Assembly (NCBI RefSeq): GCF_000156335.1
Contig: NZ_DS999213.1
Span: 2,964,929 to 3,028,928, forward strand
Direction of reading: 5' to 3'
Source of the DNA: Roseobacter sp. GAI101
GTDB lineage: Bacteria; Pseudomonadota; Alphaproteobacteria; Rhodobacterales; Rhodobacteraceae
DNA length: 64,000 nucleotides
The notes beneath the pieces were generated by a model that worked only from the letters and a program-made list of their open reading frames with translations, was not told the DNA's origin and did not search any database. Below, one piece after another: positions 1 through 64,000 of this stretch (position 1 is the stretch's first letter; the number at the start of each line of letters is the position of its first letter). Position numbers and translations under genes: made by a program.

Positions 1-27
1 AAAAGGCCCCGGTAAATGCCGAGGCCT
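1..27 (-). terminator. Rho-independent terminator of the glycine-zipper lipoprotein gene
   Basis: A 9-bp stem (4-12 with 19-27, one mismatch) closes a 6-nt loop and is followed on the minus strand by four T residues at 4-1. It lies 31 bp after the stop of the lipoprotein gene that ends at 59. Confidence 0.7.
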
Positions 28-58
28 GATTATTCGTCTGTTCTCTAAGCAGGAGAGC

Positions 59-316
59 TTATGGGCAAGCAGCCGTGTAGCGCTGACCGGCAGAGTTTTG
101 GTAGACGCACTGGCCATTTGCACCGCGACCGATGTAGGCACCTGCGGCTGCACCAGCCAAGCCACCCATAACCGCACCTTTGGTACGGTCGCTGTCGTTC
201 GACACGACGGCACCCAATGCGGCACCGGCTGCGGCACCTGTCAACGCGGACTGGTTTTGTGTATCACAGGCCGAGATTGCGCCAATCAGTGGCAGGATCA
301 ACAAGAACTTTTTCAT
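59..316 (-). CDS. Small glycine-zipper lipoprotein
   Basis: An 85-residue envelope protein. The N-terminus is a lipoprotein signal peptide (MKKFLLILPLIGAISAC), with the lipidated Cys at residue 17. Residues 25-65 are a Gly/Ala-rich glycine-zipper segment (GAAAGAALGAV, then GGLAGAAAGAYIGRG), as in the Rick_17kDa and YMGG-like families, followed by a short Cys-containing tail. Such proteins sit in the outer membrane or periplasm, and their role is usually unknown. It is monocistronic, with a terminator directly downstream. The family-level call is secure; the specific function is not known. Confidence 0.85.
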   Translation of the reverse strand: MKKFLLILPLIGAISACDTQNQSALTGAAAGAALGAVVSNDSDRTKGAVMGGLAGAAAGAYIGRGANGQCVYQNSAGQRYTAACP

Positions 317-419
317 GACTTACTCCAAAAACTAATCATTACGTGGTTAACGCATCTAACCGAAAAGAGTTCCAGAAAAATTCGGGTGATCGGCGGGAAG
401 CGGCCTGTCAGGCATGTGA

Positions 420-440
420 CCCGGCCCTGATCGGGCCGGG
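420..440. terminator. GC-rich inverted repeat after the tpa stop codon
   Basis: A perfect 8-bp stem (CCCGGCCC at 420-427 with GGGCCGGG at 433-440) around a 5-nt loop, 14 bp past the aminotransferase stop. There is no T-run, so its terminator role is only likely. Confidence 0.45.
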
Positions 441-454
441 ATATGCAACGATCC

Positions 455-1846
455 TTAACCGAAAACACGACCCAACGCGCCATCGACAGACGTGATGATC
501 TGGTCGATGTCGTCCTTGCTGGCGATCAAGGCTGGGCTGAAGCACAGCGTGTTGTTCTTGCCCGGCAGCGACCGGTTGGTCGCCCCGATGATGACGCCTT
601 GGGCCATACAATCGGCCACAACCGCCTGCACCATCTTTTCAATGACCGGCGCGCGTGTGCTGCGGTCCTGAACCAGTTCGGCCCCAAGGAACAGACCCTT
701 CCCACGCACCTGGCCGATGACCGAATGCTTGTCCGACAACTCTTCTAGTTGCTCAAGCATGTAGTGGCCCATGTCAGTGGTGTTCTGCAGCAGGTTTTCA
801 CGCTCGATGATCGCCATGTTTTCGAGGCCCGCAGTGGGGCCTGCGGTACATCCGCCAAAGGTCGAAATATCGCGGAAATAGTTCAGCGGATCGTTGGCAT
901 CGTCCTTGAACATGTTGAACACCTCTTCGGTGGTCACGAGGCAGGCAATCGCCGCATAGCCCGAGGCGACACCTTTGGCCATCGTCACCAAGTCGGGTTT
1001 GATGCCGTAATGCTGATAACCGAACCATTCGCCCGTGCGCCCTACGCCGCAGACGACTTCGTCGATGTGCAGCAGGATATCATACTTGCGGCAGATTTCC
1101 TGAACGCGCTCCCAATAGCCGTCGGGGGGCGTGATCACGCCACCGCCTGCGGTCACAGGTTCAAGGCACAGCCCGCCAACGGTATCGGGGCCTTCGGCAA
1201 GGATGATCTTTTCGATCTGATCCGCAGCCCAAACGCCGTAATTGTCCTCGGGGGCACCGTCTTGTTCGAACTTGCGATACTCAAGGCAATGGGGCACGCG
1301 CACGAAGCCATCGGTGAAGGGGCCGTATTGCGCGTTCCGCTCATCCTGCCCGCCAGCGGACAGGCAGGCGATGGTGGTGCCGTGGTAATCGCGGTCGCGG
1401 TACAGGATCTTGTGCTTCTTGCCGCCATAGCGCTTGTGGGCGATCTGGCGGACCATCTTGAAGCCCTTTTCGTTCGCCTCGGAGCCCGAGTTGCAATAGT
1501 AGACGCGGCTCATCCCCGGCATCTTTTCGATCAGCTTTTCAGCAAAGTTCGATCCGGGGATCGACCCGGCGGAGCCTGCAAAATAGTTCAGCTTGATCAG
1601 CTGGTCCCGCACTGCATTGGCGATGCTTTCACGGCCATAGCCGACGTTTACGGTCCAGACGCCACCGGACACGGCATCCAGATGCTCTTTGCCCTTTTGA
1701 TCCCAGACGCGCATGCCCTTGCCTTCGACAATGATGCGGGGGTCTGTCGTCTCGTAGGGTTTGTGCTGGCTCAGGTGGTGCCAGATATGGGCGCGATCCG
1801 CCTCGACCACACGGGAGATGTCGTTTTCATTGAATGTACCGTCCAT
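455..1846 (-). CDS. tpa: Taurine--pyruvate aminotransferase
   Basis: A 463-residue class III PLP-dependent aminotransferase that moves the amino group of taurine to pyruvate, giving sulfoacetaldehyde and alanine, the first step of taurine use as carbon or nitrogen source. The PLP-binding region reads LLHIDEVVCGVGRTG and is followed by the Schiff-base lysine in LVTMAKGVASG. The N-terminus MDGTFNENDISRVVEADR matches what I recall of Tpa from Paracoccus and Roseobacter. The reading frame is open to 1999, but the ATG at 1846 has an AAAGG ribosome site and gives the family length. No Xsc or taurine transporter gene is adjacent, so the substrate rests on similarity; a related omega-aminotransferase is the alternative. 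Confidence 0.85.
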   Translation of the reverse strand: MDGTFNENDISRVVEADRAHIWHHLSQHKPYETTDPRIIVEGKGMRVWDQKGKEHLDAVSGGVWTVNVGYGRESIANAVRDQLIKLNYFAGSAGSIPGSNFAEKLIEKMPGMSRVYYCNSGSEANEKGFKMVRQIAHKRYGGKKHKILYRDRDYHGTTIACLSAGGQDERNAQYGPFTDGFVRVPHCLEYRKFEQDGAPEDNYGVWAADQIEKIILAEGPDTVGGLCLEPVTAGGGVITPPDGYWERVQEICRKYDILLHIDEVVCGVGRTGEWFGYQHYGIKPDLVTMAKGVASGYAAIACLVTTEEVFNMFKDDANDPLNYFRDISTFGGCTAGPTAGLENMAIIERENLLQNTTDMGHYMLEQLEELSDKHSVIGQVRGKGLFLGAELVQDRSTRAPVIEKMVQAVVADCMAQGVIIGATNRSLPGKNNTLCFSPALIASKDDIDQIITSVDGALGRVFG

Positions 1847-2160
1847 GGGGCAGACCTTTCGGGATGTTTGGGGTGGTTTCGGGCGCAAGTATAGCGCCGC
1901 TTTGCAAGGACCACACCGCAAAAAGCGACGTTTCGCTAGGGCCAGCTGGCACTTGTCGTTAAGTCCAATGCGCGGTGGGTGCCCGATGGAAATGCACAAT
2001 GCCGTCGTATCGCATCGAATTCTTCGAAGGAAACGGCGCGGGTTTTTGAACGTTCCGGGGCACGACGCCGGTGTTGGCGGTTGAATTCATGGCGCTGGAA
2101 ACGCAATCAGGGCAGCCCGATAGGCCGCCCTGATCATAGAATTACTGTCGTGGGAAAGAC
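1847..2160. other. Intergenic region between tpa and the helicase gene
   Basis: About 314 bp without a convincing gene. It must hold the tpa promoter near 1850-1950 and the end of the helicase transcript, including the inverted repeat at 2106-2134. No clear operator was seen. Confidence 0.5.
2106..2134. terminator. Inverted repeat after the helicase gene
   Basis: ATCAGGGC at 2106-2113 pairs with GCCCTGAT at 2127-2134, 27 bp past the helicase stop. There is no strong T-run, but the position fits a transcription end. Confidence 0.5.
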
Positions 2161-4314
2161 TTACTTAGGCCGAAAGCTTGTCTTGGGCCGCTTTGGCGCG
2201 CCTTCGCCGCCACCTGCAGACTTGCCGCCTTTTGGCTTGCCGCCGGGTTTGCCCAGCTTGTTCGGTGGCACAAAACGCTTTGACGGATCGGCGGCACGCG
2301 CCTTGAACGGTTTGTCGGCCGCCGGTTTGGCATCGCCACGCGGGGCGTCGCCGCGCGGGCCTGCGGGCTTGTCCTTTTTCCAGACGGCCTTTGCCTTGGG
2401 CTTGTCAAAGCTGTCGGGCTTGGGGTTCGATTTTGGCTTGGGGGCCGCGCCTGCCTTCATGGGCGTGCGTTCGGTCTTGTGCGACTTTGGCGGGCGTTCA
2501 CCCTTGGGCGCGCGGGGTTTTTCGAACTTGGGTTTGTCGCCGCGTGGCTTGTCGCCATAGGGCTTCGGGCTGCGGGGCTTGTCGCTGACCGCGACAGATG
2601 CCTCTTCGGCTGCTGCTGCACGGGGCTTGCGCGGGGCCGTTGGCGCGTCGGGGTCATAGGCCGGACGGGGCGCACGTTCGGGGCGGGGGCCGCGATCCGG
2701 CTTTGGCCCGCGTCCGCCGGGCTTGGGACCGCGCGACAGATCGGGGGCCTTGTCGAGCTTGGTGACGATTGCGCCGTCTTCGACCTTCATGTCTGGGCCA
2801 AGCGCGTTGGTGAATTTCGCAGCTGACGTGGCAAGGATCTCCACGAATGTATGGCTGGGCTGCACACGGATCGCACCGACGTCATCCTTGGTCAGATCGC
2901 CCATGCGGCAGATCATCGGCAGGATGGTGCGCGGTTCGGCGTCTTGGTTGCGGCCGACCGATATCGAGAACCAGACCGACGGGCCAAAATCGCCGCGGGG
3001 CTTTTCATCGGCAGGTGTGCCGGGTTCTGCCAACTGCTCCGGTGCGGACTGACGCGCGCGGTACAGGTTGACGAAAGCGGTTGCCAGCTGCTCTGCGCTG
3101 AATTGGTCCACCAGATTGGCGACAAAACCCTTTGCGTCATCGGGGATCGGATCCGACCATGCGGAATCGGCCAGCAAACGCTTTTCATCCTCGGCGTTGA
3201 CCTCTTCAGCCGACGGCGGGTTGGCCCATTCGACTTTCAGCTTGGCACCACCGATCAGGCGGTTCGCTTTGCTGCGCAGTTTTGCAGGCACGATCAGGGC
3301 GGAAACGCCTTTACGACCGGCGCGGCCCGTGCGGCCCGACCGGTGCAGCAATGTATCCGAGTTCGATGGGAGATCGGCGTGGATCACCAGTTCGAGATTG
3401 GGCAAATCGATGCCGCGCGCGGCGACATCCGTGGCGATACACACACGCGCACGGCCATCACGCAGCGCTTGCAGCGCGTTGGTACGCTCGGATTGCGACA
3501 GCTCGCCTGACAACGCCACGACCGAGAAGCCACGGTTGGTGAACCGCGTGGTCAGACGCGCCACGGCAGCGCGGGTGTTGCAAAAGACGATGGCGTTCTT
3601 GGCTTCGTAGAAGCGCAGCACGTTGATGATCGCGTTTTCGGTGTCACGCGGATGCACGGTCAGGGCGCGGTATTCGATATCCGTGTGCTGTTTGGCCTCG
3701 CCGATGGTTTCGACGCGCTGCGCATTGCGCTGGTAGGATTTCGCCAGCTTGGCGATGGCCGCAGGTACTGTCGCGGAAAACAGCAAGGTGCGGCGGTCTT
3801 CGGGGGCCTCGGACAGGATGAACTCAAGCTCTTCGCGAAAGCCGAGGTCCAGCATTTCGTCGGCTTCGTCCAGCACCACGGCGCGGATGTCATTCAGGTT
3901 GATGTTGTTACGCTTGATGTGGTCGCACAGACGCCCCGGCGTGGCGACGACGACATGCGCGCCACGGTCCAATGCGCGGCGTTCGGTGCGCGTGTCCATG
4001 CCGCCCACGCAGGTGGTCACGACGGCCCCCGCAGGGCCATACAGCCACGTCAATTCGCGGCTGACCTGCATGGCCAGTTCGCGGGTCGGTGCGATGACCA
4101 GCGCCAGGGGCGCACCTGCATGGCCGAATGTTTCGGACTCACCCAGCAGGGTGGGGGCGATGGCCAGACCGAAGCCAACAGTCTTGCCCGATCCGGTTTG
4201 TGCGGATACCAATAGGTCAGCGTCGGCCAGGGCCGGGTCGGTTACAGCCTCCTGGACGGGGGTTAGAGAATCATAGCCTTGTTTGGCAAGCGCGTCGGCA
4301 ATAGTCTGGATCAA
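2161..4314 (-). CDS. DEAD-box ATP-dependent RNA helicase with DbpA-type RNA-binding domain
   Basis: A 717-residue RNA helicase for rRNA or mRNA remodelling in the cytoplasm. Motif I is AQTGSGKT (38-45), followed by PTREL (76-80), TPGR (125-128), DEAD (149-152), SAT (180-182) and HRSGRTGR (324-331). Residues about 445-520 resemble the DbpA/CsdA RNA-binding domain. Residues 525-717 form a low-complexity basic tail rich in Pro, Lys, Arg and Gly, typical of alphaproteobacterial members. Translation starts at a TTG (4314) preceded by AGGA with 8-nt spacing. Whether it is DeaD or DbpA in function cannot be decided here. Confidence 0.93.
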   Translation of the reverse strand: MIQTIADALAKQGYDSLTPVQEAVTDPALADADLLVSAQTGSGKTVGFGLAIAPTLLGESETFGHAGAPLALVIAPTRELAMQVSRELTWLYGPAGAVVTTCVGGMDTRTERRALDRGAHVVVATPGRLCDHIKRNNINLNDIRAVVLDEADEMLDLGFREELEFILSEAPEDRRTLLFSATVPAAIAKLAKSYQRNAQRVETIGEAKQHTDIEYRALTVHPRDTENAIINVLRFYEAKNAIVFCNTRAAVARLTTRFTNRGFSVVALSGELSQSERTNALQALRDGRARVCIATDVAARGIDLPNLELVIHADLPSNSDTLLHRSGRTGRAGRKGVSALIVPAKLRSKANRLIGGAKLKVEWANPPSAEEVNAEDEKRLLADSAWSDPIPDDAKGFVANLVDQFSAEQLATAFVNLYRARQSAPEQLAEPGTPADEKPRGDFGPSVWFSISVGRNQDAEPRTILPMICRMGDLTKDDVGAIRVQPSHTFVEILATSAAKFTNALGPDMKVEDGAIVTKLDKAPDLSRGPKPGGRGPKPDRGPRPERAPRPAYDPDAPTAPRKPRAAAAEEASVAVSDKPRSPKPYGDKPRGDKPKFEKPRAPKGERPPKSHKTERTPMKAGAAPKPKSNPKPDSFDKPKAKAVWKKDKPAGPRGDAPRGDAKPAADKPFKARAADPSKRFVPPNKLGKPGGKPKGGKSAGGGEGAPKRPKTSFRPK

Positions 4315-4503
4315 GGGATTGTCCTGTCTGAATAAATGCGCGTCTGAAAATGCGCGCGGCTAGGCAATGGCGCTTACGCCGGCCTAAGTATTGCGCCCGT
4401 CCGTAATCGTTCGCGGCGTGAATGTACATGGCTTTGTGATCTTGCGTTTCGCAGAGTTAATTCAGTCACAGGGTGAAGGGGTTCCGAAGAACGGGAGAAA
4501 TGC

Positions 4504-5016
4504 ATGACCCAAGGCAGTCGTGAACCGCATCCACAAGCATCGACCAAGCATCCGGCCGTCAGTTCGATCATGGATGTCGTGACGTTCCGCATGGCCCGTC
4601 TGGTGGCGATCAACACGCGGGCCGGGCAACATTGGTCAGAACGGCTTTTTGATCTGAGCCTGAACGAATGGTGGCTGTTGGCCGCCACCCACGCCCATAA
4701 ATCCATCAGGGCGGGGGATATGGCCGAACTGCTGGTGATGGACAAAAGCCAGCTAAGCCGGTTGATCAGAGCGCTGGTCGACAAGAAGTTGATAAGAAGC
4801 ACGCAGGACCCCGATGATGCCCGCGCCACCATTCTGGATGTGACCAGCAGGGGGCATCTGCTGCATGAGCGGGTTCTGGCCGAGGTCTTGCGCCGCAATG
4901 AAAACGTGCTGGCCCCGTTGTCTCCCGAGGAAGTTCTTCAATTGAACGATTTGTTGGCACGGCTGACCGATCACAACATGATGTTGCTGCAAAAGAACAA
5001 GGGCGGCGCTGCGTGA
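4504..5016 (+). CDS. MarR-family transcriptional regulator
   Basis: A 170-residue winged-helix regulator. The recognition region (residues about 70-100, AELLVMDKSQLSRLIRALVDKKLI) and the wing (STQDPDDARATILDVTSRG) match the MarR family, with helices on both sides for dimerisation. It is divergent from the helicase gene and 61 bp upstream of an esterase gene, which it may control. GGGAGA precedes the ATG. The ligand is unknown. Confidence 0.88.
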   Translation: MTQGSREPHPQASTKHPAVSSIMDVVTFRMARLVAINTRAGQHWSERLFDLSLNEWWLLAATHAHKSIRAGDMAELLVMDKSQLSRLIRALVDKKLIRSTQDPDDARATILDVTSRGHLLHERVLAEVLRRNENVLAPLSPEEVLQLNDLLARLTDHNMMLLQKNKGGAA

Positions 5017-5077
5017 TGGTTTGAAGGGCCATTTCATGGTAGGCGGGTGCAACGCGCACCTTCACAAGGCCAACAGC

Positions 5078-5992
5078 ATGAGTGATATGAAATTTGGCAA
5101 GGTGGGCCAGCCCTTCTTCAAGCCCCGTCTGCGCAAGGGGATTGCGCGTTTGTTCCCTGGCAGGCGGCGGCGTTTTACCTGCATGGCGGGCACACGCGGG
5201 TATGTGCTGCATCTGCCGGCAGGGCGTATGCAGGCTCCCACAGGGTTGATCGTCATGCTGCATGGCTGCGGTCAATCACCCGAGGATTTTGCCAAGGGCA
5301 CCGGCATGAACGGGCTGGCGGACAGCCACGGTTTCGCCGTGCTTTACCCCGCGCAATCACGCCGCGCCAATATTCAGGGCTGCTGGCGCTGGTACGATGA
5401 GAAACACCAGCAGGCGGACAGCGGGGAGCCTGCGATCATTGCCGCCATGACCCGCCAGATCATCACCGATCACGCCATCCCGCCAAGCCATGTGTTTGTC
5501 GCGGGCCTGTCCGCCGGGGCGGCCATGTCGGTGGTGATGGGGCAGACCTACGGCGACCTGTTCGCGGCCGTGGGTGCCCATGCGGGTCTGCCCTTCAAGG
5601 CGGCGCAGGATGCGTCGGGGGCCTTTGCCGCGATGGGCGGGGCTGCGCAGGTGCACGGGCCGGACCGGCCCAAACGCACGATTACCTTTCACGGCACTGC
5701 GGACAAGACTGTCCATCTGTCCAACAGCGTGGCCATCGCCCGCGCACAGGTGCAGCCAGACGGCGCGCATCGGATCAGCGAAGTCATCGACATCGCCAGA
5801 CACACGGCCAAGCGGGATGTAAGCTTTGACGCGGATCGCCGCCCGGTTCTGGAAAACTGGACGGTTGCCGGGCTGGGCCATACATGGTCCGGCGGCACAC
5901 CCGATGGCAGCTATACCGATGCGGACGGCCCCGATGCCAGCGCTGCCATCGTGCGTTTCTTCTTTGACGGGCCTGACCCTAGCCTGCGCTGA
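5078..5992 (+). CDS. PHB-depolymerase-family esterase (alpha/beta hydrolase)
   Basis: A 304-residue alpha/beta-hydrolase of the PhaZ/LpqC esterase family. It shows the oxyanion segment MLHGCGQ, the nucleophile elbow GLSAGAAM with the catalytic Ser, an aromatic segment CWRWYD, and a late GLGHTWSGG segment supplying the His. It probably cleaves short-chain polyester or aryl esters. No signal peptide is seen, so an intracellular site is likely. The frame is open from 5021, but the ATG at 5078 has AAGG upstream and starts the conserved protein. Its 3' end overlaps the convergent ggt gene by 14 bp. Confidence 0.82.
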   Translation: MSDMKFGKVGQPFFKPRLRKGIARLFPGRRRRFTCMAGTRGYVLHLPAGRMQAPTGLIVMLHGCGQSPEDFAKGTGMNGLADSHGFAVLYPAQSRRANIQGCWRWYDEKHQQADSGEPAIIAAMTRQIITDHAIPPSHVFVAGLSAGAAMSVVMGQTYGDLFAAVGAHAGLPFKAAQDASGAFAAMGGAAQVHGPDRPKRTITFHGTADKTVHLSNSVAIARAQVQPDGAHRISEVIDIARHTAKRDVSFDADRRPVLENWTVAGLGHTWSGGTPDGSYTDADGPDASAAIVRFFFDGPDPSLR

Positions 5993-7550
5993 TGGCGTCC
6001 CCCCATGCCGACATGACCTCGGTCGCGCCTGCGTTTTCGCCATCCTGTCGCGCCACGGCCGAGGGGCAGGCGAAGTGATACGGGAATATCGTGCGCGGTG
6101 CGGTGACGACATGTGCCAGCGTGTCTTTCAGTGTGGTGATTACGTCTTGGGGCAGCGCCTGATCGACGATGGTGACATCTGCCATGCTCATGTCCGTGCG
6201 GGGGCTGTGGAACGCGGTGTTCAGGTCCATGCCGTAATCCAGCAGCAACGACGTAAGCTCGGCCACTGCAGGCATTATCTTGCGCCCGCCGGATGCGCCA
6301 AGGGCGAATTGCGCGCCATCTGACCGTTCCAGCAGGGTCGGGCACATATTGGCCAGGCAACGTTTGTTCGGGGCCAGTGAATTCGGCTTGCCCGGTTCGG
6401 GGTCGAACCACATGATCCCGTTGTTCATCAGGATACCCGATTGCGGCAACATCATCCGCGACCCAAAGATCGACAGCAGCGTTTGCGTGACCGCGACCAT
6501 GTTGCCCTGCGCATCGACGACACTGAAATGCGTGGTGCAGCTTGGGTCGGGCTCGTGTTCCGTGTCGCCCATCGTGTCATAGCGTTCCTGATTCGCCTGC
6601 CGGATCGCGCGGTCATAAGCGATGAATGCCTCAGCGTCCGGCGTATCACCTGTCGGCTGCCAGTCCGACATGATCTCAAGCGCGCGGCGCATGGTGGGGC
6701 CGGCTGTCAGGGTAGGCGTGGCGATGATTTCGTGGTCGCGGTAAGGATAGTGCATCGCATCGACCAATGTCGCCTGATACTGCGCCAGATCCGCCATGGC
6801 ATGACGCCCGCCCGCCGCTTGCAGATCGTCGATGATCGATTGCGCCAGGGGGCCTTCGTAAAATGCCCGCGGGCCGTTTTCGGCAACTGTGCGCAAGGAC
6901 GCGGCAAGACGGCTTAGGTCGCATTTGGTTTCGCCCAGGGCCGTCCAGCCCGACGCCTTGGGAAAGCCGCCTTCGTCCAGAAATGTCTCGGCCGAGGCGG
7001 GAAAGGGGGCCAGGTCTTTGGCCGATCCGCCCAGAATCAGCTGCGCGTACCAGTCCACCGGCAGCCCAGCATCTGCCAGCGCAATCGCGGGGGCCATCAA
7101 ATCGGCCCAGGGTTTCGTGGCAAAGGTTTCATGCGCCAGCCCCATGCCCGCGACCTGACCGGGGATCGCGATGGCCTTGGGGCCAAAGACGTTGCGGTCC
7201 TCCAGAACCATGGGCCAGGGGAACAGATCCCCCGCCTTGCCGCCCACGATCGGGTAATCCTCGACCTCAAGTCCGATCGGTGATTTCATTCCGAATTCGA
7301 CCACCTTGGCGGTCTTTTCACCCGCCATCCGCACGACCATATAGCCACCGCCGCCCATCCCGCTCATCCACGGTTCGGCAGCGCCCAAGGCAAAGGACGT
7401 GGCAATCGCGGCATCCACGGCATTGCCGCCCTGCGCCATGATATCCGCGCCGACCTGTGCCGCGACCCGGCTTTGCGAGGCGACGATGCCGTGGCGGCTG
7501 CGTGTGGCGGGCTTGGTGATTTGCCAGGATGTGTTTTGCTGCTGGGTCAT
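5979..7550 (-). CDS. ggt: Gamma-glutamyltransferase family protein
   Basis: A 523-residue Ntn-hydrolase of the gamma-glutamyltranspeptidase family, which cleaves gamma-glutamyl bonds such as that of glutathione. The autoprocessing and catalytic Thr is in CTTHFSVVD (Thr339 or Thr340), and the glycine-rich GASGGRKI follows. GGNAVDAAIA near residue 41 is the N-terminal family signature. No signal peptide is visible, unlike E. coli Ggt, so it may act in the cytoplasm, as described for some gamma-glutamyl-amide hydrolases. The ATG at 7550 has an AGGA site; the frame is open further upstream without one. It is divergent from the SOS cassette. Confidence 0.85.
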   Translation of the reverse strand: MTQQQNTSWQITKPATRSRHGIVASQSRVAAQVGADIMAQGGNAVDAAIATSFALGAAEPWMSGMGGGGYMVVRMAGEKTAKVVEFGMKSPIGLEVEDYPIVGGKAGDLFPWPMVLEDRNVFGPKAIAIPGQVAGMGLAHETFATKPWADLMAPAIALADAGLPVDWYAQLILGGSAKDLAPFPASAETFLDEGGFPKASGWTALGETKCDLSRLAASLRTVAENGPRAFYEGPLAQSIIDDLQAAGGRHAMADLAQYQATLVDAMHYPYRDHEIIATPTLTAGPTMRRALEIMSDWQPTGDTPDAEAFIAYDRAIRQANQERYDTMGDTEHEPDPSCTTHFSVVDAQGNMVAVTQTLLSIFGSRMMLPQSGILMNNGIMWFDPEPGKPNSLAPNKRCLANMCPTLLERSDGAQFALGASGGRKIMPAVAELTSLLLDYGMDLNTAFHSPRTDMSMADVTIVDQALPQDVITTLKDTLAHVVTAPRTIFPYHFACPSAVARQDGENAGATEVMSAWGDAISAG

Positions 7551-7684
7551 GGGGGGGCGTTCCTGAAATTGTGATGATCCCATCCAACGCCACCGCGGAC
7601 CAATTTGCAAATCATTGCTTGGGCTTAGCTGATATTGGGCGGTCGGCTTGAAATCAGCCTCGTCAAACGTGGCCTTTTCATGTA

Positions 7685-7699
7685 GAACAAAAAGTGAAC
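7685..7699 (+). promoter_or_regulatory. LexA operator (SOS box) of the imuA-imuB-dnaE2 cassette
   Basis: GAAC AAAAAGT GAAC is an exact match to the alphaproteobacterial LexA consensus GAAC-N7-GAAC. It ends 14 bp before the imuA start, where LexA binding would block transcription or early elongation. Confidence 0.9.
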
Positions 7700-7713
7700 A
7701 TATGGAGGCATGC

Positions 7714-8448
7714 ATGACACCCGATTCCCAACTTGCCCAAGTGATTTCCCTGTCCGACAAGCGTCTGGTCAAGGATGTGCCCAACCTGCATATGGCCCCG
7801 CATATGGGGTCTGCGATTTTGCGCGATGCGCTGCCGGACGCACCCTTCGATGCGGCGGCGACGGGGTTTGTGCTGGCGTGCCTGCCCGACAGCAAGGACC
7901 CCGTGCTGTGGATTCAGGATCGTATGTCGCGGCGCGAGAACGGACGGTTATATGGGCCGGCGTTGCGGCGCTTTGGCTTCAACGGCCACATCCTGCGGGT
8001 CGAGGTCAGCCATCCCCGCGATGTGCTTTGGGCGATGGAGGAAGGGGCGAGTTGCGCAGGCCTGTCTGCCGTGGTGGGCGAAATTCACGGTGCGCCCGAG
8101 GTGCTGAGCTTCACCGCCACAAAACGGCTGGCGCTGCGGGCCGAAAGTTCGGGGGTCCCTTTGTGGCTGATCCGGTCCGGCGATCATGGCGCGCTCAGTG
8201 CGGCGCGCGAACGCTGGCGGCTGCGGTCGGTTCCGTCCGGCCCCAACCGGTACAACGCCCAAGCCCCCGGCACACCGATGTGGGAGGCGGATTTGTTCCG
8301 CGCCCGTGGCCTTGCCCCCGGTGTCTGGACGGCAAGCTATGACGGGGCAGCAGGGCGCAGCACGGATCGTCTCAGTCTACTTCCCCGATCTGGCGATGGA
8401 GCGCTGGCGGCGGATCACCGTCCGGCATCGCACGCCCCCGGCGGATGA
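7714..8448 (+). CDS. imuA: ImuA, SOS mutagenesis cassette protein
   Basis: A 244-residue RecA/SulA-like protein, first gene of the LexA-controlled translesion cassette. ImuA acts with ImuB and DnaE2 in damage-induced mutagenesis. The sequence carries the family pattern LHMAPHMGSAILRDALPDAPFDAAATGFVLACLP, quoted here in pieces, and ends in a segment (DLFRARGLAPGVWTASYDG) typical of alphaproteobacterial ImuA. GGAGG at 7704-7708 selects the ATG at 7714. The frame runs 110 bp into imuB, so the last 35 or so residues are encoded in overlap. Identity is supported by the neighbours. Confidence 0.88.
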   Translation: MTPDSQLAQVISLSDKRLVKDVPNLHMAPHMGSAILRDALPDAPFDAAATGFVLACLPDSKDPVLWIQDRMSRRENGRLYGPALRRFGFNGHILRVEVSHPRDVLWAMEEGASCAGLSAVVGEIHGAPEVLSFTATKRLALRAESSGVPLWLIRSGDHGALSAARERWRLRSVPSGPNRYNAQAPGTPMWEADLFRARGLAPGVWTASYDGAAGRSTDRLSLLPRSGDGALAADHRPASHAPGG

Positions 8449-9883
8449 CGTGGCAGTGGTGCTGACACGCGACGGGACGCATGGCCCGGTCATCCACGCG
8501 ATGAATGCAGCGGCGCGCGCGTGCGGGATTGATGTCGGTGCGCGGGTGGTCGACGTGCAGGCGATCTTTCCCGACCTGCATGTGGAACGCGCCGATCCTG
8601 CGGGGGATTACAAGCTGTTGGAACGGCTGGCCCATTGGGCGCGACGCTGGTGCCCGTGGACGGTGCGCGACGGGCAGGATGGCATCGTGATGGATGTGAC
8701 AGGGGCGGCGCATCTGTTCGGCGGCGAAGCTGCGATGCTGCGTGACATGGCGACACGGTTCAAGATGCAGGGGCTTAGCGTGCGGCTGGCCATGGCCCCC
8801 ACGCGCGGTGCCGCGCAAATGCTGGCGCGCCATGGGCCTGCGTCTGTGGTGTGTGACAGGGATACGATGATGGCGCAGCTTGCCCCGCTGCCCGTGGCGG
8901 CGTTGCGGTTAAGCGACGATATGCTGCGGCTGCTGACGCGGCTGGGGCTCAAGACCGTCGGCGCGCTGGCGGATGTGCCGCGCGTGGCGCTGATGCGGCG
9001 GTTTTCGGGGCTGGCAGAGGATCGCAATCCGCTGGTGCTGCTGGACCGTGTCACGGGCCGCGCCGCCGATCCGCTGAACGCGCCGCCGGATGCGCAGGTG
9101 TGGCTGGCCCGCGTGCGCCTGGCCGAACCGGTGATTGATCCGGTGCCGCAACTGCCAGCGCTGGCCGAAGCATTATGCGCCGACCTGGCCAGGGCAGAGC
9201 AGGGTGCGCGGGTGTTGCGGCTGACGATCTACCGCGTCGACGGCGAATGGCGCAGCCGCGATGTAAGGACTGCCAGTGCCACCCGCGATCCGGCGCATCT
9301 GCTGCGGCTGCTGACCGGCAAGCTGGACGGGATTGACCCCGGTTTCGGTTTCGACCTGCTGACGCTTGAGGCGCTGAGGATTGAGCCGTTGTCGCTGCAT
9401 CAGGATCACCTGGACGGCAGCCGCGATGCGGGGCGCGATGTGGCGGCTTTACTGGATCGCCTGACGGCGCGGCTGGGGCCGGAGAAAATCACATGGTCCG
9501 CGTGGGTGCAAAGCCATCTGCCCGAACGGGTCGAAAGCCGCGTGCCCGCGATTTCCCATAGGGCTGCGGCGGCCCCGGTGATGACCCACGAGCGCCCCTT
9601 GCGCCTGCTGGACCCGGCCGAGGAGGTGACGGTTCTGTATGCCGTACCCGAAGGCCCGCCCGCGCGGTTTCAGTGGCGGCGCGTGGCCTATCACATGGCG
9701 CGGTTCGAGGGGCCGGAAAGGATCGCGCCGGAATGGTGGCGCGACAAGCCCGGTACGCGGCTGCGCGATTATTACAAGGTCGAGGTGCAGGACGGGCGGC
9801 GGTTCTGGATCTATCGGCAAGGCGTTTTGGGCGACAGGCGCGGGGGGGACCCGCTGTGGTTTCTGCATGGGGTCTTCGCATGA
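8339..9883 (+). CDS. imuB: ImuB, Y-family polymerase-like mutasome protein
   Basis: A 514-residue Y-family polymerase homologue. ImuB is thought to lack polymerase activity and to bridge the beta clamp and DnaE2. The N-terminus IVSVYFPDLAMERWRR and the later palm and little-finger-like regions fit the family. The start at 8339 lies inside imuA and suggests translational coupling. The C-terminal region (GPERIAPEWWRDKPGTRLRDYYKV) is the ImuB-specific part. It sits 60 bp before dnaE2. Confidence 0.92.
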   Translation: MTGQQGAARIVSVYFPDLAMERWRRITVRHRTPPADDVAVVLTRDGTHGPVIHAMNAAARACGIDVGARVVDVQAIFPDLHVERADPAGDYKLLERLAHWARRWCPWTVRDGQDGIVMDVTGAAHLFGGEAAMLRDMATRFKMQGLSVRLAMAPTRGAAQMLARHGPASVVCDRDTMMAQLAPLPVAALRLSDDMLRLLTRLGLKTVGALADVPRVALMRRFSGLAEDRNPLVLLDRVTGRAADPLNAPPDAQVWLARVRLAEPVIDPVPQLPALAEALCADLARAEQGARVLRLTIYRVDGEWRSRDVRTASATRDPAHLLRLLTGKLDGIDPGFGFDLLTLEALRIEPLSLHQDHLDGSRDAGRDVAALLDRLTARLGPEKITWSAWVQSHLPERVESRVPAISHRAAAAPVMTHERPLRLLDPAEEVTVLYAVPEGPPARFQWRRVAYHMARFEGPERIAPEWWRDKPGTRLRDYYKVEVQDGRRFWIYRQGVLGDRRGGDPLWFLHGVFA

Positions 9884-9943
9884 GGACGGCAGACGTGCGC
9901 CTGCGGCGACACCCCTCCCGCCCTCTCGTCAGAGGACAAGGCG

Positions 9944-13251
<3,308 letters not shown>

Positions 13252-13255
<4 letters not shown>

Positions 13256-13869
13256 GATTTGGCTGGCGTGCTCATGAATGCGAACACAGGGGCGGTACCG
13301 TAAGGCGCTTTGGGGTGAAGCGTGTTGTCGGGGTAGATGAACCCGTTAACCGGATAGACGCTGCCGTATGTGTCTGCCTGGCTTTCCAGACGGACATCGG
13401 ACCAATCATTCGCCTTGGACACGTCAATGACGCTCATCCGGAGGGAAATCTTGTTGCGCTTCCAGTTGGCGTGGTCGACCAGCACTTCGCGTGGTGACAC
13501 CACTTGCGAGACCACGGCGACATGACCCATCGGATTGCGGCGTGTTGCCTTGAACGCCATGACGGCACCCACCTTGGGGTCCGTCCCGCGTGAATACTGC
13601 CCCTTGGCCTTACCCCACCACGTGTTTGCGTTGCCACGGATGTTCACGCCACTGGCGTTGCGCGCAAACGGCACGCACCAGACGCGCTGGCCCTTGGATT
13701 GCAGAACCCGCACTTCCTGAATCGCCATTGCGTGCAGGTCAGGGTTAATGCCCGCTGACGAAATTGTCTGAAGTTCTGCCGGTGCGCGTGCGCAACCGGC
13801 AGCGAAAAGCAGCCCTAAACATAGAAATGGAATGCCGAGTTTTGCCGCCAAGGCGTTTTTCACGCTCAT
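13252..13869 (-). CDS. CHAP-domain lipoprotein (putative peptidoglycan amidase/endopeptidase)
   Basis: A 205-residue envelope protein. It has a lipoprotein signal (LLFAAGC, Cys near residue 26) followed by a CHAP-like NlpC/P60 domain: the nucleophile Cys is in WCVPFAR and the His in NPMGHVAVV, with WWGKAKGQYSRG between them. CHAP enzymes cut peptidoglycan peptides. The ATG at 13869 has GGGGA upstream; an upstream extension to 13953 lacks a ribosome site. It is monocistronic and convergent with dnaE2. Confidence 0.8.
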
Positions 13870-14002
13870 TATCTGTCCCCGATAGTTGTTTGCCCGTACT
13901 TTACGGTCCCTGTAAAGTTGGACAGACCTTTGACGATTTTGAGAAACAATCAAAGCAATCGGTTAACCAGCGGCAAAAATCCGCCACTTTCGTTACAAAT
14001 TG

Positions 14003-14632
14003 TTAATCGGCGGGAACTTTTTGCAACCCGCCAATTTGGACAATCAGGTCCAGCACGTCGGCCACGCCCTTGTCCGATTTCATGGCGGCAAAGACGAACG
14101 GGCGGTCGCCGCGCATCCGCTTGGCATCCCTGTCCATTACATCAAGAGAAGCCCCGACATAAGGTGCGAGGTCTGTTTTATTGATGATAAGGATGTCCGA
14201 CTTGGTGATCGCTGGGCCGCCCTTGCGGGGGATTTCTTCGCCCGCGGCGACGTCGATCACATAGAGCGTGATGTCGGCAAGTTCGGGGCTGAAGGTTGCA
14301 GAAAGGTTATCTCCGCCCGATTCGATCAGAATGCAGTCCAGATCGGCATGGCGTTCCTGCATCCGTGCGACAGCGGCCAGATTGATCGACGCATCCTCGC
14401 GAATCGCGGTGTGCGGGCAGCCGCCGGTTTCGACTCCGATGATTCTGTCCTGGGGCAGCACCTGCATGCGCATCAGGGCTTCGGCGTCTTCCTGGGTGTA
14501 GATGTCGTTGGTGATCACGGCGATGGACCAGCGGTCGCGCATGGCCCGGCACAGGGCGGCCGTCAGCGTGGTCTTGCCCGCGCCCACGGGGCCACCGATT
14601 CCGATCCGCAAAGGGCCATGGGGTGAGGTCAT
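14003..14632 (-). CDS. ureG: Urease accessory GTPase UreG
   Basis: A 209-residue SIMIBI-class GTPase that drives nickel delivery to urease. The P-loop is GGPVGAGKT (13-21), the metal-binding Cys-Pro-His motif is in [14 protein letters not shown], and NKTD is the guanine-specificity motif. It is the last gene of the urease operon; its ATG overlaps the ureF stop as ATGA. Confidence 0.97.
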
Positions 14633-15264
14633 GTCTGGAACATCCTTGAGTAAAGCGTTTCGTGTTGCATCGAAGCAATGTCGGCCAGAAAGCAGGCGCT
14701 GCCGATATCGTCAATGGTCTGGGTCAGCGCGATTTCCACGGTCTGCCGGCACAGGGGGGCCAGGGCGGTGATCACCCGCTGCCCATCGGTTTGACCCAAA
14801 GGAACAGCCCGGATCGCGGCAGAGACAAGCGCGCTTACGAAAGCATGCAGGAACATCTGGGCGGCATCTTTCAGGGGCAATCCTTGCGCGGCACAGGCCG
14901 CACCGAAGGCCACGGGCAATGTCAGGTCAGGCAGATCATGCCCCCAGACGTCATTGACCACCCGCACAAAGGCAGCGCCCTGTTGTGCGGTTTCAGTCAA
15001 CCGTTCCGAGGAGGGGGCCAAGGCACGCGCCAGCGCATCAACATCTGCCACCCCCTCGCCGTGATAGCCAGCGCCAAGCAGGATCGCATCGGTCCGGCCA
15101 GCACCACGAGTGATAATGTCGGCAAGCCACGCTTGCAGGGATGTGGCATCATGGACCGTGCCATCATGCACGGCCATTTCCAGCCCGTGGCTATAGCTGA
15201 ACGCGCCAATGGGAAAACTGGGCGACAGCCATTGTGCCAGCGTTATCAGCGCCTGTGTCTGCAT
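14629..15264 (-). CDS. ureF: Urease accessory protein UreF
   Basis: A 211-residue all-helical accessory protein that gates UreG GTP use during urease activation. The family signature [19 protein letters not shown] is at the N-terminus. The ATG at 15264 shares a base with the ureE stop (TGATG), so coupling is likely; a longer frame to 15447 only reads antisense-like sequence inside ureE. Confidence 0.93.
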
Positions 15265-15716
15265 CAATGCGCGTGGCTGTGGGTGCGCCCGTGGCCATAG
15301 GCCCCGCCTTCGGGAATAAAGGGTTCGGACACATCGCGCAGGGTCGCGCCCAGCTTGCCTAACATGTCGCGGATCACGTGGTCGTTCTGGATCAGAAGAC
15401 GTGTCGGTTCGACCTGACAGGGGCAATGCCTGTTCCCGATATGCCATGCCAGCCGCCCCAGATCGTCGCCGGTGATCTCAAGCAAGGCTTCCTCGGCCGC
15501 GATGACCTCGATCAGTTTGCCGTCTTGCAGTTGGAAAGCATCCCCGTGGTTGAGGGATTCCGTATGCGGCAGATCGACAAGGAAGCCTTCGTTATGGGCG
15601 GTTAGCAGGCGTTTGCGGCGCAGGAACCGTTCGTCATAGGTCAGCACACAGCAGTCATGGGCATTGTCCCAGTGGCCGCTGCGTTTGATTGTGTGGGCGG
15701 GGGTAAGGTCGGTCAT
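15264..15716 (-). CDS. ureE: Urease accessory nickel-binding protein UreE
   Basis: A 150-residue nickel metallochaperone. It has the peptide-binding N-domain (RKRLLTAHNEGFLVDLP), the metal-binding domain with GNRHCPCQVEPTRLLIQNDHV, and a short His tail (HGRTHSHAH) that can bind Ni(II). It lies between ureC and ureF with minimal spacing. Confidence 0.95.
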   Translation of the reverse strand: MTDLTPAHTIKRSGHWDNAHDCCVLTYDERFLRRKRLLTAHNEGFLVDLPHTESLNHGDAFQLQDGKLIEVIAAEEALLEITGDDLGRLAWHIGNRHCPCQVEPTRLLIQNDHVIRDMLGKLGATLRDVSEPFIPEGGAYGHGRTHSHAH

Positions 15717-15724
15717 ATCGGGCC

Positions 15725-17434
15725 TCAGAACATAAAGTAGCGTTGCGCCATGGGCAGGGTTTCGGCGGGTTCGCAGGTCAGCAATTCGCCGTCCGCGCGC
15801 ACCTCGTAGGTCTCGGGGTTCACCTCGACCTTGGGGGTGGCCGAGTTGTGGATAAGATCCGATTTTCCGATATTGCGGGTGTTCTTGACCGCGATGGTCT
15901 GCTTGGACAGGCCGAGTTGATCGCGCAAGCCGTTTGATTGCGCGGCCTCAGAGATGAACGTCACGGCGCAATGTTGAAGTGCGCTGCCATAGGCCCCGAA
16001 CATGGGGCGGGTGTAGACGGGCTGCGGCGTGGGGATCGACGCATTCGGATCGCCCATCTGCGCTACGACGATCATGCCCGACATCAGTACCATCTCGGGT
16101 TTTACGCCAAAGAAGGCGGGGTTCCACAGCACCAGATCGGCCTTTTTACCGACCTCGACGGACCCGATTTCGCGGCTGACCCCGTGGGCAATTGCGGGGT
16201 TGATGGTGTATTTCGCGATGTAGCGTTTGACGCGGAAGTTGTCGTTATCGCCGGTTTCTTCGGGCAGACGTCCGCGCTGTTTGCGCATCTTGTCGGCGGT
16301 TTGCCATGTGCGGATCAAAACCTCTCCCACGCGCCCCATGGCCTGACTGTCGCTGGCGATGATCGAAAACGCGCCGATGTCATGCAGGATATCTTCGGCG
16401 GCAATCGTTTCGCGCCTGATCCGGCTTTCGGCAAAGGCAACGTCTTCGGGGATGGATTTATCAAGGTGGTGACAGACCATGAGCATGTCCAGATGCTCTT
16501 CCAAAGTGTTCACCGTGAAGGGGCGTGTCGGGTTGGTGGACGAGGGCAAGACGTGTTCTTCGCCGCAAATCTTGATGATGTCAGGTGCGTGGCCGCCACC
16601 CGCACCTTCGGTGTGGAAGGCGTGGATCGTGCGGCCTTTCATGGCGGCGAGCGTATGTTCGACAAAACCGGATTCGTTCAACGTATCGGTGTGGATCATC
16701 ACCTGCACATCCATGTCATCGGCTACCGACAGGCAGCAGTCGATGGCAGCTGGTGTGGTGCCCCAATCCTCGTGCAGTTTTAGCGAACAGGCCCCGCCGT
16801 TGACCATTTCGACCAAGGCACCGGGCTGGCTGGCGTTGCCCTTGCCGGACAGGCCGATGTTCATCACGACGCCGTCCATGGCCTGCAACATGCGCCCGAT
16901 GTGCCACGGGCCGGGGGTGCAGGTGGTGGCAAGTGTGCCATGAGCAGGGCCGGTGCCGCCGCCGAAACAGGTGGTCACGCCGGAATGCAGCGAATCCTCC
17001 ATCTGCTGGGGGGCGATAAAGTGGATGTGGCTGTCAAACCCGCCTGTGGTCAGGATGCGGCCCTCGCCGGCGATAATCTCGGTTCCCGGCCCGATGATGA
17101 TATCGACGTTGGGCTGCGTATCGGGGTTACCCGCCTTGCCGATGCCCGCGATACGGCCATCTTTCAGCGCGACGTCGGCCTTGTAGATGCCGGAATGGTC
17201 GACGATCAGCGCGTTGGTGATCACGGTATCGACCGCGCCATTCGCGCGCGTCACCTGAGACTGCCCCATCCCGTCGCGGATCACCTTGCCCCCGCCGAAT
17301 TTTACCTCTTCGCCGTAGGTGGTCAGGTCGCGCTCGACCTCGATGATCAGATCGGTATCGGCAAGGCGCAGGCGGTCGCCCGTGGTCGGCCCATACATCG
17401 CGGCATATTCAGAGCGGGGGAGTTTGGTGGTCAT
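15725..17434 (-). CDS. ureC: Urease subunit alpha
   Basis: The 569-residue catalytic subunit of urease (urea plus water to ammonia and carbamate). The Ni ligands are visible: His136 and His138 (DSHIHF), carbamylated Lys219 (SLKLHEDWG), His248, His274 and Asp362 (ASDSQAMGR). The mobile flap is MVCHHLD with Cys321 and His323. The length matches the family. It follows ureB by 35 bp in the operon. Confidence 0.98.
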
Positions 17435-17469
17435 GTCATATCTCTTTTTTCTGCGGCGTCGTGGGCCGC

Positions 17470-17775
17470 TTAAAGCGCGCCCATCACGGCACCGTTGAAA
17501 CCAAACACCTTGCGGTCGCCGCCAAGCGCAATCAGTTGCACCTCGCGGCGCTGGCCGGGCTCAAAGCGGACGGCGGTGCCTGCGGCGATGTCCAGGCGGC
17601 AGCCATGCGCAGCGGCGCGGTCGAAATCCAAAGCGGGGTTCGTTTCGGCGAAATGGTAGTGGCTACCCACTTGAACGGGGCGGTCGCCGGTGTTGGCGAC
17701 CATCAGCGTGATCGCATCGCGGCCCGCGTTCAGGGTGATGTCACCGTCGGCGCAAAAGACTTCGCCGGGGATCAT
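17470..17775 (-). CDS. ureB: Urease subunit beta
   Basis: A 101-residue structural subunit. MIPGEV at the start and [18 protein letters not shown] are the family signatures. The ATG at 17775 overlaps the stop of the small upstream gene by 4 bp. It assembles with UreA and UreC. Confidence 0.96.
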
Positions 17776-17957
17776 TTGCGGGCCGCCGCTTTGGCTTTGA
17801 CGCGGGCGCGCAGGGCGATGGCGGCGGCGGTGCCGATCACGGCCAGACCCATGAACACCGGCATCCATTCGGCACCGTGGGGTGCAAGGTGCAGACCGGG
17901 GTGGGCAAGGGCAGGAGAGGCCAAAAGCAGCGCGGGCAGGATCATCAGGTGTTTCAT
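17772..17957 (-). CDS. Small His-rich membrane protein in the urease operon
   Basis: A 61-residue protein with a signal peptide or first membrane segment ([18 protein letters not shown]), a short His-rich exposed stretch ([13 protein letters not shown]), a second membrane segment ([18 protein letters not shown]) and a basic tail. It overlaps ureB by 4 bp and follows ureA by 12 bp. The HPG..H..H pattern recalls the nickel-binding N-terminus of HupE/UreJ permeases, but the protein is too short to be one. A role in nickel handling is an inference. Confidence 0.75.
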
Positions 17958-17969
17958 ATCGGGGCCTTT

Positions 17970-18272
17970 CTAGCGGATCGGGTTGTGGACGGTGACCAGC
18001 TTGGTACCGTCGGGAAATGTGGCTTCGACTTGCACGTCGTGGATCATCTCGGGGATGCCTTCCATGCATTGGTCGCGGGTAATGACCTGCGCGCCGGCCT
18101 GCATCATGTCGGCCACGCTGCGGCCATCACGCGCGCCTTCGACGACCGTGTCGGTGATCAGGGCAATCGCCTCGGGGTGGTTCAGCTTGACGCCACGGGC
18201 AAGGCGCTTGCGGGCAACCTCGGCGGCCATGGCGATCAGCAGTTTGTCTTTTTCACGGGGGGTCAGCTGCAT
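17970..18272 (-). CDS. ureA: Urease subunit gamma
   Basis: A 100-residue subunit with the conserved [13 protein letters not shown] start and [18 protein letters not shown]. It lies 1 bp after the ureD stop. A longer open frame to 18407 is not conserved-looking and overlaps ureD. Confidence 0.97.
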
Positions 18273-18273
18273 G

Positions 18274-19056
18274 TCAAAGCATCCATGTTTTGGGTGGGGC
18301 CGCGCCCTGCAGGCGGGCAATGATGGGCACCAACGACTGGCGCAGGATGTAACTGTCGGGGGCAAGCAGGCGGGCATAAAGCACGCCGGGCCGGACCAGA
18401 CTGGCACCTGCGGTCTTTGGAAGCAATGCGCGCAGTGGTTTCAGCAACGCGTCGGCATCGGCGGCGGCATAGATCACGCTGGCCATGGCAAACTGGCCGC
18501 GTGCGGTGGCGGGGCCGGATAGCTGCGCCGCGATATCGCCAGACAGGCGCACGGCATCTGCAAAGACCGGCACGCCATCGCGGCGGATCGTGATGTTGTC
18601 TGCAAAGCTGCCGGAGGTTAGCGTTTCGCCCATGGAGACGCGGCCAAAGACCAGCGGTTCGACGCCCAGGAATGTCGCATCGGGGGCCAGTTCAACGTCA
18701 AGTCGCCGGTGCAGCGCCGCGCCGTTGAACAGGATCGTTTCCTGCGGCAGCCAGTCGATCCGGGCACCTTTGGCAACGTTCAGGGTTGTTGTCAGCCGTG
18801 CGGGGGGGCCGGGTTGCGCGAGATACACCCGTTCGGCTGCCTGGGATGTCAGGGTAAGGCGGCTATCGGTACCCGCCTCTGCCGCGATGGTCAGGCGGTC
18901 ACCGCCTGTCATTCCGCCAGAAGTGTTGAGGAAAACACCTGTCAGCTCTGCTGTAGCGGCGCGCGGAAACAGCGCCTTGAGGCAGCCGGACTGGTACAGA
19001 TCACCGATGACGGACGCCGTGCCATAGGTCTTGCTGGCAATGCGCAACGCACCCAC
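18274..19056 (-). CDS. ureD: Urease accessory protein UreD (start uncertain)
   Basis: UreD/UreH scaffolds nickel insertion with UreF and UreG. Visible family segments are [13 protein letters not shown]-like ([15 protein letters not shown]), QAAERVYL and [11 protein letters not shown]. The only conventional in-frame start is the GTG at 19056, giving 260 residues, but it lacks a ribosome site. The frame stays open upstream to a TAA at 19135 and encodes [16 protein letters not shown], of which QPRAxGxLR is typical of UreD. A strong GGAGGGG (19117-19123) sits 5 nt from an in-frame ATT at 19113, so the true start may be that ATT. First gene of the urease operon. Confidence 0.9.
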
Positions 19057-19200
19057 GGCACGGGGCTGTAATGGTGCCTGTGCTGCCAGATCAATATGGG
19101 ATGCGATGTTAATGGGCCCCTCCGCCGAATGTCGTTAATCCGTTTTTAATGGATAACGCGTTTCCATCAAACTGCGATGGCAAACGGGACGGGTGCGGGG

Positions 19201-19237
19201 AAAATTTAGGCTATCTGCCGTGCGGTGCCTAAATTTT
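19201..19237. repeat. Inverted repeat between dctM and ureD
   Basis: AAAATTTAGG (19201-19210) and CCTAAATTTT (19228-19237) form a perfect 10-bp inverted repeat with a 17-nt spacer. It lies about 90 bp before the urease operon and could be an operator or a dctM terminator; the sequence does not decide. Confidence 0.5.
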
Positions 19238-19315
19238 AGGCGGCTGTTTTCGGGCGATTGGCAGGGGTGTCTCCGACCCGCCTGTCAGGGGCGGATCAGA
19301 GAGGTTTGGCATGGC

Positions 19316-19347
19316 CTTAGCCGTAGAAGTACTTAGCCGTAGAAGTA
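19316..19347. repeat. 16-bp tandem duplication across the dctM stop codon
   Basis: CTTAGCCGTAGAAGTA occurs twice in tandem (19316-19331 and 19332-19347), with a partial third CTTAG. The second copy holds the dctM stop at 19333-19335. Confidence 0.9.
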
Positions 19348-20646
19348 CTTAGGCAGGTAGGTCGCGATTTCCGGGATCAGGATGATCAGCAATACCCCGA
19401 TCAAGGTCACGATCACATAGGGCGTCACCGAGGCATAGATGTCCCCCATGGTGACGTCCGGCGGGGCGACCCCCTTGAGGTAGAACAGGTTGAACCCGAA
19501 GGGCGGTGTCATATAGCCGACCTCCATCATGATGATGAACAGGATGCCGAACCAGATCGGATCAAAGCCGTAGCTTTGCACCACAGGCAGGAACACGGGC
19601 AACGTGATCAGCATGATGCCGACGGGATCCAGCACCATGCCAAGCACGAACAGAACCGCCAGCATAAAGATCAACGACCCCCAGCGACCGCCGGGCACGA
19701 GGTTCATCCACTCCTGAATCAGGCTTTGCGCGCCAAGCGCGGTGTAGGCCGTGCTGAAGGCGTGGGCCGCGAACAGGATCCAGATGATCAGCGCCGTCAG
19801 CTTGAGCGTGGAAACCGAAGCGTCACGGATCACGGGCCAGGACAGTTGCCGGTTCACGGCGGTCGCGAACAAGGCACCGAAAACGCCGATGGCGGCCGCT
19901 TCGGTCGGGGTGGCGAAGCCGCCAAAGATGGCCCCGAGCACGATGACCACAATCATAATCGGCAGGATCACGGCCTTGAGCGACCGGAACTTTTGCGCCC
20001 AGCTGGCCCGCTCATCAACGGGCAGGGCCGGGCCCAGTTCAGGCTGCAACCAGCAGCGCCCGCCGATATAGACCGACACAAGGAAGAACAGCAGCAGACC
20101 CGGCCCGATGCCGGCGGCAAACAGACGCCCGACAGATACTTCGGTCAACAGCGCATAAAGCACCATCAGGATCGACGGCGGAATAAGGATGCCCCATCCG
20201 CCCCCCGCATTGATGGCCCCGAGGGCAAGTTTCTTGTCGTACCCCCGTTCCAGCATCTTGGGCAGCGCGATCGTACCCATCGTCACCACGGCCGCGCCCG
20301 AGATGCCCGACATCGCGGCAAAGATCACGCAGATCAGCACGGTGCCGATGGCCAGACCGCCGCGCAGGCCGCCCCACCACTGGTGCATCATATCGTAAAG
20401 GTCATTCGCGACCCCCGATTTCTCGAGCAGGATCGCCATGAACACGAACAGCGGAATTGCCATCAGCGTGGGCGATTGCATCGTCTCCCACATCTTGGTG
20501 GCCAGCAGATAAAAGCCCAGTTCGCCCATTTCGGCGTACAGGAAGATGACCGAGATGCCACCCAGGGCGAAGGCCAGCGGTGTGCCCAGCATGACAAACA
20601 GCAGCAGCGCCCCGAAAAACAGCATGGTCAGGATTTCGATGCTCAT
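19333..20646 (-). CDS. TRAP transporter large permease (DctM family)
   Basis: A 437-residue membrane protein with about 12 hydrophobic segments and the DctM signature NAGGGWGILIPPSILMVLY. It forms the Na+-driven transport channel with the small permease, importing an organic acid or related solute bound by the periplasmic protein. It overlaps the dctQ stop by 4 bp. The substrate cannot be named. Confidence 0.93.
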   Translation of the reverse strand: MSIEILTMLFFGALLLFVMLGTPLAFALGGISVIFLYAEMGELGFYLLATKMWETMQSPTLMAIPLFVFMAILLEKSGVANDLYDMMHQWWGGLRGGLAIGTVLICVIFAAMSGISGAAVVTMGTIALPKMLERGYDKKLALGAINAGGGWGILIPPSILMVLYALLTEVSVGRLFAAGIGPGLLLFFLVSVYIGGRCWLQPELGPALPVDERASWAQKFRSLKAVILPIMIVVIVLGAIFGGFATPTEAAAIGVFGALFATAVNRQLSWPVIRDASVSTLKLTALIIWILFAAHAFSTAYTALGAQSLIQEWMNLVPGGRWGSLIFMLAVLFVLGMVLDPVGIMLITLPVFLPVVQSYGFDPIWFGILFIIMMEVGYMTPPFGFNLFYLKGVAPPDVTMGDIYASVTPYVIVTLIGVLLIILIPEIATYLPKYFYG

Positions 20647-21209
20647 GATTTGCCTCCTGCGGCTTGGTCGGCTTCGCTTTCATCCTTGGCGGGGACACCA
20701 AAGATATCGGGATCGTTGGGCAGGCCCATCAAGGTGCGTACATCCGCCCAAAGGCGCACGACGCCCTGCAGCAACAGCAAGATCGCCGCGACGGGGATAA
20801 GGGATTTCGTTGGCCACAGCGGGGCCTTCCAAACAGAATTTGACCGCTCGAGGTCGGCAATCGCTTCGGAGGCGATGTCATAGCCCTGCCATAGCAGGAC
20901 GCCGACAAAGACAGCGAAAAGCGGCCAGGTCACGATATCAACCAGCGCTTTGCGCTTGGGCGAAAACTGCCCGTAGATGATATCGACGTTCACATGGCCA
21001 CGCTCGGCCAAAAGGAAACCGCCCCCCAGGATGGCATAGACGCCAAAGATCAGCGTTGCCAGTTCGGCCGTCCAGATCGCCGGTTGGCCGATCAGATAGC
21101 GCATGACCACGTCGGCCAGCAGCAAGGCAAAGATGATCAGCACGCAAAAGCTGATCCAGTAACCGATGAACCGGTTTGTTCGGGTGATAAGACGTGCAAG
21201 TTGAAGCAA
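20643..21209 (-). CDS. TRAP transporter small permease (DctQ family)
   Basis: A 188-residue, four-segment membrane protein of the DctQ type (FIGYWISFCVLIIFALLLADVVMRY; AELATLIFGVYAILGGGFLLAERGHVNVD). I chose the TTG at 21209, which has GGGGG upstream and gives the usual length. A GTG at 21272 is also in frame but lacks a ribosome site and adds non-conserved residues. It is the middle gene of the TRAP operon. Confidence 0.88.
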   Translation of the reverse strand: MLQLARLITRTNRFIGYWISFCVLIIFALLLADVVMRYLIGQPAIWTAELATLIFGVYAILGGGFLLAERGHVNVDIIYGQFSPKRKALVDIVTWPLFAVFVGVLLWQGYDIASEAIADLERSNSVWKAPLWPTKSLIPVAAILLLLQGVVRLWADVRTLMGLPNDPDIFGVPAKDESEADQAAGGKS

Positions 21210-21292
21210 AACAGGACCCCCATAGACAAAAAGGGGCCGCCCGGTGCGCAACGGCAAACACAAGGCGGCCACGATGAAGTTTGTCGAACGAC

Positions 21293-21312
21293 GCGCAGGC
21301 CGGAACCTGCGC
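21293..21312 (-). terminator. Intercistronic hairpin between dctP and dctQ
   Basis: GCGCAGG (21293-21299) pairs with CCTGCGC (21306-21312) across a 6-nt loop, just after the dctP stop. Such hairpins often raise binding-protein mRNA relative to the permease mRNA. Confidence 0.55.
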
Positions 21313-21321
21313 GGGCTGTTC

Positions 21322-22359
21322 TTAGAGGTAGCCCAGATCGGTCATCAGGGTGCGGTAGATGTCCGCTGCCTTTGCCGCCCGCTCGCCCTTCTGGGCCTCG
21401 GTTTCGAGGATCTTTGAAGATGCCTCTGCCAGGATCGCCAGCACGTCATCGGGCAGTTGGATCACTTCGACGCCGTTTTCCGCGATACCGGACGACAGGG
21501 CAATCGCCTCGGCGTGCTGGTATTCGGCAGAGCGTTGGTAGAAACGGTTTTCCATCGTGTCGGTCAGCGCGATGCGCATGTCATCGTCAAGGCTTTCCAT
21601 CGCTTCCATGTTGACGATATAGGCATCGGTCGTTTGGCCCAGACCCGGCTTGTAGTGGTATTTGCAGACCTCCCAAAGCGACATGGATTTCGCGCCCACT
21701 GCGGCACCCCAATGCGCGCCATCCACGACGCCAGAGCTAAGCGATTGGTACAGCTCGGAACCCGCGATGTACTGTGGTGCAGCACCGGCAGATTGCAGAT
21801 AGTCCAACATCGTCCCGGAGGACCGGATTTTCAGACCGCGGAAATCATCGGCGGATTCGATCTTTTTGGATACGACGATTTCAACTGGCAGAACCTTGTC
21901 GGCCATCATCATCACGCCTTCGGCGTTCAGGTCTTCGTTTACCAGGTCCTCAAGGCCAAGGTTCTTGACGGCGTGTTCCATTTCCCAAGCCTGACGGAAG
22001 GTGCCGGGGATGCCGAACATGAATGCCGCGGCCTGCGCCTGATCCTGCACATAGGACGGGCTGATAGAGCCCATGGGCACAACGCCCTTGCGCACGATGT
22101 TGTAGATGTCGGGACCTTTGGCGAATTCACCGGCGCCCAGAAGCTCCATCTTGAACGCCCCATCGGTGCGCTCTTCCAGATCGGACGCAAGTTTGCCAAG
22201 GCTGTCGGTGAAGGAGCTGGACGCTTTGGGCCAATGCGCTTGAACGCGCCAGTTTACCGCACCCTGTGCGATCCCTTTGCCTACCAACGCAGGCGTGGCA
22301 AGCATGCCAACGGCGGCACCGCGCAAAAGCGTGCGACGGTTCAGGTTACCTTTTGTCAT
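21322..22359 (-). CDS. TRAP transporter substrate-binding protein (DctP family)
   Basis: A 345-residue periplasmic solute-binding protein. It has a Tat-type leader (NRRTLLRGAAVGMLATPALVG), then the DctP fold with FRGLKIRSSG (Arg for carboxylate contact) and QYIAGSELYQSLSSGVVDGAHWGA. It resembles the subgroup annotated as mannitol/chloroaromatic or 2-oxo-acid TRAP proteins. First gene of the TRAP operon, which points toward the urease genes. Confidence 0.93.
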   Translation of the reverse strand: MTKGNLNRRTLLRGAAVGMLATPALVGKGIAQGAVNWRVQAHWPKASSSFTDSLGKLASDLEERTDGAFKMELLGAGEFAKGPDIYNIVRKGVVPMGSISPSYVQDQAQAAAFMFGIPGTFRQAWEMEHAVKNLGLEDLVNEDLNAEGVMMMADKVLPVEIVVSKKIESADDFRGLKIRSSGTMLDYLQSAGAAPQYIAGSELYQSLSSGVVDGAHWGAAVGAKSMSLWEVCKYHYKPGLGQTTDAYIVNMEAMESLDDDMRIALTDTMENRFYQRSAEYQHAEAIALSSGIAENGVEVIQLPDDVLAILAEASSKILETEAQKGERAAKAADIYRTLMTDLGYL

Positions 22360-22558
22360 TTCGAGTTCCTCCCAGAGACGTTCAATTTCAGGCGTGATAC
22401 ATGAGTATGCATATTGCTTTCGGCACCATCCCTGAAAGAACCCCCCTCGTCAAACGCCTGTTGGCGCTAACATTGCAAATTTCTGACGATTGTCAGGGGC
22501 ATTTCCGAAGATGTTTTGCAGAGCGGTCCGGATGGCCATTTAGGGCCGCTCCGGTCCG

Positions 22559-23407
22559 TCAGTTCGTGAACTTCTGGCGATACACGGAAGGGGTTTGCCC
22601 CTGCACGGATTTGAACCTGCGCGAGAAATATGACGGGTCGCCGAACCCCAGCCGGTAGCCGATTTCGGCAACCGAAAGCTGCGTGAACGCCAACAGGCGG
22701 CAGGCTTCCTGCACGGTCGTTGCCTCGATATAGGCAGAAGCGGAAACCCCCTTGGCTGCGCGGCATAGACGGCTCAGATGTCCGGTGCTCAGCGTCATTT
22801 CAGCGGCGTAATCCCGTGCGGTCCAGTTTTGGCCCTGATGCTGCGCGATCAAGCGATCCAGTCGAGCCAAGCGCCCGTCCGGTGCGGGTCCGTTCCCGGC
22901 TGGGCTGTCATTCAGGCTTGCGGTCATGGACAACACCGCATGGGCCAGCCCGACGGCGATTTGTGCGCGAAACGGACCGTTTTGCGCCAGGGCGTCATCC
23001 AGTAGCGCCATCTGGGCGATCAGCGCTTGCGCGGGCCTGCCGACAAAGGGGCGGGACAGGGCGCGGGCGATATCGCCACTGACCGGGCCAATGCTGGTGA
23101 GGATGGACAGCGGGAAAGATTGCACGATGCCTTGGGTCTGGGGCGCGAAGGCAAAGCTGTGCACGACCTGCGCGGGCACGAATAACATCATTCCGTCGCG
23201 CAGATCAAAGGACTGCCCGTCCGCCGTCGCTTTGGCGCTGCCTGCTTCGATAAAGAAAACCTGTGCCAGTTGCGCATGGCGGTGGGGCGCGATGATCCAG
23301 CCATGATCGGGCGCGCGGTCGCGGATATGTTCGCAATGTACCACATCGGGAAAGGTGTCGGTTTCGCCAAAAAGGGAGTAGTCCGGGATATGTGCGGGTT
23401 TGGTCAT
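22559..23407 (-). CDS. pobR: AraC-family regulator, probable PobR
   Basis: A 282-residue regulator with an N-terminal cupin sensor domain (HGWIIAPHRHAQLAQVFFIEAG) and a C-terminal double HTH (residues about 190-280: LSTGHLSRLCRAAKG; VAEIGYRLGFGDPSYFSRRFKSVQG). It is divergent from pobA with under 100 bp between them, the classic arrangement for activation by 4-hydroxybenzoate. The start could also be the ATG at 23443; neither has a clear ribosome site. Confidence 0.85.
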   Translation of the reverse strand: MTKPAHIPDYSLFGETDTFPDVVHCEHIRDRAPDHGWIIAPHRHAQLAQVFFIEAGSAKATADGQSFDLRDGMMLFVPAQVVHSFAFAPQTQGIVQSFPLSILTSIGPVSGDIARALSRPFVGRPAQALIAQMALLDDALAQNGPFRAQIAVGLAHAVLSMTASLNDSPAGNGPAPDGRLARLDRLIAQHQGQNWTARDYAAEMTLSTGHLSRLCRAAKGVSASAYIEATTVQEACRLLAFTQLSVAEIGYRLGFGDPSYFSRRFKSVQGQTPSVYRQKFTN

Positions 23408-23501
23408 GCACGAATAGTACCAGTCTTTGCGCTGTTGGTCCATTCACGCGCGGCCACGCGGGCTTTAACGTGTCACGACAACCATTCAAGGGATGTGGAT
23501 C

Positions 23502-24671
23502 ATGAAAGCCGAAGTCGTCATTATCGGGGGAGGGCCGTCGGGCTTGCTGTTGTCGCAACTGCTGAACCGGGCAGGTGTCGATACCGTCATTCTTGAACGG
23601 ACGTCGCGCACGCGCGTGCTGGATCGGATCCGCGCGGGCGTGTTGGAAGACGGCACCGTGCAATTGCTGCGCGAGGCCGGCGTTGGCCACCGGATGGACC
23701 GCGAAGGGATTCCCCACGAAGGCTGTTATCTGACAGATGACGATCTGATGGTGCGGATCAATTTCCACGAGCTGACGGCCAAGAAGGTCATGGTGTACGG
23801 CCAGACCGAAGTCACGGCTGATCTATACGCAGCGCAGGACGCCATGGGCACGAACATCATCCACAATGTCGAAGATGTGGTGATCAACGATGTCAAAACC
23901 GACGCGCCTTATGTTGAATACACGCTTGAAGGTGAACGCAAGCGCATCGACTGCAAATTTGTGGCGGGCTGCGACGGTTTTCACGGGGTCAGCCGCCAGA
24001 CGATCCCTGCCGACAAGCGCACTGAATTCGAGCGGGTCTATCCCTTTGGCTGGCTGGGCGTGCTGTCGCGCACACCGCCCGCCAATCACGAACTGATCTA
24101 CGCCAACTCGCGCCACGGCTTTGCGCTGGCATCCATGCGCAATGAAAAGCTGTCGCGGTACTATGTGCAGGTCCCTCTGACCGACAAGGTCGAAGACTGG
24201 AGCGACGATCGCTTTTGGGAGGCCCTGAAAATGCGCCTGCCACAGGAAACGGCCGATGCCATGGTGACGGGCCCGGCGATCGAGAAATCCATCGCGCCGC
24301 TGCGGTCTTTCGTCAGCGAGCCCTTGCGTTGGGGCAGCCTGTTTCTGGTCGGCGATTCCGCGCATATCGTGCCGCCTACGGGGGCCAAGGGGCTGAACCT
24401 GGCGGTGTCGGATGTGTACTATCTGCATGACGCACTGATTGCGGCGCTGAAAAAGAAGGATCCGTCCGGCATAGACAGCTATGCCGACCGCGCGCTGGCC
24501 CGCATCTGGAAGGCCATGCGGTTCAGTTGGCAAATGACGACGATGCTGCACCAGTTTGATGGCGAAGACAGCTTTGCCGCGCAAATGCGCAAGGCAACCC
24601 TAAGCCACCTGTCGCAAAGCGAAACAGCGCGGCGCGATTTGGCCGAGAATTACATCGGCCTGCCGTTCTAG
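23502..24671 (+). CDS. pobA: 4-hydroxybenzoate 3-monooxygenase
   Basis: A 389-residue FAD/NAD(P)H aromatic hydroxylase that makes protocatechuate from 4-hydroxybenzoate. It shows the FAD dinucleotide motif IIGGGPSG, the DG motif CDGFHGVSR and the FAD ribityl motif LVGDSAHIVPPTGAKGLN. The ATG at 23502 has AAGGG 9 nt upstream; the ATG at 23493 touches that site and is less likely. The pca genes are not in this window. Confidence 0.96.
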   Translation: MKAEVVIIGGGPSGLLLSQLLNRAGVDTVILERTSRTRVLDRIRAGVLEDGTVQLLREAGVGHRMDREGIPHEGCYLTDDDLMVRINFHELTAKKVMVYGQTEVTADLYAAQDAMGTNIIHNVEDVVINDVKTDAPYVEYTLEGERKRIDCKFVAGCDGFHGVSRQTIPADKRTEFERVYPFGWLGVLSRTPPANHELIYANSRHGFALASMRNEKLSRYYVQVPLTDKVEDWSDDRFWEALKMRLPQETADAMVTGPAIEKSIAPLRSFVSEPLRWGSLFLVGDSAHIVPPTGAKGLNLAVSDVYYLHDALIAALKKKDPSGIDSYADRALARIWKAMRFSWQMTTMLHQFDGEDSFAAQMRKATLSHLSQSETARRDLAENYIGLPF

Positions 24672-24696
24672 GTTGATGCCCGAAGCGTTGACGTAA

Positions 24697-24733
24697 AAAC
24701 CCCGGCCTTTGAGGATTTCAAAGGCCGGGGTTT
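24697..24733. terminator. Bidirectional Rho-independent terminator
   Basis: A perfect 16-bp stem (24697-24712 with 24718-24733) and a 5-nt loop, with A/T tails on both sides. It separates the convergent pobA and oxidoreductase genes. Confidence 0.95.
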
Positions 24734-24753
24734 GGCATGTGCTGGCTCAAAGC

Positions 24754-25734
24754 TTAGCCGCGGATCATGACCTTGCCCGCACGTCCCGGCGTCAGCGCGG
24801 CGGTCATCGCCTGGGCAACGTCATCCAGTGCAAAGGCCCCGCCGTCTTCCAGTACCAGTTCACCCTTTGCCGTCAGGGTGACCAGTTCGGTGATCAGGCG
24901 TTTGCGCTCTTCCGGGTCCATATCCTTGCTGACGCGCGCGCCCCAAAATCCTTTGACAGTGATGTGCTTCATGATCAACGCGCCCGACGACAGCGGCATG
25001 GGCGCGCCTGTCGCGGTACCGAAAACCACCAGCTCGCCATCAGTGCCCAACAGATCGACCAGATCGGCGGACACATCCCCGCCAACGGAATCAATCGCCG
25101 ATACGGCACCGCCGGCACCGACGATGTCGCGCGCTTTCTTCTGCCAGTCGGCGTCGGATGTGGACAGCACGTTTTCAATGCCCATGTCCGTCAGTTCCTT
25201 TGCGGCCTCCTGGCGGCGCACAAGGCTCAGCAAGTTGATGCCACGCGCCTTGGCCAACGTTACCATGATTTTGCCAACGGCACCGTTTGCGGCGGTCTGG
25301 ATGATCCAGTCGCCTTTTTTGGCTTTCAGCGTTTCCAGAAGGGAAATGGCGCTGAACGGCATCGCGATCAGCTGCGCACCAGCCGTATCGGAGATCGCAT
25401 CGGGCAGGGGCAACACGCCATCGGCAGGGGCTACGAAATACTCGGCCCAAGTCCCGTGAACGCCGGCGATTGTCACCCGTTTGCCAATCATGGCCGCGTC
25501 GACACCTTCGCCGACTGCTTCGATCGTGCCAAGCGCTTCGGACCCGCCGATGACACCTGGCAATTCAGGCTTGTAGCCATAGGTCCCACGGATCGTCCAA
25601 AGGTCGTGGTTGTGGATTGGCGACAGGGTCATCTTGACCAACACCTCGCCCGCAGCCGGTGTCGGCTTGTCGGTTTCAGTGGTTTTCAGAACGTCAATCG
25701 GTTCGCCGAATGTGTCGTGTAGTGCTGCTTTCAT
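24754..25734 (-). CDS. Zinc-independent MDR oxidoreductase (quinone oxidoreductase-like)
   Basis: A 326-residue medium-chain reductase. It has the GroES-like N-domain (GEVLVKMTLSPIHNHDLWTIRGTY) and a Rossmann NADPH site (QTAANGAVGKIMVTLAKARG). The structural zinc Cys cluster is absent, as in quinone or 2-enoyl reductases. It is 21 bp downstream of a TetR gene on the same strand and is probably induced by an electrophile through that regulator. The substrate is unknown. Confidence 0.87.
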   Translation of the reverse strand: MKAALHDTFGEPIDVLKTTETDKPTPAAGEVLVKMTLSPIHNHDLWTIRGTYGYKPELPGVIGGSEALGTIEAVGEGVDAAMIGKRVTIAGVHGTWAEYFVAPADGVLPLPDAISDTAGAQLIAMPFSAISLLETLKAKKGDWIIQTAANGAVGKIMVTLAKARGINLLSLVRRQEAAKELTDMGIENVLSTSDADWQKKARDIVGAGGAVSAIDSVGGDVSADLVDLLGTDGELVVFGTATGAPMPLSSGALIMKHITVKGFWGARVSKDMDPEERKRLITELVTLTAKGELVLEDGGAFALDDVAQAMTAALTPGRAGKVMIRG

Positions 25735-25755
25735 CGGAGTATCTCTCTTTTCTAT

Positions 25756-26349
25756 TCAGGATGTTGAAAGGGTTGAATTCGTTTCGGACAAAGCCCGCCG
25801 CAGCGGCGTTTCATCGCGCGACAGTTTGGAGAGAATCGCGGCCCCCAGCCATTTCGCATAAAGCATCTGCGCCGTTGCCTGCGGATCATCGACCGGTATC
25901 AGCGACCCGTCTTTCGCCCCCTGCACCAGCAGGGCGGCGATTTTGTCGACCAGCTTGGCGACGCCATCGTCCAGCACGCACCGCATGTCTTCTGACAGGT
26001 CGGCCACTTCGGCACCCAGCTTGACGACAAGGCATTGGCTGGCAATGCCTTCCGATCCTGCCTGGGCCAACCAGGCGGTCCAGAATGCGGTCAGCTTGTC
26101 CCGGGCAGACCCCGGACCGGCACAAAGCGCGTCGATTCGGGCGAGGTAGTCGGACACATAGTCGGTCAGCAGGGCGTGCCCGAATGCTTCCTTTGAGGGG
26201 AAGTAATAATAGAACGACCCCTTGGGCACACCGCTTTCCTTGAGGATTCGCGCCAGCCCGACAGCGCCAAAGCCATGCTTGCTGATAAGCGCACGGCCCG
26301 CCGTCAGTATTTTCTGTCGTGTCTGATCTGATTTCTTTTGCTCTGTCAT
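25756..26349 (-). CDS. TetR-family regulator (NemR/AcuR-like)
   Basis: A 197-residue regulator. The HTH is GFGAVGLARILKESGVPKGSFYYYFPSKEAFG (given in pieces; residues about 27-58), the pattern of the NemR/AcuR subgroup. The C-terminal domain has Cys residues (ASQCLVV, DMRCVL) that could sense electrophiles, as in NemR. It forms an operon with the downstream oxidoreductase, and a palindrome just upstream suggests autoregulation. Confidence 0.87.
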   Translation of the reverse strand: MTEQKKSDQTRQKILTAGRALISKHGFGAVGLARILKESGVPKGSFYYYFPSKEAFGHALLTDYVSDYLARIDALCAGPGSARDKLTAFWTAWLAQAGSEGIASQCLVVKLGAEVADLSEDMRCVLDDGVAKLVDKIAALLVQGAKDGSLIPVDDPQATAQMLYAKWLGAAILSKLSRDETPLRRALSETNSTLSTS

Positions 26350-26369
26350 GAGGGGCAGATAGGAACTAA

Positions 26370-26384
26370 TAGACCAGTCGTCTA
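26370..26384. promoter_or_regulatory. Palindromic operator upstream of the TetR gene
   Basis: TAGAC CAGTC GTCTA is a perfect 5-bp inverted repeat with a 5-nt centre, 21 bp before the TetR ATG. It is close to the NemR box (TAGACC-N4-GGTCTA). Confidence 0.7.
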
Positions 26385-26562
26385 GTATTGATCGCAAAAG
26401 CGTGAACAGCGATGACCTGCGAAGCTATCGGCGAGCAATGCGATTCCGCTGATCATTCGAAAAGCCCGTTGGAAATCCGGACCAAGCTGATGTTTCAGAC
26501 ACAAGGGCCCGCGCCACTCAGTCAACCGGATGGATCATCTAATTGTTATTGGTAAATTGAGT

Positions 26563-26582
26563 ATTTGGTGGAGCCTAGCGGG
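26563..26582. repeat. Left attachment-site repeat of the tRNA-Ala island
   Basis: ATTTGGTGGAGCCTAGCGGG is identical to 41781-41800, the 3' end of tRNA-Ala. Only this fragment of the tRNA is present here, as expected for an attachment site after site-specific integration. Confidence 0.9.
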
Positions 26583-26962
26583 TGATCCGCCAAAAATCCC
26601 AAAACTTATATTTTCCAGTGTGTTAAGCCAGCATGGTCACATTAAAGTTAACCAGTTTTGTATACCACTTCAAGGACGAATTCAAAAAGTACATCCGAGG
26701 AGCTTAAAGCAAGTATTTGTCGGATGGATTGTCCTCCTCAGTCCCTCTGAGCAGGCCTGAGTGCGCCAGTCAAACTGTTGCGATAATTGTGATGCGCGAT
26801 GCTTGCGGCCTCTCCCGTTAGTCAGTGAAAACTTGCTAGCAGGAGAGCGATGCAAAGTTTGACAAAAAATGTGGGCTTTGCTCCGTCAGCAGGTTTATGC
26901 AAATATCATTTTATTCGAGATAGAGTAATGCCTGTCATGTCGATCTTTGTGGGGGAAAAAGT
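26583..26962. other. Non-coding left end of the island
   Basis: About 380 bp of AT-rich sequence. An open frame of 76 codons at 26530-26760 crosses the att repeat and has no recognisable product. AACTTATATT at 26603-26612 recurs at 41768-41777 beside the other att site and may be an integrase arm site. Confidence 0.5.
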
Positions 26963-27946
26963 TTGAAAATATTGATGCCGCTAGCGTTTGCGGTCGTGGT
27001 CTCTTTCCCTGTTGGAGCTCAGGATCTGGGGAGAAGCCTGCTTTTGGGTCTGGGTAGCAGCGCAATGGAGAAGGGTGGGGAGCTAATCGAGGGTGCTCCT
27101 GAGAAATTCGATGATTTCATGAAGTCGACTGTAGAAGGTAGAGAGTTCTCTTCGAACAGTGCGTGCCTTGGTTTCCTACAAGTATCGATTAACGCTGGAA
27201 CGGTGATGGCAAACATACTTTCCTTCTCTTCCGTCAAAATTTTTGAGGACAGCCGAGGGCCAGTCGCTCAGTTCAGAATGCTGATAAACGGAGAAAAGCT
27301 TCACGTTGAAGCATTTTGTAGCGATAGCGCAATGAAAGCTGCCATTCTGCCTTGGGGCAGCGGGTCTGAATCTCCCCGGAAGGTTTCGAAATCGTCTCTC
27401 GATGCCGTAGCTGGCTTGCTTCTGCTATTAGAAGCCCAAGGAGCTTTTGATAGAGAAGCTTCGTCCTCTGAGCCTATCCAATCTGCTGAAACGCCAAAGC
27501 CAAAGCCCATCAGTCCTGGGCTCTCAGAACCTGCAAAAGGGCGAAACTTAGAAACAAATGGCGTACCTGATGAGTTGGATCACCGGTTGGCAGCACCGAC
27601 TGCGCCATATCTGCCTAGCGAGGCTTCGTTGTCTCCTGAAGAAAAGCAAGCGTTCCTATTAGCGGTGTCTGCTTGCTGGAACGTAGGATCCCTTTCGTCC
27701 GAGGCACTCCGCACCACGGTGACGGTCGAGATGGCTATGAAACCGGACGGTACGCCTATCGCTGGTTCCATACAACTTGCTAGCAGTTTTGGCGGCTCAG
27801 AAGCTGCCGTAACCCAAGCTTTCGAAGCTGCCCGTCGCAGTATTATAAGATGTGGTGCTAGGGGCTTCCAACTACCGGCTGAGAAGTTTGACGCCTGGAA
27901 GGAAATGACTTTAATGTTCAATGCAGAGAGGATGCGGATTGAGTAA
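26963..27946 (+). CDS. Secreted protein with a TolA domain-III-like C-terminus
   Basis: A 327-residue exported protein. It has a signal peptide (residues 1-19, MKILMPLAFAVVVSFPVGA), an unrecognised domain with two Cys (about 45-165), a Pro-rich linker (PKPKPISPG) and a C-terminal module (about 223-320: SACWNVGSLSSEALRTTV, then GGSEAAVTQAFEAARRSIIRCG) that closely resembles the C-terminal domain of rhodobacterial TolA. Unlike TolA it lacks the membrane anchor and long helical domain II. It starts at a TTG with GGGGGAAAAAG upstream. It may interact with Tol-Pal partners or block agents that use TolA; this is inference. Confidence 0.8.
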   Translation: MKILMPLAFAVVVSFPVGAQDLGRSLLLGLGSSAMEKGGELIEGAPEKFDDFMKSTVEGREFSSNSACLGFLQVSINAGTVMANILSFSSVKIFEDSRGPVAQFRMLINGEKLHVEAFCSDSAMKAAILPWGSGSESPRKVSKSSLDAVAGLLLLLEAQGAFDREASSSEPIQSAETPKPKPISPGLSEPAKGRNLETNGVPDELDHRLAAPTAPYLPSEASLSPEEKQAFLLAVSACWNVGSLSSEALRTTVTVEMAMKPDGTPIAGSIQLASSFGGSEAAVTQAFEAARRSIIRCGARGFQLPAEKFDAWKEMTLMFNAERMRIE

Positions 27947-28262
27947 GAGAGTCCGTTTCATGTATATAATACATATTCTTGTCGGTTTCGCACTCCTCAC
28001 CTTGAGGCCAAATTTTGCTTATCCGGATGAGGTTCCAGAAAGTGCCGTGGGTGAGGTCAAATTGGCCCAAGCCTACTCCTGCGGGAAAACTTGCGGGCAG
28101 GTAAGCAGCTGCAAGGAAGCCGTTTATCAATGGTGTATATGTGGGTACGCTCGCGCTGATGGTGATAACGATGGTGTGCCATGCGAAAAGCAGTGTGGGC
28201 AGAGCTCAAGTAAAAACCTTGAACGGGTGAACGCTTTCCGAAAGGAGCTTGGTTGTCGTTAG
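27939..28262 (+). CDS. Small secreted protein with an Excalibur calcium-binding motif
   Basis: A 107-residue protein with an N-terminal hydrophobic export signal (MYIIHILVGFALLTL) and a Cys-rich C-terminal half containing CKEAVYQWCICGYARADGD and DNDGVPCEKQC, the Asp-rich loop of the Excalibur domain (DxDxDGxxCE). The TTG at 27939 follows GAGAGGA and overlaps the upstream gene by 8 bp; an ATG at 27921 is also in frame. It is co-transcribed with the TolA-domain gene. The function is unknown; Excalibur domains bind calcium and are found in surface proteins and nucleases. Confidence 0.75.
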   Translation: MSKRVRFMYIIHILVGFALLTLRPNFAYPDEVPESAVGEVKLAQAYSCGKTCGQVSSCKEAVYQWCICGYARADGDNDGVPCEKQCGQSSSKNLERVNAFRKELGCR

Positions 28263-28324
28263 CCCCAAAAACACATTTCCAATGTGGCAGTAAGTCCGGT
28301 CTGCATCCCGATGTTCTTATCGCT

Positions 28325-28666
28325 TCATCTCAAGCTGGATATACATTCGCCGTAAAAGTTCAGTTGGTTGCTGGCACCCTGCTGCCAGACATCAACGTTC
28401 GCTGGTTCGCGCAACACGTACTGATACATAGTGCCTGTTCGATCATCAGTAGCGGATATGAACATGGACCCAATCGTTAGGGGCAACGGGACTCGGTCGC
28501 CAATCTGAACAGTGCTAATTTCTTCGGAAGAGTTTCCTCGAAATATAAACTGCATCAGTGGAAGGTTTTGAAACTTACAGGAAACTACCACGGGGTCTTG
28601 AGCCGCCCAGCTCGGTGACGCCAGTGTTATGAACACCGCGATCTTGGATAGCCATGTGACTTTCAA
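28325..28666 (-). CDS. Small secreted protein of unknown function
   Basis: Counting from a TTG at 28666, the 113-residue product starts with a textbook signal peptide (MKVTWLSKIAVFITLASPSWA). The mature part has two Cys (VVSCKFQ, YGEC) that may form a disulfide, and a beta-rich pattern. The frame is open to 28771, but the extra residues have no export signal. I do not recognise the family. It is convergent with the Excalibur gene. Confidence 0.6.
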   Translation of the reverse strand: MKVTWLSKIAVFITLASPSWAAQDPVVVSCKFQNLPLMQFIFRGNSSEEISTVQIGDRVPLPLTIGSMFISATDDRTGTMYQYVLREPANVDVWQQGASNQLNFYGECISSLR

Positions 28667-28973
28667 TTCGTATCCAGCCTTTCCAGCATCTACATTTATT
28701 CCACCTAACGTATCAATTACTACCAGCTCATCGCAATGTTGAACAGTTTGCCATCGTTTTTTTCCCACCAATTTCCGTGCGTATTGCGCTTCCGTTTCCG
28801 AAGCAGAACCATGTCATGGTCAGGATTCATGAGGCGAGGGGTTGTCCACGCCGTCGTTGTTGGAAACGGTCCTAACCGAACATTGATCCAGCAGCATCAC
28901 GCTGCATTGCAGCTTCGCCGAAGCAGTCATGCAAAATCGATAGAGCCGCGTCGAAGATCTGTTGTAGCTTAAG
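28667..28973. other. Island spacer without a recognised gene
   Basis: About 300 bp between the small secreted-protein gene and the end of the PLD gene. Short frames occur on both strands, but none shows a domain or a ribosome site. Confidence 0.5.
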
Positions 28974-30320
28974 TCATCTAACGTGGACTGTGGCGTCATA
29001 GCCCAAAGACATAAGAGATTTCGATGTTCGTCCGTTCCGGGGTGGGAAACGATCCGGTAGTGCCCAACCGACGAGTTCGCCCAAAGCGCTGATTCCTAGG
29101 CCTTCGATTTTCCATTTCGGGTCATGAACAGCGGTCCAGAGGCGCTCCGGCAATTGCGCCTCTGAACCGCCATACAGGATGAAGTTCAGGAGCTGCTTAA
29201 CGTCGTTGCCGCCTGCGGACTTGTCGCCCCAAATCCGTTTCGAGAGCGCGTCGACCTTTTCTGGTATCGTGTACTTTGTCCCGTCTTCTCGAAGACCGAC
29301 AGCTTTGTTGGCCACTCGTCGGGCGTAATCCTTGATGGAATGTATGCCCATGCAGACCTCACGGAAATCGCTATAGTCCATTTCGTCGATGGCCTCGGCA
29401 GTGAGCGCCTCCCGAAGCATAGGGGCGGTAGAATTCAACATTACGTCTTCTTCCCAAGGTGCTTTTGAGAGGCTACGCCACCAGCTGATGGCTTCGGCGA
29501 CCGCAGTATCAGGGTTCTTCCTGTTCCGTTCGAAATGCTCTGTATAGAGTGCTCTGCGTCCATCAAAAGTGCGTTGGTAATAATGTGCATGTAGGAATTG
29601 GTCGCCTTGAGCACCTGCTGGCGCATCCGCGTCGACCCATGAAGGTCTGTTCTCAGGCTTGCTCACAAGATTTCCGATGTCACGAAGCTGTTGAAGCGTT
29701 GAATGCCACTCCTCCAGAAATGCGGCGCGTCGGCGGTCCGTGGCCTTTTTCTTCCCGGTTTGAACGAGCCCCGACCATTTGTTGAAACTGGGGCTATTCC
29801 AGAACTCCTCAGAAGGCGGCTTCGAGCTGGCTATCTGCTTTGCACGCTTCAGCATGACGGCGAGCAACTCCTCCGTCAGCGGCGTCGAGTTCCGATTGAG
29901 CACGTTGAAGAGTTCAAGTATATCGTCCGCCATCTCGTCGGTGATTTCTGCTTCCGGAAAGAAGCACCCTGCTTCGACGTTCTTGTACCAGGCACTCGCG
30001 GTGAGGTTCGCAGAGCCGATATACAGGCCGTATTCGCGCCACCAGATTACCTTTGCATGGTGATGCTGAACGAGACGGCATTGGAACCTTGCAGATTTCC
30101 GATCCAGGAACGTCGATAGGATGGAAGGTTTGACTGGAACGCCTTCGTCGAGGCGACCGTAAAACTTAAGCGGGATACCGTTGTTCCAACACCAGTCGAA
30201 CAGAAGGTCCATTTCCGTAACGTATGCGACCGCTGCCAAAACCTCTTGCGTCTCAGTCGCCGCATTCAGCGTGATGTTGGTGAGATAGTTTCCGTTAATG
30301 CCGCCCATCATCAGTTGCAT
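28974..30320 (-). CDS. Phospholipase-D-fold protein, third gene of the candidate defence operon
   Basis: A 448-residue protein whose N-terminal third is a PLD-type nuclease or phosphodiesterase domain. The half-site H88-x-K90 (HHHAKVIWW) is followed by G102-S103-A-N105 (LYIGSANLT). Only one HKD motif is visible, so the active enzyme would need to dimerise, as in Nuc and BfiI. The rest (150-448) is unrecognised, with several Trp-rich helices. The ATG overlaps the stop of the upstream gene by 10 bp and has GAGG 5 nt upstream, so it is coupled to it. PLD proteins occur in defence systems such as DISARM (DrmC), but the other DISARM genes are absent. Confidence 0.8.
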   Translation of the reverse strand: MQLMMGGINGNYLTNITLNAATETQEVLAAVAYVTEMDLLFDWCWNNGIPLKFYGRLDEGVPVKPSILSTFLDRKSARFQCRLVQHHHAKVIWWREYGLYIGSANLTASAWYKNVEAGCFFPEAEITDEMADDILELFNVLNRNSTPLTEELLAVMLKRAKQIASSKPPSEEFWNSPSFNKWSGLVQTGKKKATDRRRAAFLEEWHSTLQQLRDIGNLVSKPENRPSWVDADAPAGAQGDQFLHAHYYQRTFDGRRALYTEHFERNRKNPDTAVAEAISWWRSLSKAPWEEDVMLNSTAPMLREALTAEAIDEMDYSDFREVCMGIHSIKDYARRVANKAVGLREDGTKYTIPEKVDALSKRIWGDKSAGGNDVKQLLNFILYGGSEAQLPERLWTAVHDPKWKIEGLGISALGELVGWALPDRFPPRNGRTSKSLMSLGYDATVHVR

Positions 30321-30658
30321 GTTGACCTCATATCAGTGGTTATTTGTTCTGACTGACCTGAGCCGACCGTCCAAGTGTCGTGTTGGATGCTGCGGCACGC
30401 CCCGTCAAACCGGACCTTGGTCATTTGCGTAGGATTTTCAAAATGCGAATGAGGGCAGCGAGGACGCGGCTGCTGTGGGACAGCGGAGGATGAGTATGCA
30501 AAATGTTTGGATGAGTTGACAGCGGCCTCGAAATTGGCCCTTGTGCGCTCTTGCAAGTGCACGAAGTCGAGGTGCATCAGTCTTTCGCAAAGGCCACAAT
30601 AAAGACGTTGGGGCCGGTCAACGGTTCCGAAGTTGTCCAGAATAGTTTTTTCGGTCAT
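30311..30658 (-). CDS. Cys/His-rich small protein, second gene of the candidate defence operon
   Basis: A 115-residue protein not matched to a family I know. It has a CxxC pair (YCGLCERL, Cys21 and Cys24) and a later C-x-H (RCPH, Cys68 and His70) plus Cys88 and His93, which could form a zinc-binding site. It starts 20 bp after the stop of the giant nuclease gene and overlaps the PLD gene. A GTG at 30670 is an alternative start. Operon placement suggests a partner or adaptor. Confidence 0.65.
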   Translation of the reverse strand: MTEKTILDNFGTVDRPQRLYCGLCERLMHLDFVHLQERTRANFEAAVNSSKHFAYSSSAVPQQPRPRCPHSHFENPTQMTKVRFDGACRSIQHDTWTVGSGQSEQITTDMRSTCN

Positions 30659-30678
30659 AGCTTTACTCACTATGCATT

Positions 30679-33600
30679 TTATGTGTTCAAAGCTAGGGTG
30701 CCTATTTGATCGAAAAGCAACATATTTGCCTTGCTGCGGATACCCTCTTTTGCGTACCCCATGGGGACCTGACCGCTAAAAAGGAGGCAATCCTCCAAAG
30801 TAGGATCGGATATCCCTGTGAATTTTCTTAGTTCATCAAGATTTCCGCGCAGGGCGGATGCTCGGTTGAGATGCTTAAGCAAGAGGTCCGGTTTGCCCTT
30901 TGCATCCAATTCACCTCGAAAACTTGACAACTGTTCGGCGATTTCTCCAGGCGTCTTTCGGTACATAAGATCCTTGCACTCAATAGCAATCACGCGGCGA
31001 CTTTGTTCGTCCCATGCAAGAACATCCACGTCACCTAGTCGCTTGATGTTGCCGAACTTCTCATCCTCAGATCGACCCAAAATCTGTGTAACGCCAACAT
31101 CTGACTTTGCTGTCCAACCCAATTCACGGAGCCTTCCAGCCACTTGATCGTTGAAGCTACTTTTATCCTTCACCGAACCATTCCAACGCAGCATTTCCTT
31201 CGTGCGAATTTGAATTTCGCGGAATTCGGCTTCCCAGTACCGAACGAAAGTATACTCACCACCATCGCCGACCATCCCTGGCCAAAGATAGATTTCAGGA
31301 TCCTCTACGTCGTTAAGTTGGATCAATGGACGCCGAAGGACACTTAGCAAACGACGGAACTTCCAAGGTTGGCGATCAAGATCAGTAAATCCTTCAGGAG
31401 CGATCCTCCAGTCTGATCTTGGGAGCAGAGAGAGTTCATGAAAAATTTGATCCAAATGCTGCTCCAGTTCCGGTTTTAGGTCCAGAACCCTCCGGGTAAG
31501 CTCCGACTTTCGAACCACAAAGCACGCTTTCTCCTCGGCCAGCCCCACCTCTTCACAAGCAGCTACAAAAGCTCCATGTGCTTCAATAGGGAAGCCAAGC
31601 TCGCATTCCCATGCCTTTGAAAACTGTTCTTTTTCGGCCAAAAACCCCTTATCCAGCTCGCCAGTCTTTTCCTTAGGTGCCAAAAAGTGATCCCCATAAC
31701 CTTGAATGCTTCGCTCAACTCTGGATTTCATACCAGCTTGACCGAACGGGACGACAACCTCCTCGAAAAAGTCATGGTTAGCTAGAACATCGCCGAGCGC
31801 CGCCACCACAAGTGTTGGTTCCATCGCGCCGTAGTGGATTGCGTCAGACCATCCCCCAAATTCAATAATCTCAATCATCATCGCCATGGACTGTGCGAGA
31901 TCAAATTCGCCAAACGCATCGCCATCGTCGAGGCTGCAAACGCAGTTAGCAACTTCGACTAGAACACGCGATGACTGAAAAACTGCGTTAAGCTTCGACT
32001 GGTGCTTGAGTATTTCCTCCAATGCGCGTCCTTTCTCCTCGTGCAATGCACTGACAGCAGCGGCGGTTCTTTTCCAAGTCTCTTGGTCGCACATTGCAGC
32101 TTCATGGTTAGTGATAAGCCTTTGCAAAACAGACTTCTTCTCAAATTTTCTTAAGAAATCGATCAGCTTATTCTCGAGAAGTTCAACCAATTGGCGCAGA
32201 TAGGCCGTACACTCTGCTTTTCCTTGTATGGTTGCGCCCAGTTTGCGGTCACGGACCTTCCAACCAAGGAAAAGCTTGAGAGTGCTCGTGTCGGCATCGT
32301 TTATGAATACTGGTTTTCGAGGGAGTTTGTGATGAACAAAATCGCGAAAACTCGCTGCAGGGAAGGCGTGCGTTTGACGCACACGGTTGTTCGGAACAAT
32401 TAAGTTTAGCAGATCCTCAAATTGCTCTGGGGCCAACGGCTCAGCTGCGAGTTGAGAAACTCCGAGGCAAGCTGCCCTCACCCACGCTCTTTCGGCAACA
32501 TTATCTTCATTGAAGAAGGCATCTTCAAATCTGCGATTGGCTTTCACGGTTACCACCGCTTTCTCGGTTTGAACACTTACTGAAAGAGTTTCCCTCAGCT
32601 CATTTTCTGAGAACGGCTTAGGCTGCTCTGCCAGGCCAGCCATTGCACCATCAAAGGTTGCATTGATTTGCAATCGATTTGGCGGTTTGTGCTGTCGTTC
32701 AAGTGCACCAAATGCTTGGGCAATTCGAGGCAACCATGTAGACAGCATCCTCCAACGTTCAAAGATCGCATCTCTCGGACTACCCTCAACACCACTTACC
32801 TGGGTCCACCATTCGATGCCGCGATCCTCGAACAGTAACGCCGGAAGGCTCTCGTTGCTTAGCATGTCTGCATATAGAGAAATGGATCGATCTTCTTCGC
32901 TCAACGAGCTGGACGTGCGTCTGACCAAAGTCCAACTGCCATCAAGCTTGCAGGCAGAATGAACATCGGCTTCTTGTTTCGATTGATGTCGCAATGTGCG
33001 CAGCGCGTTCTGATCGACCATGATCAAACCGGCACCTCCGTCCCCGAAGGTATCTGGAACCTGATTGTGTGGTACCAAGTGGCCGCCAAGTTGCTCTCGC
33101 CAAGCAATCAGATTGAGCAGACCATTGATATTGAAGAGTTCAATTCCAGCTTCCGAAACCTGCCGTTCAGCATCCTTCAGCCGCCATAGTGAAATCGGTG
33201 AAAAGCTGTGCTTGTTAGAAAGAACTTCAAAGTCGTGCACAGAGAGAAAGTCTACGTCCCAGTCTTCAACTTCGAACACGCTGGCAGCAAGATTGATGCC
33301 TCGCCCGACGCCACAGTTTACTATTATGCTTATGCCAGATTTAAAGTCATCGCTTTCTTCAGCTTTCGCTTTAGCCAGTTTAATGTGATCGAGGATCGCG
33401 GCGGATGTATTGGGCTGGTCCTTGTGCCACCCGCCAAACCCTGTTTCTTCAAAGCCCCGCAGATTGTCCATGAAAAACAGAATGTGAAGCGCTCTCCCGT
33501 CGTCCACCCAGCGGAACACACTTGCCATTAGAGTGTCACCGGCGGGCGTGAATTCTAGCTGAATTCGACCAAATTCTCCGAGAAAAGGTATCAAGTTCAG

Positions 33601-34476
33601 TCGCTTTGAGTACTCATAGGCTAAAGCCTTTAAGAAGGTGTCCAGCCCGTAGGCTTTGACAATCATCTCGAAAACAAAGCGACGAATGCTGCCGCTGACT
33701 GCGGTCGGAAGCAGCAGGAAAGTATTGCCGTCCTTATGGCCTACGGGGCAACGTTCGAGGTCGTTGTGAAGAAGGTTCTGTTTGAGGAGTTTTGCTCTTG
33801 CTGATGGACCAAATCCAAACTCGCCAAGGTCGTCGAGCTTTATACCCAGATCATCAAGATCTGCCGAGCTAAACGTAAGACATTTTCTCAGCTCCGGTAT
33901 TCGTTCAGCATCTTGTGGTGTGAGCTTTGCCTGTGGTCTCTCGTTCCCCAGCTGGTTTCTGGACAAACCGGCGCGTTTGCAGGCTTCATTTGACAAGGTC
34001 AACAGTGCGTAGACTGGATCCCTAATCACATCGTAGCTTTCGTTTTTGGGAAGACTGTCGACCAATTGCATGAATACCTGCAGGAAGTATCCAGTTCCTT
34101 CACTTAGCCCCTCAAGTACGAGGAAATTGCCACGCATAGTGCTGATGTTACTTACGAACACATCTTCAGCTGGATCTTCTTGTCTAGCGACGATGCCATT
34201 TTCCATGTCCCCATAAAGTCTGCGGAAATCCTTCTGTTTGAGCCTGTTTTTGTCGCGACCAAGCGCCAAAGCTAAATTGACCAAGGTCTCGATCCGATAA
34301 GTGGAACTTTGGAGGTTTTCATTCAGCAAAAGAGCGGCGAAGGAAAGTGCAGTAGCGAGCGGGTCCGAATCTTCCAAAACAGCAAAGGTACCTTTGTATT
34401 GCTTTCTTAAGTCTTCAAACGCTCCAGTGTTTTGGTTCTCTTCAAGGTTTTTGGGCATTGGCGATATAGGGAACAT
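30679..34476 (-). CDS. Giant protein with C-terminal PD-(D/E)XK nuclease motif
   Basis: A 1265-residue protein with no recognised P-loop, helicase or methylase motif. The last 170 residues fit a restriction-endonuclease fold: GDVDVLA (about 1148-1154), then VIAIECKD with Glu1166 and Lys1168, the D...ExK catalytic pattern of Mrr-like or NERD-like nucleases. The remaining 1090 residues are unrecognised and mostly helical in character. The frame stays open to 34803, but its first 100 codons run into the neighbouring insertion sequence, so I take the ATG at 34476; it lacks a strong ribosome site and other starts are possible. It heads a tight three-gene operon with the Cys-rich and PLD genes. I suggest, without proof, a nucleic-acid-targeting defence protein. 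Confidence 0.8.
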   Translation of the reverse strand: MFPISPMPKNLEENQNTGAFEDLRKQYKGTFAVLEDSDPLATALSFAALLLNENLQSSTYRIETLVNLALALGRDKNRLKQKDFRRLYGDMENGIVARQEDPAEDVFVSNISTMRGNFLVLEGLSEGTGYFLQVFMQLVDSLPKNESYDVIRDPVYALLTLSNEACKRAGLSRNQLGNERPQAKLTPQDAERIPELRKCLTFSSADLDDLGIKLDDLGEFGFGPSARAKLLKQNLLHNDLERCPVGHKDGNTFLLLPTAVSGSIRRFVFEMIVKAYGLDTFLKALAYEYSKRLNLIPFLGEFGRIQLEFTPAGDTLMASVFRWVDDGRALHILFFMDNLRGFEETGFGGWHKDQPNTSAAILDHIKLAKAKAEESDDFKSGISIIVNCGVGRGINLAASVFEVEDWDVDFLSVHDFEVLSNKHSFSPISLWRLKDAERQVSEAGIELFNINGLLNLIAWREQLGGHLVPHNQVPDTFGDGGAGLIMVDQNALRTLRHQSKQEADVHSACKLDGSWTLVRRTSSSLSEEDRSISLYADMLSNESLPALLFEDRGIEWWTQVSGVEGSPRDAIFERWRMLSTWLPRIAQAFGALERQHKPPNRLQINATFDGAMAGLAEQPKPFSENELRETLSVSVQTEKAVVTVKANRRFEDAFFNEDNVAERAWVRAACLGVSQLAAEPLAPEQFEDLLNLIVPNNRVRQTHAFPAASFRDFVHHKLPRKPVFINDADTSTLKLFLGWKVRDRKLGATIQGKAECTAYLRQLVELLENKLIDFLRKFEKKSVLQRLITNHEAAMCDQETWKRTAAAVSALHEEKGRALEEILKHQSKLNAVFQSSRVLVEVANCVCSLDDGDAFGEFDLAQSMAMMIEIIEFGGWSDAIHYGAMEPTLVVAALGDVLANHDFFEEVVVPFGQAGMKSRVERSIQGYGDHFLAPKEKTGELDKGFLAEKEQFSKAWECELGFPIEAHGAFVAACEEVGLAEEKACFVVRKSELTRRVLDLKPELEQHLDQIFHELSLLPRSDWRIAPEGFTDLDRQPWKFRRLLSVLRRPLIQLNDVEDPEIYLWPGMVGDGGEYTFVRYWEAEFREIQIRTKEMLRWNGSVKDKSSFNDQVAGRLRELGWTAKSDVGVTQILGRSEDEKFGNIKRLGDVDVLAWDEQSRRVIAIECKDLMYRKTPGEIAEQLSSFRGELDAKGKPDLLLKHLNRASALRGNLDELRKFTGISDPTLEDCLLFSGQVPMGYAKEGIRSKANMLLFDQIGTLALNT

Positions 34477-34625
34477 GAATTCTGCCACTAGGTTGGAGGA
34501 TACGGGCACTACCCTTACGCGAGTGCTTGAAAAAAAATAAGCTCTTTGTAGGTATATTTTTTCGCCCGCATTCTTCGCGCTGCTCTTTAGATCTTGCACT
34601 TGCAGCGAATGGCCGCAATCCGCCG

Positions 34626-36158
34626 ATTCTGTGGAAAAACACCGTGTTGCCGGTGCAGAAAGTGGTGCTCCAAACTGGGAGCAAGCACCTTTCTTATCAG
34701 GCTTTGCGCGTTTGCTGCGGTGCAGGAAAGATCTTGGCCAGTTTGCGGAGGTTTTGGGCGGTTGCGGCGAGTAGGAATTCGTCATTTGCACCGCATGGTC
34801 CACGTAATCGGAGCCTTCCGAGGCCGAGAATGCGTTTGAGGTGTGCGAAGAGCATCTCGACCTTCTTTCGCAACCTCATTGAGATCGCATATTGCTTGGT
34901 CTTGGCAATGTCGCGGGCAACCTGGCGGGCATCTTCATGTTCTTCGCGAGTGATCTTGCGGGCATCAGCATTCGGGCAGCATTTCATCTTTGATTGGCAG
35001 GCCTGACAGGTATGCTTCAGAGCCTGATACTTGGCGACGCCTTTGCCGGTGGGCCCACGGTTGGGGTCAGAATAGTTTCGGCGGAACTGCTTCAGGGGTT
35101 CACCCTCTGGGCAGATGTATTGGTTGTTCTCGGCGTCCCATTCAAAATCTGCGCGAGACCAGGTGCCGTCGGTGCGACCAGCTTTATCCAGGACCGGAAT
35201 ATGGGGATTGATTTTGCGATCTACAAGCCAGCCGAGCATGGGCCCTGATCCATAAGCGCTGTCCGCGATGAGACGTTCGGGTGCCAGATCATGCCGGTCT
35301 TTGATCCTATCCAACATGGTGCGCACAGATCGAACTTCCGCCTGCCGGATCGATCTGGTCGCTTCAACGTCCACGATGACACTGTGATCGGTATCGATCA
35401 GATAATTGGTGGAATAGGCAAAGAACGCAGGGCCTTTTCGGGCTGCAGTCCACTGGCTGCTTGGGTCGGAGTGGGACGTGAACTTTGGCTCAACTTCAGA
35501 TGCAGCACCGAATGCCGCATCGTCCAGGACGTCCAGATACTCTTTGACCGCGCGGGGCGCATCGCTCGGGTCAATTGCCCTGTGATCCCAGTCCTCCTTT
35601 GGTGTGGAGTTCTGTTTGTTGGCGTCGGCCTCAATTAGACTGGCGTCCGCTGCGAGGCGCTGGCCACTCACCAAACCGTCTGCAATGCAGCGCGCAACGG
35701 TCTTCTCAAACAGATGCCGCAGCAGAGCGCTCTCACGAAAACGCCCATGTCTGTTCTTTGAAAAAGTCGAATGGCTTGGTATCGGATCTGACAGATCAAG
35801 GCGACAGAACCAGCGATACGCCAAGTTCAAATGAATCTCCTCGCACAGCCGCCGCTCGGACCGAATGCCAAAGCAATAACCAACCAGTAGCATGCGGATT
35901 AACAGCTCAGGGTCAATCGATGGACGGCCAGTGTGACTGTAAAACTCTGCGAGATATTGCCTAATGTCACTCAAATCGACAAACCGATCAATCGACCGCA
36001 ATAGGTGATCTTGCGGGACATGATCCTCAAGTGAAAACTCATAAAACAGCGCCGCCTGTGCTTCCTGCTTCGGTCCCATCATTGACCAGTCCCCCGCTTT
36101 TATGGGGAAATTGAATCACCCGAAGACCCTCAAATCAAGAAGAGTTTTTCAACAGAAT
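34626..36158. mobile_element. IS1182-type insertion sequence
   Basis: A 1.53 kb element with imperfect terminal inverted repeats (34626-34642, ATTCTGTGGAAAAACAC; 36142-36158, its reverse complement with two mismatches) enclosing one full transposase. No clear target duplication is seen. It lies 150 bp before the giant nuclease gene and 9 bp after the stop of the tyrosine recombinase. Confidence 0.85.
34697..36082 (-). CDS. IS1182-family transposase
   Basis: A 461-residue DDE transposase, apparently intact. It has the N-terminal DUF772-like region (EFSLEDHVPQDHLLRSIDRFVDL, given in part; GRPSIDPELLIRMLLVGYCFGIRSERRL), catalytic Asp in LAADASLIEAD, the YGSGPML segment after LIADSA, and a zinc-like Cys cluster (CQACQSKMKCCPNADAR) before the C-terminal FAHLKRILGLGRLRLRG. 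The length is normal for the family. Confidence 0.95.
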   Translation of the reverse strand: MMGPKQEAQAALFYEFSLEDHVPQDHLLRSIDRFVDLSDIRQYLAEFYSHTGRPSIDPELLIRMLLVGYCFGIRSERRLCEEIHLNLAYRWFCRLDLSDPIPSHSTFSKNRHGRFRESALLRHLFEKTVARCIADGLVSGQRLAADASLIEADANKQNSTPKEDWDHRAIDPSDAPRAVKEYLDVLDDAAFGAASEVEPKFTSHSDPSSQWTAARKGPAFFAYSTNYLIDTDHSVIVDVEATRSIRQAEVRSVRTMLDRIKDRHDLAPERLIADSAYGSGPMLGWLVDRKINPHIPVLDKAGRTDGTWSRADFEWDAENNQYICPEGEPLKQFRRNYSDPNRGPTGKGVAKYQALKHTCQACQSKMKCCPNADARKITREEHEDARQVARDIAKTKQYAISMRLRKKVEMLFAHLKRILGLGRLRLRGPCGANDEFLLAATAQNLRKLAKIFPAPQQTRKA

Positions 36159-36167
36159 TAGCCCAAC

Positions 36168-37136
36168 TCACAACAAAGCCCCAGCTGCATTCCCATCAAA
36201 CAATCCAGCATCCCGAACATATCGGGCCAGCATCACGTCGGACGCATGACCTGTCTGTGCGCGGACCTTGTATGTGGGAACCCCAGCTTTGATGGCGCTT
36301 GTGGCAAGACCCGCGCGGAGACTGTGGCCGCTGTAACCCTCAGATTCGATCCCCGCCGTAGCCAGCCGATCCCGAAGAATTGTCGAAACGGCATCAGGTC
36401 TCAGCATGGGACCTCGCACATTGCCGTGACGGTCTACGGGACGGAACACCCTGCCATCTGGCTCTGGGAGGGCTTGCCGCCAGCCAGAGAGAGCCGCCAC
36501 AGGGCAGTGACGTGTCCTCCCTAGGGGGATGCCGATCTTGCGGCCTTGGCCCGTCTGATCAGTCTTAGATTTGCGCAGGTGCAGGATCAGGCCTTCGCGC
36601 ACCTCTTCAATGTCTGAGAGGTCCAGCCCGGTCAGTTCTGAGGACCGAAAGCCCCCAGCCCAGCCGACCAACAGCAATGCGCGATCTCTGAGAGAGCGAG
36701 GGTCATCATCTAAGGCGTCCAGAACCAAGAATAGGTCTTCACGCAGCAATGGCCGTGCTTGAGCTTGCGCTGTGCCTTTGACCCGCTTGATCCCTCGCAG
36801 CGTCGCGCGCACCAACTCCTTGCGGCAGGGGTTCGGCCAGCCGTTTGCCTCGTGAGCCTTGCTTAGGGTAGCAACACGGCGGGAAAGAGTGGCAGGGGCA
36901 AGTATTTCAGCGTGTTCGGCAAGGTATCGTGCAATTGTTTCGGGTGAAGCCGGGAGCGTACCGCCCCAAACTGTGAAGTGGGCCAGATCAGCCCGATAGG
37001 CCTGACGTGTGTTCTCCGAAAGGCTTTCGCGGATGAAGTGCTCGACTGCTTCATCACCCGTCAAAGTCGGGCCATCTGCCGCCTTTGTAGGGCGGGATAA
37101 GAAAGGATTATGCCGGGTTAGGGTTAGATCGTTCAT
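36168..37136 (-). CDS. Tyrosine recombinase (second recombinase of the island)
   Basis: A 322-residue phage-integrase-family enzyme, complete. Catalytic residues are visible: Arg164 (GGFRSSEL), a Lys near 189-191, His271-x-x-Arg274 (HSLRAG), His297 (TGHAS) and Tyr306 (ARYVRD). The N-terminal SAM-like domain covers residues about 25-120. Its ATG overlaps the stop of the upstream gene by 4 bp. It resembles plasmid or transposon recombinases rather than the tRNA-targeting integrase at 39946, so it may be an older passenger. Confidence 0.92.
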   Translation of the reverse strand: MNDLTLTRHNPFLSRPTKAADGPTLTGDEAVEHFIRESLSENTRQAYRADLAHFTVWGGTLPASPETIARYLAEHAEILAPATLSRRVATLSKAHEANGWPNPCRKELVRATLRGIKRVKGTAQAQARPLLREDLFLVLDALDDDPRSLRDRALLLVGWAGGFRSSELTGLDLSDIEEVREGLILHLRKSKTDQTGQGRKIGIPLGRTRHCPVAALSGWRQALPEPDGRVFRPVDRHGNVRGPMLRPDAVSTILRDRLATAGIESEGYSGHSLRAGLATSAIKAGVPTYKVRAQTGHASDVMLARYVRDAGLFDGNAAGALL

Positions 37137-38233
37137 ATCAGGCCCTCCGCAGCAATATCAGCCCGGATCGCATTGAGGTCGGGCAAGACGTTCCGTAATA
37201 CCGCTAAGCCATGCTCTACGGCCTCCGGTGAGACGCCCGCACATTCTTGCTCCCAGCGTTCGCGCAGCTCGGTTCCGAATGCCCCATCGGCACGGCGAGA
37301 AAGGCATTGGCCTTCGATGCGAAACAGCAACTCCCCCAAAATCTGAACCCGCCCGTGTTTCGGCAGGAAATCAGCAGCCCAAGCCGCCAAGCCTGCATTC
37401 CGCAAAAGCAATCTGTGCAGTGCCGCACGACCGGGGCGCGTGTACATGTCAAAACCCCACGAAGGATTGCAATTGATTGCAATCTCAACCGGGGTTGGAT
37501 CGTCTTTGACCCGGTCTGAAACGACATCGTTTTGGAGGGACAGCAGGGACATATAGGGGGCGAGCATGGTCACGGTCTTGGTAAAATTCTCACGAGCAAT
37601 CAGCAGCATTGTTGGCGCAATGCCTAACTCTGCCAATGTGTCCCACGCCATGTCTGGATTACCCTTTCGGAAAAGCAAGTGATCGCTGGCGCAGCGCTTG
37701 GTCCCGAACAGATACCACAGTGCCAAGGCCCTCTGATCCAGTGACGGGCAACCCAAAATAATCTGGCGAAGACGCGCGTCTGAGTACTGGGCAAAGTTGA
37801 TACGATCCGGGGCAAGCCGGGGGAGACGTTCTACCGTCATCAGCAGATCATCCGCAGAACGGGATTTTCGTGCCGCGCACATGCGCCGGATGAGATAGTC
37901 GGTCACAATGACCTCCCCACCAAGATCGCGGCGGACTTTTGCGCTTTTCAAGCAGGCGGCAGTGATAGCCACAGTTTCGATGTCCGCGAGGCCAATGTCT
38001 TCTGAGGCAATGGCATTGAGACGGCGCAGAAGGTGTTCCCTTTTGACCTCCAGCAAAAACCGTCCGGCTTGACCCGCAACGTGCGGAAGGTTCCTGCGGA
38101 TCGCTTTCTGCAACAATGAGCTTGCGACCCACTGTGTGCCCGGGAATGGGGTGATCCTTCCCCCCAAATTGAGACGCGCGATCTCCTGCGCAGCTATCGT
38201 TTGAAATCTGGTGAATGCAGTTTTGTCTGTCAT
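37133..38233 (-). CDS. RarA C-terminal-like protein coupled to the tyrosine recombinase
   Basis: A 366-residue protein without a Walker motif. Residues about 37-90 (SSLLQKAIRRNLPHVAG; LLRRLNAIASEDIGLADIE) strongly recall the C-terminal tetramerisation region of RarA/MgsA/WRNIP1 (QKSIRG...RRL..ASEDIGLADP). The rest is helical and unrecognised. It overlaps the recombinase by 4 bp, so the two are produced together. A role in recombination or host-replication interaction is inferred. Confidence 0.7.
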   Translation of the reverse strand: MTDKTAFTRFQTIAAQEIARLNLGGRITPFPGTQWVASSLLQKAIRRNLPHVAGQAGRFLLEVKREHLLRRLNAIASEDIGLADIETVAITAACLKSAKVRRDLGGEVIVTDYLIRRMCAARKSRSADDLLMTVERLPRLAPDRINFAQYSDARLRQIILGCPSLDQRALALWYLFGTKRCASDHLLFRKGNPDMAWDTLAELGIAPTMLLIARENFTKTVTMLAPYMSLLSLQNDVVSDRVKDDPTPVEIAINCNPSWGFDMYTRPGRAALHRLLLRNAGLAAWAADFLPKHGRVQILGELLFRIEGQCLSRRADGAFGTELRERWEQECAGVSPEAVEHGLAVLRNVLPDLNAIRADIAAEGLI

Positions 38234-38474
38234 CTGACCCTCCTTGGTCTGGAGGGGGTCGGAAACGTCTAACCTCTTTTAGAATACCCTATGGTACCGA
38301 CAGGGGAAGGGTAATCGAACCTTTTGGAGTACATTTTGAGTGAAGTTAACTGCAAACCGCTACAAATCGACAACGGGCCAGCCTTTGGTGTCAAAATGTC
38401 TCCAGCAAAATGTCTAGTTTGTTTCCACTTTTGCTCATCCCGCAACGCCAAGCGCAGCAGGGTCAAAGTGAGGT

Positions 38475-38632
38475 TTTGAAATTGTCTCAAAAAGTGTCTT
38501 CAGTCCGTGAGGCATGCTCGATATCGCTTGAGTTCTGTTCTTTGTTGAGCGCTTACCCTGCACCGGGTTATTCAAAATTTTAAGCATCTGCGCTTGGCTA
38601 TTTTGTTCTTTACTTGTTTGAAATTGACTCAA
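38475..38632. repeat. Two direct repeats upstream of the recombinase operon
   Basis: TTTGAAATTGTCTCAA (38475-38490) and TTTGAAATTGACTCAA (38617-38632) match at 15 of 16 bases and lie 142 bp apart. They may bind an island regulator or recombinase. Confidence 0.6.
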
Positions 38633-38737
38633 CAGTTCGAACCGCAGTTACTTTTGATTGTGACCTGAGCTCCTACAATTGAATTCTCAGTGCGCACACA
38701 GATTGCTGCGATTTTAGCGGTGCGGCAAAATAGCGCC

Positions 38738-38833
38738 CTCTGAGCGGGTCAGAGTGCCATTCTCTAGGGTAGGGTGCTTGGTCGTTCTAGTTGCTGCCCT
38801 CAGGGTCCGCTCCGGGGCCCTTGAGGGCTTTTT
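38738..38833 (+). ncRNA. Candidate small RNA with Rho-independent terminator
   Basis: On the plus strand, a 6-bp hairpin (CTCTGA 38738-38743 with TCAGAG 38749-38754) is followed by a long GC-rich hairpin at 38796-38828 and TTTTT at 38829-38833. There is no plus-strand protein gene before it in this region. The 5' end is unknown and may lie upstream. Confidence 0.4.
38796..38833 (+). terminator. Strong Rho-independent terminator
   Basis: GCCCTCAGGG pairs with CCCTTGAGGGC, with one bulged T and a short inner stem, followed by five T residues. The T-run is on the plus strand only. Confidence 0.8.
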
Positions 38834-39023
38834 GGGACTGGACTTGATGGCTGAGTTTTAGGTCGGCGGTCAGAAAGAAGTCAATTTTTCGCTATCTAAG
38901 CGCCCGTATCGACCAGGAATGTAATTTCACCTAGAACCGATGCGCTGTCCGAAAATTCATAGCGGTAAAATTAGAAGGCGCTGTGTTCGTTCTTTCCGTG
39001 AGCTCTTTCGCCCGTGTTGTAGC

Positions 39024-39099
39024 TCAACATGAGCGCAGCGAGTGTTGAACTATCATCATGTCGCTTTCTTTGTGTCTACTGACTATAATGATGATAGTT
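39024..39099. repeat. Inverted repeats at the end of the integrase operon
   Basis: AACTATCATCAT (39048-39059) and ATGATGATAGTT (39088-39099) form a perfect 12-bp inverted repeat with a 28-nt spacer; its right arm lies in the last codons of the gene ending at 39083. TCAACA/TGTTGA (39024-39029, 39043-39048) is next to it. They may end the minus-strand transcript. Confidence 0.55.
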
Positions 39100-39949
39100 T
39101 ATTTATATTGTTTAATTCTTTAAGTATGCGGTGACAAAGATCTGGGCATTTTGTCTCCGAAAGCTGACCTTGAACTGCCATGCTGTAGTAATCCAGCGCA
39201 ACATATGTGAACCTTCGGAATAGGCTGATACTTGGAAACCGCAAAAACCTAGTATAAAAATTTTCTTTGTTTTGGTCATAGGCATCGCCATCGTGTTGAC
39301 CAATGAACTGCGCAACTTTCACGCAAGCCATGAAGGGTGACCAGTTAGAGACAATGGTTCTGAAAATATCGAAAGCAAGGGCCGGAGGGCACTCTTTTGC
39401 GATGCCAACAAGGAGGCCAAACTGTTTCTTGTCAACGTTGCGTCCGGTGGCGTTTCTCCAAAATTTGGCCATCATTCGTGCTTGGTCTTCGTGTGTGAGA
39501 TCCGAAGCGAGCCCAATGCGGATCAAAGTGGTTTTTTTCCCTTTGCGCATTTTTATCACATGCCTAAAGGGCGAGCCCCTGTAAAGTCTTCGGGCATGAT
39601 CGGGTGAGATTGCAAGTGAAGCAGCAATTTTTTCAGCGGGGAGGTCCGCCCACGTTCGCCCTTCAGCTTCTATGGGAAACTCGTCAATTTCATTGATTAC
39701 AAGCTGATACAGCGCTTGCTTCGTGGGGTTGAGTTTATCCTTTGTTTTCGTCGGAGATTCTAGGTCTTTGAGGTATTTTTCAAATCCTCCAGAAAAGAAT
39801 TTTCCTGTGGGATTTGGGGGCGCGATCCAAGGCTTGGCTGGGTCGTGGGCTGTTATCTCGCCATCAATGACCATGTCTGCGCGCAGAATTGCTTTTCCTA
39901 CTGCCGTCGAGCCTAATAGCCAGCCGATATTCTTGTTTTGCACGCTCAT
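39083..39949 (-). CDS. Uncharacterised island protein coupled to the integrase
   Basis: A 288-residue protein I do not recognise. Its middle (WADLPAEKIAASLAISPDHARRLYRG) looks like a helix-turn-helix, followed by a basic turn (KMRKGKKTTLIRIG). The C-terminal half is helical and aromatic-rich, with two Cys. The ATG overlaps the integrase stop by 4 bp. Candidates are a regulator or an accessory DNA-binding protein for excision; the usual excisionase size is far smaller. Confidence 0.75.
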   Translation of the reverse strand: MSVQNKNIGWLLGSTAVGKAILRADMVIDGEITAHDPAKPWIAPPNPTGKFFSGGFEKYLKDLESPTKTKDKLNPTKQALYQLVINEIDEFPIEAEGRTWADLPAEKIAASLAISPDHARRLYRGSPFRHVIKMRKGKKTTLIRIGLASDLTHEDQARMMAKFWRNATGRNVDKKQFGLLVGIAKECPPALAFDIFRTIVSNWSPFMACVKVAQFIGQHDGDAYDQNKENFYTRFLRFPSISLFRRFTYVALDYYSMAVQGQLSETKCPDLCHRILKELNNINKLSSL

Positions 39950-41691
39950 TTTTCCGACCCTGATGGAACTGGCCCGTCTATATGCAAGAAGCTGAGGTCA
40001 AGACCAGAATAGGCAATTTTTTCGACAGAATTGATGTGAAAATCTGGATTCCCTGGGGTTCCGTAATCATCGCTCACCGATGTCGATCCAGGTGACCACC
40101 CGGCTATCGCCCGAAGAGTTTCTGGTGGAGCCTTGATGCGCCTTAGAGCGTCCCTGACATTGTGGCGAAGGCTGTAAAGTGTTTGGCGATTATCGAGAAT
40201 TATTTCTTCTGGGATGAATTTTTCACGCAGCCGCCTCGTTGCGTAGTGGGCAGTGTTGCCGTTCTGATCGGGCGTGAGATTGGGAAAAAGGCGTCCGGTT
40301 GGATTAACTGACTTTATTTTATCAACAAACTGCAGGAAGCCAATTTTTACTAGCTCAGGGTGAAGCGGGATCATCCTCCGGCTGCTCAACGTTTTTATGG
40401 ATTTTTCGTGATCATCTTCGCTTTCCAGAACATCGATATACCAAGTACCATTTTCGGTTCTCTTCACGTCCCCTACTAACAACTGGCTGATTTCATTTGG
40501 ACGTGCTCCCGTGAAAAGCATTACGAGCGGTATCCAAAATCGCCAGTCTCTATCGAGCTTTTTGTATGGATTTTGAGAATCTGGACGGCAGGACTGATAA
40601 AATTTGCCTGTGAAGAACTTGATTATCTGATCCTCCCTCCACGGAAGCCTTTTCTCAGAAGCCGCGAGCGTTTGTCTTTTGATGGGCTTCACTCCTGCAG
40701 CAGGGTTGTGACGTAAAAAACCTTTGCGGACACCAACGTCCAATACGTTTACCAATGTGTTCAAATATTGACTTTGCGTAGTGGGATCGAGAGTTGGATG
40801 GCCATCTTTTTGGGCTGCCTCAACGGCTGCTGGAATTGTAAGCTTTTTGTACAGTTTGTTCCTGTTTTTAGGAAGCCTACCCAGTATCCGTCTTATGCCT
40901 TGAACGACGTCGTCGTTGAGCTTGGATAGGGGGAGATTTTCGCCGATCGCCTCGCGTAATAAGCTTAAGTTTGATTGAATTTTATCGACCCATTTTCTGC
41001 TTACGGAATTCTGGTCGTACTCCTCCAGCTTCTCTTCCCAGAAGATGTCTGTCAGTTTACCGAAAGTGATTTCAGGATGTCGGTCTGGGTCAAAGAGCAC
41101 ATCGTGGAAAGTCTTGGCAAAATTATGTTCAAGACGATCCAGTGCTCGGGATTGTATCTCAATTAGCCCGCGGCGAATGAGCTCGGCAAACTCTGCAATC
41201 AAGGCCTTGTCCTCGAGATGAGCTCCTGCACGCTCGAGAAGCTCATTTGAAACAGAATATAACCATTGTTGACCGTTGGGGTCTTCGTGGGTTTTGAGAA
41301 CTTGCAGCGCTATTTCGTTCTCTTTGAGCATTTCCCGGCGTTGCTCTTCGTCTTCAGGCGGCTTCTGAACAAGGTGCCTTGCAGCTAACTCATCGGATTC
41401 AGCCACATACTGGCGCAAGTAATTAATCAAATCTCTTAGGGACGCCTGTGGTAGCGCTGAACTATCTCCATCCGTTGATATTTTGTGTTCAGATGCGGCA
41501 AACCGAGCATCGACTTGGATGGAGTAAATGTTCCGAAGTCGCCGTGCTTCCTTTACATCACTGACCCCTAGCGATTTTTTGATGAACTGCGTGCCAATAT
41601 ATTTCCTAGCATTTTGGGGAACCCTTCGGGAATAATGCCATATATTTCCTCGACGAACTAAATATTGGTTTTTTGGGGACAAGATATTCAT
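39946..41691 (-). CDS. int: Site-specific tyrosine integrase of the tRNA-Ala island
   Basis: A 581-residue integrase beside its tRNA target. The N-terminal segment (RRGNIWHYSRRVPQNARKYIG) is the DUF6538-type arm-binding start. Catalytic residues are Arg397 (TGARPNEI), Lys433, Arg509 in YSLRH (Tyr506 replaces the usual first His), Trp532 (AGWS) and Tyr543 (DDYGTP). It presumably made the 20-bp att duplication. The start lies 93 bp from the tRNA end, where excision would control its promoter. Confidence 0.94.
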   Translation of the reverse strand: MNILSPKNQYLVRRGNIWHYSRRVPQNARKYIGTQFIKKSLGVSDVKEARRLRNIYSIQVDARFAASEHKISTDGDSSALPQASLRDLINYLRQYVAESDELAARHLVQKPPEDEEQRREMLKENEIALQVLKTHEDPNGQQWLYSVSNELLERAGAHLEDKALIAEFAELIRRGLIEIQSRALDRLEHNFAKTFHDVLFDPDRHPEITFGKLTDIFWEEKLEEYDQNSVSRKWVDKIQSNLSLLREAIGENLPLSKLNDDVVQGIRRILGRLPKNRNKLYKKLTIPAAVEAAQKDGHPTLDPTTQSQYLNTLVNVLDVGVRKGFLRHNPAAGVKPIKRQTLAASEKRLPWREDQIIKFFTGKFYQSCRPDSQNPYKKLDRDWRFWIPLVMLFTGARPNEISQLLVGDVKRTENGTWYIDVLESEDDHEKSIKTLSSRRMIPLHPELVKIGFLQFVDKIKSVNPTGRLFPNLTPDQNGNTAHYATRRLREKFIPEEIILDNRQTLYSLRHNVRDALRRIKAPPETLRAIAGWSPGSTSVSDDYGTPGNPDFHINSVEKIAYSGLDLSFLHIDGPVPSGSEK

Positions 41692-41780
41692 CCTTCATGT
41701 TTACCACAATTGTGACCACCATGCGGGATGTAACTATCTGAAATGACATAAGTTTAAGGTTTCCCGCAACTTATATTCGA

Positions 41781-41800
41781 ATTTGGTGGAGCCTAGCGGG
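41781..41800. repeat. Right attachment-site repeat within tRNA-Ala
   Basis: The same 20 bases as 26563-26582; 41784-41800 is the 3' end of the functional tRNA gene. Confidence 0.9.
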
Positions 41801-41859
41801 ATCGAACCGCTGACCTCCTGCATGCCATGCAGGCGCTCTCCCAGCTGAGCTAAGGCCCC
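41784..41859 (-). tRNA. tRNA-Ala (anticodon GGC)
   Basis: A 76-nt gene with encoded CCA. It starts GGGGCCTTAGCTCAGCTGGG, has the anticodon arm CCTGC ATGGCAT GCAGG (anticodon GGC) and the T arm GCGGTTCGATCCCGC. The acceptor stem pairs GGGGCCT with AGGCTCC, with one G-T pair. It reads CCA at 41784-41786. It is the integration target of the island. Confidence 0.97.
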
Positions 41860-41928
41860 ATCGTGGATCAGTGATCCGGGTAACGTGTCGACCTTGGGAA
41901 GGCCGATGCGCCGCTGAATAGGCGCAAC

Positions 41929-41967
41929 CGAAGGCGGGATCAAGGGGAAAATCCACTCCCGCCTTCG
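41929..41967. terminator. Inverted repeat after the TIGR02300 gene
   Basis: A perfect 11-bp stem (CGAAGGCGGGA 41929-41939 with TCCCGCCTTCG 41957-41967) with a 17-nt loop, 10 bp past the stop. It lacks a T-run. Confidence 0.55.
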
Positions 41968-41977
41968 TAAAATTCAA

Positions 41978-42304
41978 TCAGTCGTCGTCATTCGCTGCGA
42001 CATCGACGATTTCTTCCAATGGAACAGTATCATCGTCGTCATCGTCGTCGTCCAGAATGTCGTCGTCCAGATCCACATCGACATCGTCGTCATCAACCAG
42101 GTTCTCGTCGTCATCGACATCGGACTTCTTGGCTTTTGCTGTCACTGCGTCTTCGGCATCGGCGGCGATCATGCGGGATTTGGAGCTATCCACCTCGACC
42201 ACTTCGCCGCTGTAAGGGCTGATGATCGGGCTTTTGTTCAGGTCGTAGAACCGCTTGCCCGTTGTGGGGCACAGGCGCTTGGTTCCCCATTCTTCATTGG
42301 GCAT
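41978..42304 (-). CDS. TIGR02300-family acidic protein
   Basis: A 108-residue protein conserved in alphaproteobacteria, function unknown. The N-terminus (EEWGTKRLCPTTGKRFYDLNK) carries one half of a zinc-ribbon-like motif, followed by SPYSGEVV, and the C-terminal half is a run of Asp (repeated GAT/GAC codons at about 42015-42120). The ATG at 42304 follows AAGGGGA. Identification rests on the N-terminal motif. Confidence 0.9.
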   Translation of the reverse strand: MPNEEWGTKRLCPTTGKRFYDLNKSPIISPYSGEVVEVDSSKSRMIAADAEDAVTAKAKKSDVDDDENLVDDDDVDVDLDDDILDDDDDDDDTVPLEEIVDVAANDDD

Positions 42305-42416
42305 CGAAGTCCCCTTTTTGAAAGTGTTGTTGCGTATAGATGATTCAGGCCAAGTGCCATATGAGATAGGAACTGTCAAAGGCAATCGCCACCCCCTGTT
42401 TGTCCGGAACCCCGAA

Positions 42417-43106
42417 ATGCCCGATCCCGTCCTGCCCGGCAATCCGCCTATCCCGCTTATCTTGCGCCGGTCTGCGCGGGCGAAACGCATATCCTTGCGC
42501 ATCTCGCAGTTGGACGGGCGTGTGACGCTGACCATGCCCAAGCGGCTGAAGGAATCCGAAGGGATCGCATTCGCTCGCGAGAAAGAGGACTGGATTCGCG
42601 GACATCTGGACGCGCGCGGCGAAGACGTGGCCATCGGTATCGGTGCCGAATTTCCCTTGGGCGGGCGCATGGTCCGTGTCGTGCAAGGGCAGGGACGGCG
42701 TGTACAGCTGGGCAATGATACAATCGCCGTTCCGGGCAGCGAAGACCGAGTACCGGCAACTCTTGCGGCGCATTTGAAGGAACTGGCCCGCGACAGGCTG
42801 GCAGGGGCGTGCGATGATTATGCAGCCGCTCTGGGGCGGCCCTACAGCAGACTGACCCTGCGCGATACGCGGTCGCGGTGGGGGTCGTGCACGTCAGACG
42901 GCGGATTGATGTTTTCATGGCGGCTGATCCTGACCCCGCCAGAGGTGCTGGATTACGTTGCGGCCCACGAGGTCGCGCATCTGGCGCAAATGAACCATTC
43001 GCCCGCCTTCTGGGCCGAGGTGGAGCGGATCTATGGCCCCTACAAGGACGCCCGTGGCTGGCTGCGCCAAAACGGCAGCGATCTGCACCGCTACCGGTTT
43101 GCTTAA
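42417..43106 (+). CDS. YgjP/SprT-like zinc metallopeptidase (M48-related)
   Basis: A 229-residue protein of the YgjP (DUF45, UPF0-type) family. The zinc motif HEVAHLAQMNHSPAFW has HExxH plus a third His. RWGSCTSDGGLMFSWRLI before it is the family signature. The substrate is unknown. The ATG at 42417 starts the conserved region; the frame is open further upstream over the promoter region of the divergent TIGR02300 gene. Confidence 0.9.
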   Translation: MPDPVLPGNPPIPLILRRSARAKRISLRISQLDGRVTLTMPKRLKESEGIAFAREKEDWIRGHLDARGEDVAIGIGAEFPLGGRMVRVVQGQGRRVQLGNDTIAVPGSEDRVPATLAAHLKELARDRLAGACDDYAAALGRPYSRLTLRDTRSRWGSCTSDGGLMFSWRLILTPPEVLDYVAAHEVAHLAQMNHSPAFWAEVERIYGPYKDARGWLRQNGSDLHRYRFA

Positions 43107-43414
43107 AAGGCGATCCATATCGGGAAACTCGTTTGTGTCGGGAACCTTGGGGTGGGCAATTGTCGTGCAGGACTGAAGACGGTGGTTAATGGGCAAGGCG
43201 CTAGGCAGGGTGCCTCCGTGGTTAGGTGCGGACCGTGTTCATCGCTGCGTGCGAATCGGCAATCTTCGGTGCAGTCGCTTGCCGTGGTCACGCGCCGCTG
43301 CCGGCCTTGCCGCTCGATGTGAATTCCATAGATCCGGGATCAATATTGGCCCCTGACACGCCGCCGATCTGATGTGTTATTGACGCGAAGCGCCATTGTG
43401 ATCACAACGGAAAC
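43107..43414. other. Intergenic region before the GntR gene
   Basis: About 308 bp with no supported gene. It must carry the promoter of the GntR regulator; no clear operator was found. Confidence 0.5.
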
Positions 43415-44065
43415 ATGAACCTGAATCCTCGCCCTCTTGATGCCAACCCGCTTGCGCATGACCGTGTCTATCGACAGTTGCGCAGCCGGATCATGCATGG
43501 TGACCTGCCCCCCGGACATGCGCTGACTTTGCGAGGGATCGGCAAGGAATACGAGGTGTCGATGACGCCCGCGCGCGAAGCGGTGCGGCGGCTTGCGGCC
43601 GAGGGGGCGTTGACCATGTCCACTTCCGGCCGCATCTCTACACCCGAACTCAGCAATGAACGGATTGAAGAACTGGCTGCCCTGCGCGCCTTGATCGAAG
43701 TCGAATTGGCGAGCCGCGCCTTGCCACGGGCCCATATGGCCCTGATCGAACGGCTGCAAACCATCAATAATACGGTATCGGAAGCGGTCGCCCACCGCGA
43801 CGCGGTAAGCTACATCCGGTCCAACCTTGAGTTTCACCGCACGCTCTATCTGCGCGCACAGGCCCCGGCGATGCTGGCGATGGCCGAAACGGTCTGGCTG
43901 CAGATGGGCCCCACGATGTGTGCGCTTTACGGACGGTTGCGGCGGACCGAGCCACCGCATTTCCACAAACTTATCATCGCAGCGCTGCGGGCCGGGGATG
44001 AACCGGGCCTGCGCCTCGCCGTACGATCAGACGTCACTCAGGGATTGCGCATGTTGGCGACGTAG
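43415..44065 (+). CDS. GntR-family regulator with FCD domain
   Basis: A 216-residue regulator. The winged helix is at residues about 15-75 (RQLRSRIMHGDLPPGHALTLRGIGKEYEVSMTPAREAVRRL, given in parts), and the helical FCD ligand domain (about 85-210) has LRALIEVELASRAL and the His pair of the metal site (FHRTLY, FHKLIIAALRAGD). It may respond to an organic acid. The neighbours do not tell its target. Confidence 0.9.
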   Translation: MNLNPRPLDANPLAHDRVYRQLRSRIMHGDLPPGHALTLRGIGKEYEVSMTPAREAVRRLAAEGALTMSTSGRISTPELSNERIEELAALRALIEVELASRALPRAHMALIERLQTINNTVSEAVAHRDAVSYIRSNLEFHRTLYLRAQAPAMLAMAETVWLQMGPTMCALYGRLRRTEPPHFHKLIIAALRAGDEPGLRLAVRSDVTQGLRMLAT

Positions 44066-44124
44066 GACGGACTTTTCACAAAGTCCGATCCGTTTTCTTC
44101 GAAGCAATCGGTCAGCCCCTCGAA

Positions 44125-45087
44125 TTACGTCGCAAGACCTTTCGCGCCCAAGTCCATGAACTTGTTGCGCCGGTCAGCGATCAGCGCCTTGCCGTCCTTG
44201 CCGCCCAGATCATCAAGCATAGCGGCAATCGCCTTGCCGACCGATGCGATCGCGGTTGCGGGGTCACGGTGCGCGCCGCCACGTGGTTCGGTTATGATGC
44301 GATCATTCACGCCAAGCTGTTTGAGGTCCTGCGCGGTCAGGCGCAAGGCTTCAGCCGCTTCGCGCATCTTTTCGGCGTCTTTCCACAGGATCGATGCGCA
44401 GCCTTCGGGCGAAATAACCGAATAGACCGAATGCTCAAGCATCGCCACACGGTTGGCCGTTGCAAAGGCCACAGCCCCGCCAGACCCGCCCTCGCCAATG
44501 ATGACAGACACCAAAGGCACGCCGATCTGCAAACATTTCTCTGTTGCGCGTGCAATCGCTTCGGATTGGCCGCGCTCTTCTGCACCCTTGCCGGGATATG
44601 CACCGGGTGTGTCCACCAGGGTAATTACCGGCAACCCGAACTTGCCCGCCAGATCCATCAACCGCACGGCCTTGCGATACCCTTCGGGCCGGGCCATGCC
44701 GAAATTGCGTTCGATCCGCGACTTGGTATCATTGCCCTTCTCATGGCCGATCACGACCACGGGCATGTCATTGAACCGCGCCAATCCACCCATCACAGCC
44801 AGATCATCGGCAAAGTTGCGGTCGCCGGCCAGCGGTGTGTAATCCGTGAACAGCGCGTCAATATAATCTTTGCAATGCGGGCGCTCAGGATGGCGCGCGA
44901 CCTGACACTTGCGCCAGGGCGTCAGGGATTTGTACAGATCATCCAGCATCTGATGGGCTTTTTTGTCCAGGGCCTGCGCCTCGGCGCTGACATCCATCCC
45001 TTCTGAAGACCGTGCGAGGGCGCGCAATTCTTCCGCCTTGCCTTCGATCTCTGCCAGTGGTTTTTCAAAATCCAGATACTGTGTCAT
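44125..45087 (-). CDS. accA: Acetyl-CoA carboxylase carboxyltransferase subunit alpha
   Basis: A 320-residue subunit that, with AccD, transfers the carboxyl group from biotin to acetyl-CoA, giving malonyl-CoA for fatty acid synthesis. Typical segments are [44 protein letters not shown] and [10 protein letters not shown]. The ATG at 45087 follows GGAGC; upstream extension is not conserved. Confidence 0.97.
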
Positions 45088-45152
45088 CACATGCTCCGCG
45101 CTTGGGTCACCGCTATATGGCTGTGATTTATCGGCTTTGCAACGCAGCCTGT

Positions 45153-45752
45153 TCAGCTGTCGGGCCAAAGGATCGGCAAAAGGGATGCAATCAGTAACAG
45201 GGCCATGGTGCCGTTGAACACTCTCAGGCGGACGGTGCTGGTCAGAAACCTCGACATCTGCCCGCCCATGACCGTCCAGAGCGTGACCGATGGAAGCGCC
45301 ATGACCGCGACCACCACGGCGGTCAGCATCAATGGTGCAAAGCCCGACACCGGCACATAGATTGTGATGATGCTCAGGCCAAAGGCCCAGGCCTTGGGAT
45401 TCACCCACTGAAATCCCGCTGCCTGAAGAAAGCTCATCGGATTGCCGGCTGATTTCGAGGTGACGACAGGCGCAGCCGTCGCGATCTTGTAGGCAAGAAA
45501 CAAAAGGTAAAGCACGCTCAATACCTTCAGGACCGTATAAATCACCGGATAGGCGTCAAACACCCTGATCAGCCCCAGTCCGACCAAAAGCAGCATGGAC
45601 ATGAAACCGAAGGTAATCCCGAGCATATGCGGCAACGTGCGCCTGAACCCGAAATTCGCCCCCGATGCCATCAGCATCAAGTTATTCGGCCCCGGTGTCA
45701 GCGAGGTGATCAGGCTGAAAAGGGCCAGCGCAGAAAGGACATCAATATTCAT
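45153..45752 (-). CDS. LysE/RhtB-family exporter
   Basis: A 199-residue inner-membrane protein with six hydrophobic segments and the family start [19 protein letters not shown], plus WVNPKAWAF. Members export amino acids such as lysine, homoserine or threonine; the substrate here is unknown. It follows mcl1 on the same strand with about 100 bp between. Confidence 0.9.
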
Positions 45753-45853
45753 CCTGCTCTGATGCCCGAACTCAAGGCGCGCGCCAAGCCCCCTTCTCTG
45801 GCTCGAAAATATCCCGGGGGGTACGGGGGGCTGGCCCCCCGCCTGGCCAACGC

Positions 45854-46813
45854 CTAGCGCGCAGCAATCATCTCGGACTGGCGCACAACGACCTCTGCCT
45901 GCTTGATGCTGGCGATATCCACCAGACGTCCCTTGTAGACAGTGGCTCCTTCGCCTTTTGCCTTTGCCTCTTCCATCGCGGCCAAAATCTCGCGGGCCTC
46001 TGCGACGGCAGCTTCGGAGGGGGTGAACACCTCGTTCGCGATCACGACCTGTTTGGGGTGAATGGCCCACTTTCCGACCATGCCCAATGTCGCCGACCGC
46101 CGCGCCTGCGCCCGGAAACCTTCGTCATCCGAGAAGTCGCCAAAGGGGCCATCGACCGGCAAGACGCCGTGGGTCCGGCAGGCCGCGACGATTGCGGCTT
46201 GGGCCCAATGCCATGGATCGGACCAGTGCTTGGCACCGTCTTGCAGCATATAGTAGTTTTCCTGCGTTCCCCCGATCCCGGTTGTCTGCATACCCATGGA
46301 GGCCGCGAAATCTGCCGCCCCCAGGCTCATCGCCTGCAAGCGCGGGCTGGAGGCCGCGATTTCTTCGACATGCGCGATGCCGGCGGCAGATTCGATAATC
46401 ACCTCGAACGAAATCTTCTTGTTGCGCCCCTTGGCCGTTTCAATCGCCGTGACCAGCGCATCGACGGCATAGACATCCGACGCACAGCCGACCTTGGGGA
46501 TCATGATCTGGTCCAGGCGTTCGCCCGCCTGTTCCAGCAGGTCGACCACGTCGCGGTACCAATAAGGGGTGTCGAGCCCGTTGATGCGCACGGACAGAAG
46601 CTTGTTGCCCCAATCCAAATCACTGATCGCCGCAATAATATTCTGTCGCGCGCTGTCCTTGTCGGACGGGGCGACGCTGTCTTCGAGGTCAAGGTTGATC
46701 ACATCTGCGTCGGACTTTGCCATCTTTTCAAAGATCGCAGGGCGCGAACCGGGGCCGAACAGCTGACAACGGTTCGGGCGGGCGGGCGCAGTGGGCTGGA
46801 TGCGAAAGCTCAT
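45854..46813 (-). CDS. mcl1: L-malyl-CoA/beta-methylmalyl-CoA lyase
   Basis: A 319-residue CitE-like lyase that cleaves beta-methylmalyl-CoA to glyoxylate and propionyl-CoA and condenses or cleaves malyl-CoA, used in the ethylmalonyl-CoA pathway and in glyoxylate metabolism. Signature segments are NLDLEDSVAP (metal-binding Asp/Glu), SVRINGLDTPYWYRD, FEVIIESAAGI and GAADFAASMGMQTTGIGG. The sequence is very close to what I remember of Rhodobacter Mcl1 (318 aa). Confidence 0.95.
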   Translation of the reverse strand: MSFRIQPTAPARPNRCQLFGPGSRPAIFEKMAKSDADVINLDLEDSVAPSDKDSARQNIIAAISDLDWGNKLLSVRINGLDTPYWYRDVVDLLEQAGERLDQIMIPKVGCASDVYAVDALVTAIETAKGRNKKISFEVIIESAAGIAHVEEIAASSPRLQAMSLGAADFAASMGMQTTGIGGTQENYYMLQDGAKHWSDPWHWAQAAIVAACRTHGVLPVDGPFGDFSDDEGFRAQARRSATLGMVGKWAIHPKQVVIANEVFTPSEAAVAEAREILAAMEEAKAKGEGATVYKGRLVDIASIKQAEVVVRQSEMIAAR

Positions 46814-47063
46814 GGGGGTGGCTCCTTGAGTAATAAAGTTACGAATTGGTTGATTGTTCAGGTATTAAATTACGCCGCGGCGTGCAAGCTTGATTTCGCA
46901 GCTGCAGCATTCTGCGCCAATCGTTGATGCACAATTATCCTGCGGAAACCAGAAACTGCGCAGCTTCCTTGCACCAATTCTTGTTAATCCCTTCAAATTG
47001 AAACCTCTTTGCGGGATAAGGCTGCGAAAATGGGCCAAAGCCAAACGGATGGAGTATGCCACG

Positions 47064-48065
47064 ATGATCGAAACACCTTATCTTCTTTTTCTCGGCGACG
47101 CGCCGGATCAACTGGCTGTCAAAGTTGCCCAGGGCATCAAGGACTGGCGGCCAGATAACGCCGTCGGCCAATTCAGGATGGACGGCTGCAAGGCCGATGT
47201 CGGTCTGGCCGATATGACCCTGGCGCAAGCGAAGGACACTGGTGCAAAGACGCTGGTCATCGGCGTGGCCAATCGCGGCGGTGTTATCAGTGCCGCCTGG
47301 AAGGCCGTGCTGCTTGAAGCGCTGGAGGCGGGGTTCGATCTGGCATCCGGCCTGCACAACCTGTTGCGCAATGAACCTGACCTGGCGGCCGCCGCGCAGG
47401 AACATGGGCGCAACCTGCATGACGTGCGGGTGCCGTCGGTAGAGTATCCCATTGCCAATGGCGTCAAGCGCAGCGGCAAGCGGGTGCTGGCCGTGGGCAC
47501 GGATTGCTCTGTCGGCAAGATGTATACGGCGTTGGCACTGGATGCGGCGATGCAGGAAAAGGGCATGAAAAGCAGCTTTCGTGCCACGGGCCAGACTGGC
47601 ATTCTGATCACCGGCGAAGGCGTCCCGTTGGATGCGGTCGTTGCCGATTTCATGGCAGGGTCGATCGAGTATCTCACGCCTGACAACGATGATGACCACT
47701 GGGATGTGATCGAAGGACAGGGCAGCCTGTTCCACGTGTCCTACTCCGGCGTGACGCTTGCCTTGATCCACGGTGGTCAACCGGATGCTTTGATCCTGTG
47801 CCATGAACCTACGCGCAAGACGATGCGCGGTTTGCCCGACTATGCTTTGCCCAGTTTGGAGGATGTCCGCGATACGGCACTGACGCTGGCCAGGTTCGCC
47901 AACCCGGCCTGCAAGGTCGTGGGCATTTCGATCAACACGCAGCACATGTCCGAGAGCGAGGCGGAAACCTATCTGGCCGAGGTCGAAACCCGTCTTGGCC
48001 TGCCCGCGGTTGATCCGTTCCGGCAGGGCGCTGCCAAGCTGGCGGATGCTTTGGCAGCCCTCTGA
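47064..48065 (+). CDS. dgcN: D-glutamate N-acetyltransferase DgcN (DUF1611 family)
   Basis: A 333-residue protein of the DUF1611 family. The P-loop-like VGTDCSVGKMYTALAL (near residue 150) and GVPLDAVVADFMAG are family hallmarks. DgcN is reported to acetylate D-glutamate in the first step of a D-Glu degradation route. The next gene is its expected partner DgcA, which strengthens the call. I take the ATG at 47064 (GGAG 9 nt upstream); the ATG at 47049 is in frame and possible. Confidence 0.85.
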   Translation: MIETPYLLFLGDAPDQLAVKVAQGIKDWRPDNAVGQFRMDGCKADVGLADMTLAQAKDTGAKTLVIGVANRGGVISAAWKAVLLEALEAGFDLASGLHNLLRNEPDLAAAAQEHGRNLHDVRVPSVEYPIANGVKRSGKRVLAVGTDCSVGKMYTALALDAAMQEKGMKSSFRATGQTGILITGEGVPLDAVVADFMAGSIEYLTPDNDDDHWDVIEGQGSLFHVSYSGVTLALIHGGQPDALILCHEPTRKTMRGLPDYALPSLEDVRDTALTLARFANPACKVVGISINTQHMSESEAETYLAEVETRLGLPAVDPFRQGAAKLADALAAL

Positions 48066-48110
48066 CCGGCCCTTCGGGGAGAGTTTATCTGGCAAAATGA
48101 AGGAGCGGGT

Positions 48111-49076
48111 ATGCGCATAGAAGTAAGCCGTGATGTGTTTCGACTGGCGCAGGTGTTCACCATTTCGCGCGGGTCGCGGACCGAAGCGCAAGTGTTGACG
48201 GTGCGAGTTTCCGATGGCGGCGTGACGGGGTGGGGCGAATGTGTGCCCTACGCCCGTTATGACGAGACGCTTGAGAGTGTGACAGCCGAGATCGAGGGGT
48301 TGCCAGGCGCGTTTACGCGTACGGACCTTTATGATCTGCTGCCCGCTGGCGCGGCGCGCAATGCCGTAGATTGCGCATTGTGGGATCTTGAGGCCAAGCA
48401 GGCGGGGAAGCGGGTTTGGGAATTGGCAGGCCTTGCCGCGCCGGGGCCTGAAATTACGGCTTATACGCTTTCCCTCGATACGCCGGAGAAGATGCAGACG
48501 CAGGCAGCGTTGCACGCACACAGGCCGTTGTTGAAGATCAAGTTGGGCACGCCTGACGACATGCCACGGCTTGAGGCCGTGCGGGCCGGGGCACCTGACG
48601 CACAGATTATCATCGATGCGAACGAGGGTTGGTCAGCAGAGGTTTATGCCGATCTGGCCCAGCATCTGGTACGGCTTGGCGTCGCGCTGGTCGAGCAGCC
48701 TTTGCCCGCTGGCGAGGATGACGCGCTGATCGGGATGGACCGGCCTGTGCCGGTTTGTGCAGACGAAAGCTGTCATGACCGAAACAGTCTGCCCAAGTTG
48801 AAGGGCAAGTATGACGTCGTGAACATCAAGCTGGACAAGACCGGTGGCCTGACCGAAGCGCTTTCGCTGCGGGATGCGGCGCTTGCACAGGGGTATGAGG
48901 TGATGGTCGGCTGCATGGTCGGATCGTCCCTTGCCATGGCCCCTGCCACCTTGGTCGCGCAAGGTGCAAAGGTTGTTGATCTTGACGGCCCGCTTCTTCT
49001 GGCCGAAGACCGTGAGAATGCTTTGACATTTGACGCAGCCGGGGTGCATCCACCTTTGGCCAAGCTTTGGGGATAA
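48111..49076 (+). CDS. dgcA: N-acetyl-D-glutamate racemase DgcA (enolase superfamily)
   Basis: A 321-residue muconate-cycloisomerase-group enzyme annotated in many genomes as dipeptide epimerase. Catalytic Lys pair LLKIKLG and metal ligands IIIDANEGW (Asp), VEQPLP (Glu) and CADESCH (Asp) are visible, and the second base Lys lies in VNIKLDKTGG. Next to dgcN it most likely interconverts N-acetyl-D- and L-glutamate. AAGGAG precedes the ATG. Confidence 0.85.
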   Translation: MRIEVSRDVFRLAQVFTISRGSRTEAQVLTVRVSDGGVTGWGECVPYARYDETLESVTAEIEGLPGAFTRTDLYDLLPAGAARNAVDCALWDLEAKQAGKRVWELAGLAAPGPEITAYTLSLDTPEKMQTQAALHAHRPLLKIKLGTPDDMPRLEAVRAGAPDAQIIIDANEGWSAEVYADLAQHLVRLGVALVEQPLPAGEDDALIGMDRPVPVCADESCHDRNSLPKLKGKYDVVNIKLDKTGGLTEALSLRDAALAQGYEVMVGCMVGSSLAMAPATLVAQGAKVVDLDGPLLLAEDRENALTFDAAGVHPPLAKLWG

Positions 49077-49079
49077 GAG

Positions 49080-49940
49080 ATGCGGACTGTTTATGTGAAT
49101 GGCGAATACCTGCCCGAGAATGAAGCCAAGGTTTCGATCTTTGATCGCGGGTTCCTGATGGCGGACGGTGTGTACGAAGTGACCTCGGTTCTGGGTGGCA
49201 AGTTGATCGACTTCGAAGGTCACGCCATCCGTCTGAGCCGTTCGCTGAACGAACTGGACATGCGCAACCCGATCTCGAAGGAGGATCTGCTTGAGGTTCA
49301 CCGCGAACTGGTGCGTGTGAACGAGATCGATGAGGGGTTGATCTATTTGCAGGTCACGCGCGGGTCTGACGGCGACCGCGATTTTGCCTTTCCCGACCCC
49401 GAAACGACCGAACCGACGATTGTTCTTTTCACCCAGTCCAAGCCCGGCATGGCCGACAGCCCTGCCGCCAAGAAGGGGGCCAAAATCATCAGCATCGAAG
49501 ACATCCGCTGGGGTCGTCGCGACATCAAGACGGTGCAGTTGCTGTACCCGTCAATGGGCAAGATGATGGCCAAGAAGGCGGGGTGCGACGACGCGTGGAT
49601 GGTCGAGGATGGTTTCGTCACCGAAGGTACCAGCAACAATGCCTATATCGTCAAGGGCAACAAGATCATCACCCGCGCGTTGAGCCACGACATCCTGCAC
49701 GGCATCACCCGCGCCGCTGTTCTGCGTTTCGCCAAAGAGGCGCAGATGGAGGTCGAAGAGCGCAACTTTACCATCGACGAGGCTAAAGAGGCGGATGAGG
49801 CGTTCACCACGTCCGCCAGCGCGTTCGTGATGCCGGTGGTCGAGATTGACGGCGTGATGCTGGGGGATGGCACACCGGGGCGGATCGCACCGCGCCTGCG
49901 CGAGATCTATCTTGACGAGATGCGCAAGGCGGCGGTTTAG
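49080..49940 (+). CDS. D-amino-acid aminotransferase
   Basis: A 286-residue fold-type IV PLP aminotransferase. The conserved elements are the PLP-phosphate region TEGTSNNAYIV, the Schiff-base Lys in KTVQLLYPSMGKMMAKK region (K near residue 145), and FDRGFLMADGVYEV. It starts 3 bp after dgcA, so it is co-translated with it. It would transaminate D-amino acids such as D-Ala to feed the D-Glu route; branched-chain activity cannot be excluded. Confidence 0.87.
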   Translation: MRTVYVNGEYLPENEAKVSIFDRGFLMADGVYEVTSVLGGKLIDFEGHAIRLSRSLNELDMRNPISKEDLLEVHRELVRVNEIDEGLIYLQVTRGSDGDRDFAFPDPETTEPTIVLFTQSKPGMADSPAAKKGAKIISIEDIRWGRRDIKTVQLLYPSMGKMMAKKAGCDDAWMVEDGFVTEGTSNNAYIVKGNKIITRALSHDILHGITRAAVLRFAKEAQMEVEERNFTIDEAKEADEAFTTSASAFVMPVVEIDGVMLGDGTPGRIAPRLREIYLDEMRKAAV

Positions 49941-49955
49941 GCCAGCGTTGAGGGC

Positions 49956-49989
49956 GCTCTAACCGGAAAAATCCATTTCTGGTTAGAGC
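49956..49989. terminator. Terminator-like hairpin after the D-amino-acid operon
   Basis: GCTCTAACC (49956-49964) pairs with GGTTAGAGC (49981-49989), continued by an inner A/T stem with one wobble. It lies 16 bp after the stop, without a T-run. Confidence 0.6.
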
Positions 49990-50101
49990 CGTCTGATGCG
50001 ATCGCGGTGGGTTTCGCTGTGCATGACCATCGTTTTAATCTGGATCGTAGGGGCCGGTGCGCAGGCGTGACGCGTTCAACGCCGAGTGCTTTTTTATTGG
50101 C

Positions 50102-50548
50102 TTAATAAGTATAGGACATGGACGGATACTTCTGCTGTCCGGAGGTCACCAAAAACTGGCATGCAATGTTGGCTTGGGCTTTTGAATAATCGTCTCTCTT
50201 CGGGTGAAAGCCGTTATCGATTGCGCCACTTCTGAGGTCTGCATCGTCTATGTAGCCCATCGGAAGTTCAGTTCGAAAACTTCGCCGCGCGACCGGCTGG
50301 TAAGATTCCCAGATTACCGCGTGCCGGGCATCAAGTCTGATTGAATCCATGAGCTTCAGAACGTTTTTTTCCGAGCCCTCAATCATTTGAAAATAGGCTA
50401 CGGGACTGAAATACAGCATCCCGCTTACACCCAATTTATGATTGTTTACTTCTGATAGCCGCACGATGTCCAAAATTACTGTCTTGGGGTCGGCAATCGG
50501 CGTGCTGCGGTAACATGCTTGATAAACAGGCTGGTCAGGTAAAGACAA
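50102..50548 (-). CDS. BLUF-domain blue-light sensor
   Basis: A 148-residue, single-domain flavin photoreceptor. The BLUF residues are present: Tyr13 (ACYRS), Asn36 (VNNHKLGVSGML) and Gln54 (YFQMIEG), with Trp in the later VIWESY strand. There is no output domain, so it must signal through a partner. It starts at a TTG with GGAGA upstream. It is flanked by unrelated metabolic genes. Confidence 0.88.
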   Translation of the reverse strand: MSLPDQPVYQACYRSTPIADPKTVILDIVRLSEVNNHKLGVSGMLYFSPVAYFQMIEGSEKNVLKLMDSIRLDARHAVIWESYQPVARRSFRTELPMGYIDDADLRSGAIDNGFHPKRDDYSKAQANIACQFLVTSGQQKYPSMSYTY

Positions 50549-50857
50549 ACACCGTCTCCGTATTTTTAAAATGATATCTGCTGCTGAAAAACCTGCGGTC
50601 GGATATGCTGATTAGCTGAGATACGTAGATGTTATATTCGGAAGACTTCCCGATGAAATTCAATCTATACAAAGGGCCTTATTTACACAAAGCCTTTGAT
50701 ACCCGAAGGTCTTCTTTCCACGGGATCGCCCATCCTAAACCTCTGTGACCGCGCGCCCGACCGAAGTGCCGCCGTCCGTGCCGGTCATGCGAACCGCGGC
50801 ATCAGTCACTTGGGGCTTGAAGGCGGTCAACTTTGTTCGAGGCGTAATTTCGGTTGC
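50549..50857. other. Intergenic region between the BLUF and DUF1244 genes
   Basis: About 309 bp, including the BLUF promoter. After the DUF1244 stop, 40 sense codons remain open in the same frame (50857 down to a TAG at 50735), with codon use like a real gene. No known domain is seen. Confidence 0.5.
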
Positions 50858-51169
50858 TTACCCTTTCCCGACGTTCTCCTCAAACGCGACCTTGAACGCT
50901 TCTTCCTGCTCGGGCTTGGCATCGGTCTGATAGTTGGCTTTCCATTCATCCATCGTCATGCCGTAGAACAGTTCGCGGGCTTCCTCCTTGCCCATCTCGA
51001 TGCCGCGCTCGTTGGCAGCTTCTTGGTACCAGCGCGACAGGCAGTTGCGGCAAAATCCGGCAAGGTTCATCATGTCGATATTCTGAACGTCCGTGCGGTC
51101 CTGCATCAGGTGCTGTTGCAGGCGGCGGAAGGCGGCGGCTTGCAGTTCGATCTCGGTTTGTGTGGGCAT
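50858..51169 (-). CDS. DUF1244-domain protein
   Basis: A 103-residue protein of unknown function. The DUF1244 signature is DMMNLAGFCRNCLSRWYQEAA followed by EARELFYGMTMDEWKANYQ (given in parts). FCRNC may bind metal. The ATG at 51169 follows GGAGA. It sits 20 bp after the N-formylglutamate amidohydrolase stop, in one operon. Confidence 0.92.
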   Translation of the reverse strand: MPTQTEIELQAAAFRRLQQHLMQDRTDVQNIDMMNLAGFCRNCLSRWYQEAANERGIEMGKEEARELFYGMTMDEWKANYQTDAKPEQEEAFKVAFEENVGKG

Positions 51170-51189
51170 GATGTCTCTCCTGTTTGAGA

Positions 51190-51930
51190 TCAAAGTTGGG
51201 TCCGGGCCAGCGCGGTTTCAAGGATCGGAGCCAGACGACCCGCCCAGTCCCGTTGGCCTGCGGGGTCCGCGATCAGGTCATTGCGCAGTTCGATCAATAC
51301 ATTGGGGCGGCCATGTTGCAAGGCGTGGCGGTCCACCGCGTCGCCGGGCAGGTGGCCGGAATAAGGCTCATTGTCGCCCACGGTCAGATCCGTTTCCGCG
51401 CGCAACAGGTCCAGCAGGGGCAGGGCCAGCCGCATGTCATGGGCATATAATACGCCAATTTCCCAAGGCCGCGGCGCACGACCGCGCAGTTGTGGCGTAA
51501 AGCTGTGGATGGATACGATCACGGTTGCGGGGCGCGCCGCCAGTTCGGTCAGGGCGTCGTGATAAGGGCGGTAGCAGGTGGTCAGGCGGTGTTCGCGTTC
51601 TGCGGCATTGGCGTGGCGGTTGGCGGGAATGATCGTGCCGTCGTATAGCTTCATCAGCAGGGTCGGGTCATCTTCGCCCCGGTTCGGGTCGATCACCAGC
51701 CGCGAGAAGTTACTGAAGATCGCGGGCGCGTTCAGCCGTTCGGCAAGCGCTGCTGTCACCCCGGCGGCCCCGATGTCAAAGGCGATATGGCGTGCCATGT
51801 CCTGTGGGTCCAGCCCCAGGTCGCCGCCAGCCACAGTCGGTGGCACCGTATTTGCGGCATGATCGCAGGTCACCAGCCAGCGTCCGGGGCGGCTTGCTCC
51901 ATCAATTGAAAAGGGGGAATATGTCATCAA
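51190..51930 (-). CDS. N-formylglutamate amidohydrolase family protein
   Basis: A 246-residue hydrolase of the HutG-type family (N-formyl-L-glutamate to formate and glutamate). Signature segments are VTCDHAANTVP, DIGAAGVTAALAERL, SRLVIDPNR and VSIHSFTP. No other hut genes are nearby, so the natural substrate is uncertain. Confidence 0.88.
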   Translation of the reverse strand: MMTYSPFSIDGASRPGRWLVTCDHAANTVPPTVAGGDLGLDPQDMARHIAFDIGAAGVTAALAERLNAPAIFSNFSRLVIDPNRGEDDPTLLMKLYDGTIIPANRHANAAEREHRLTTCYRPYHDALTELAARPATVIVSIHSFTPQLRGRAPRPWEIGVLYAHDMRLALPLLDLLRAETDLTVGDNEPYSGHLPGDAVDRHALQHGRPNVLIELRNDLIADPAGQRDWAGRLAPILETALARTQL

Positions 51931-52081
51931 TTTGCAACCTTTCGCGCCGCATACCTAAGTCAGGGGCGGCAAAATGCAAAGACGCTGTTATCGCTAACAC
52001 TTTTGCACTCTACTCTGCTCCTTAGTCATGATAGACAGAACCCGAATTTAACTGACCGGCCCGGACGAAGGAAACCACAGC

Positions 52082-53527
52082 ATGAAACGCACGCGGAACG
52101 TAAAGATAGTCGCCACTCTCGGGCCTGCCTCTGACACGCATGAAATGATCTCGGCGCTGCACCTTGCGGGGGCGGACGTGTTTCGCCTGAACATGAGCCA
52201 CGGCAGCCATGATGAAATCCGGATCAAGCACAAGATTATCCGCCAGATCGAAGAGGAAACAGGGTCGACCATCGGCATCCTTGCCGACCTTCAGGGGCCA
52301 AAGCTGCGGGTCGGCGTGTTTGCGGGCGACAGTGAACAGCTGGTCGAAGGGGCCTCGTTCCGTCTGGATCTGGACGAGGCCGAAGGCGACGCCAGCCGCG
52401 TTTGCCTGCCCCACCCCGAGATTTTCGCCGCGCTAGAACCCGGTGCCAGCCTGCTGGTCAACGACGGTAAGATCCGGCTCAAGGTCAAGGAGTGCGGCCC
52501 CGATTTCGCCAATTGCGAAGTCATCATCGGCGGCGTCATTTCGAACCGCAAGGGCGTGAATGTGCCGGATGTGGTGCTGCCGCTGGCAGCGTTGTCCGAC
52601 AAGGATCGCGCCGACCTTGAATTTGTCTGCGAACTTGGCGTTGACTGGCTGGCGCTCAGCTTTGTTCAGCGTCCCGAGGATGTGCTTGAGGCGCGGGACC
52701 TGGCCAAAGGCCGTGCCGCGTTGTTGTCGAAGATCGAAAAGCCGTCAGCTGTGGCGCGGTTCGATGATATCCTGTCGGTCAGTGACGGGATCATGGTCGC
52801 GCGCGGCGATCTGGGGGTCGAATTGCCCGTGCAGAATGTGCCACCGATCCAGAAGCGGCTGGTGCGCAAGTGCCGTGCCGCCGCCAAGCCTGTGATCGTC
52901 GCCACCCAGATGCTGGAATCGATGATCGAAAGCCCGATGCCCACCCGTGCCGAAGTCTCTGATGTGGCCACGGCCATCTATGAAGGTGCGGATGCGGTCA
53001 TGCTGTCGGCTGAATCCGCTGCCGGGTCCTATCCGATTGAAGCGGTCAAGACGATGGACAATGTCGCGACCGAGGTCGAGATGGACCCGACCTATACCCA
53101 GATCATCGAATCCTCGCGCACTGCAGACCGCATGACGGTTGCCGATGGCATCGTCGCCGCGGCCCGCGAGATCGCGGAGACGACCAACATCAGGGCGATC
53201 TGCTGTTTTACCCAAAGCGGCACCACCGGTTTGCTGATCGCCCGCGAACGTCCCCGCGTGCCGATCATCGCCCTGACCCCGCTGGTAAAGACTGCGCGGC
53301 GTCTGGCGCTTAGCTGGGGCACGAACTGCATCATCACCGACCGGCTGGACCGCTTCAAGATGGCGGTCGTCAGTGCCGCACGCGCCGCCCGTGAGGAAGG
53401 CTATGCCGGTCCCGAGGACCTGATCGTCGTGATTGCCGGCGTGCCGTTCAATGTCGAAGGCAGCACCAACATTCTGCGGGTTGCCCCTTGCGACGAACGT
53501 TTGATCTTCAACACCGATCCGGAGTAA
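52082..53527 (+). CDS. pyk: Pyruvate kinase
   Basis: A 481-residue glycolytic enzyme (phosphoenolpyruvate plus ADP to pyruvate plus ATP). It has TLGPASDTHEM, the Lys/Glu active site region SKIEKP, MVARGDLGVELP and MLSAESAAGSYPIEAV. The length matches the bacterial family. It is followed by a small membrane-protein gene. Confidence 0.97.
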   Translation: MKRTRNVKIVATLGPASDTHEMISALHLAGADVFRLNMSHGSHDEIRIKHKIIRQIEEETGSTIGILADLQGPKLRVGVFAGDSEQLVEGASFRLDLDEAEGDASRVCLPHPEIFAALEPGASLLVNDGKIRLKVKECGPDFANCEVIIGGVISNRKGVNVPDVVLPLAALSDKDRADLEFVCELGVDWLALSFVQRPEDVLEARDLAKGRAALLSKIEKPSAVARFDDILSVSDGIMVARGDLGVELPVQNVPPIQKRLVRKCRAAAKPVIVATQMLESMIESPMPTRAEVSDVATAIYEGADAVMLSAESAAGSYPIEAVKTMDNVATEVEMDPTYTQIIESSRTADRMTVADGIVAAAREIAETTNIRAICCFTQSGTTGLLIARERPRVPIIALTPLVKTARRLALSWGTNCIITDRLDRFKMAVVSAARAAREEGYAGPEDLIVVIAGVPFNVEGSTNILRVAPCDERLIFNTDPE

Positions 53528-53576
53528 ATGTCGGCCAGTTGGGGAAAAACATAGCAGGGCAAAGGCGCGCTTTCAC

Positions 53577-53804
53577 ATGGACACTGATCTAGCACTTGTT
53601 TTGGGAATCGCGCTTGCGGCGTTGTCTATCCCTTCACTTGTATCGGCGTTTTCTGATTCCCGGGCTCCGCGCGCCTCTGTCTTGACGATCCTGATCGCGG
53701 GCGGGTTGATCGTCTATGCCGTCCTGTCCCATCCGGGGGGCTATGCGCTGGCGGATATTCCCGATGCCGTTGTGCATGTGATCGCGCGCTATAGGTTCTG
53801 GTAA
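53577..53804 (+). CDS. Small two-helix membrane protein
   Basis: A 75-residue protein with two hydrophobic segments (LALVLGIALAALSIPSLVSAF; VLTILIAGGLIVYAVL) and a short aromatic tail. It lies between pyk and rpmI, 49 bp after pyk. I recall similar small proteins at this place in related genomes, but no function is known. Confidence 0.75.
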   Translation: MDTDLALVLGIALAALSIPSLVSAFSDSRAPRASVLTILIAGGLIVYAVLSHPGGYALADIPDAVVHVIARYRFW

Positions 53805-53933
53805 ACCTCTGGTGTGGTCTTTTGGGCTTGCCATGCCCGCCAGTCCCTCCTATACGCCAGCTTCGTTCCGCGCGTCCGGCCTACGTGGCATGCCGAGTCG
53901 CGCATCTACCGAACTCAAGTCAAGGAGACGGAA

Positions 53934-54134
53934 ATGCCCAAGATGAAGACCAAGTCGAGCGCTAAAAAGCGCTTTAAAGTATCGGCGACCGGTAAGGTCA
54001 TCGGCAGTCAGGCCGGCAAGCAGCACGGCATGATCAAGCGGAGCAATAAGTTCCTGCGCAACGCACGCGGCACGACAGCATTGTCTGCGCCAGATGCAAA
54101 GATCATCAAGGGCTTCATGCCCTACGACCGCTAA
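53934..54134 (+). CDS. rpmI: 50S ribosomal protein L35
   Basis: The 66-residue L35, [21 protein letters not shown] precedes the ATG at 53934. It is 15 bp before rplT, the usual pair; infC is not in this cluster. Confidence 0.98.
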
Positions 54135-54149
54135 GATAGGAGAGCCGAT

Positions 54150-54515
54150 ATGTCCCGTACAAAAGGTGGTGTCGTCACCCACGCCCGTCACAAGAAGGTA
54201 ATCAAAGCAGCCAAAGGTTATTATGGCCGCCGCAAGAATACCTTTAAAGTCGCGCGTCAAGCCGTCGACAAAGCAAACCAATATGCAACCCGTGACCGCA
54301 AGAATCGCAAGCGCAACTTCCGCGCATTGTGGATCCAGCGGATCAACGCTGCGGTGCGCAGCCATGACGAAGCGCTGACATACAGCCGTTTCATCAATGG
54401 TCTGTCCCTTGCAGGCATCGAAGTAGACCGTAAGGTTCTGGCCGATCTGGCCGTGAACGAACCTGAATCGTTCGGTGCGATTGTTAAGCAAGCACAAGAC
54501 GCACTGGCCGCATAA
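54150..54515 (+). CDS. rplT: 50S ribosomal protein L20
   Basis: The 121-residue L20, needed for early 50S assembly. [23 protein letters not shown] is the family start, given here in two parts with [10 protein letters not shown] after it. It is followed by a strong terminator. Confidence 0.98.
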
Positions 54516-54539
54516 GCGCCCGACGCTTCTTGGAATTAC

Positions 54540-54571
54540 AAAACGCCGCTCTGATATCAGGGCGGCGTTTT
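54540..54571. terminator. Rho-independent terminator of rpmI-rplT
   Basis: AAAACGCCGC pairs with GCGGCGTTTT, closed by the palindrome CTGATATCAG, ending in TTTT. It also lies before the end of the convergent MFS gene. Confidence 0.92.
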
Positions 54572-54576
54572 GCGTT

Positions 54577-55782
54577 TCAGTCGAGAGGTCTTTGAAAGGC
54601 TGCCAGCGCCGCGCCTGTCAGCAAGATGCAGGCCGCTACCAGCAAGCCTGATCCGATATTGCCTGTCGCATCGCCGATGGCCCCGGCCGTAAAGGGGCCG
54701 ATTGTCTGGGCGACGGCAAAGACAACGGTAAACAGGCTCATCGCGGCGGCCCAGCTTGCGGGCGGCAGGTTCTGGCGGATAAAGCTGGTGATCGCACCGG
54801 GGGCCATGAACACGCACAGCCCGAAGACGATGGCCGATATCACAACCGCGCCCCCCGCGGGCAACACGACGGGCAGGGCCGACCCTACCGCGATTCCGGT
54901 CAGGATCATCGCCAGGGGGCGGCCGGAATTGTGCCGCGCCAAGACGCCGCGCCAGACAAATGGGGACAGGACCAGCGCAACGCCCAGGATGATCCAGACC
55001 CCGGCGATCAAGCCGGCCGACGCTTGTTGATCCGCCATCCAGGCCCCGAGGAACGTGAGGTAGACGATATACCCCATGGCAAACCCGGCATAGCCCGCCA
55101 ATTCGCGCCAGATGCGCCGCAGCGGTAACCCTCCGGTTGCGGTGTTGCGCGGCGCGGGCACGTGCAGCGCGCGGGCAGACCACAAGCCAAGCGGGATGGC
55201 GATCACACTGAGCCCGCCGATGATGTACCAGCCAAAACGCCACGAGGACGGGCCCCATGCCTCGAGCATCAGGGGCAGGGATGCGCCAGCCAGCATGATG
55301 CCAAGACCGCCGCCAGTGCCAAACAGGATCGCAATCGCCAGCGCATTGCGTTTCGGATCGCCGGGAAACAACCGCGCGGTCAATACGCTGGCGGTGGAAA
55401 AGGACATCGCCCCGAACACCCCCGCGGCAATCCGCCAGAACGTCTGCCAGCCCATCGTCGCCTCGACCCCCGTGGCCAGCAGGCTGGCCGTGGTGGCGAC
55501 AAGGCCAAAGCTGAACAACTGTGACGGTGCCACACGCCCGATCAGCAGCAACGTCAGCACGGCCCCCACCACATAGCCAAGCGCATTGGCCGTGTTCAGC
55601 CAACCGGCTTGCGCATAGCTCCACCCCAGCTCGGATTTCATTGCGGGCAGGATCAGGCCGTAGGCAAACCGTGCAAAACCATTGGTGACCATGACCCCCA
55701 GGGTCAGCCCCGCAAGCGCCAGCCAGGGCCGGTTAACGGGGCGGGGCCGGTCAACGGGACGGGGCAGGGCGCTGTGTGCCAA
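54577..55782 (-). CDS. YbfB/YjiJ-family MFS transporter
   Basis: A 401-residue, 12-segment major facilitator of the YbfB/YjiJ group (start VMVTNGFARFAYGLILPAM, then GWLNTANALGYVVGAV). The substrate is unknown. It starts at a TTG 2 bp after the stop of the GFA gene, with AGGG upstream, so translation is coupled. Confidence 0.9.
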   Translation of the reverse strand: MAHSALPRPVDRPRPVNRPWLALAGLTLGVMVTNGFARFAYGLILPAMKSELGWSYAQAGWLNTANALGYVVGAVLTLLLIGRVAPSQLFSFGLVATTASLLATGVEATMGWQTFWRIAAGVFGAMSFSTASVLTARLFPGDPKRNALAIAILFGTGGGLGIMLAGASLPLMLEAWGPSSWRFGWYIIGGLSVIAIPLGLWSARALHVPAPRNTATGGLPLRRIWRELAGYAGFAMGYIVYLTFLGAWMADQQASAGLIAGVWIILGVALVLSPFVWRGVLARHNSGRPLAMILTGIAVGSALPVVLPAGGAVVISAIVFGLCVFMAPGAITSFIRQNLPPASWAAAMSLFTVVFAVAQTIGPFTAGAIGDATGNIGSGLLVAACILLTGAALAAFQRPLD

Positions 55783-55784
55783 GG

Positions 55785-56192
55785 TTAGCCCTGCGGCCGT
55801 TGCGGCACGCTTGGCATACCATCGGCAATCAGATGGAACGGCTGTTGATCTTGCGTCCAGATCGCCATCTGCGGCCCGCCATAGGCCGTCGGATCATCCA
55901 GCGACCCGACCTTGAGCACGATGAACGGTCGCGACGGCAACCGCGTCAGGACATGGGTGCCGCAGTCGCCGCAAAATTCGCGCGTGACGGGGTTGTCCAG
56001 ATCGCTCCGCGTGAACTGCCTGGGCGTGCCTTTGGTGAACGAAAACCCTTCCGCCGGCATCAGCATGAAATAATTTGGCCCCCCTCCCGAGATGTACTGA
56101 CACTCTCGGCAATGGCACTGTGCCTTGAACGCGGGATTCCCGCTGGTCTCGTAGCGCAACGCGCCGCAATAGCATCCGCCTGATAGTGTCAT
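55785..56192 (-). CDS. GFA/CENP-V-family protein
   Basis: A 135-residue zinc protein of the glutathione-dependent formaldehyde-activating family. The zinc ligands are in GGCYCGALRY, CHCRECQ and FCGDCGTHV. These enzymes may act on glutathione adducts; the activity is not predictable. GGGAGGG selects the ATG at 56192. It is first in a two-gene operon with the MFS gene. Confidence 0.92.
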   Translation of the reverse strand: MTLSGGCYCGALRYETSGNPAFKAQCHCRECQYISGGGPNYFMLMPAEGFSFTKGTPRQFTRSDLDNPVTREFCGDCGTHVLTRLPSRPFIVLKVGSLDDPTAYGGPQMAIWTQDQQPFHLIADGMPSVPQRPQG

Positions 56193-56437
56193 CGTCAAAC
56201 CCTCCCGTGTTGGGGGCACTATGTGCGCGGGTATCGGGGCGCGCAAGGGCCGGGGCGACGTGATCCGCCCCGGTCTTCGATCTCTTGCAACGCTTCGTGC
56301 GCGCCCTCGCCTATCAACGGTCAGTGGCCTTTCGACACTAGGCTCATGATCAAAAACGCCAACCCATCCGGCGTTGCGCTTGTAATCACGGGCGGTTCTG
56401 GTAGCACGTCAGCGGGCTAGCAAACGGCAGGTGCGAC

Positions 56438-57511
56438 ATGGATGATCTCAAGCAAAAATACATTGGACAGATTGCGAATGCAGCGGACGAGGCGGCATTG
56501 GAAGATATCCGTCTGGCCGCTGTCGGCAAAAAGGGCGAAGTTGCGCTGAAAATGCGCGAACTGGGCAAGATGACGCCCGAAGAACGCCAGACCGCCGGTC
56601 CCGCGCTGAATGCCTTGAAGGACGAGATCAACTCGGCCCTTGCCGCCAAGAAGGCCGCCCTGGGCGACGCCGCGTTGGATGAACGCCTGCGCAGCGAATG
56701 GCTGGACGTTACGCTGCCGACCCGTGCCACCCGCCAAGGCACGATCCACCCGGTCAGCCAGGTGACGGAAGAGGTGACTGCGATCTTTGCCGAACTTGGA
56801 TTTTCCGTTGCCGAAGGCCCGCGCATCGACACCGACTGGTATAACTTCGACGCGTTGAACATTCCCGGACACCATTCTGCCCGCGCCGAGATGGACACGT
56901 TTTACATGGCCCGCGCCGAAGGCGACGACCGCCCGCCGCATGTCTTGCGCACGCACACTTCGCCGGTACAAATCCGCACGATGGAAGCACAAGGCGCGCC
57001 GCTGCGCATCATTTGCCCCGGTGGTGTGTACCGCGCCGATTACGACCAGACCCACACGCCGATGTTCCATCAGGTCGAAGGTCTGGCGATCGACAAAGAC
57101 ATCTCGATGGCGAACCTGAAATGGACGCTGGAAGAATTCTTTGCCGCGTTCTTTGAAGTTGACGGCATCAAGACCCGTTTCCGCGCCTCGCATTTCCCGT
57201 TCACCGAGCCCTCCGCCGAGGTCGACATCCAGTGTTCATGGGTCGATGGCCAGTTGCGCATCGGTGAAGGCGACGGCTGGATGGAAGTCCTTGGGTCCGG
57301 CATGGTCCACCCCAAGGTGCTGCAAGCGGGCGGGATCGACCCGAACGAATGGCAGGGCTTTGCCTTTGGCATGGGCATCGACCGCATCGCGATGCTGAAA
57401 TACGGCATTCCCGACCTGCGCGCGTTCTTTGATTCAGACCTGCGCTGGCTGCGTCACTACGGGTTCGCCGGCCTCGACCAGCCGAACTTGCATGGCGGTT
57501 TGAGCAGGTAG
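56438..57511 (+). CDS. pheS: Phenylalanine--tRNA ligase subunit alpha
   Basis: The 357-residue catalytic subunit. It has an N-terminal coiled coil (residues 1-90) and class II motifs: [26 protein letters not shown] and [16 protein letters not shown]. It forms the alpha2-beta2 enzyme with PheT, encoded 1.2 kb downstream. Confidence 0.98.
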
Positions 57512-57537
57512 GTCACGCCTGTCCCGGAGGCCGTGCA

Positions 57538-57816
57538 GTGAAGCTGTTTGATCATAAAAACCGCGAGGCATCGGAGGCCAGTCGAACCCTGTATGCGCGG
57601 TTCGAACTGGCGCATACCTTTGTGGATTTCATGGCGGCAGTGTGCTTTATCGTCGGTTCGATCCTGTTCTTTTTCGAGTCAGAGCAGATTCCCGCAACAT
57701 GGCTTTTCCTGATCGGATCGTTTCTGTTTGCGGCAAAACCGACCTTGCGGTTGGTGCGGGAAATCAAGCTGTACCGGATGGGCGATGTCAAAGATCTGGC
57801 GAAAAGAGCAAAGTGA
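57538..57816 (+). CDS. YrhK-family membrane protein
   Basis: A 92-residue protein with two hydrophobic segments (TFVDFMAAVCFIVGSILFFFES; TWLFLIGSFLFAAKP) and the YrhK-like tail TLRLVREIKLYR. It starts with GTG 26 bp after pheS. The function is unknown. Confidence 0.8.
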   Translation: MKLFDHKNREASEASRTLYARFELAHTFVDFMAAVCFIVGSILFFFESEQIPATWLFLIGSFLFAAKPTLRLVREIKLYRMGDVKDLAKRAK

Positions 57817-57867
57817 AGCCACGGCGTCACGTTCGGATAAACTGATACTCAAGGGTGGGCTGCCGTC

Positions 57868-58665
57868 ATGATGCGCTGGTTGTTGTTGGTTCTGCTCGCG
57901 TTGCCGGCTTTCGCGGGATCCTCTGCCGCCCAGACATGCGGCGGCGACATCCCCTGCAGGATCGGCGACCGCGAGTACAACATCCTGCTGCCCGATAACT
58001 GGGACGGCACCTCGCCACTGCCGGTGATGATGCATTTTCACGCCTTCCTGCGCCGTGGCAAAACCGTGGTCAACCATCCCCGCATCGGTATTGAAACCAA
58101 ACCGCGCGGGGTGATGCTGATCGCGCCTTCGGCCCAGAACCGCGCATGGCGGTTCTGGCAGGATGCGCCTGCGGACATCGCCTTTGCTGATGCGATCCTT
58201 GCGGATGTCGCCAAACGCTTTCCGGTGGACCCAAGCCAGATTTACATCTCGGGGTTTTCTTTCGGGGCAGCGATGGCGTGGCGCTATGCCTGTGCGCGGG
58301 GCGACAGGATCGCAGGGCTGATGACCATGTCGGGCACGATCCCCCAAGCGACATCCTGCCCCAATCCGCCGAAACAGGTGCGCCATGTCCACGGCCTGAA
58401 CGACATCTGGATGAGCCTGCCGCGCGGTCCCGGCCATGACGCGACCAATGCGGTCGCCCTGTGGCGCAAGGCGTTTGACTGTGGCCAGGGCCGGATCACG
58501 CAAAACTACGAGATCAGGGCGGGCATCGGTGCCACGCATCTGGTCTGGGACACCTGCACCCAAGGCCGCAGCGTCACCCTGGATGTACATAGCGGCGGCC
58601 ATTTCATTCCCGAACGCTGGCTGGGGGTGCAGCTGGACGACCTTATGCCGAAAACGCCGGACTAA
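57868..58665 (+). CDS. Secreted alpha/beta-hydrolase (LpqC/PHB-depolymerase-like)
   Basis: A 265-residue exported esterase. It has a signal peptide (MMRWLLLVLLALPAFAGSSAA), the nucleophile elbow SGFSFGAAMAW with the catalytic Ser, and a late GGHFIP His. Cys pairs (TCGG, PCRIG, CPNPP, FDCGQ, DTCTQ) suggest disulfides in the periplasm. The substrate is unknown. Confidence 0.85.
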   Translation: MMRWLLLVLLALPAFAGSSAAQTCGGDIPCRIGDREYNILLPDNWDGTSPLPVMMHFHAFLRRGKTVVNHPRIGIETKPRGVMLIAPSAQNRAWRFWQDAPADIAFADAILADVAKRFPVDPSQIYISGFSFGAAMAWRYACARGDRIAGLMTMSGTIPQATSCPNPPKQVRHVHGLNDIWMSLPRGPGHDATNAVALWRKAFDCGQGRITQNYEIRAGIGATHLVWDTCTQGRSVTLDVHSGGHFIPERWLGVQLDDLMPKTPD

Positions 58666-58731
58666 CCGCATTGAAACCGCCCTGATTAAACGCTAGGCCC
58701 TAGCCCAAGCATTTGCACGAGGATAAGCCCC

Positions 58732-61131
58732 ATGAAATTCACACTGTCCTGGCTGAAAGAACATCTGGATACCACCGCGTCGCTGGATGAAATTACCTAT
58801 GCGCTGACCGATCTGGGGCTCGAGGTGGAAGGCGTCGAAGACCGCGGTGCCAAGCTGGCGAATTTCACGCTGGGCTACGTCAAATCTGCCGAAAAGCACC
58901 CTGATGCCGACCGTCTGCGCGTCTGTCAGGTTGAAACCGACGAAGGCGTTCAGCAGATCATTTGCGGTGCGCCGAACGCACGCGAAGGCATCACCGTTGT
59001 CGTGGCCAAGCCGGGCGTCTACGTGCCGGGCATCGACACCACCATCGGCGTCGGCACGATCCGCGGGATCGAAAGCTTTGGCATGATGGCCTCCGAGCGC
59101 GAACTGGAGCTGTCCGAGGAACATGACGGCATCATCGAACTGCCCTCGGGCGAGGTCGGGGATCGTTTCATCGACTGGCTGGCCAAGAACGACCCCGCCA
59201 AGGTCGATCCCGTGATCGAAATCGCCATCACTCCCAACCGCCCCGATGCCTTGGGTGTGCGCGGCATTGCCCGCGATCTGGCCGCCCGTGGTCTGGGCAC
59301 GCTGAAACCGCGTGATATGCCCGCCGTCGAGGGTACCTTCCCCTGTCCGATCAGCGTGTCGATCGACGAAGATACGCTGGACCAGTGCCCGGTGTTCTAT
59401 GGCCGTGTGATCCGTGGCGTGACGAACGGCCCTTCGCCTGCATGGCTTCAAGACAAGCTGCGCGCCATTGGCCTGCGTCCGATTTCGTTCCTTGTCGATG
59501 TCACGAACTTCTTCACCTATGACCGCAATCGCCCCTTGCACGTTTTTGATGCCGACAAGGTCGCGGGCAATACGCTGCGCGTTCACCGTGCCAAGGGTGG
59601 CGAAACGCTGATGGGGCTGGACGAAAAGGAATATACCTTCACCGAAGGCATGACCGTGATCTCTGACGCCGAAAAGGTGGAGAGCATCGCGGGCGTGATG
59701 GGTGGCCTTGAAACTGGCTGCACCATGGAAACCGTGAACGTCTTTGTCGAAGCGGCTTATTTCGATCCGGTGCGCACCGCTTACACGGGTCGCGCGCTCA
59801 AGATCAACTCGGATGCGCGGTACCGGTTCGAACGCGGGATCGACCCCGAATGGACGCCTTACGCGATCGAACACGCGACGCAGATGATCCTGGATATTGC
59901 AGGCGGCGAAGCGTCCGACGTGGTGATCGCAGGCAAGGTGCCGGATTTCTCGCGCGCCTACAAACTGGACGCTGCCCGCGTGCAATCGCTGGTTGGCATG
60001 ACCATTTCCGAGGCCGACCAGCGCAAGACGCTGACCGCGCTTGGGTTCCGCCTTGAGGGCAACATGGCCCACGTCCCCAGCTGGCGTCCCGATGTCCAGG
60101 GCGAGGCCGACCTTGTCGAGGAAGTCGCGCGCATTGCGTCCCTGACCAAGCTTGAGGGGCGTCCCCTGCCGCGTTTGACCGCCGGTGTGCCCAAGCCCGT
60201 CTTGTCGCCCATCCAGCGTCGCGAATCCTTTGCGCGCCGTGCCTGTGCCGCCTTGGGCTACAACGAATGCGTCAGCTACAGCTTTATCGATCAGGCCTCG
60301 GCGGCGCTGTTCGGCGGCGGGACGGATGAAACCCGTCTGGAAAACCCCATCAGCTCCGACATGAGCCACATGCGCCCCGCGCTTTTGCCTGCGTTGTTGC
60401 AGGCGGCAGCGCGCAATCAGGCGCGCGGTTTCCCCGACATGGCGTTGTTCGAAGTCGGCCCGGTGTTCACCGGCGGCGAACCGGGCGAACAGCACATGCA
60501 GGTCAGCGGTCTGCTGGTGGGGCGCACCGGCCCCAAGGATGTGCACGGGTCTTCGCGCCCCGTCGACGTCTTTGACGTCAAGGCGGATGTCGAGGCGGTG
60601 TTGTCCGCCATCGGTGCTCCGGCCAAGGTGCAGATCAACCGCAACGGTGCGGAGTGGTGGCATCCCGGCCGTCACGGGCAGATTTGCCTTGGCCCGAAAA
60701 AGGTGCTGGCCGTCTTTGGTGAAATTCACCCGCGCGTGCTGGCCGCGATGGACGTCAAAGGCCCTGCCATGGGCTTTACCATCTGGCCCGCCGAAGTCCC
60801 CCTGCCGCGCAAGACCGGATCGTCCCGGCCCGCGTTGCAGATCAGCAGCTTGCAGGCCGTTGAACGTGACTTTGCCTTTGTCGTGGATGCCGATGTCGAC
60901 GCGATGACCCTGGTGAATGCGGCGATGGGGGCCGACAAGGCGTTGATCGACGATGTGCGTGTCTTTGACGAATTCATCGGTGGTGCCTTGGGCGAGGGCA
61001 AGAAATCCCTTGCCCTGACGGTCCGCATGCAACCCAGCGACAAGACGTTGAAAGATGCCGATATCGAAGCCGTCGGGGCCAAGGTGATCGAGAAGGTCAC
61101 CAAGGCCACAGGCGGCGTTCTGCGCGGCTAA
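58732..61131 (+). CDS. pheT: Phenylalanine--tRNA ligase subunit beta
   Basis: The 799-residue beta subunit. It has an N-terminal tRNA-binding OB fold (ADRLRVCQVETDEG), the B3/B4 editing region, B5 domain, a class II-like core and a C-terminal anticodon-binding ferredoxin domain (LQAVERDFAFVVD...). It starts 66 bp after the hydrolase gene. Confidence 0.98.
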   Translation: MKFTLSWLKEHLDTTASLDEITYALTDLGLEVEGVEDRGAKLANFTLGYVKSAEKHPDADRLRVCQVETDEGVQQIICGAPNAREGITVVVAKPGVYVPGIDTTIGVGTIRGIESFGMMASERELELSEEHDGIIELPSGEVGDRFIDWLAKNDPAKVDPVIEIAITPNRPDALGVRGIARDLAARGLGTLKPRDMPAVEGTFPCPISVSIDEDTLDQCPVFYGRVIRGVTNGPSPAWLQDKLRAIGLRPISFLVDVTNFFTYDRNRPLHVFDADKVAGNTLRVHRAKGGETLMGLDEKEYTFTEGMTVISDAEKVESIAGVMGGLETGCTMETVNVFVEAAYFDPVRTAYTGRALKINSDARYRFERGIDPEWTPYAIEHATQMILDIAGGEASDVVIAGKVPDFSRAYKLDAARVQSLVGMTISEADQRKTLTALGFRLEGNMAHVPSWRPDVQGEADLVEEVARIASLTKLEGRPLPRLTAGVPKPVLSPIQRRESFARRACAALGYNECVSYSFIDQASAALFGGGTDETRLENPISSDMSHMRPALLPALLQAAARNQARGFPDMALFEVGPVFTGGEPGEQHMQVSGLLVGRTGPKDVHGSSRPVDVFDVKADVEAVLSAIGAPAKVQINRNGAEWWHPGRHGQICLGPKKVLAVFGEIHPRVLAAMDVKGPAMGFTIWPAEVPLPRKTGSSRPALQISSLQAVERDFAFVVDADVDAMTLVNAAMGADKALIDDVRVFDEFIGGALGEGKKSLALTVRMQPSDKTLKDADIEAVGAKVIEKVTKATGGVLRG

Positions 61132-61143
61132 GAGGAGATTAGA

Positions 61144-61599
61144 ATGACGCTGAATGTCTATCTTTCGGGTGAAATTCACACCGACTGGCGCGAACAGATC
61201 ACCGAAGGTGCTGCTGGCCTGGGCGTCACGTTTTCCGGGCCTGTGACCGATCACGCCGCAAGCGATGATTGCGGCGTGGCGATCATGGGGCCCGAAACGG
61301 ACAAGTTCTGGCATGACCGCAAAGGCGCGCAGCTGAACGCGATCCGCACCCGTCGCGGGATCGAGATGGCGGATGTGGTCGTCGTGCGCTTTGGCGATCA
61401 GTACAAGCAGTGGAACGCCGCGTTTGACGCAGGATACGCTGCGGCCTTGGGCAAATCGCTGGTGATCCTGCATGGCCCGGACCACGCCCATGCGCTGAAG
61501 GAAGTCGATGCAGCAGCCTTGGCCGTCGCGCAGGAGCCCGCGCAGGTCGTCGACATTTTGCGCTATGTCCTGACAGGGGCCTTGCCCGCCGCTGATTGA
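61144..61599 (+). CDS. YtoQ-family protein
   Basis: A 151-residue protein with the family start LNVYLSGEIHTDWRE and the later MGPETDKFWHDRKGAQLNAIRTR, of the nucleoside 2-deoxyribosyltransferase-like fold. The function is unknown. It is 12 bp after pheT with GAGGAG upstream, and so is probably in the same transcript. Confidence 0.9.
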   Translation: MTLNVYLSGEIHTDWREQITEGAAGLGVTFSGPVTDHAASDDCGVAIMGPETDKFWHDRKGAQLNAIRTRRGIEMADVVVVRFGDQYKQWNAAFDAGYAAALGKSLVILHGPDHAHALKEVDAAALAVAQEPAQVVDILRYVLTGALPAAD

Positions 61600-61644
61600 T
61601 TGTGGCGTAGCCCCCGACTAGGCTTTGACCGGGGGGGCTGCACA

Positions 61645-63255
61645 ATGGAATTTGACTATATCATCGCGGGTGGCGGGTCGGCGGGATGCGTCATGGCATC
61701 ACGGCTGTCCGAAGATCCCGATGTCTCGGTCTGCCTGATCGAAGCTGGCGGCAAAGGGCGCAGTATTCTGGTGCGCGCACCCGCCTTGGTCGCGACGATG
61801 GTGCCGGGCCGTCCGAAAATCAACAACTGGGCGTTTCACACCACCCCGCAACCCGGTCTGAACAACCGCAAGGGGTTCCAGCCGCGTGGCAAAACGCTGG
61901 GCGGGACAAGTGCGATCAACGCAATGCTTTATGTACGCGGCCACGCCGGGGATTACGATGAATGGGCCAATCTGGGCTGTGACGGTTGGGATTGGCAAAG
62001 CGTCCTGCCGTGGTTCAAGCGCGCAGAAAACAACGTGCGCGGAGGTTGCGACCTTCACGGGGCGGGCGGGCCGCTGCAGGTGTCCGACCAGTCCGAACCG
62101 CGCGCGATATCCCACGCTTTCGTTGGTGCGGCGGGCCAGCAACAGATCCGCCACACCTCTGATTTTAACGGCCCCCGTCAGGAAGGGGCTGGCCTTTATC
62201 AGGTGACCCAGTTCCACGAAGGCGCACGGCGCGGCGAACGCTGTTCTGCTGCGGCTGGGTATCTGCCGGATGCCGTGCAGGCGCGGCCCAACCTGACGGT
62301 GCTGACCCGGTGTCAGGCGCGCAGGGTGATCCTGAGGGATGGCCGCGCCGTTGGCCTTGAGGTGCGCCAAGGCGGTGAGATGCGAACGCCCAAGGCCAAT
62401 CGAGAGGTGATCCTGTCGGCTGGCGCATTCGGGTCGCCGCAGCTGTTGATGCTGTCAGGCATTGGCCCGCGTGACGAACTGGCTGCCCACGGGATCGACT
62501 GCCACCACGAACTGCCCGGCGTTGGCCAGAACCTTCAGGACCATCTGGATTACGTCGTCAGCTATAAATCGAAACGCAAGGATGTGATCAGTCTGGGACC
62601 ACGCGGGCTGCTTGATCTGGCAAGGGCCGGGGTGCGCTGGCGGCGGGACGGGGCGGGGTTGTTCGCGACGCCGTTCGGCGAAGGCGGCGCGTTCCTGCGC
62701 TCAGATCCCGGTCTTGACCGGCCCGATCTGCAACTCCATTTCGTCATCGGGATTGTCGACGATCACTTGCGCAAGATCCATCTGAGCCATGGGTATTCCT
62801 GCCACGTTTGCGTACTGCGCCCTCATAGCCGCGGGACCTTGGGCCTGACATCTGCTGACCCGAACGCGGCCCCACGCATTGATCCGCAATACTTGAGCGA
62901 CCCGCGCGATCTGGAGCTGCTGAAGAAGGGTGCCCGGATGATGCAAGATATCCTGGATGCACCGCCGCTGGACCCGTGGCGCGGCAAGAAGCTGTATGAC
63001 CACGACGGGTCCGACAGCGCCCTTGAGGCTGATATCCGCAGCCGCGCGGATTCAATCTATCACCCCGCCGGAACGTGCCGGATGGGCGTCGATGATATGG
63101 CAGTGGTTGATCCTGCGGCGCGTGTGCACGGCATTGAAGGGCTGCGCGTCGTGGATGCGTCGGTCATGCCGCGCTTGCCGGGGGGCAACACGAATGCGCC
63201 CACGATCATGATCGCGGAAAAGATCGCGGGCGGGATGCGGGGTGTTCCGGCCTAG
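61645..63255 (+). CDS. GMC-family oxidoreductase (choline dehydrogenase-like)
   Basis: A 536-residue flavoenzyme that oxidises an alcohol. The FAD motif is [18 protein letters not shown], the GMC signatures are [15 protein letters not shown] and the one near [16 protein letters not shown], and the C-terminal HPAGTCRMG holds the catalytic His with a second residue in [11 protein letters not shown] (Asn). The substrate is unknown; it lacks the length and context of BetA. The ATG at 61645 has a G-rich site upstream. Confidence 0.92.
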
Positions 63256-63959
63256 GACAAAGGCCGCGCTGGTATGTTCAGGCCCTTCTGAACGGCGGGC
63301 CGGTCTTCGAAGCGCTGGACGTAATCCACCAGATTGCGGTGGTCCGACCAGCCGACGGCGTCTTGCGCCCCGTAGAAATCAAGCGCTCGCAACCACGGGG
63401 CCACTGCGATGTCGGCAATGGAATAGTGTGGCCCCGCGACCCAGTCCTTGCCCGCAAGCGCAAGGTCCAGCACTGCCAGTAGGCGCTTGGCCTCGGCAAT
63501 GTAGCGCTGCTGGGGGCGCTTGTCCTCCCACTCGGAGCCCGCGAATTTATAGAAAAAACCAAGCTGGCCCAGCATCGGCCCCAGCCCGCCCATCTGGAAC
63601 ATGACCCATTGGATGATCTCGGCCTTTTCCGAAGCCGTGCTGCCCATCAGCTTGCCGGATTTTTCCGCCAGATAGATCAGGATCGCACCGCTTTCGAACA
63701 GCCCGACCGGGGTGCCGTCCGGTCCGTTGGGGTCGATGATGGCAGGGATCTTGTTGTTGGGGTTCAGTGACAGGAATTCCGGGCTTTTCACGTCTTCGTC
63801 TTTCAACGTCACCAGATGTGGCTCGTAGGGGATGCCCATTTCCTCGAGCGCAATCGAGGCTTTGACCCCGTTCGGCGTGGGAAAGGAATAAAGTTGCAGA
63901 ATATCGGAATTCTGCGCGGGCCATTTTTTCGTAATGGGAAAGGCGGTCAAATCGGCCAT
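63252..63959 (-). CDS. Glutathione S-transferase (Ure2p/YghU-like)
   Basis: A 235-residue protein with a thioredoxin-like N-domain ([24 protein letters not shown]) and the [11 protein letters not shown] and [13 protein letters not shown] segments, then a helical C-domain. This resembles nucleophilic GSTs of the Ure2p class that use Asn/Thr in TPNG rather than Tyr or Ser. It overlaps the end of the convergent GMC gene by 4 bp. Confidence 0.93.
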
Positions 63960-64000
63960 TGGGGCGGGCTCCTTGCTAAAGTTTCCTTTGTACTTAGCGA

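Follow-up and report, generated by a model that had tools for sequence, protein, structure and literature searches.

Within the window, that is, the whole stretch of 64,000 nucleotides analysed here, lies a 15-kb genomic island inserted at a tRNA-Ala gene (Table 1). The GC content drops to 0.51 within the island vs 0.61 and 0.60 outside, and this drop, the 20-bp repeat of the tRNA end and the tRNA gene itself bear out the earlier assignment of this region to an island. The Phage_integrase score of the probable integrase, 19.9 bits, lies below the cut-off of 27.1. The island is also present in Sulfitobacter sp. HGT1, 99% identical at the DNA level, with the identity starting at position 26566 of the window.

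Table 1. Features of the island and their positions in the window
Feature	Position	Strand	Basis or remark
Genomic island, 15 kb			At tRNA-Ala; carries upx-like gene and PLD gene; 20-bp att repeat
tRNA-Ala (ggc)	41784..41859	-	Island integration site; ARAGORN
Probable integrase adjoining tRNA gene	39946..41691	-	DUF6538 1.2e-11; Phage_integrase 6.9e-04
Tyrosine recombinase upstream of IS	36168..37136	-	Phage_integrase 1.4e-14
IS1182-family insertion sequence directly upstream of upx	34563..36163	-	Transposase 34697-36082, NF033551 417 bits
Upstream extension of open frame, mostly IS1182 sequence, outside Upx	34477..34803	-	Frame open to 34803
upx-like gene, C-terminal PD-(D/E)XK nuclease site	30679..34476	-	1265 aa from the ATG of the preliminary description
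119-aa ORF, probably not a gene	30311..30670	-	Upx 3' flank read into PLD leader; spans junction
Junction zone, Upx-side / PLD-side units	30320..30366	-	Homology breakpoints
PLD-fold protein, phrog_28026, one HxK...GSxN half-site and helical C-terminal part	28974..30320	-	448 aa
Distal att repeat, 20 bp	26563..26582	+	Identical to 41781-41800 at tRNA-Ala end; repeats tRNA 3' end

Three minus-strand ORFs of 1265, 119 and 448 codons follow one another on the island, and a preliminary description of this DNA had read them as a new three-gene defence operon. The tight coupling on which that reading drew was reproduced: the gap between the large ORF and the 119-aa ORF is 20 bp when measured from an internal ATG (8 bp from a GTG), and the 119-aa and PLD ORFs overlap by 10 bp. 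The IS1182 element upstream of the large gene, which went unmentioned in that description, has copies elsewhere in the genome at 99.9% and 99.6% identity. Residues 1-82 of the long ORF that runs into the element match three other places in the genome at 89-96%, these being IS copies. Truncation of the large gene by the IS was ruled out, since the match to the Upx profile begins at residue 123-127 of the long ORF, downstream of the IS end, and since HGT1, which lacks the IS, has an identical gene start.

Relationship of the large protein to Upx

The large ORF matched the PADLOC profile for Upx (PDLC02221, 4.6e-230) over positions 24-1256 of 1271 and the NCBIfam profile Upx_antiphage (NF042954, 830 bits) over positions 10-1224 of 1240, so that homology spans nearly the whole profile. 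It also matched PDB entry 9WUF, "Cryo-EM structure of Upx" (5.1e-155). In PMC10855318 the reference given for Upx is Gao et al. 2020; a literature search for 9WUF and for Upx with cryo-EM found no relevant paper. Residues D1151, E1166 and K1168 of the GDVDVLA...IECKD site are invariant in 14/14 Upx relatives, which shows that the C-terminal PD-(D/E)XK site noted previously is real, and a Pfam scan of the protein matched no domain, an ATPase included, again in agreement with the preliminary description. When the predicted structure was submitted to Foldseek, 9WUF was the sole match below 0.001 (3.5e-62, TM 0.48); the model was weak (pLDDT 67) because only 6 sequences entered the structure job, the Upx proteins of the whole-genome loci having been left out.

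The score of 830 bits is below the NCBIfam equivalog cut-off for Upx, 1900 bits. This cut-off is narrow, passing 1/5, 1/5 and 1/8 matches in three scans, and we therefore place the protein in the wider Upx family, outside the curated equivalog group. Its identity is 22-30% to most relatives and about 28% to canonical Upx members. Judged by its sequence, the large protein belongs, as a divergent member, to Upx, a catalogued single-gene anti-phage family. At such a score and such identities, an anti-phage activity matching that of tested Upx is not assured and is predicted at most. The PADLOC, NCBIfam and 9WUF matches thus uphold its membership of a defence family and at the same time overturn the statement that the locus fits no nameable defence system, since Upx is catalogued and has a solved structure.

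The PLD gene and the ORF between the two nuclease genes

The 448-aa protein matched phrog_28026 over its full length (824 bits) and Pfam PLDc_2 at 5.5e-07. As described previously, it has a single PLD half-site, in which H88, K90, G102, S103, N105, N114 and E116 are invariant in 41/41 aligned sequences. The alignment drew on 33/40 genome loci and 7/20 viral loci; it omitted a near copy of the window (L026), genes split in two ORFs (L050, L059), a locus with an uncalled PLD ORF (L045) and fragments (L053, L055, L057), together with 13 viral loci, many of them near-duplicates or short. Tested as a single-HKD PLD nuclease, the protein has both the half-site and the PLD fold and lacks the D of the HKD motif, which is not conserved in the family and reads R, K or H. 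In its structural model (pLDDT 88.7) some 250 additional residues make up a helical part, and the best Foldseek matches were SauUSI (1.9e-06) and Nuc (6.8e-05); the PLD profile also reaches SauUSI by sequence (0.0033). Between the window strain and HGT1 the gene differs by 10 synonymous and 3 non-synonymous changes, indicating purifying selection.

A local PLD match to DrmC was found (4.9e-08, residues 86-138), with a score of 32.9 bits that falls below the NCBIfam DrmC cut-off of 133 bits. No DISARM helicase (DrmA), DrmB or methylase was detected among the island proteins scanned (8 with Pfam/NCBIfam, 7 with PADLOC). On these DrmC scores and the missing partner genes we rule out DISARM, as the preliminary description had done.

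PLD-family genes lie between phage tail genes at loci L020-L024 and L027, and phage tail neighbours occur at 8/40 genome PLD loci; many copies therefore lie outside that phage group. The family is mobile on its own and occurs in prophages, plasmids and islands. In Sphingomonas (L036) a member shares 4 bp with an HsdR-like gene, and in G292 another is found at a UvrD/PD-(D/E)XK gene near BrxL.

The 119-aa ORF had been proposed to encode a Cys/His-rich zinc protein joining the two nucleases. No relatives were found in plasmids, phages or viral contigs, and a DNA search of 295 family genomes returned, besides its own genome, only two matches of 33-39 bases. The sole Pfam match, to Zn_ribbon_TOP3B, covers 12 residues (E 0.044) and scores 13.9 bits, below the cut-off of 27. 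In G1276, the sole further relative, where a 91%-identical Upx adjoins, about 100 bp are missing from the corresponding DNA, which also has one inserted base and premature stops and reads R in place of the second-half cysteines; neither conserved Cys/His ligands nor clear coding constraint were found. Compared with G1276, pN/pS was 0.75 (26 codons) and 2.07 (39 codons), from few data, whereas this pair gave 0.19 for Upx. Between the window strain and HGT1 the frame is intact, with 2 synonymous and 3 non-synonymous changes, a ratio of 0.43 from too few changes to decide. With no relatives in these searches and weak constraint set against one weak zinc-ribbon match, we ruled out the zinc protein; from its sequence comparisons, the ORF is probably not a gene.

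The ORF spans a junction between two units. On the Upx side, homology with G1276 stops at 30363; on the PLD side, homology among PLD loci begins at 30315-30331 in 7/8 close relatives, with L024 starting at 30366. The match to the leader of the PLD unit outscored all 500 shuffles in 1/15 loci only.

Interpretation and comparison with known systems

The large gene and the small ORF accompany the PLD gene at 1/66 PLD loci, that of HGT1, which is a copy of the same island. A PLD relative was found beside other Upx genes at 0/13 loci in the DNA examined, a count that omits two weak profile hits (L106, L107) at which blastp found no Upx gene. The same was true of 0/5 viral Upx loci, which came from an alignment search, a scan of viral contigs with a single Upx sequence having given none that was used. 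Since the large protein is Upx and no independent recurrence was found, the new three-gene operon was rejected. The preliminary description had itself set joint recurrence of the three genes in other genomes as its test, and non-recurrence was the outcome. What stands of its pairing is that a PD-(D/E)XK defence-family protein and a PLD-fold protein are encoded side by side on an island with an integrase; the unnamed system does not. As a Upx gene next to a PLD gene of a kind often found in prophages, the trio looks like a mobile-island neighbourhood.

We consider it highly probable that the island carries a known single-gene Upx and, behind it on the same strand, a separately evolved mobile PLD gene of phrog_28026. 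The two genes occur apart elsewhere, with a homology breakpoint between them, and both proteins keep their catalytic residues. Under this reading, the N-terminal part of Upx, about 1100 residues, would sense infection or restrain the C-terminal nuclease, which once released would cut DNA. The PLD protein would be a dimeric DNA nuclease of the Nuc or SauUSI type that acts alone, and where prophages carry such a protein it may keep out other phages. The small ORF would be the Upx 3' flank read through into the PLD leader.

Several other readings were weighed against this one. Upx might no longer be expressed and be a recent relic, the IS1182 insertion having removed part of its upstream region. 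The IS does lie directly upstream, 74 bp that directly precede the match to the window in both HGT1 and G1276 are absent from this locus, and Upx differs between the two strains by 9.5 synonymous and 12.5 non-synonymous changes (ratio 0.38). However, the frame is open across 1265 codons with its catalytic residues kept, and the end of an IS can supply a promoter; we think the relic unlikely. It is quite unlikely, too, that phrog_28026 is a mobile, interchangeable DNA-cutting module which prophages and islands attach 3' of unrelated defence genes, thereby adding a second nuclease to whatever sensor lies upstream; the cases would be Upx in the window, the HsdR-like gene of Sphingomonas and the UvrD/PD-(D/E)XK gene of G292.

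A partnership between Upx and the PLD protein in the window is poorly supported. The two could form a defence unit of two enzymes, the PLD nuclease having been recruited downstream as a second effector in the manner of DrmC in DISARM. The same strand, the tight spacing and the like arrangement in two strains would fit this, as would purifying selection on the PLD gene beside Upx in both strains and the overlap with the HsdR-like gene in L036. However, the two strains share one island and so represent a single event, and Upx is present at 0/65 other PLD loci, just as the PLD gene is missing from the 13 other Upx loci; we judge such a unit very unlikely. A genuine three-gene system, in which the two nucleases would be joined through a zinc protein of 119 aa, is extremely improbable: the frame intact in both Sulfitobacter strains and the sub-threshold zinc-ribbon match speak for it, but the ORF spans the junction, has no relatives in plasmids, phages or viral contigs, and is broken in G1276 with loss of its second-half cysteines.

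On the preferred reading, of Upx followed by an independent PLD gene, the search for new three-gene systems loses a false lead, and a divergent Upx is assigned to Sulfitobacter. Attention is drawn as well to phrog_28026, a PLD family recurring in prophages, in plasmids and next to certain defence genes, as a candidate phage-exclusion gene.

Compared with known systems, the large protein resembles Upx (NF042954, PDLC02221, 9WUF) in near full-length homology, in its C-terminal GDxDxLA...ExK site and in being encoded by a single large gene; it differs in its low identity to canonical members, in its score relative to the NCBIfam cut-off and in the PLD gene alongside, absent beside 13 other Upx loci. 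The PLD protein corresponds over its full length to phrog_28026, whose function is unassigned in PHROGs, but its gene lies beside Upx on an island and not, as in L020-L024 and L027, among phage tail genes. With DrmC of DISARM it shares the local PLD match, whereas its length of 448 aa, its different C-terminal part and the absence of a DISARM helicase or methylase among the island proteins scanned set it apart. Its closest structural likeness is to the PLD domain of SauUSI and to Nuc, both single-HKD nucleases; it lacks the helicase part of SauUSI, has the additional helical part noted above, and has R, K or H for the D of HKD.

Family assignment and distribution of the giant protein

The three minus-strand ORFs of the preliminary description are present as claimed. 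They had been presented as an unnamed defence system, whereas searches with the giant protein led to a known family, Upx. A Pfam search up to E 0.1 gave no match. PADLOC profiles identified the protein as Upx (4.6e-230), and NCBIfam returned Upx_antiphage (2.1e-249), at 830 bits and thus below the 1900-bit equivalog cut-off. A sequence search of solved structures gave a single match, 9WUF (5.1e-155, query residues 40-1250 on chain residues 50-1259), entitled 'Cryo-EM structure of Upx' and released on 2026-02-11 according to the Foldseek listing. The Upx of genome G662, which scores above the NCBIfam cut-off, aligns end to end with 9WUF. A weak predicted model of residues 47-1245, built from 6 sequences (pLDDT 67), had 9WUF as its sole Foldseek match below 0.001 (3.5e-62, TM 0.48). 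In a 14-sequence alignment D1151, E1166 and K1168 are invariant in the giant protein and its relatives, as are E100, D101 and E104 near the N-terminus. We conclude from these sequence comparisons that the giant protein is a divergent new member of the defence family Upx. Most likely, Upx would act as a single-protein system, with infection sensed, or the C-terminal nuclease kept in check, by the long N-terminal part.

Features of the island in the window
Feature	Position	Strand	Remark
Giant (Upx) ORF	30679-34476	minus	from the ATG of the preliminary description
119-aa ORF	30311-30670	minus	
PLD ORF	28974-30320	minus	448 aa
IS1182-family element	34697-36082 (transposase)		directly upstream of the giant ORF; 417 bits
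tRNA-Ala	41784-41859		one island boundary
20-bp repeat of tRNA end	26563-26582		distal island boundary

Upx is rare. At E 0.001 the protein query matched 3 of 98 genomes, and the family profile 5/398, 5/345 and 8/341 genomes; all these sets overlap, with the own genome counted in the 98, 398 and 341. Among plasmids, 6 of 72,556 records matched, none of them spanning 80% of the query. A Sinorhizobium meliloti plasmid (L012:3872-10732) carries a Upx relative with an IS66 element inserted in it. A search of the available literature for a paper on the Upx structure found none; PMC10855318 cites Gao et al. 2020 for Upx, and PMC12629846 and PMC12824646 note it on islands of Pseudomonas and Vibrio.

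The PLD protein and its neighbours

The PLD protein matches PLDc_2 (5.5e-07) and, over its whole length, phrog_28026 (824 bits), a PHROGs family with no assigned function. H88, K90, G102, S103, N105, N114 and E116 are kept throughout a 41-sequence alignment; unlike the usual HKD motif, the family has R, K or H at the aspartate position. The predicted model (pLDDT 88.7, pTM 0.59) shows a PLD domain at the N-terminus, with SauUSI and Nuc as its nearest structures, and then about 250 C-terminal residues that are helical. Nuc is a dimer with one half-site per chain, and the single half-site here suggests that the PLD protein may act likewise. A protein search of 337 genomes in the class found it in 2, one of them the own genome; among plasmids 1207 records match, of which only 6 cover 80% or more of the query. 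On a Klebsiella plasmid tnsE and hsp20/clpK flank a short hypothetical gene (L011:5959-6222) that corresponds to a C-terminal piece of the PLD protein (residues 373-447, 48%); other Klebsiella and related plasmids among the matches listed carry the same piece.

A search for homologous operons, as proposed in the preliminary description, covered 66 PLD loci (40 genome, 20 viral and 5 plasmid loci, and that of genome G292), some viral and genome loci appearing to be one record. Within the sequence covered at each locus, Upx and the small ORF accompanied the PLD gene at one of them, that of Sulfitobacter sp. HGT1, a strain listed in the same genus as the window genome; the two islands are 99.1% identical across 8 kb. 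Reciprocally, PLD relatives at E 1 or better were absent from all 13 other Upx loci (L012, L017, L095-L105), and at blastp E 0.001 from all five viral Upx loci, on flanks of varied length (L104 has 1.2 kb downstream only, L110 is partial, L111 ends at the Upx gene). Tail genes or phrog_6367, a neighbour family in the phage group, lie near the PLD gene at 8/40 genome loci (L033 on a distant 25% match only), 16/20 viral and 0/5 plasmid loci, and are absent at G292. At genome loci of at least 83% identity they occur in seven of ten (L020-L025, L027); the three without them are HGT1, L028 and L055, a fragment. In the phage group a divergent minor-tail gene precedes the PLD gene, which at the stop codon directly adjoins a phrog_6367 gene of convergent orientation.

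The junction and the mobile island

In genome G1276, whose Upx is 91% identical, DNA homology extends beyond the Upx stop to window position 30363. From the other side, homology to eight close PLD relatives (L020-L025, L027, L028) starts at 30315-30331 in seven and at 30366 in L024, and stops at 28972-28981, at the PLD stop codon. For 15 PLD loci the leader was matched against the 60 nt that precede the PLD gene in the window and tested with 500 shuffles. The real match was equalled or bettered by none of them in L024, by 1 in L083, by 3 in L028 and by between 10 and 426 at the 12 remaining loci. These ends and leaders place the breakpoint only to within tens of bases, but the 119-aa ORF spans the join of two units.

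This ORF had been read as a Cys/His-rich, putative zinc protein. Relatives were absent from the plasmids, phages and viral contigs searched; outside the own genome, a DNA search of 295 genomes gave just two matches (33-39 bases, E 5e-4 to 8e-4), which we take as chance. The G1276 counterpart lacks about 100 bp, has a one-base insertion and stops after 44 residues, and the second-half cysteines are R. For this pair, the two pieces that can be aligned (26 and 39 codons) have a pN/pS of 0.75 and 2.07, vs 0.19 for Upx; the other two frames of the second piece give 0.30 and 0.47. Between the window and HGT1 it is 0.43, from five changes. All this suggests, but does not prove, that the ORF is not a gene; G1276 could instead carry the remains of a real one.

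GC content is 0.51 in the island vs 0.61 and 0.60 on its flanks. The island (26563-41800) is 99% common to HGT1 vs 80-91% identity in the adjoining chromosome, which suggests recent transfer. Copies of the IS1182-family element occur elsewhere in the genome at 99.9% and 99.6% identity. The giant frame extends beyond the ATG used, up to 34803, and residues 1-82 of this longer frame match three other sites in the genome because the element lies directly upstream. Beside it (34573-34650), 74 bp upstream of upx that are common to HGT1 and G1276 are absent, so part of the native promoter region of upx may be gone from the window. The place of the window IS1182 (34573-36163) is taken in HGT1 (L015:2341-2508) by a 168-bp element. 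Its inverted ends (GATTGTGTTGAAAAACTCT) resemble those of the IS, and it is possibly a miniature relative. A 366-aa ORF (37133-38233), which shares 4 bp with the tyrosine recombinase gene, matches MgsA_C below threshold (25.1 vs 27 bits); its positional counterpart in HGT1 is a 357-aa ORF, also upstream of the recombinase.

The PLD gene beside defence genes

Some observations speak against reading Upx and the PLD gene as mere neighbours. Ten synonymous and three non-synonymous changes between the window and HGT1 indicate that the PLD gene was kept functional beside Upx in both strains. The family also adjoins or lies near other defence genes: it shares 4 bp with an HsdR-like gene (L036:6918-11362), comes after a UvrD/PD-(D/E)XK gene in G292, with BrxL encoded nearby (L016:10314-19929; 134-bp gap from the start used), lies near Dsr1-like genes (L042:12685-16305, L044:7136-9784) and, on a Bosea plasmid, precedes an AbiEii-type gene. 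Ordinary neighbours occur as well, namely an AcrB-type transporter (L041), an M24 peptidase (L034) and DNA polymerase III (L048), and since the neighbours were chosen by hand we claim no enrichment of defence genes.

Taken together, our verdict is that the locus holds a divergent Upx and, next to it, a PLD nuclease gene whose family is mobile and in part carried by prophages; it is not a new three-gene system. That the PLD gene is a mobile nuclease appended 3' of unrelated defence genes is an unlikely reading, framed by PMC12799240, which describes unrelated systems repeatedly gaining shared nuclease genes. DISARM offers a parallel for a PLD gene that accompanies a defence gene but is not required: its PLD protein DrmC is described as dispensable (PMC9142583).
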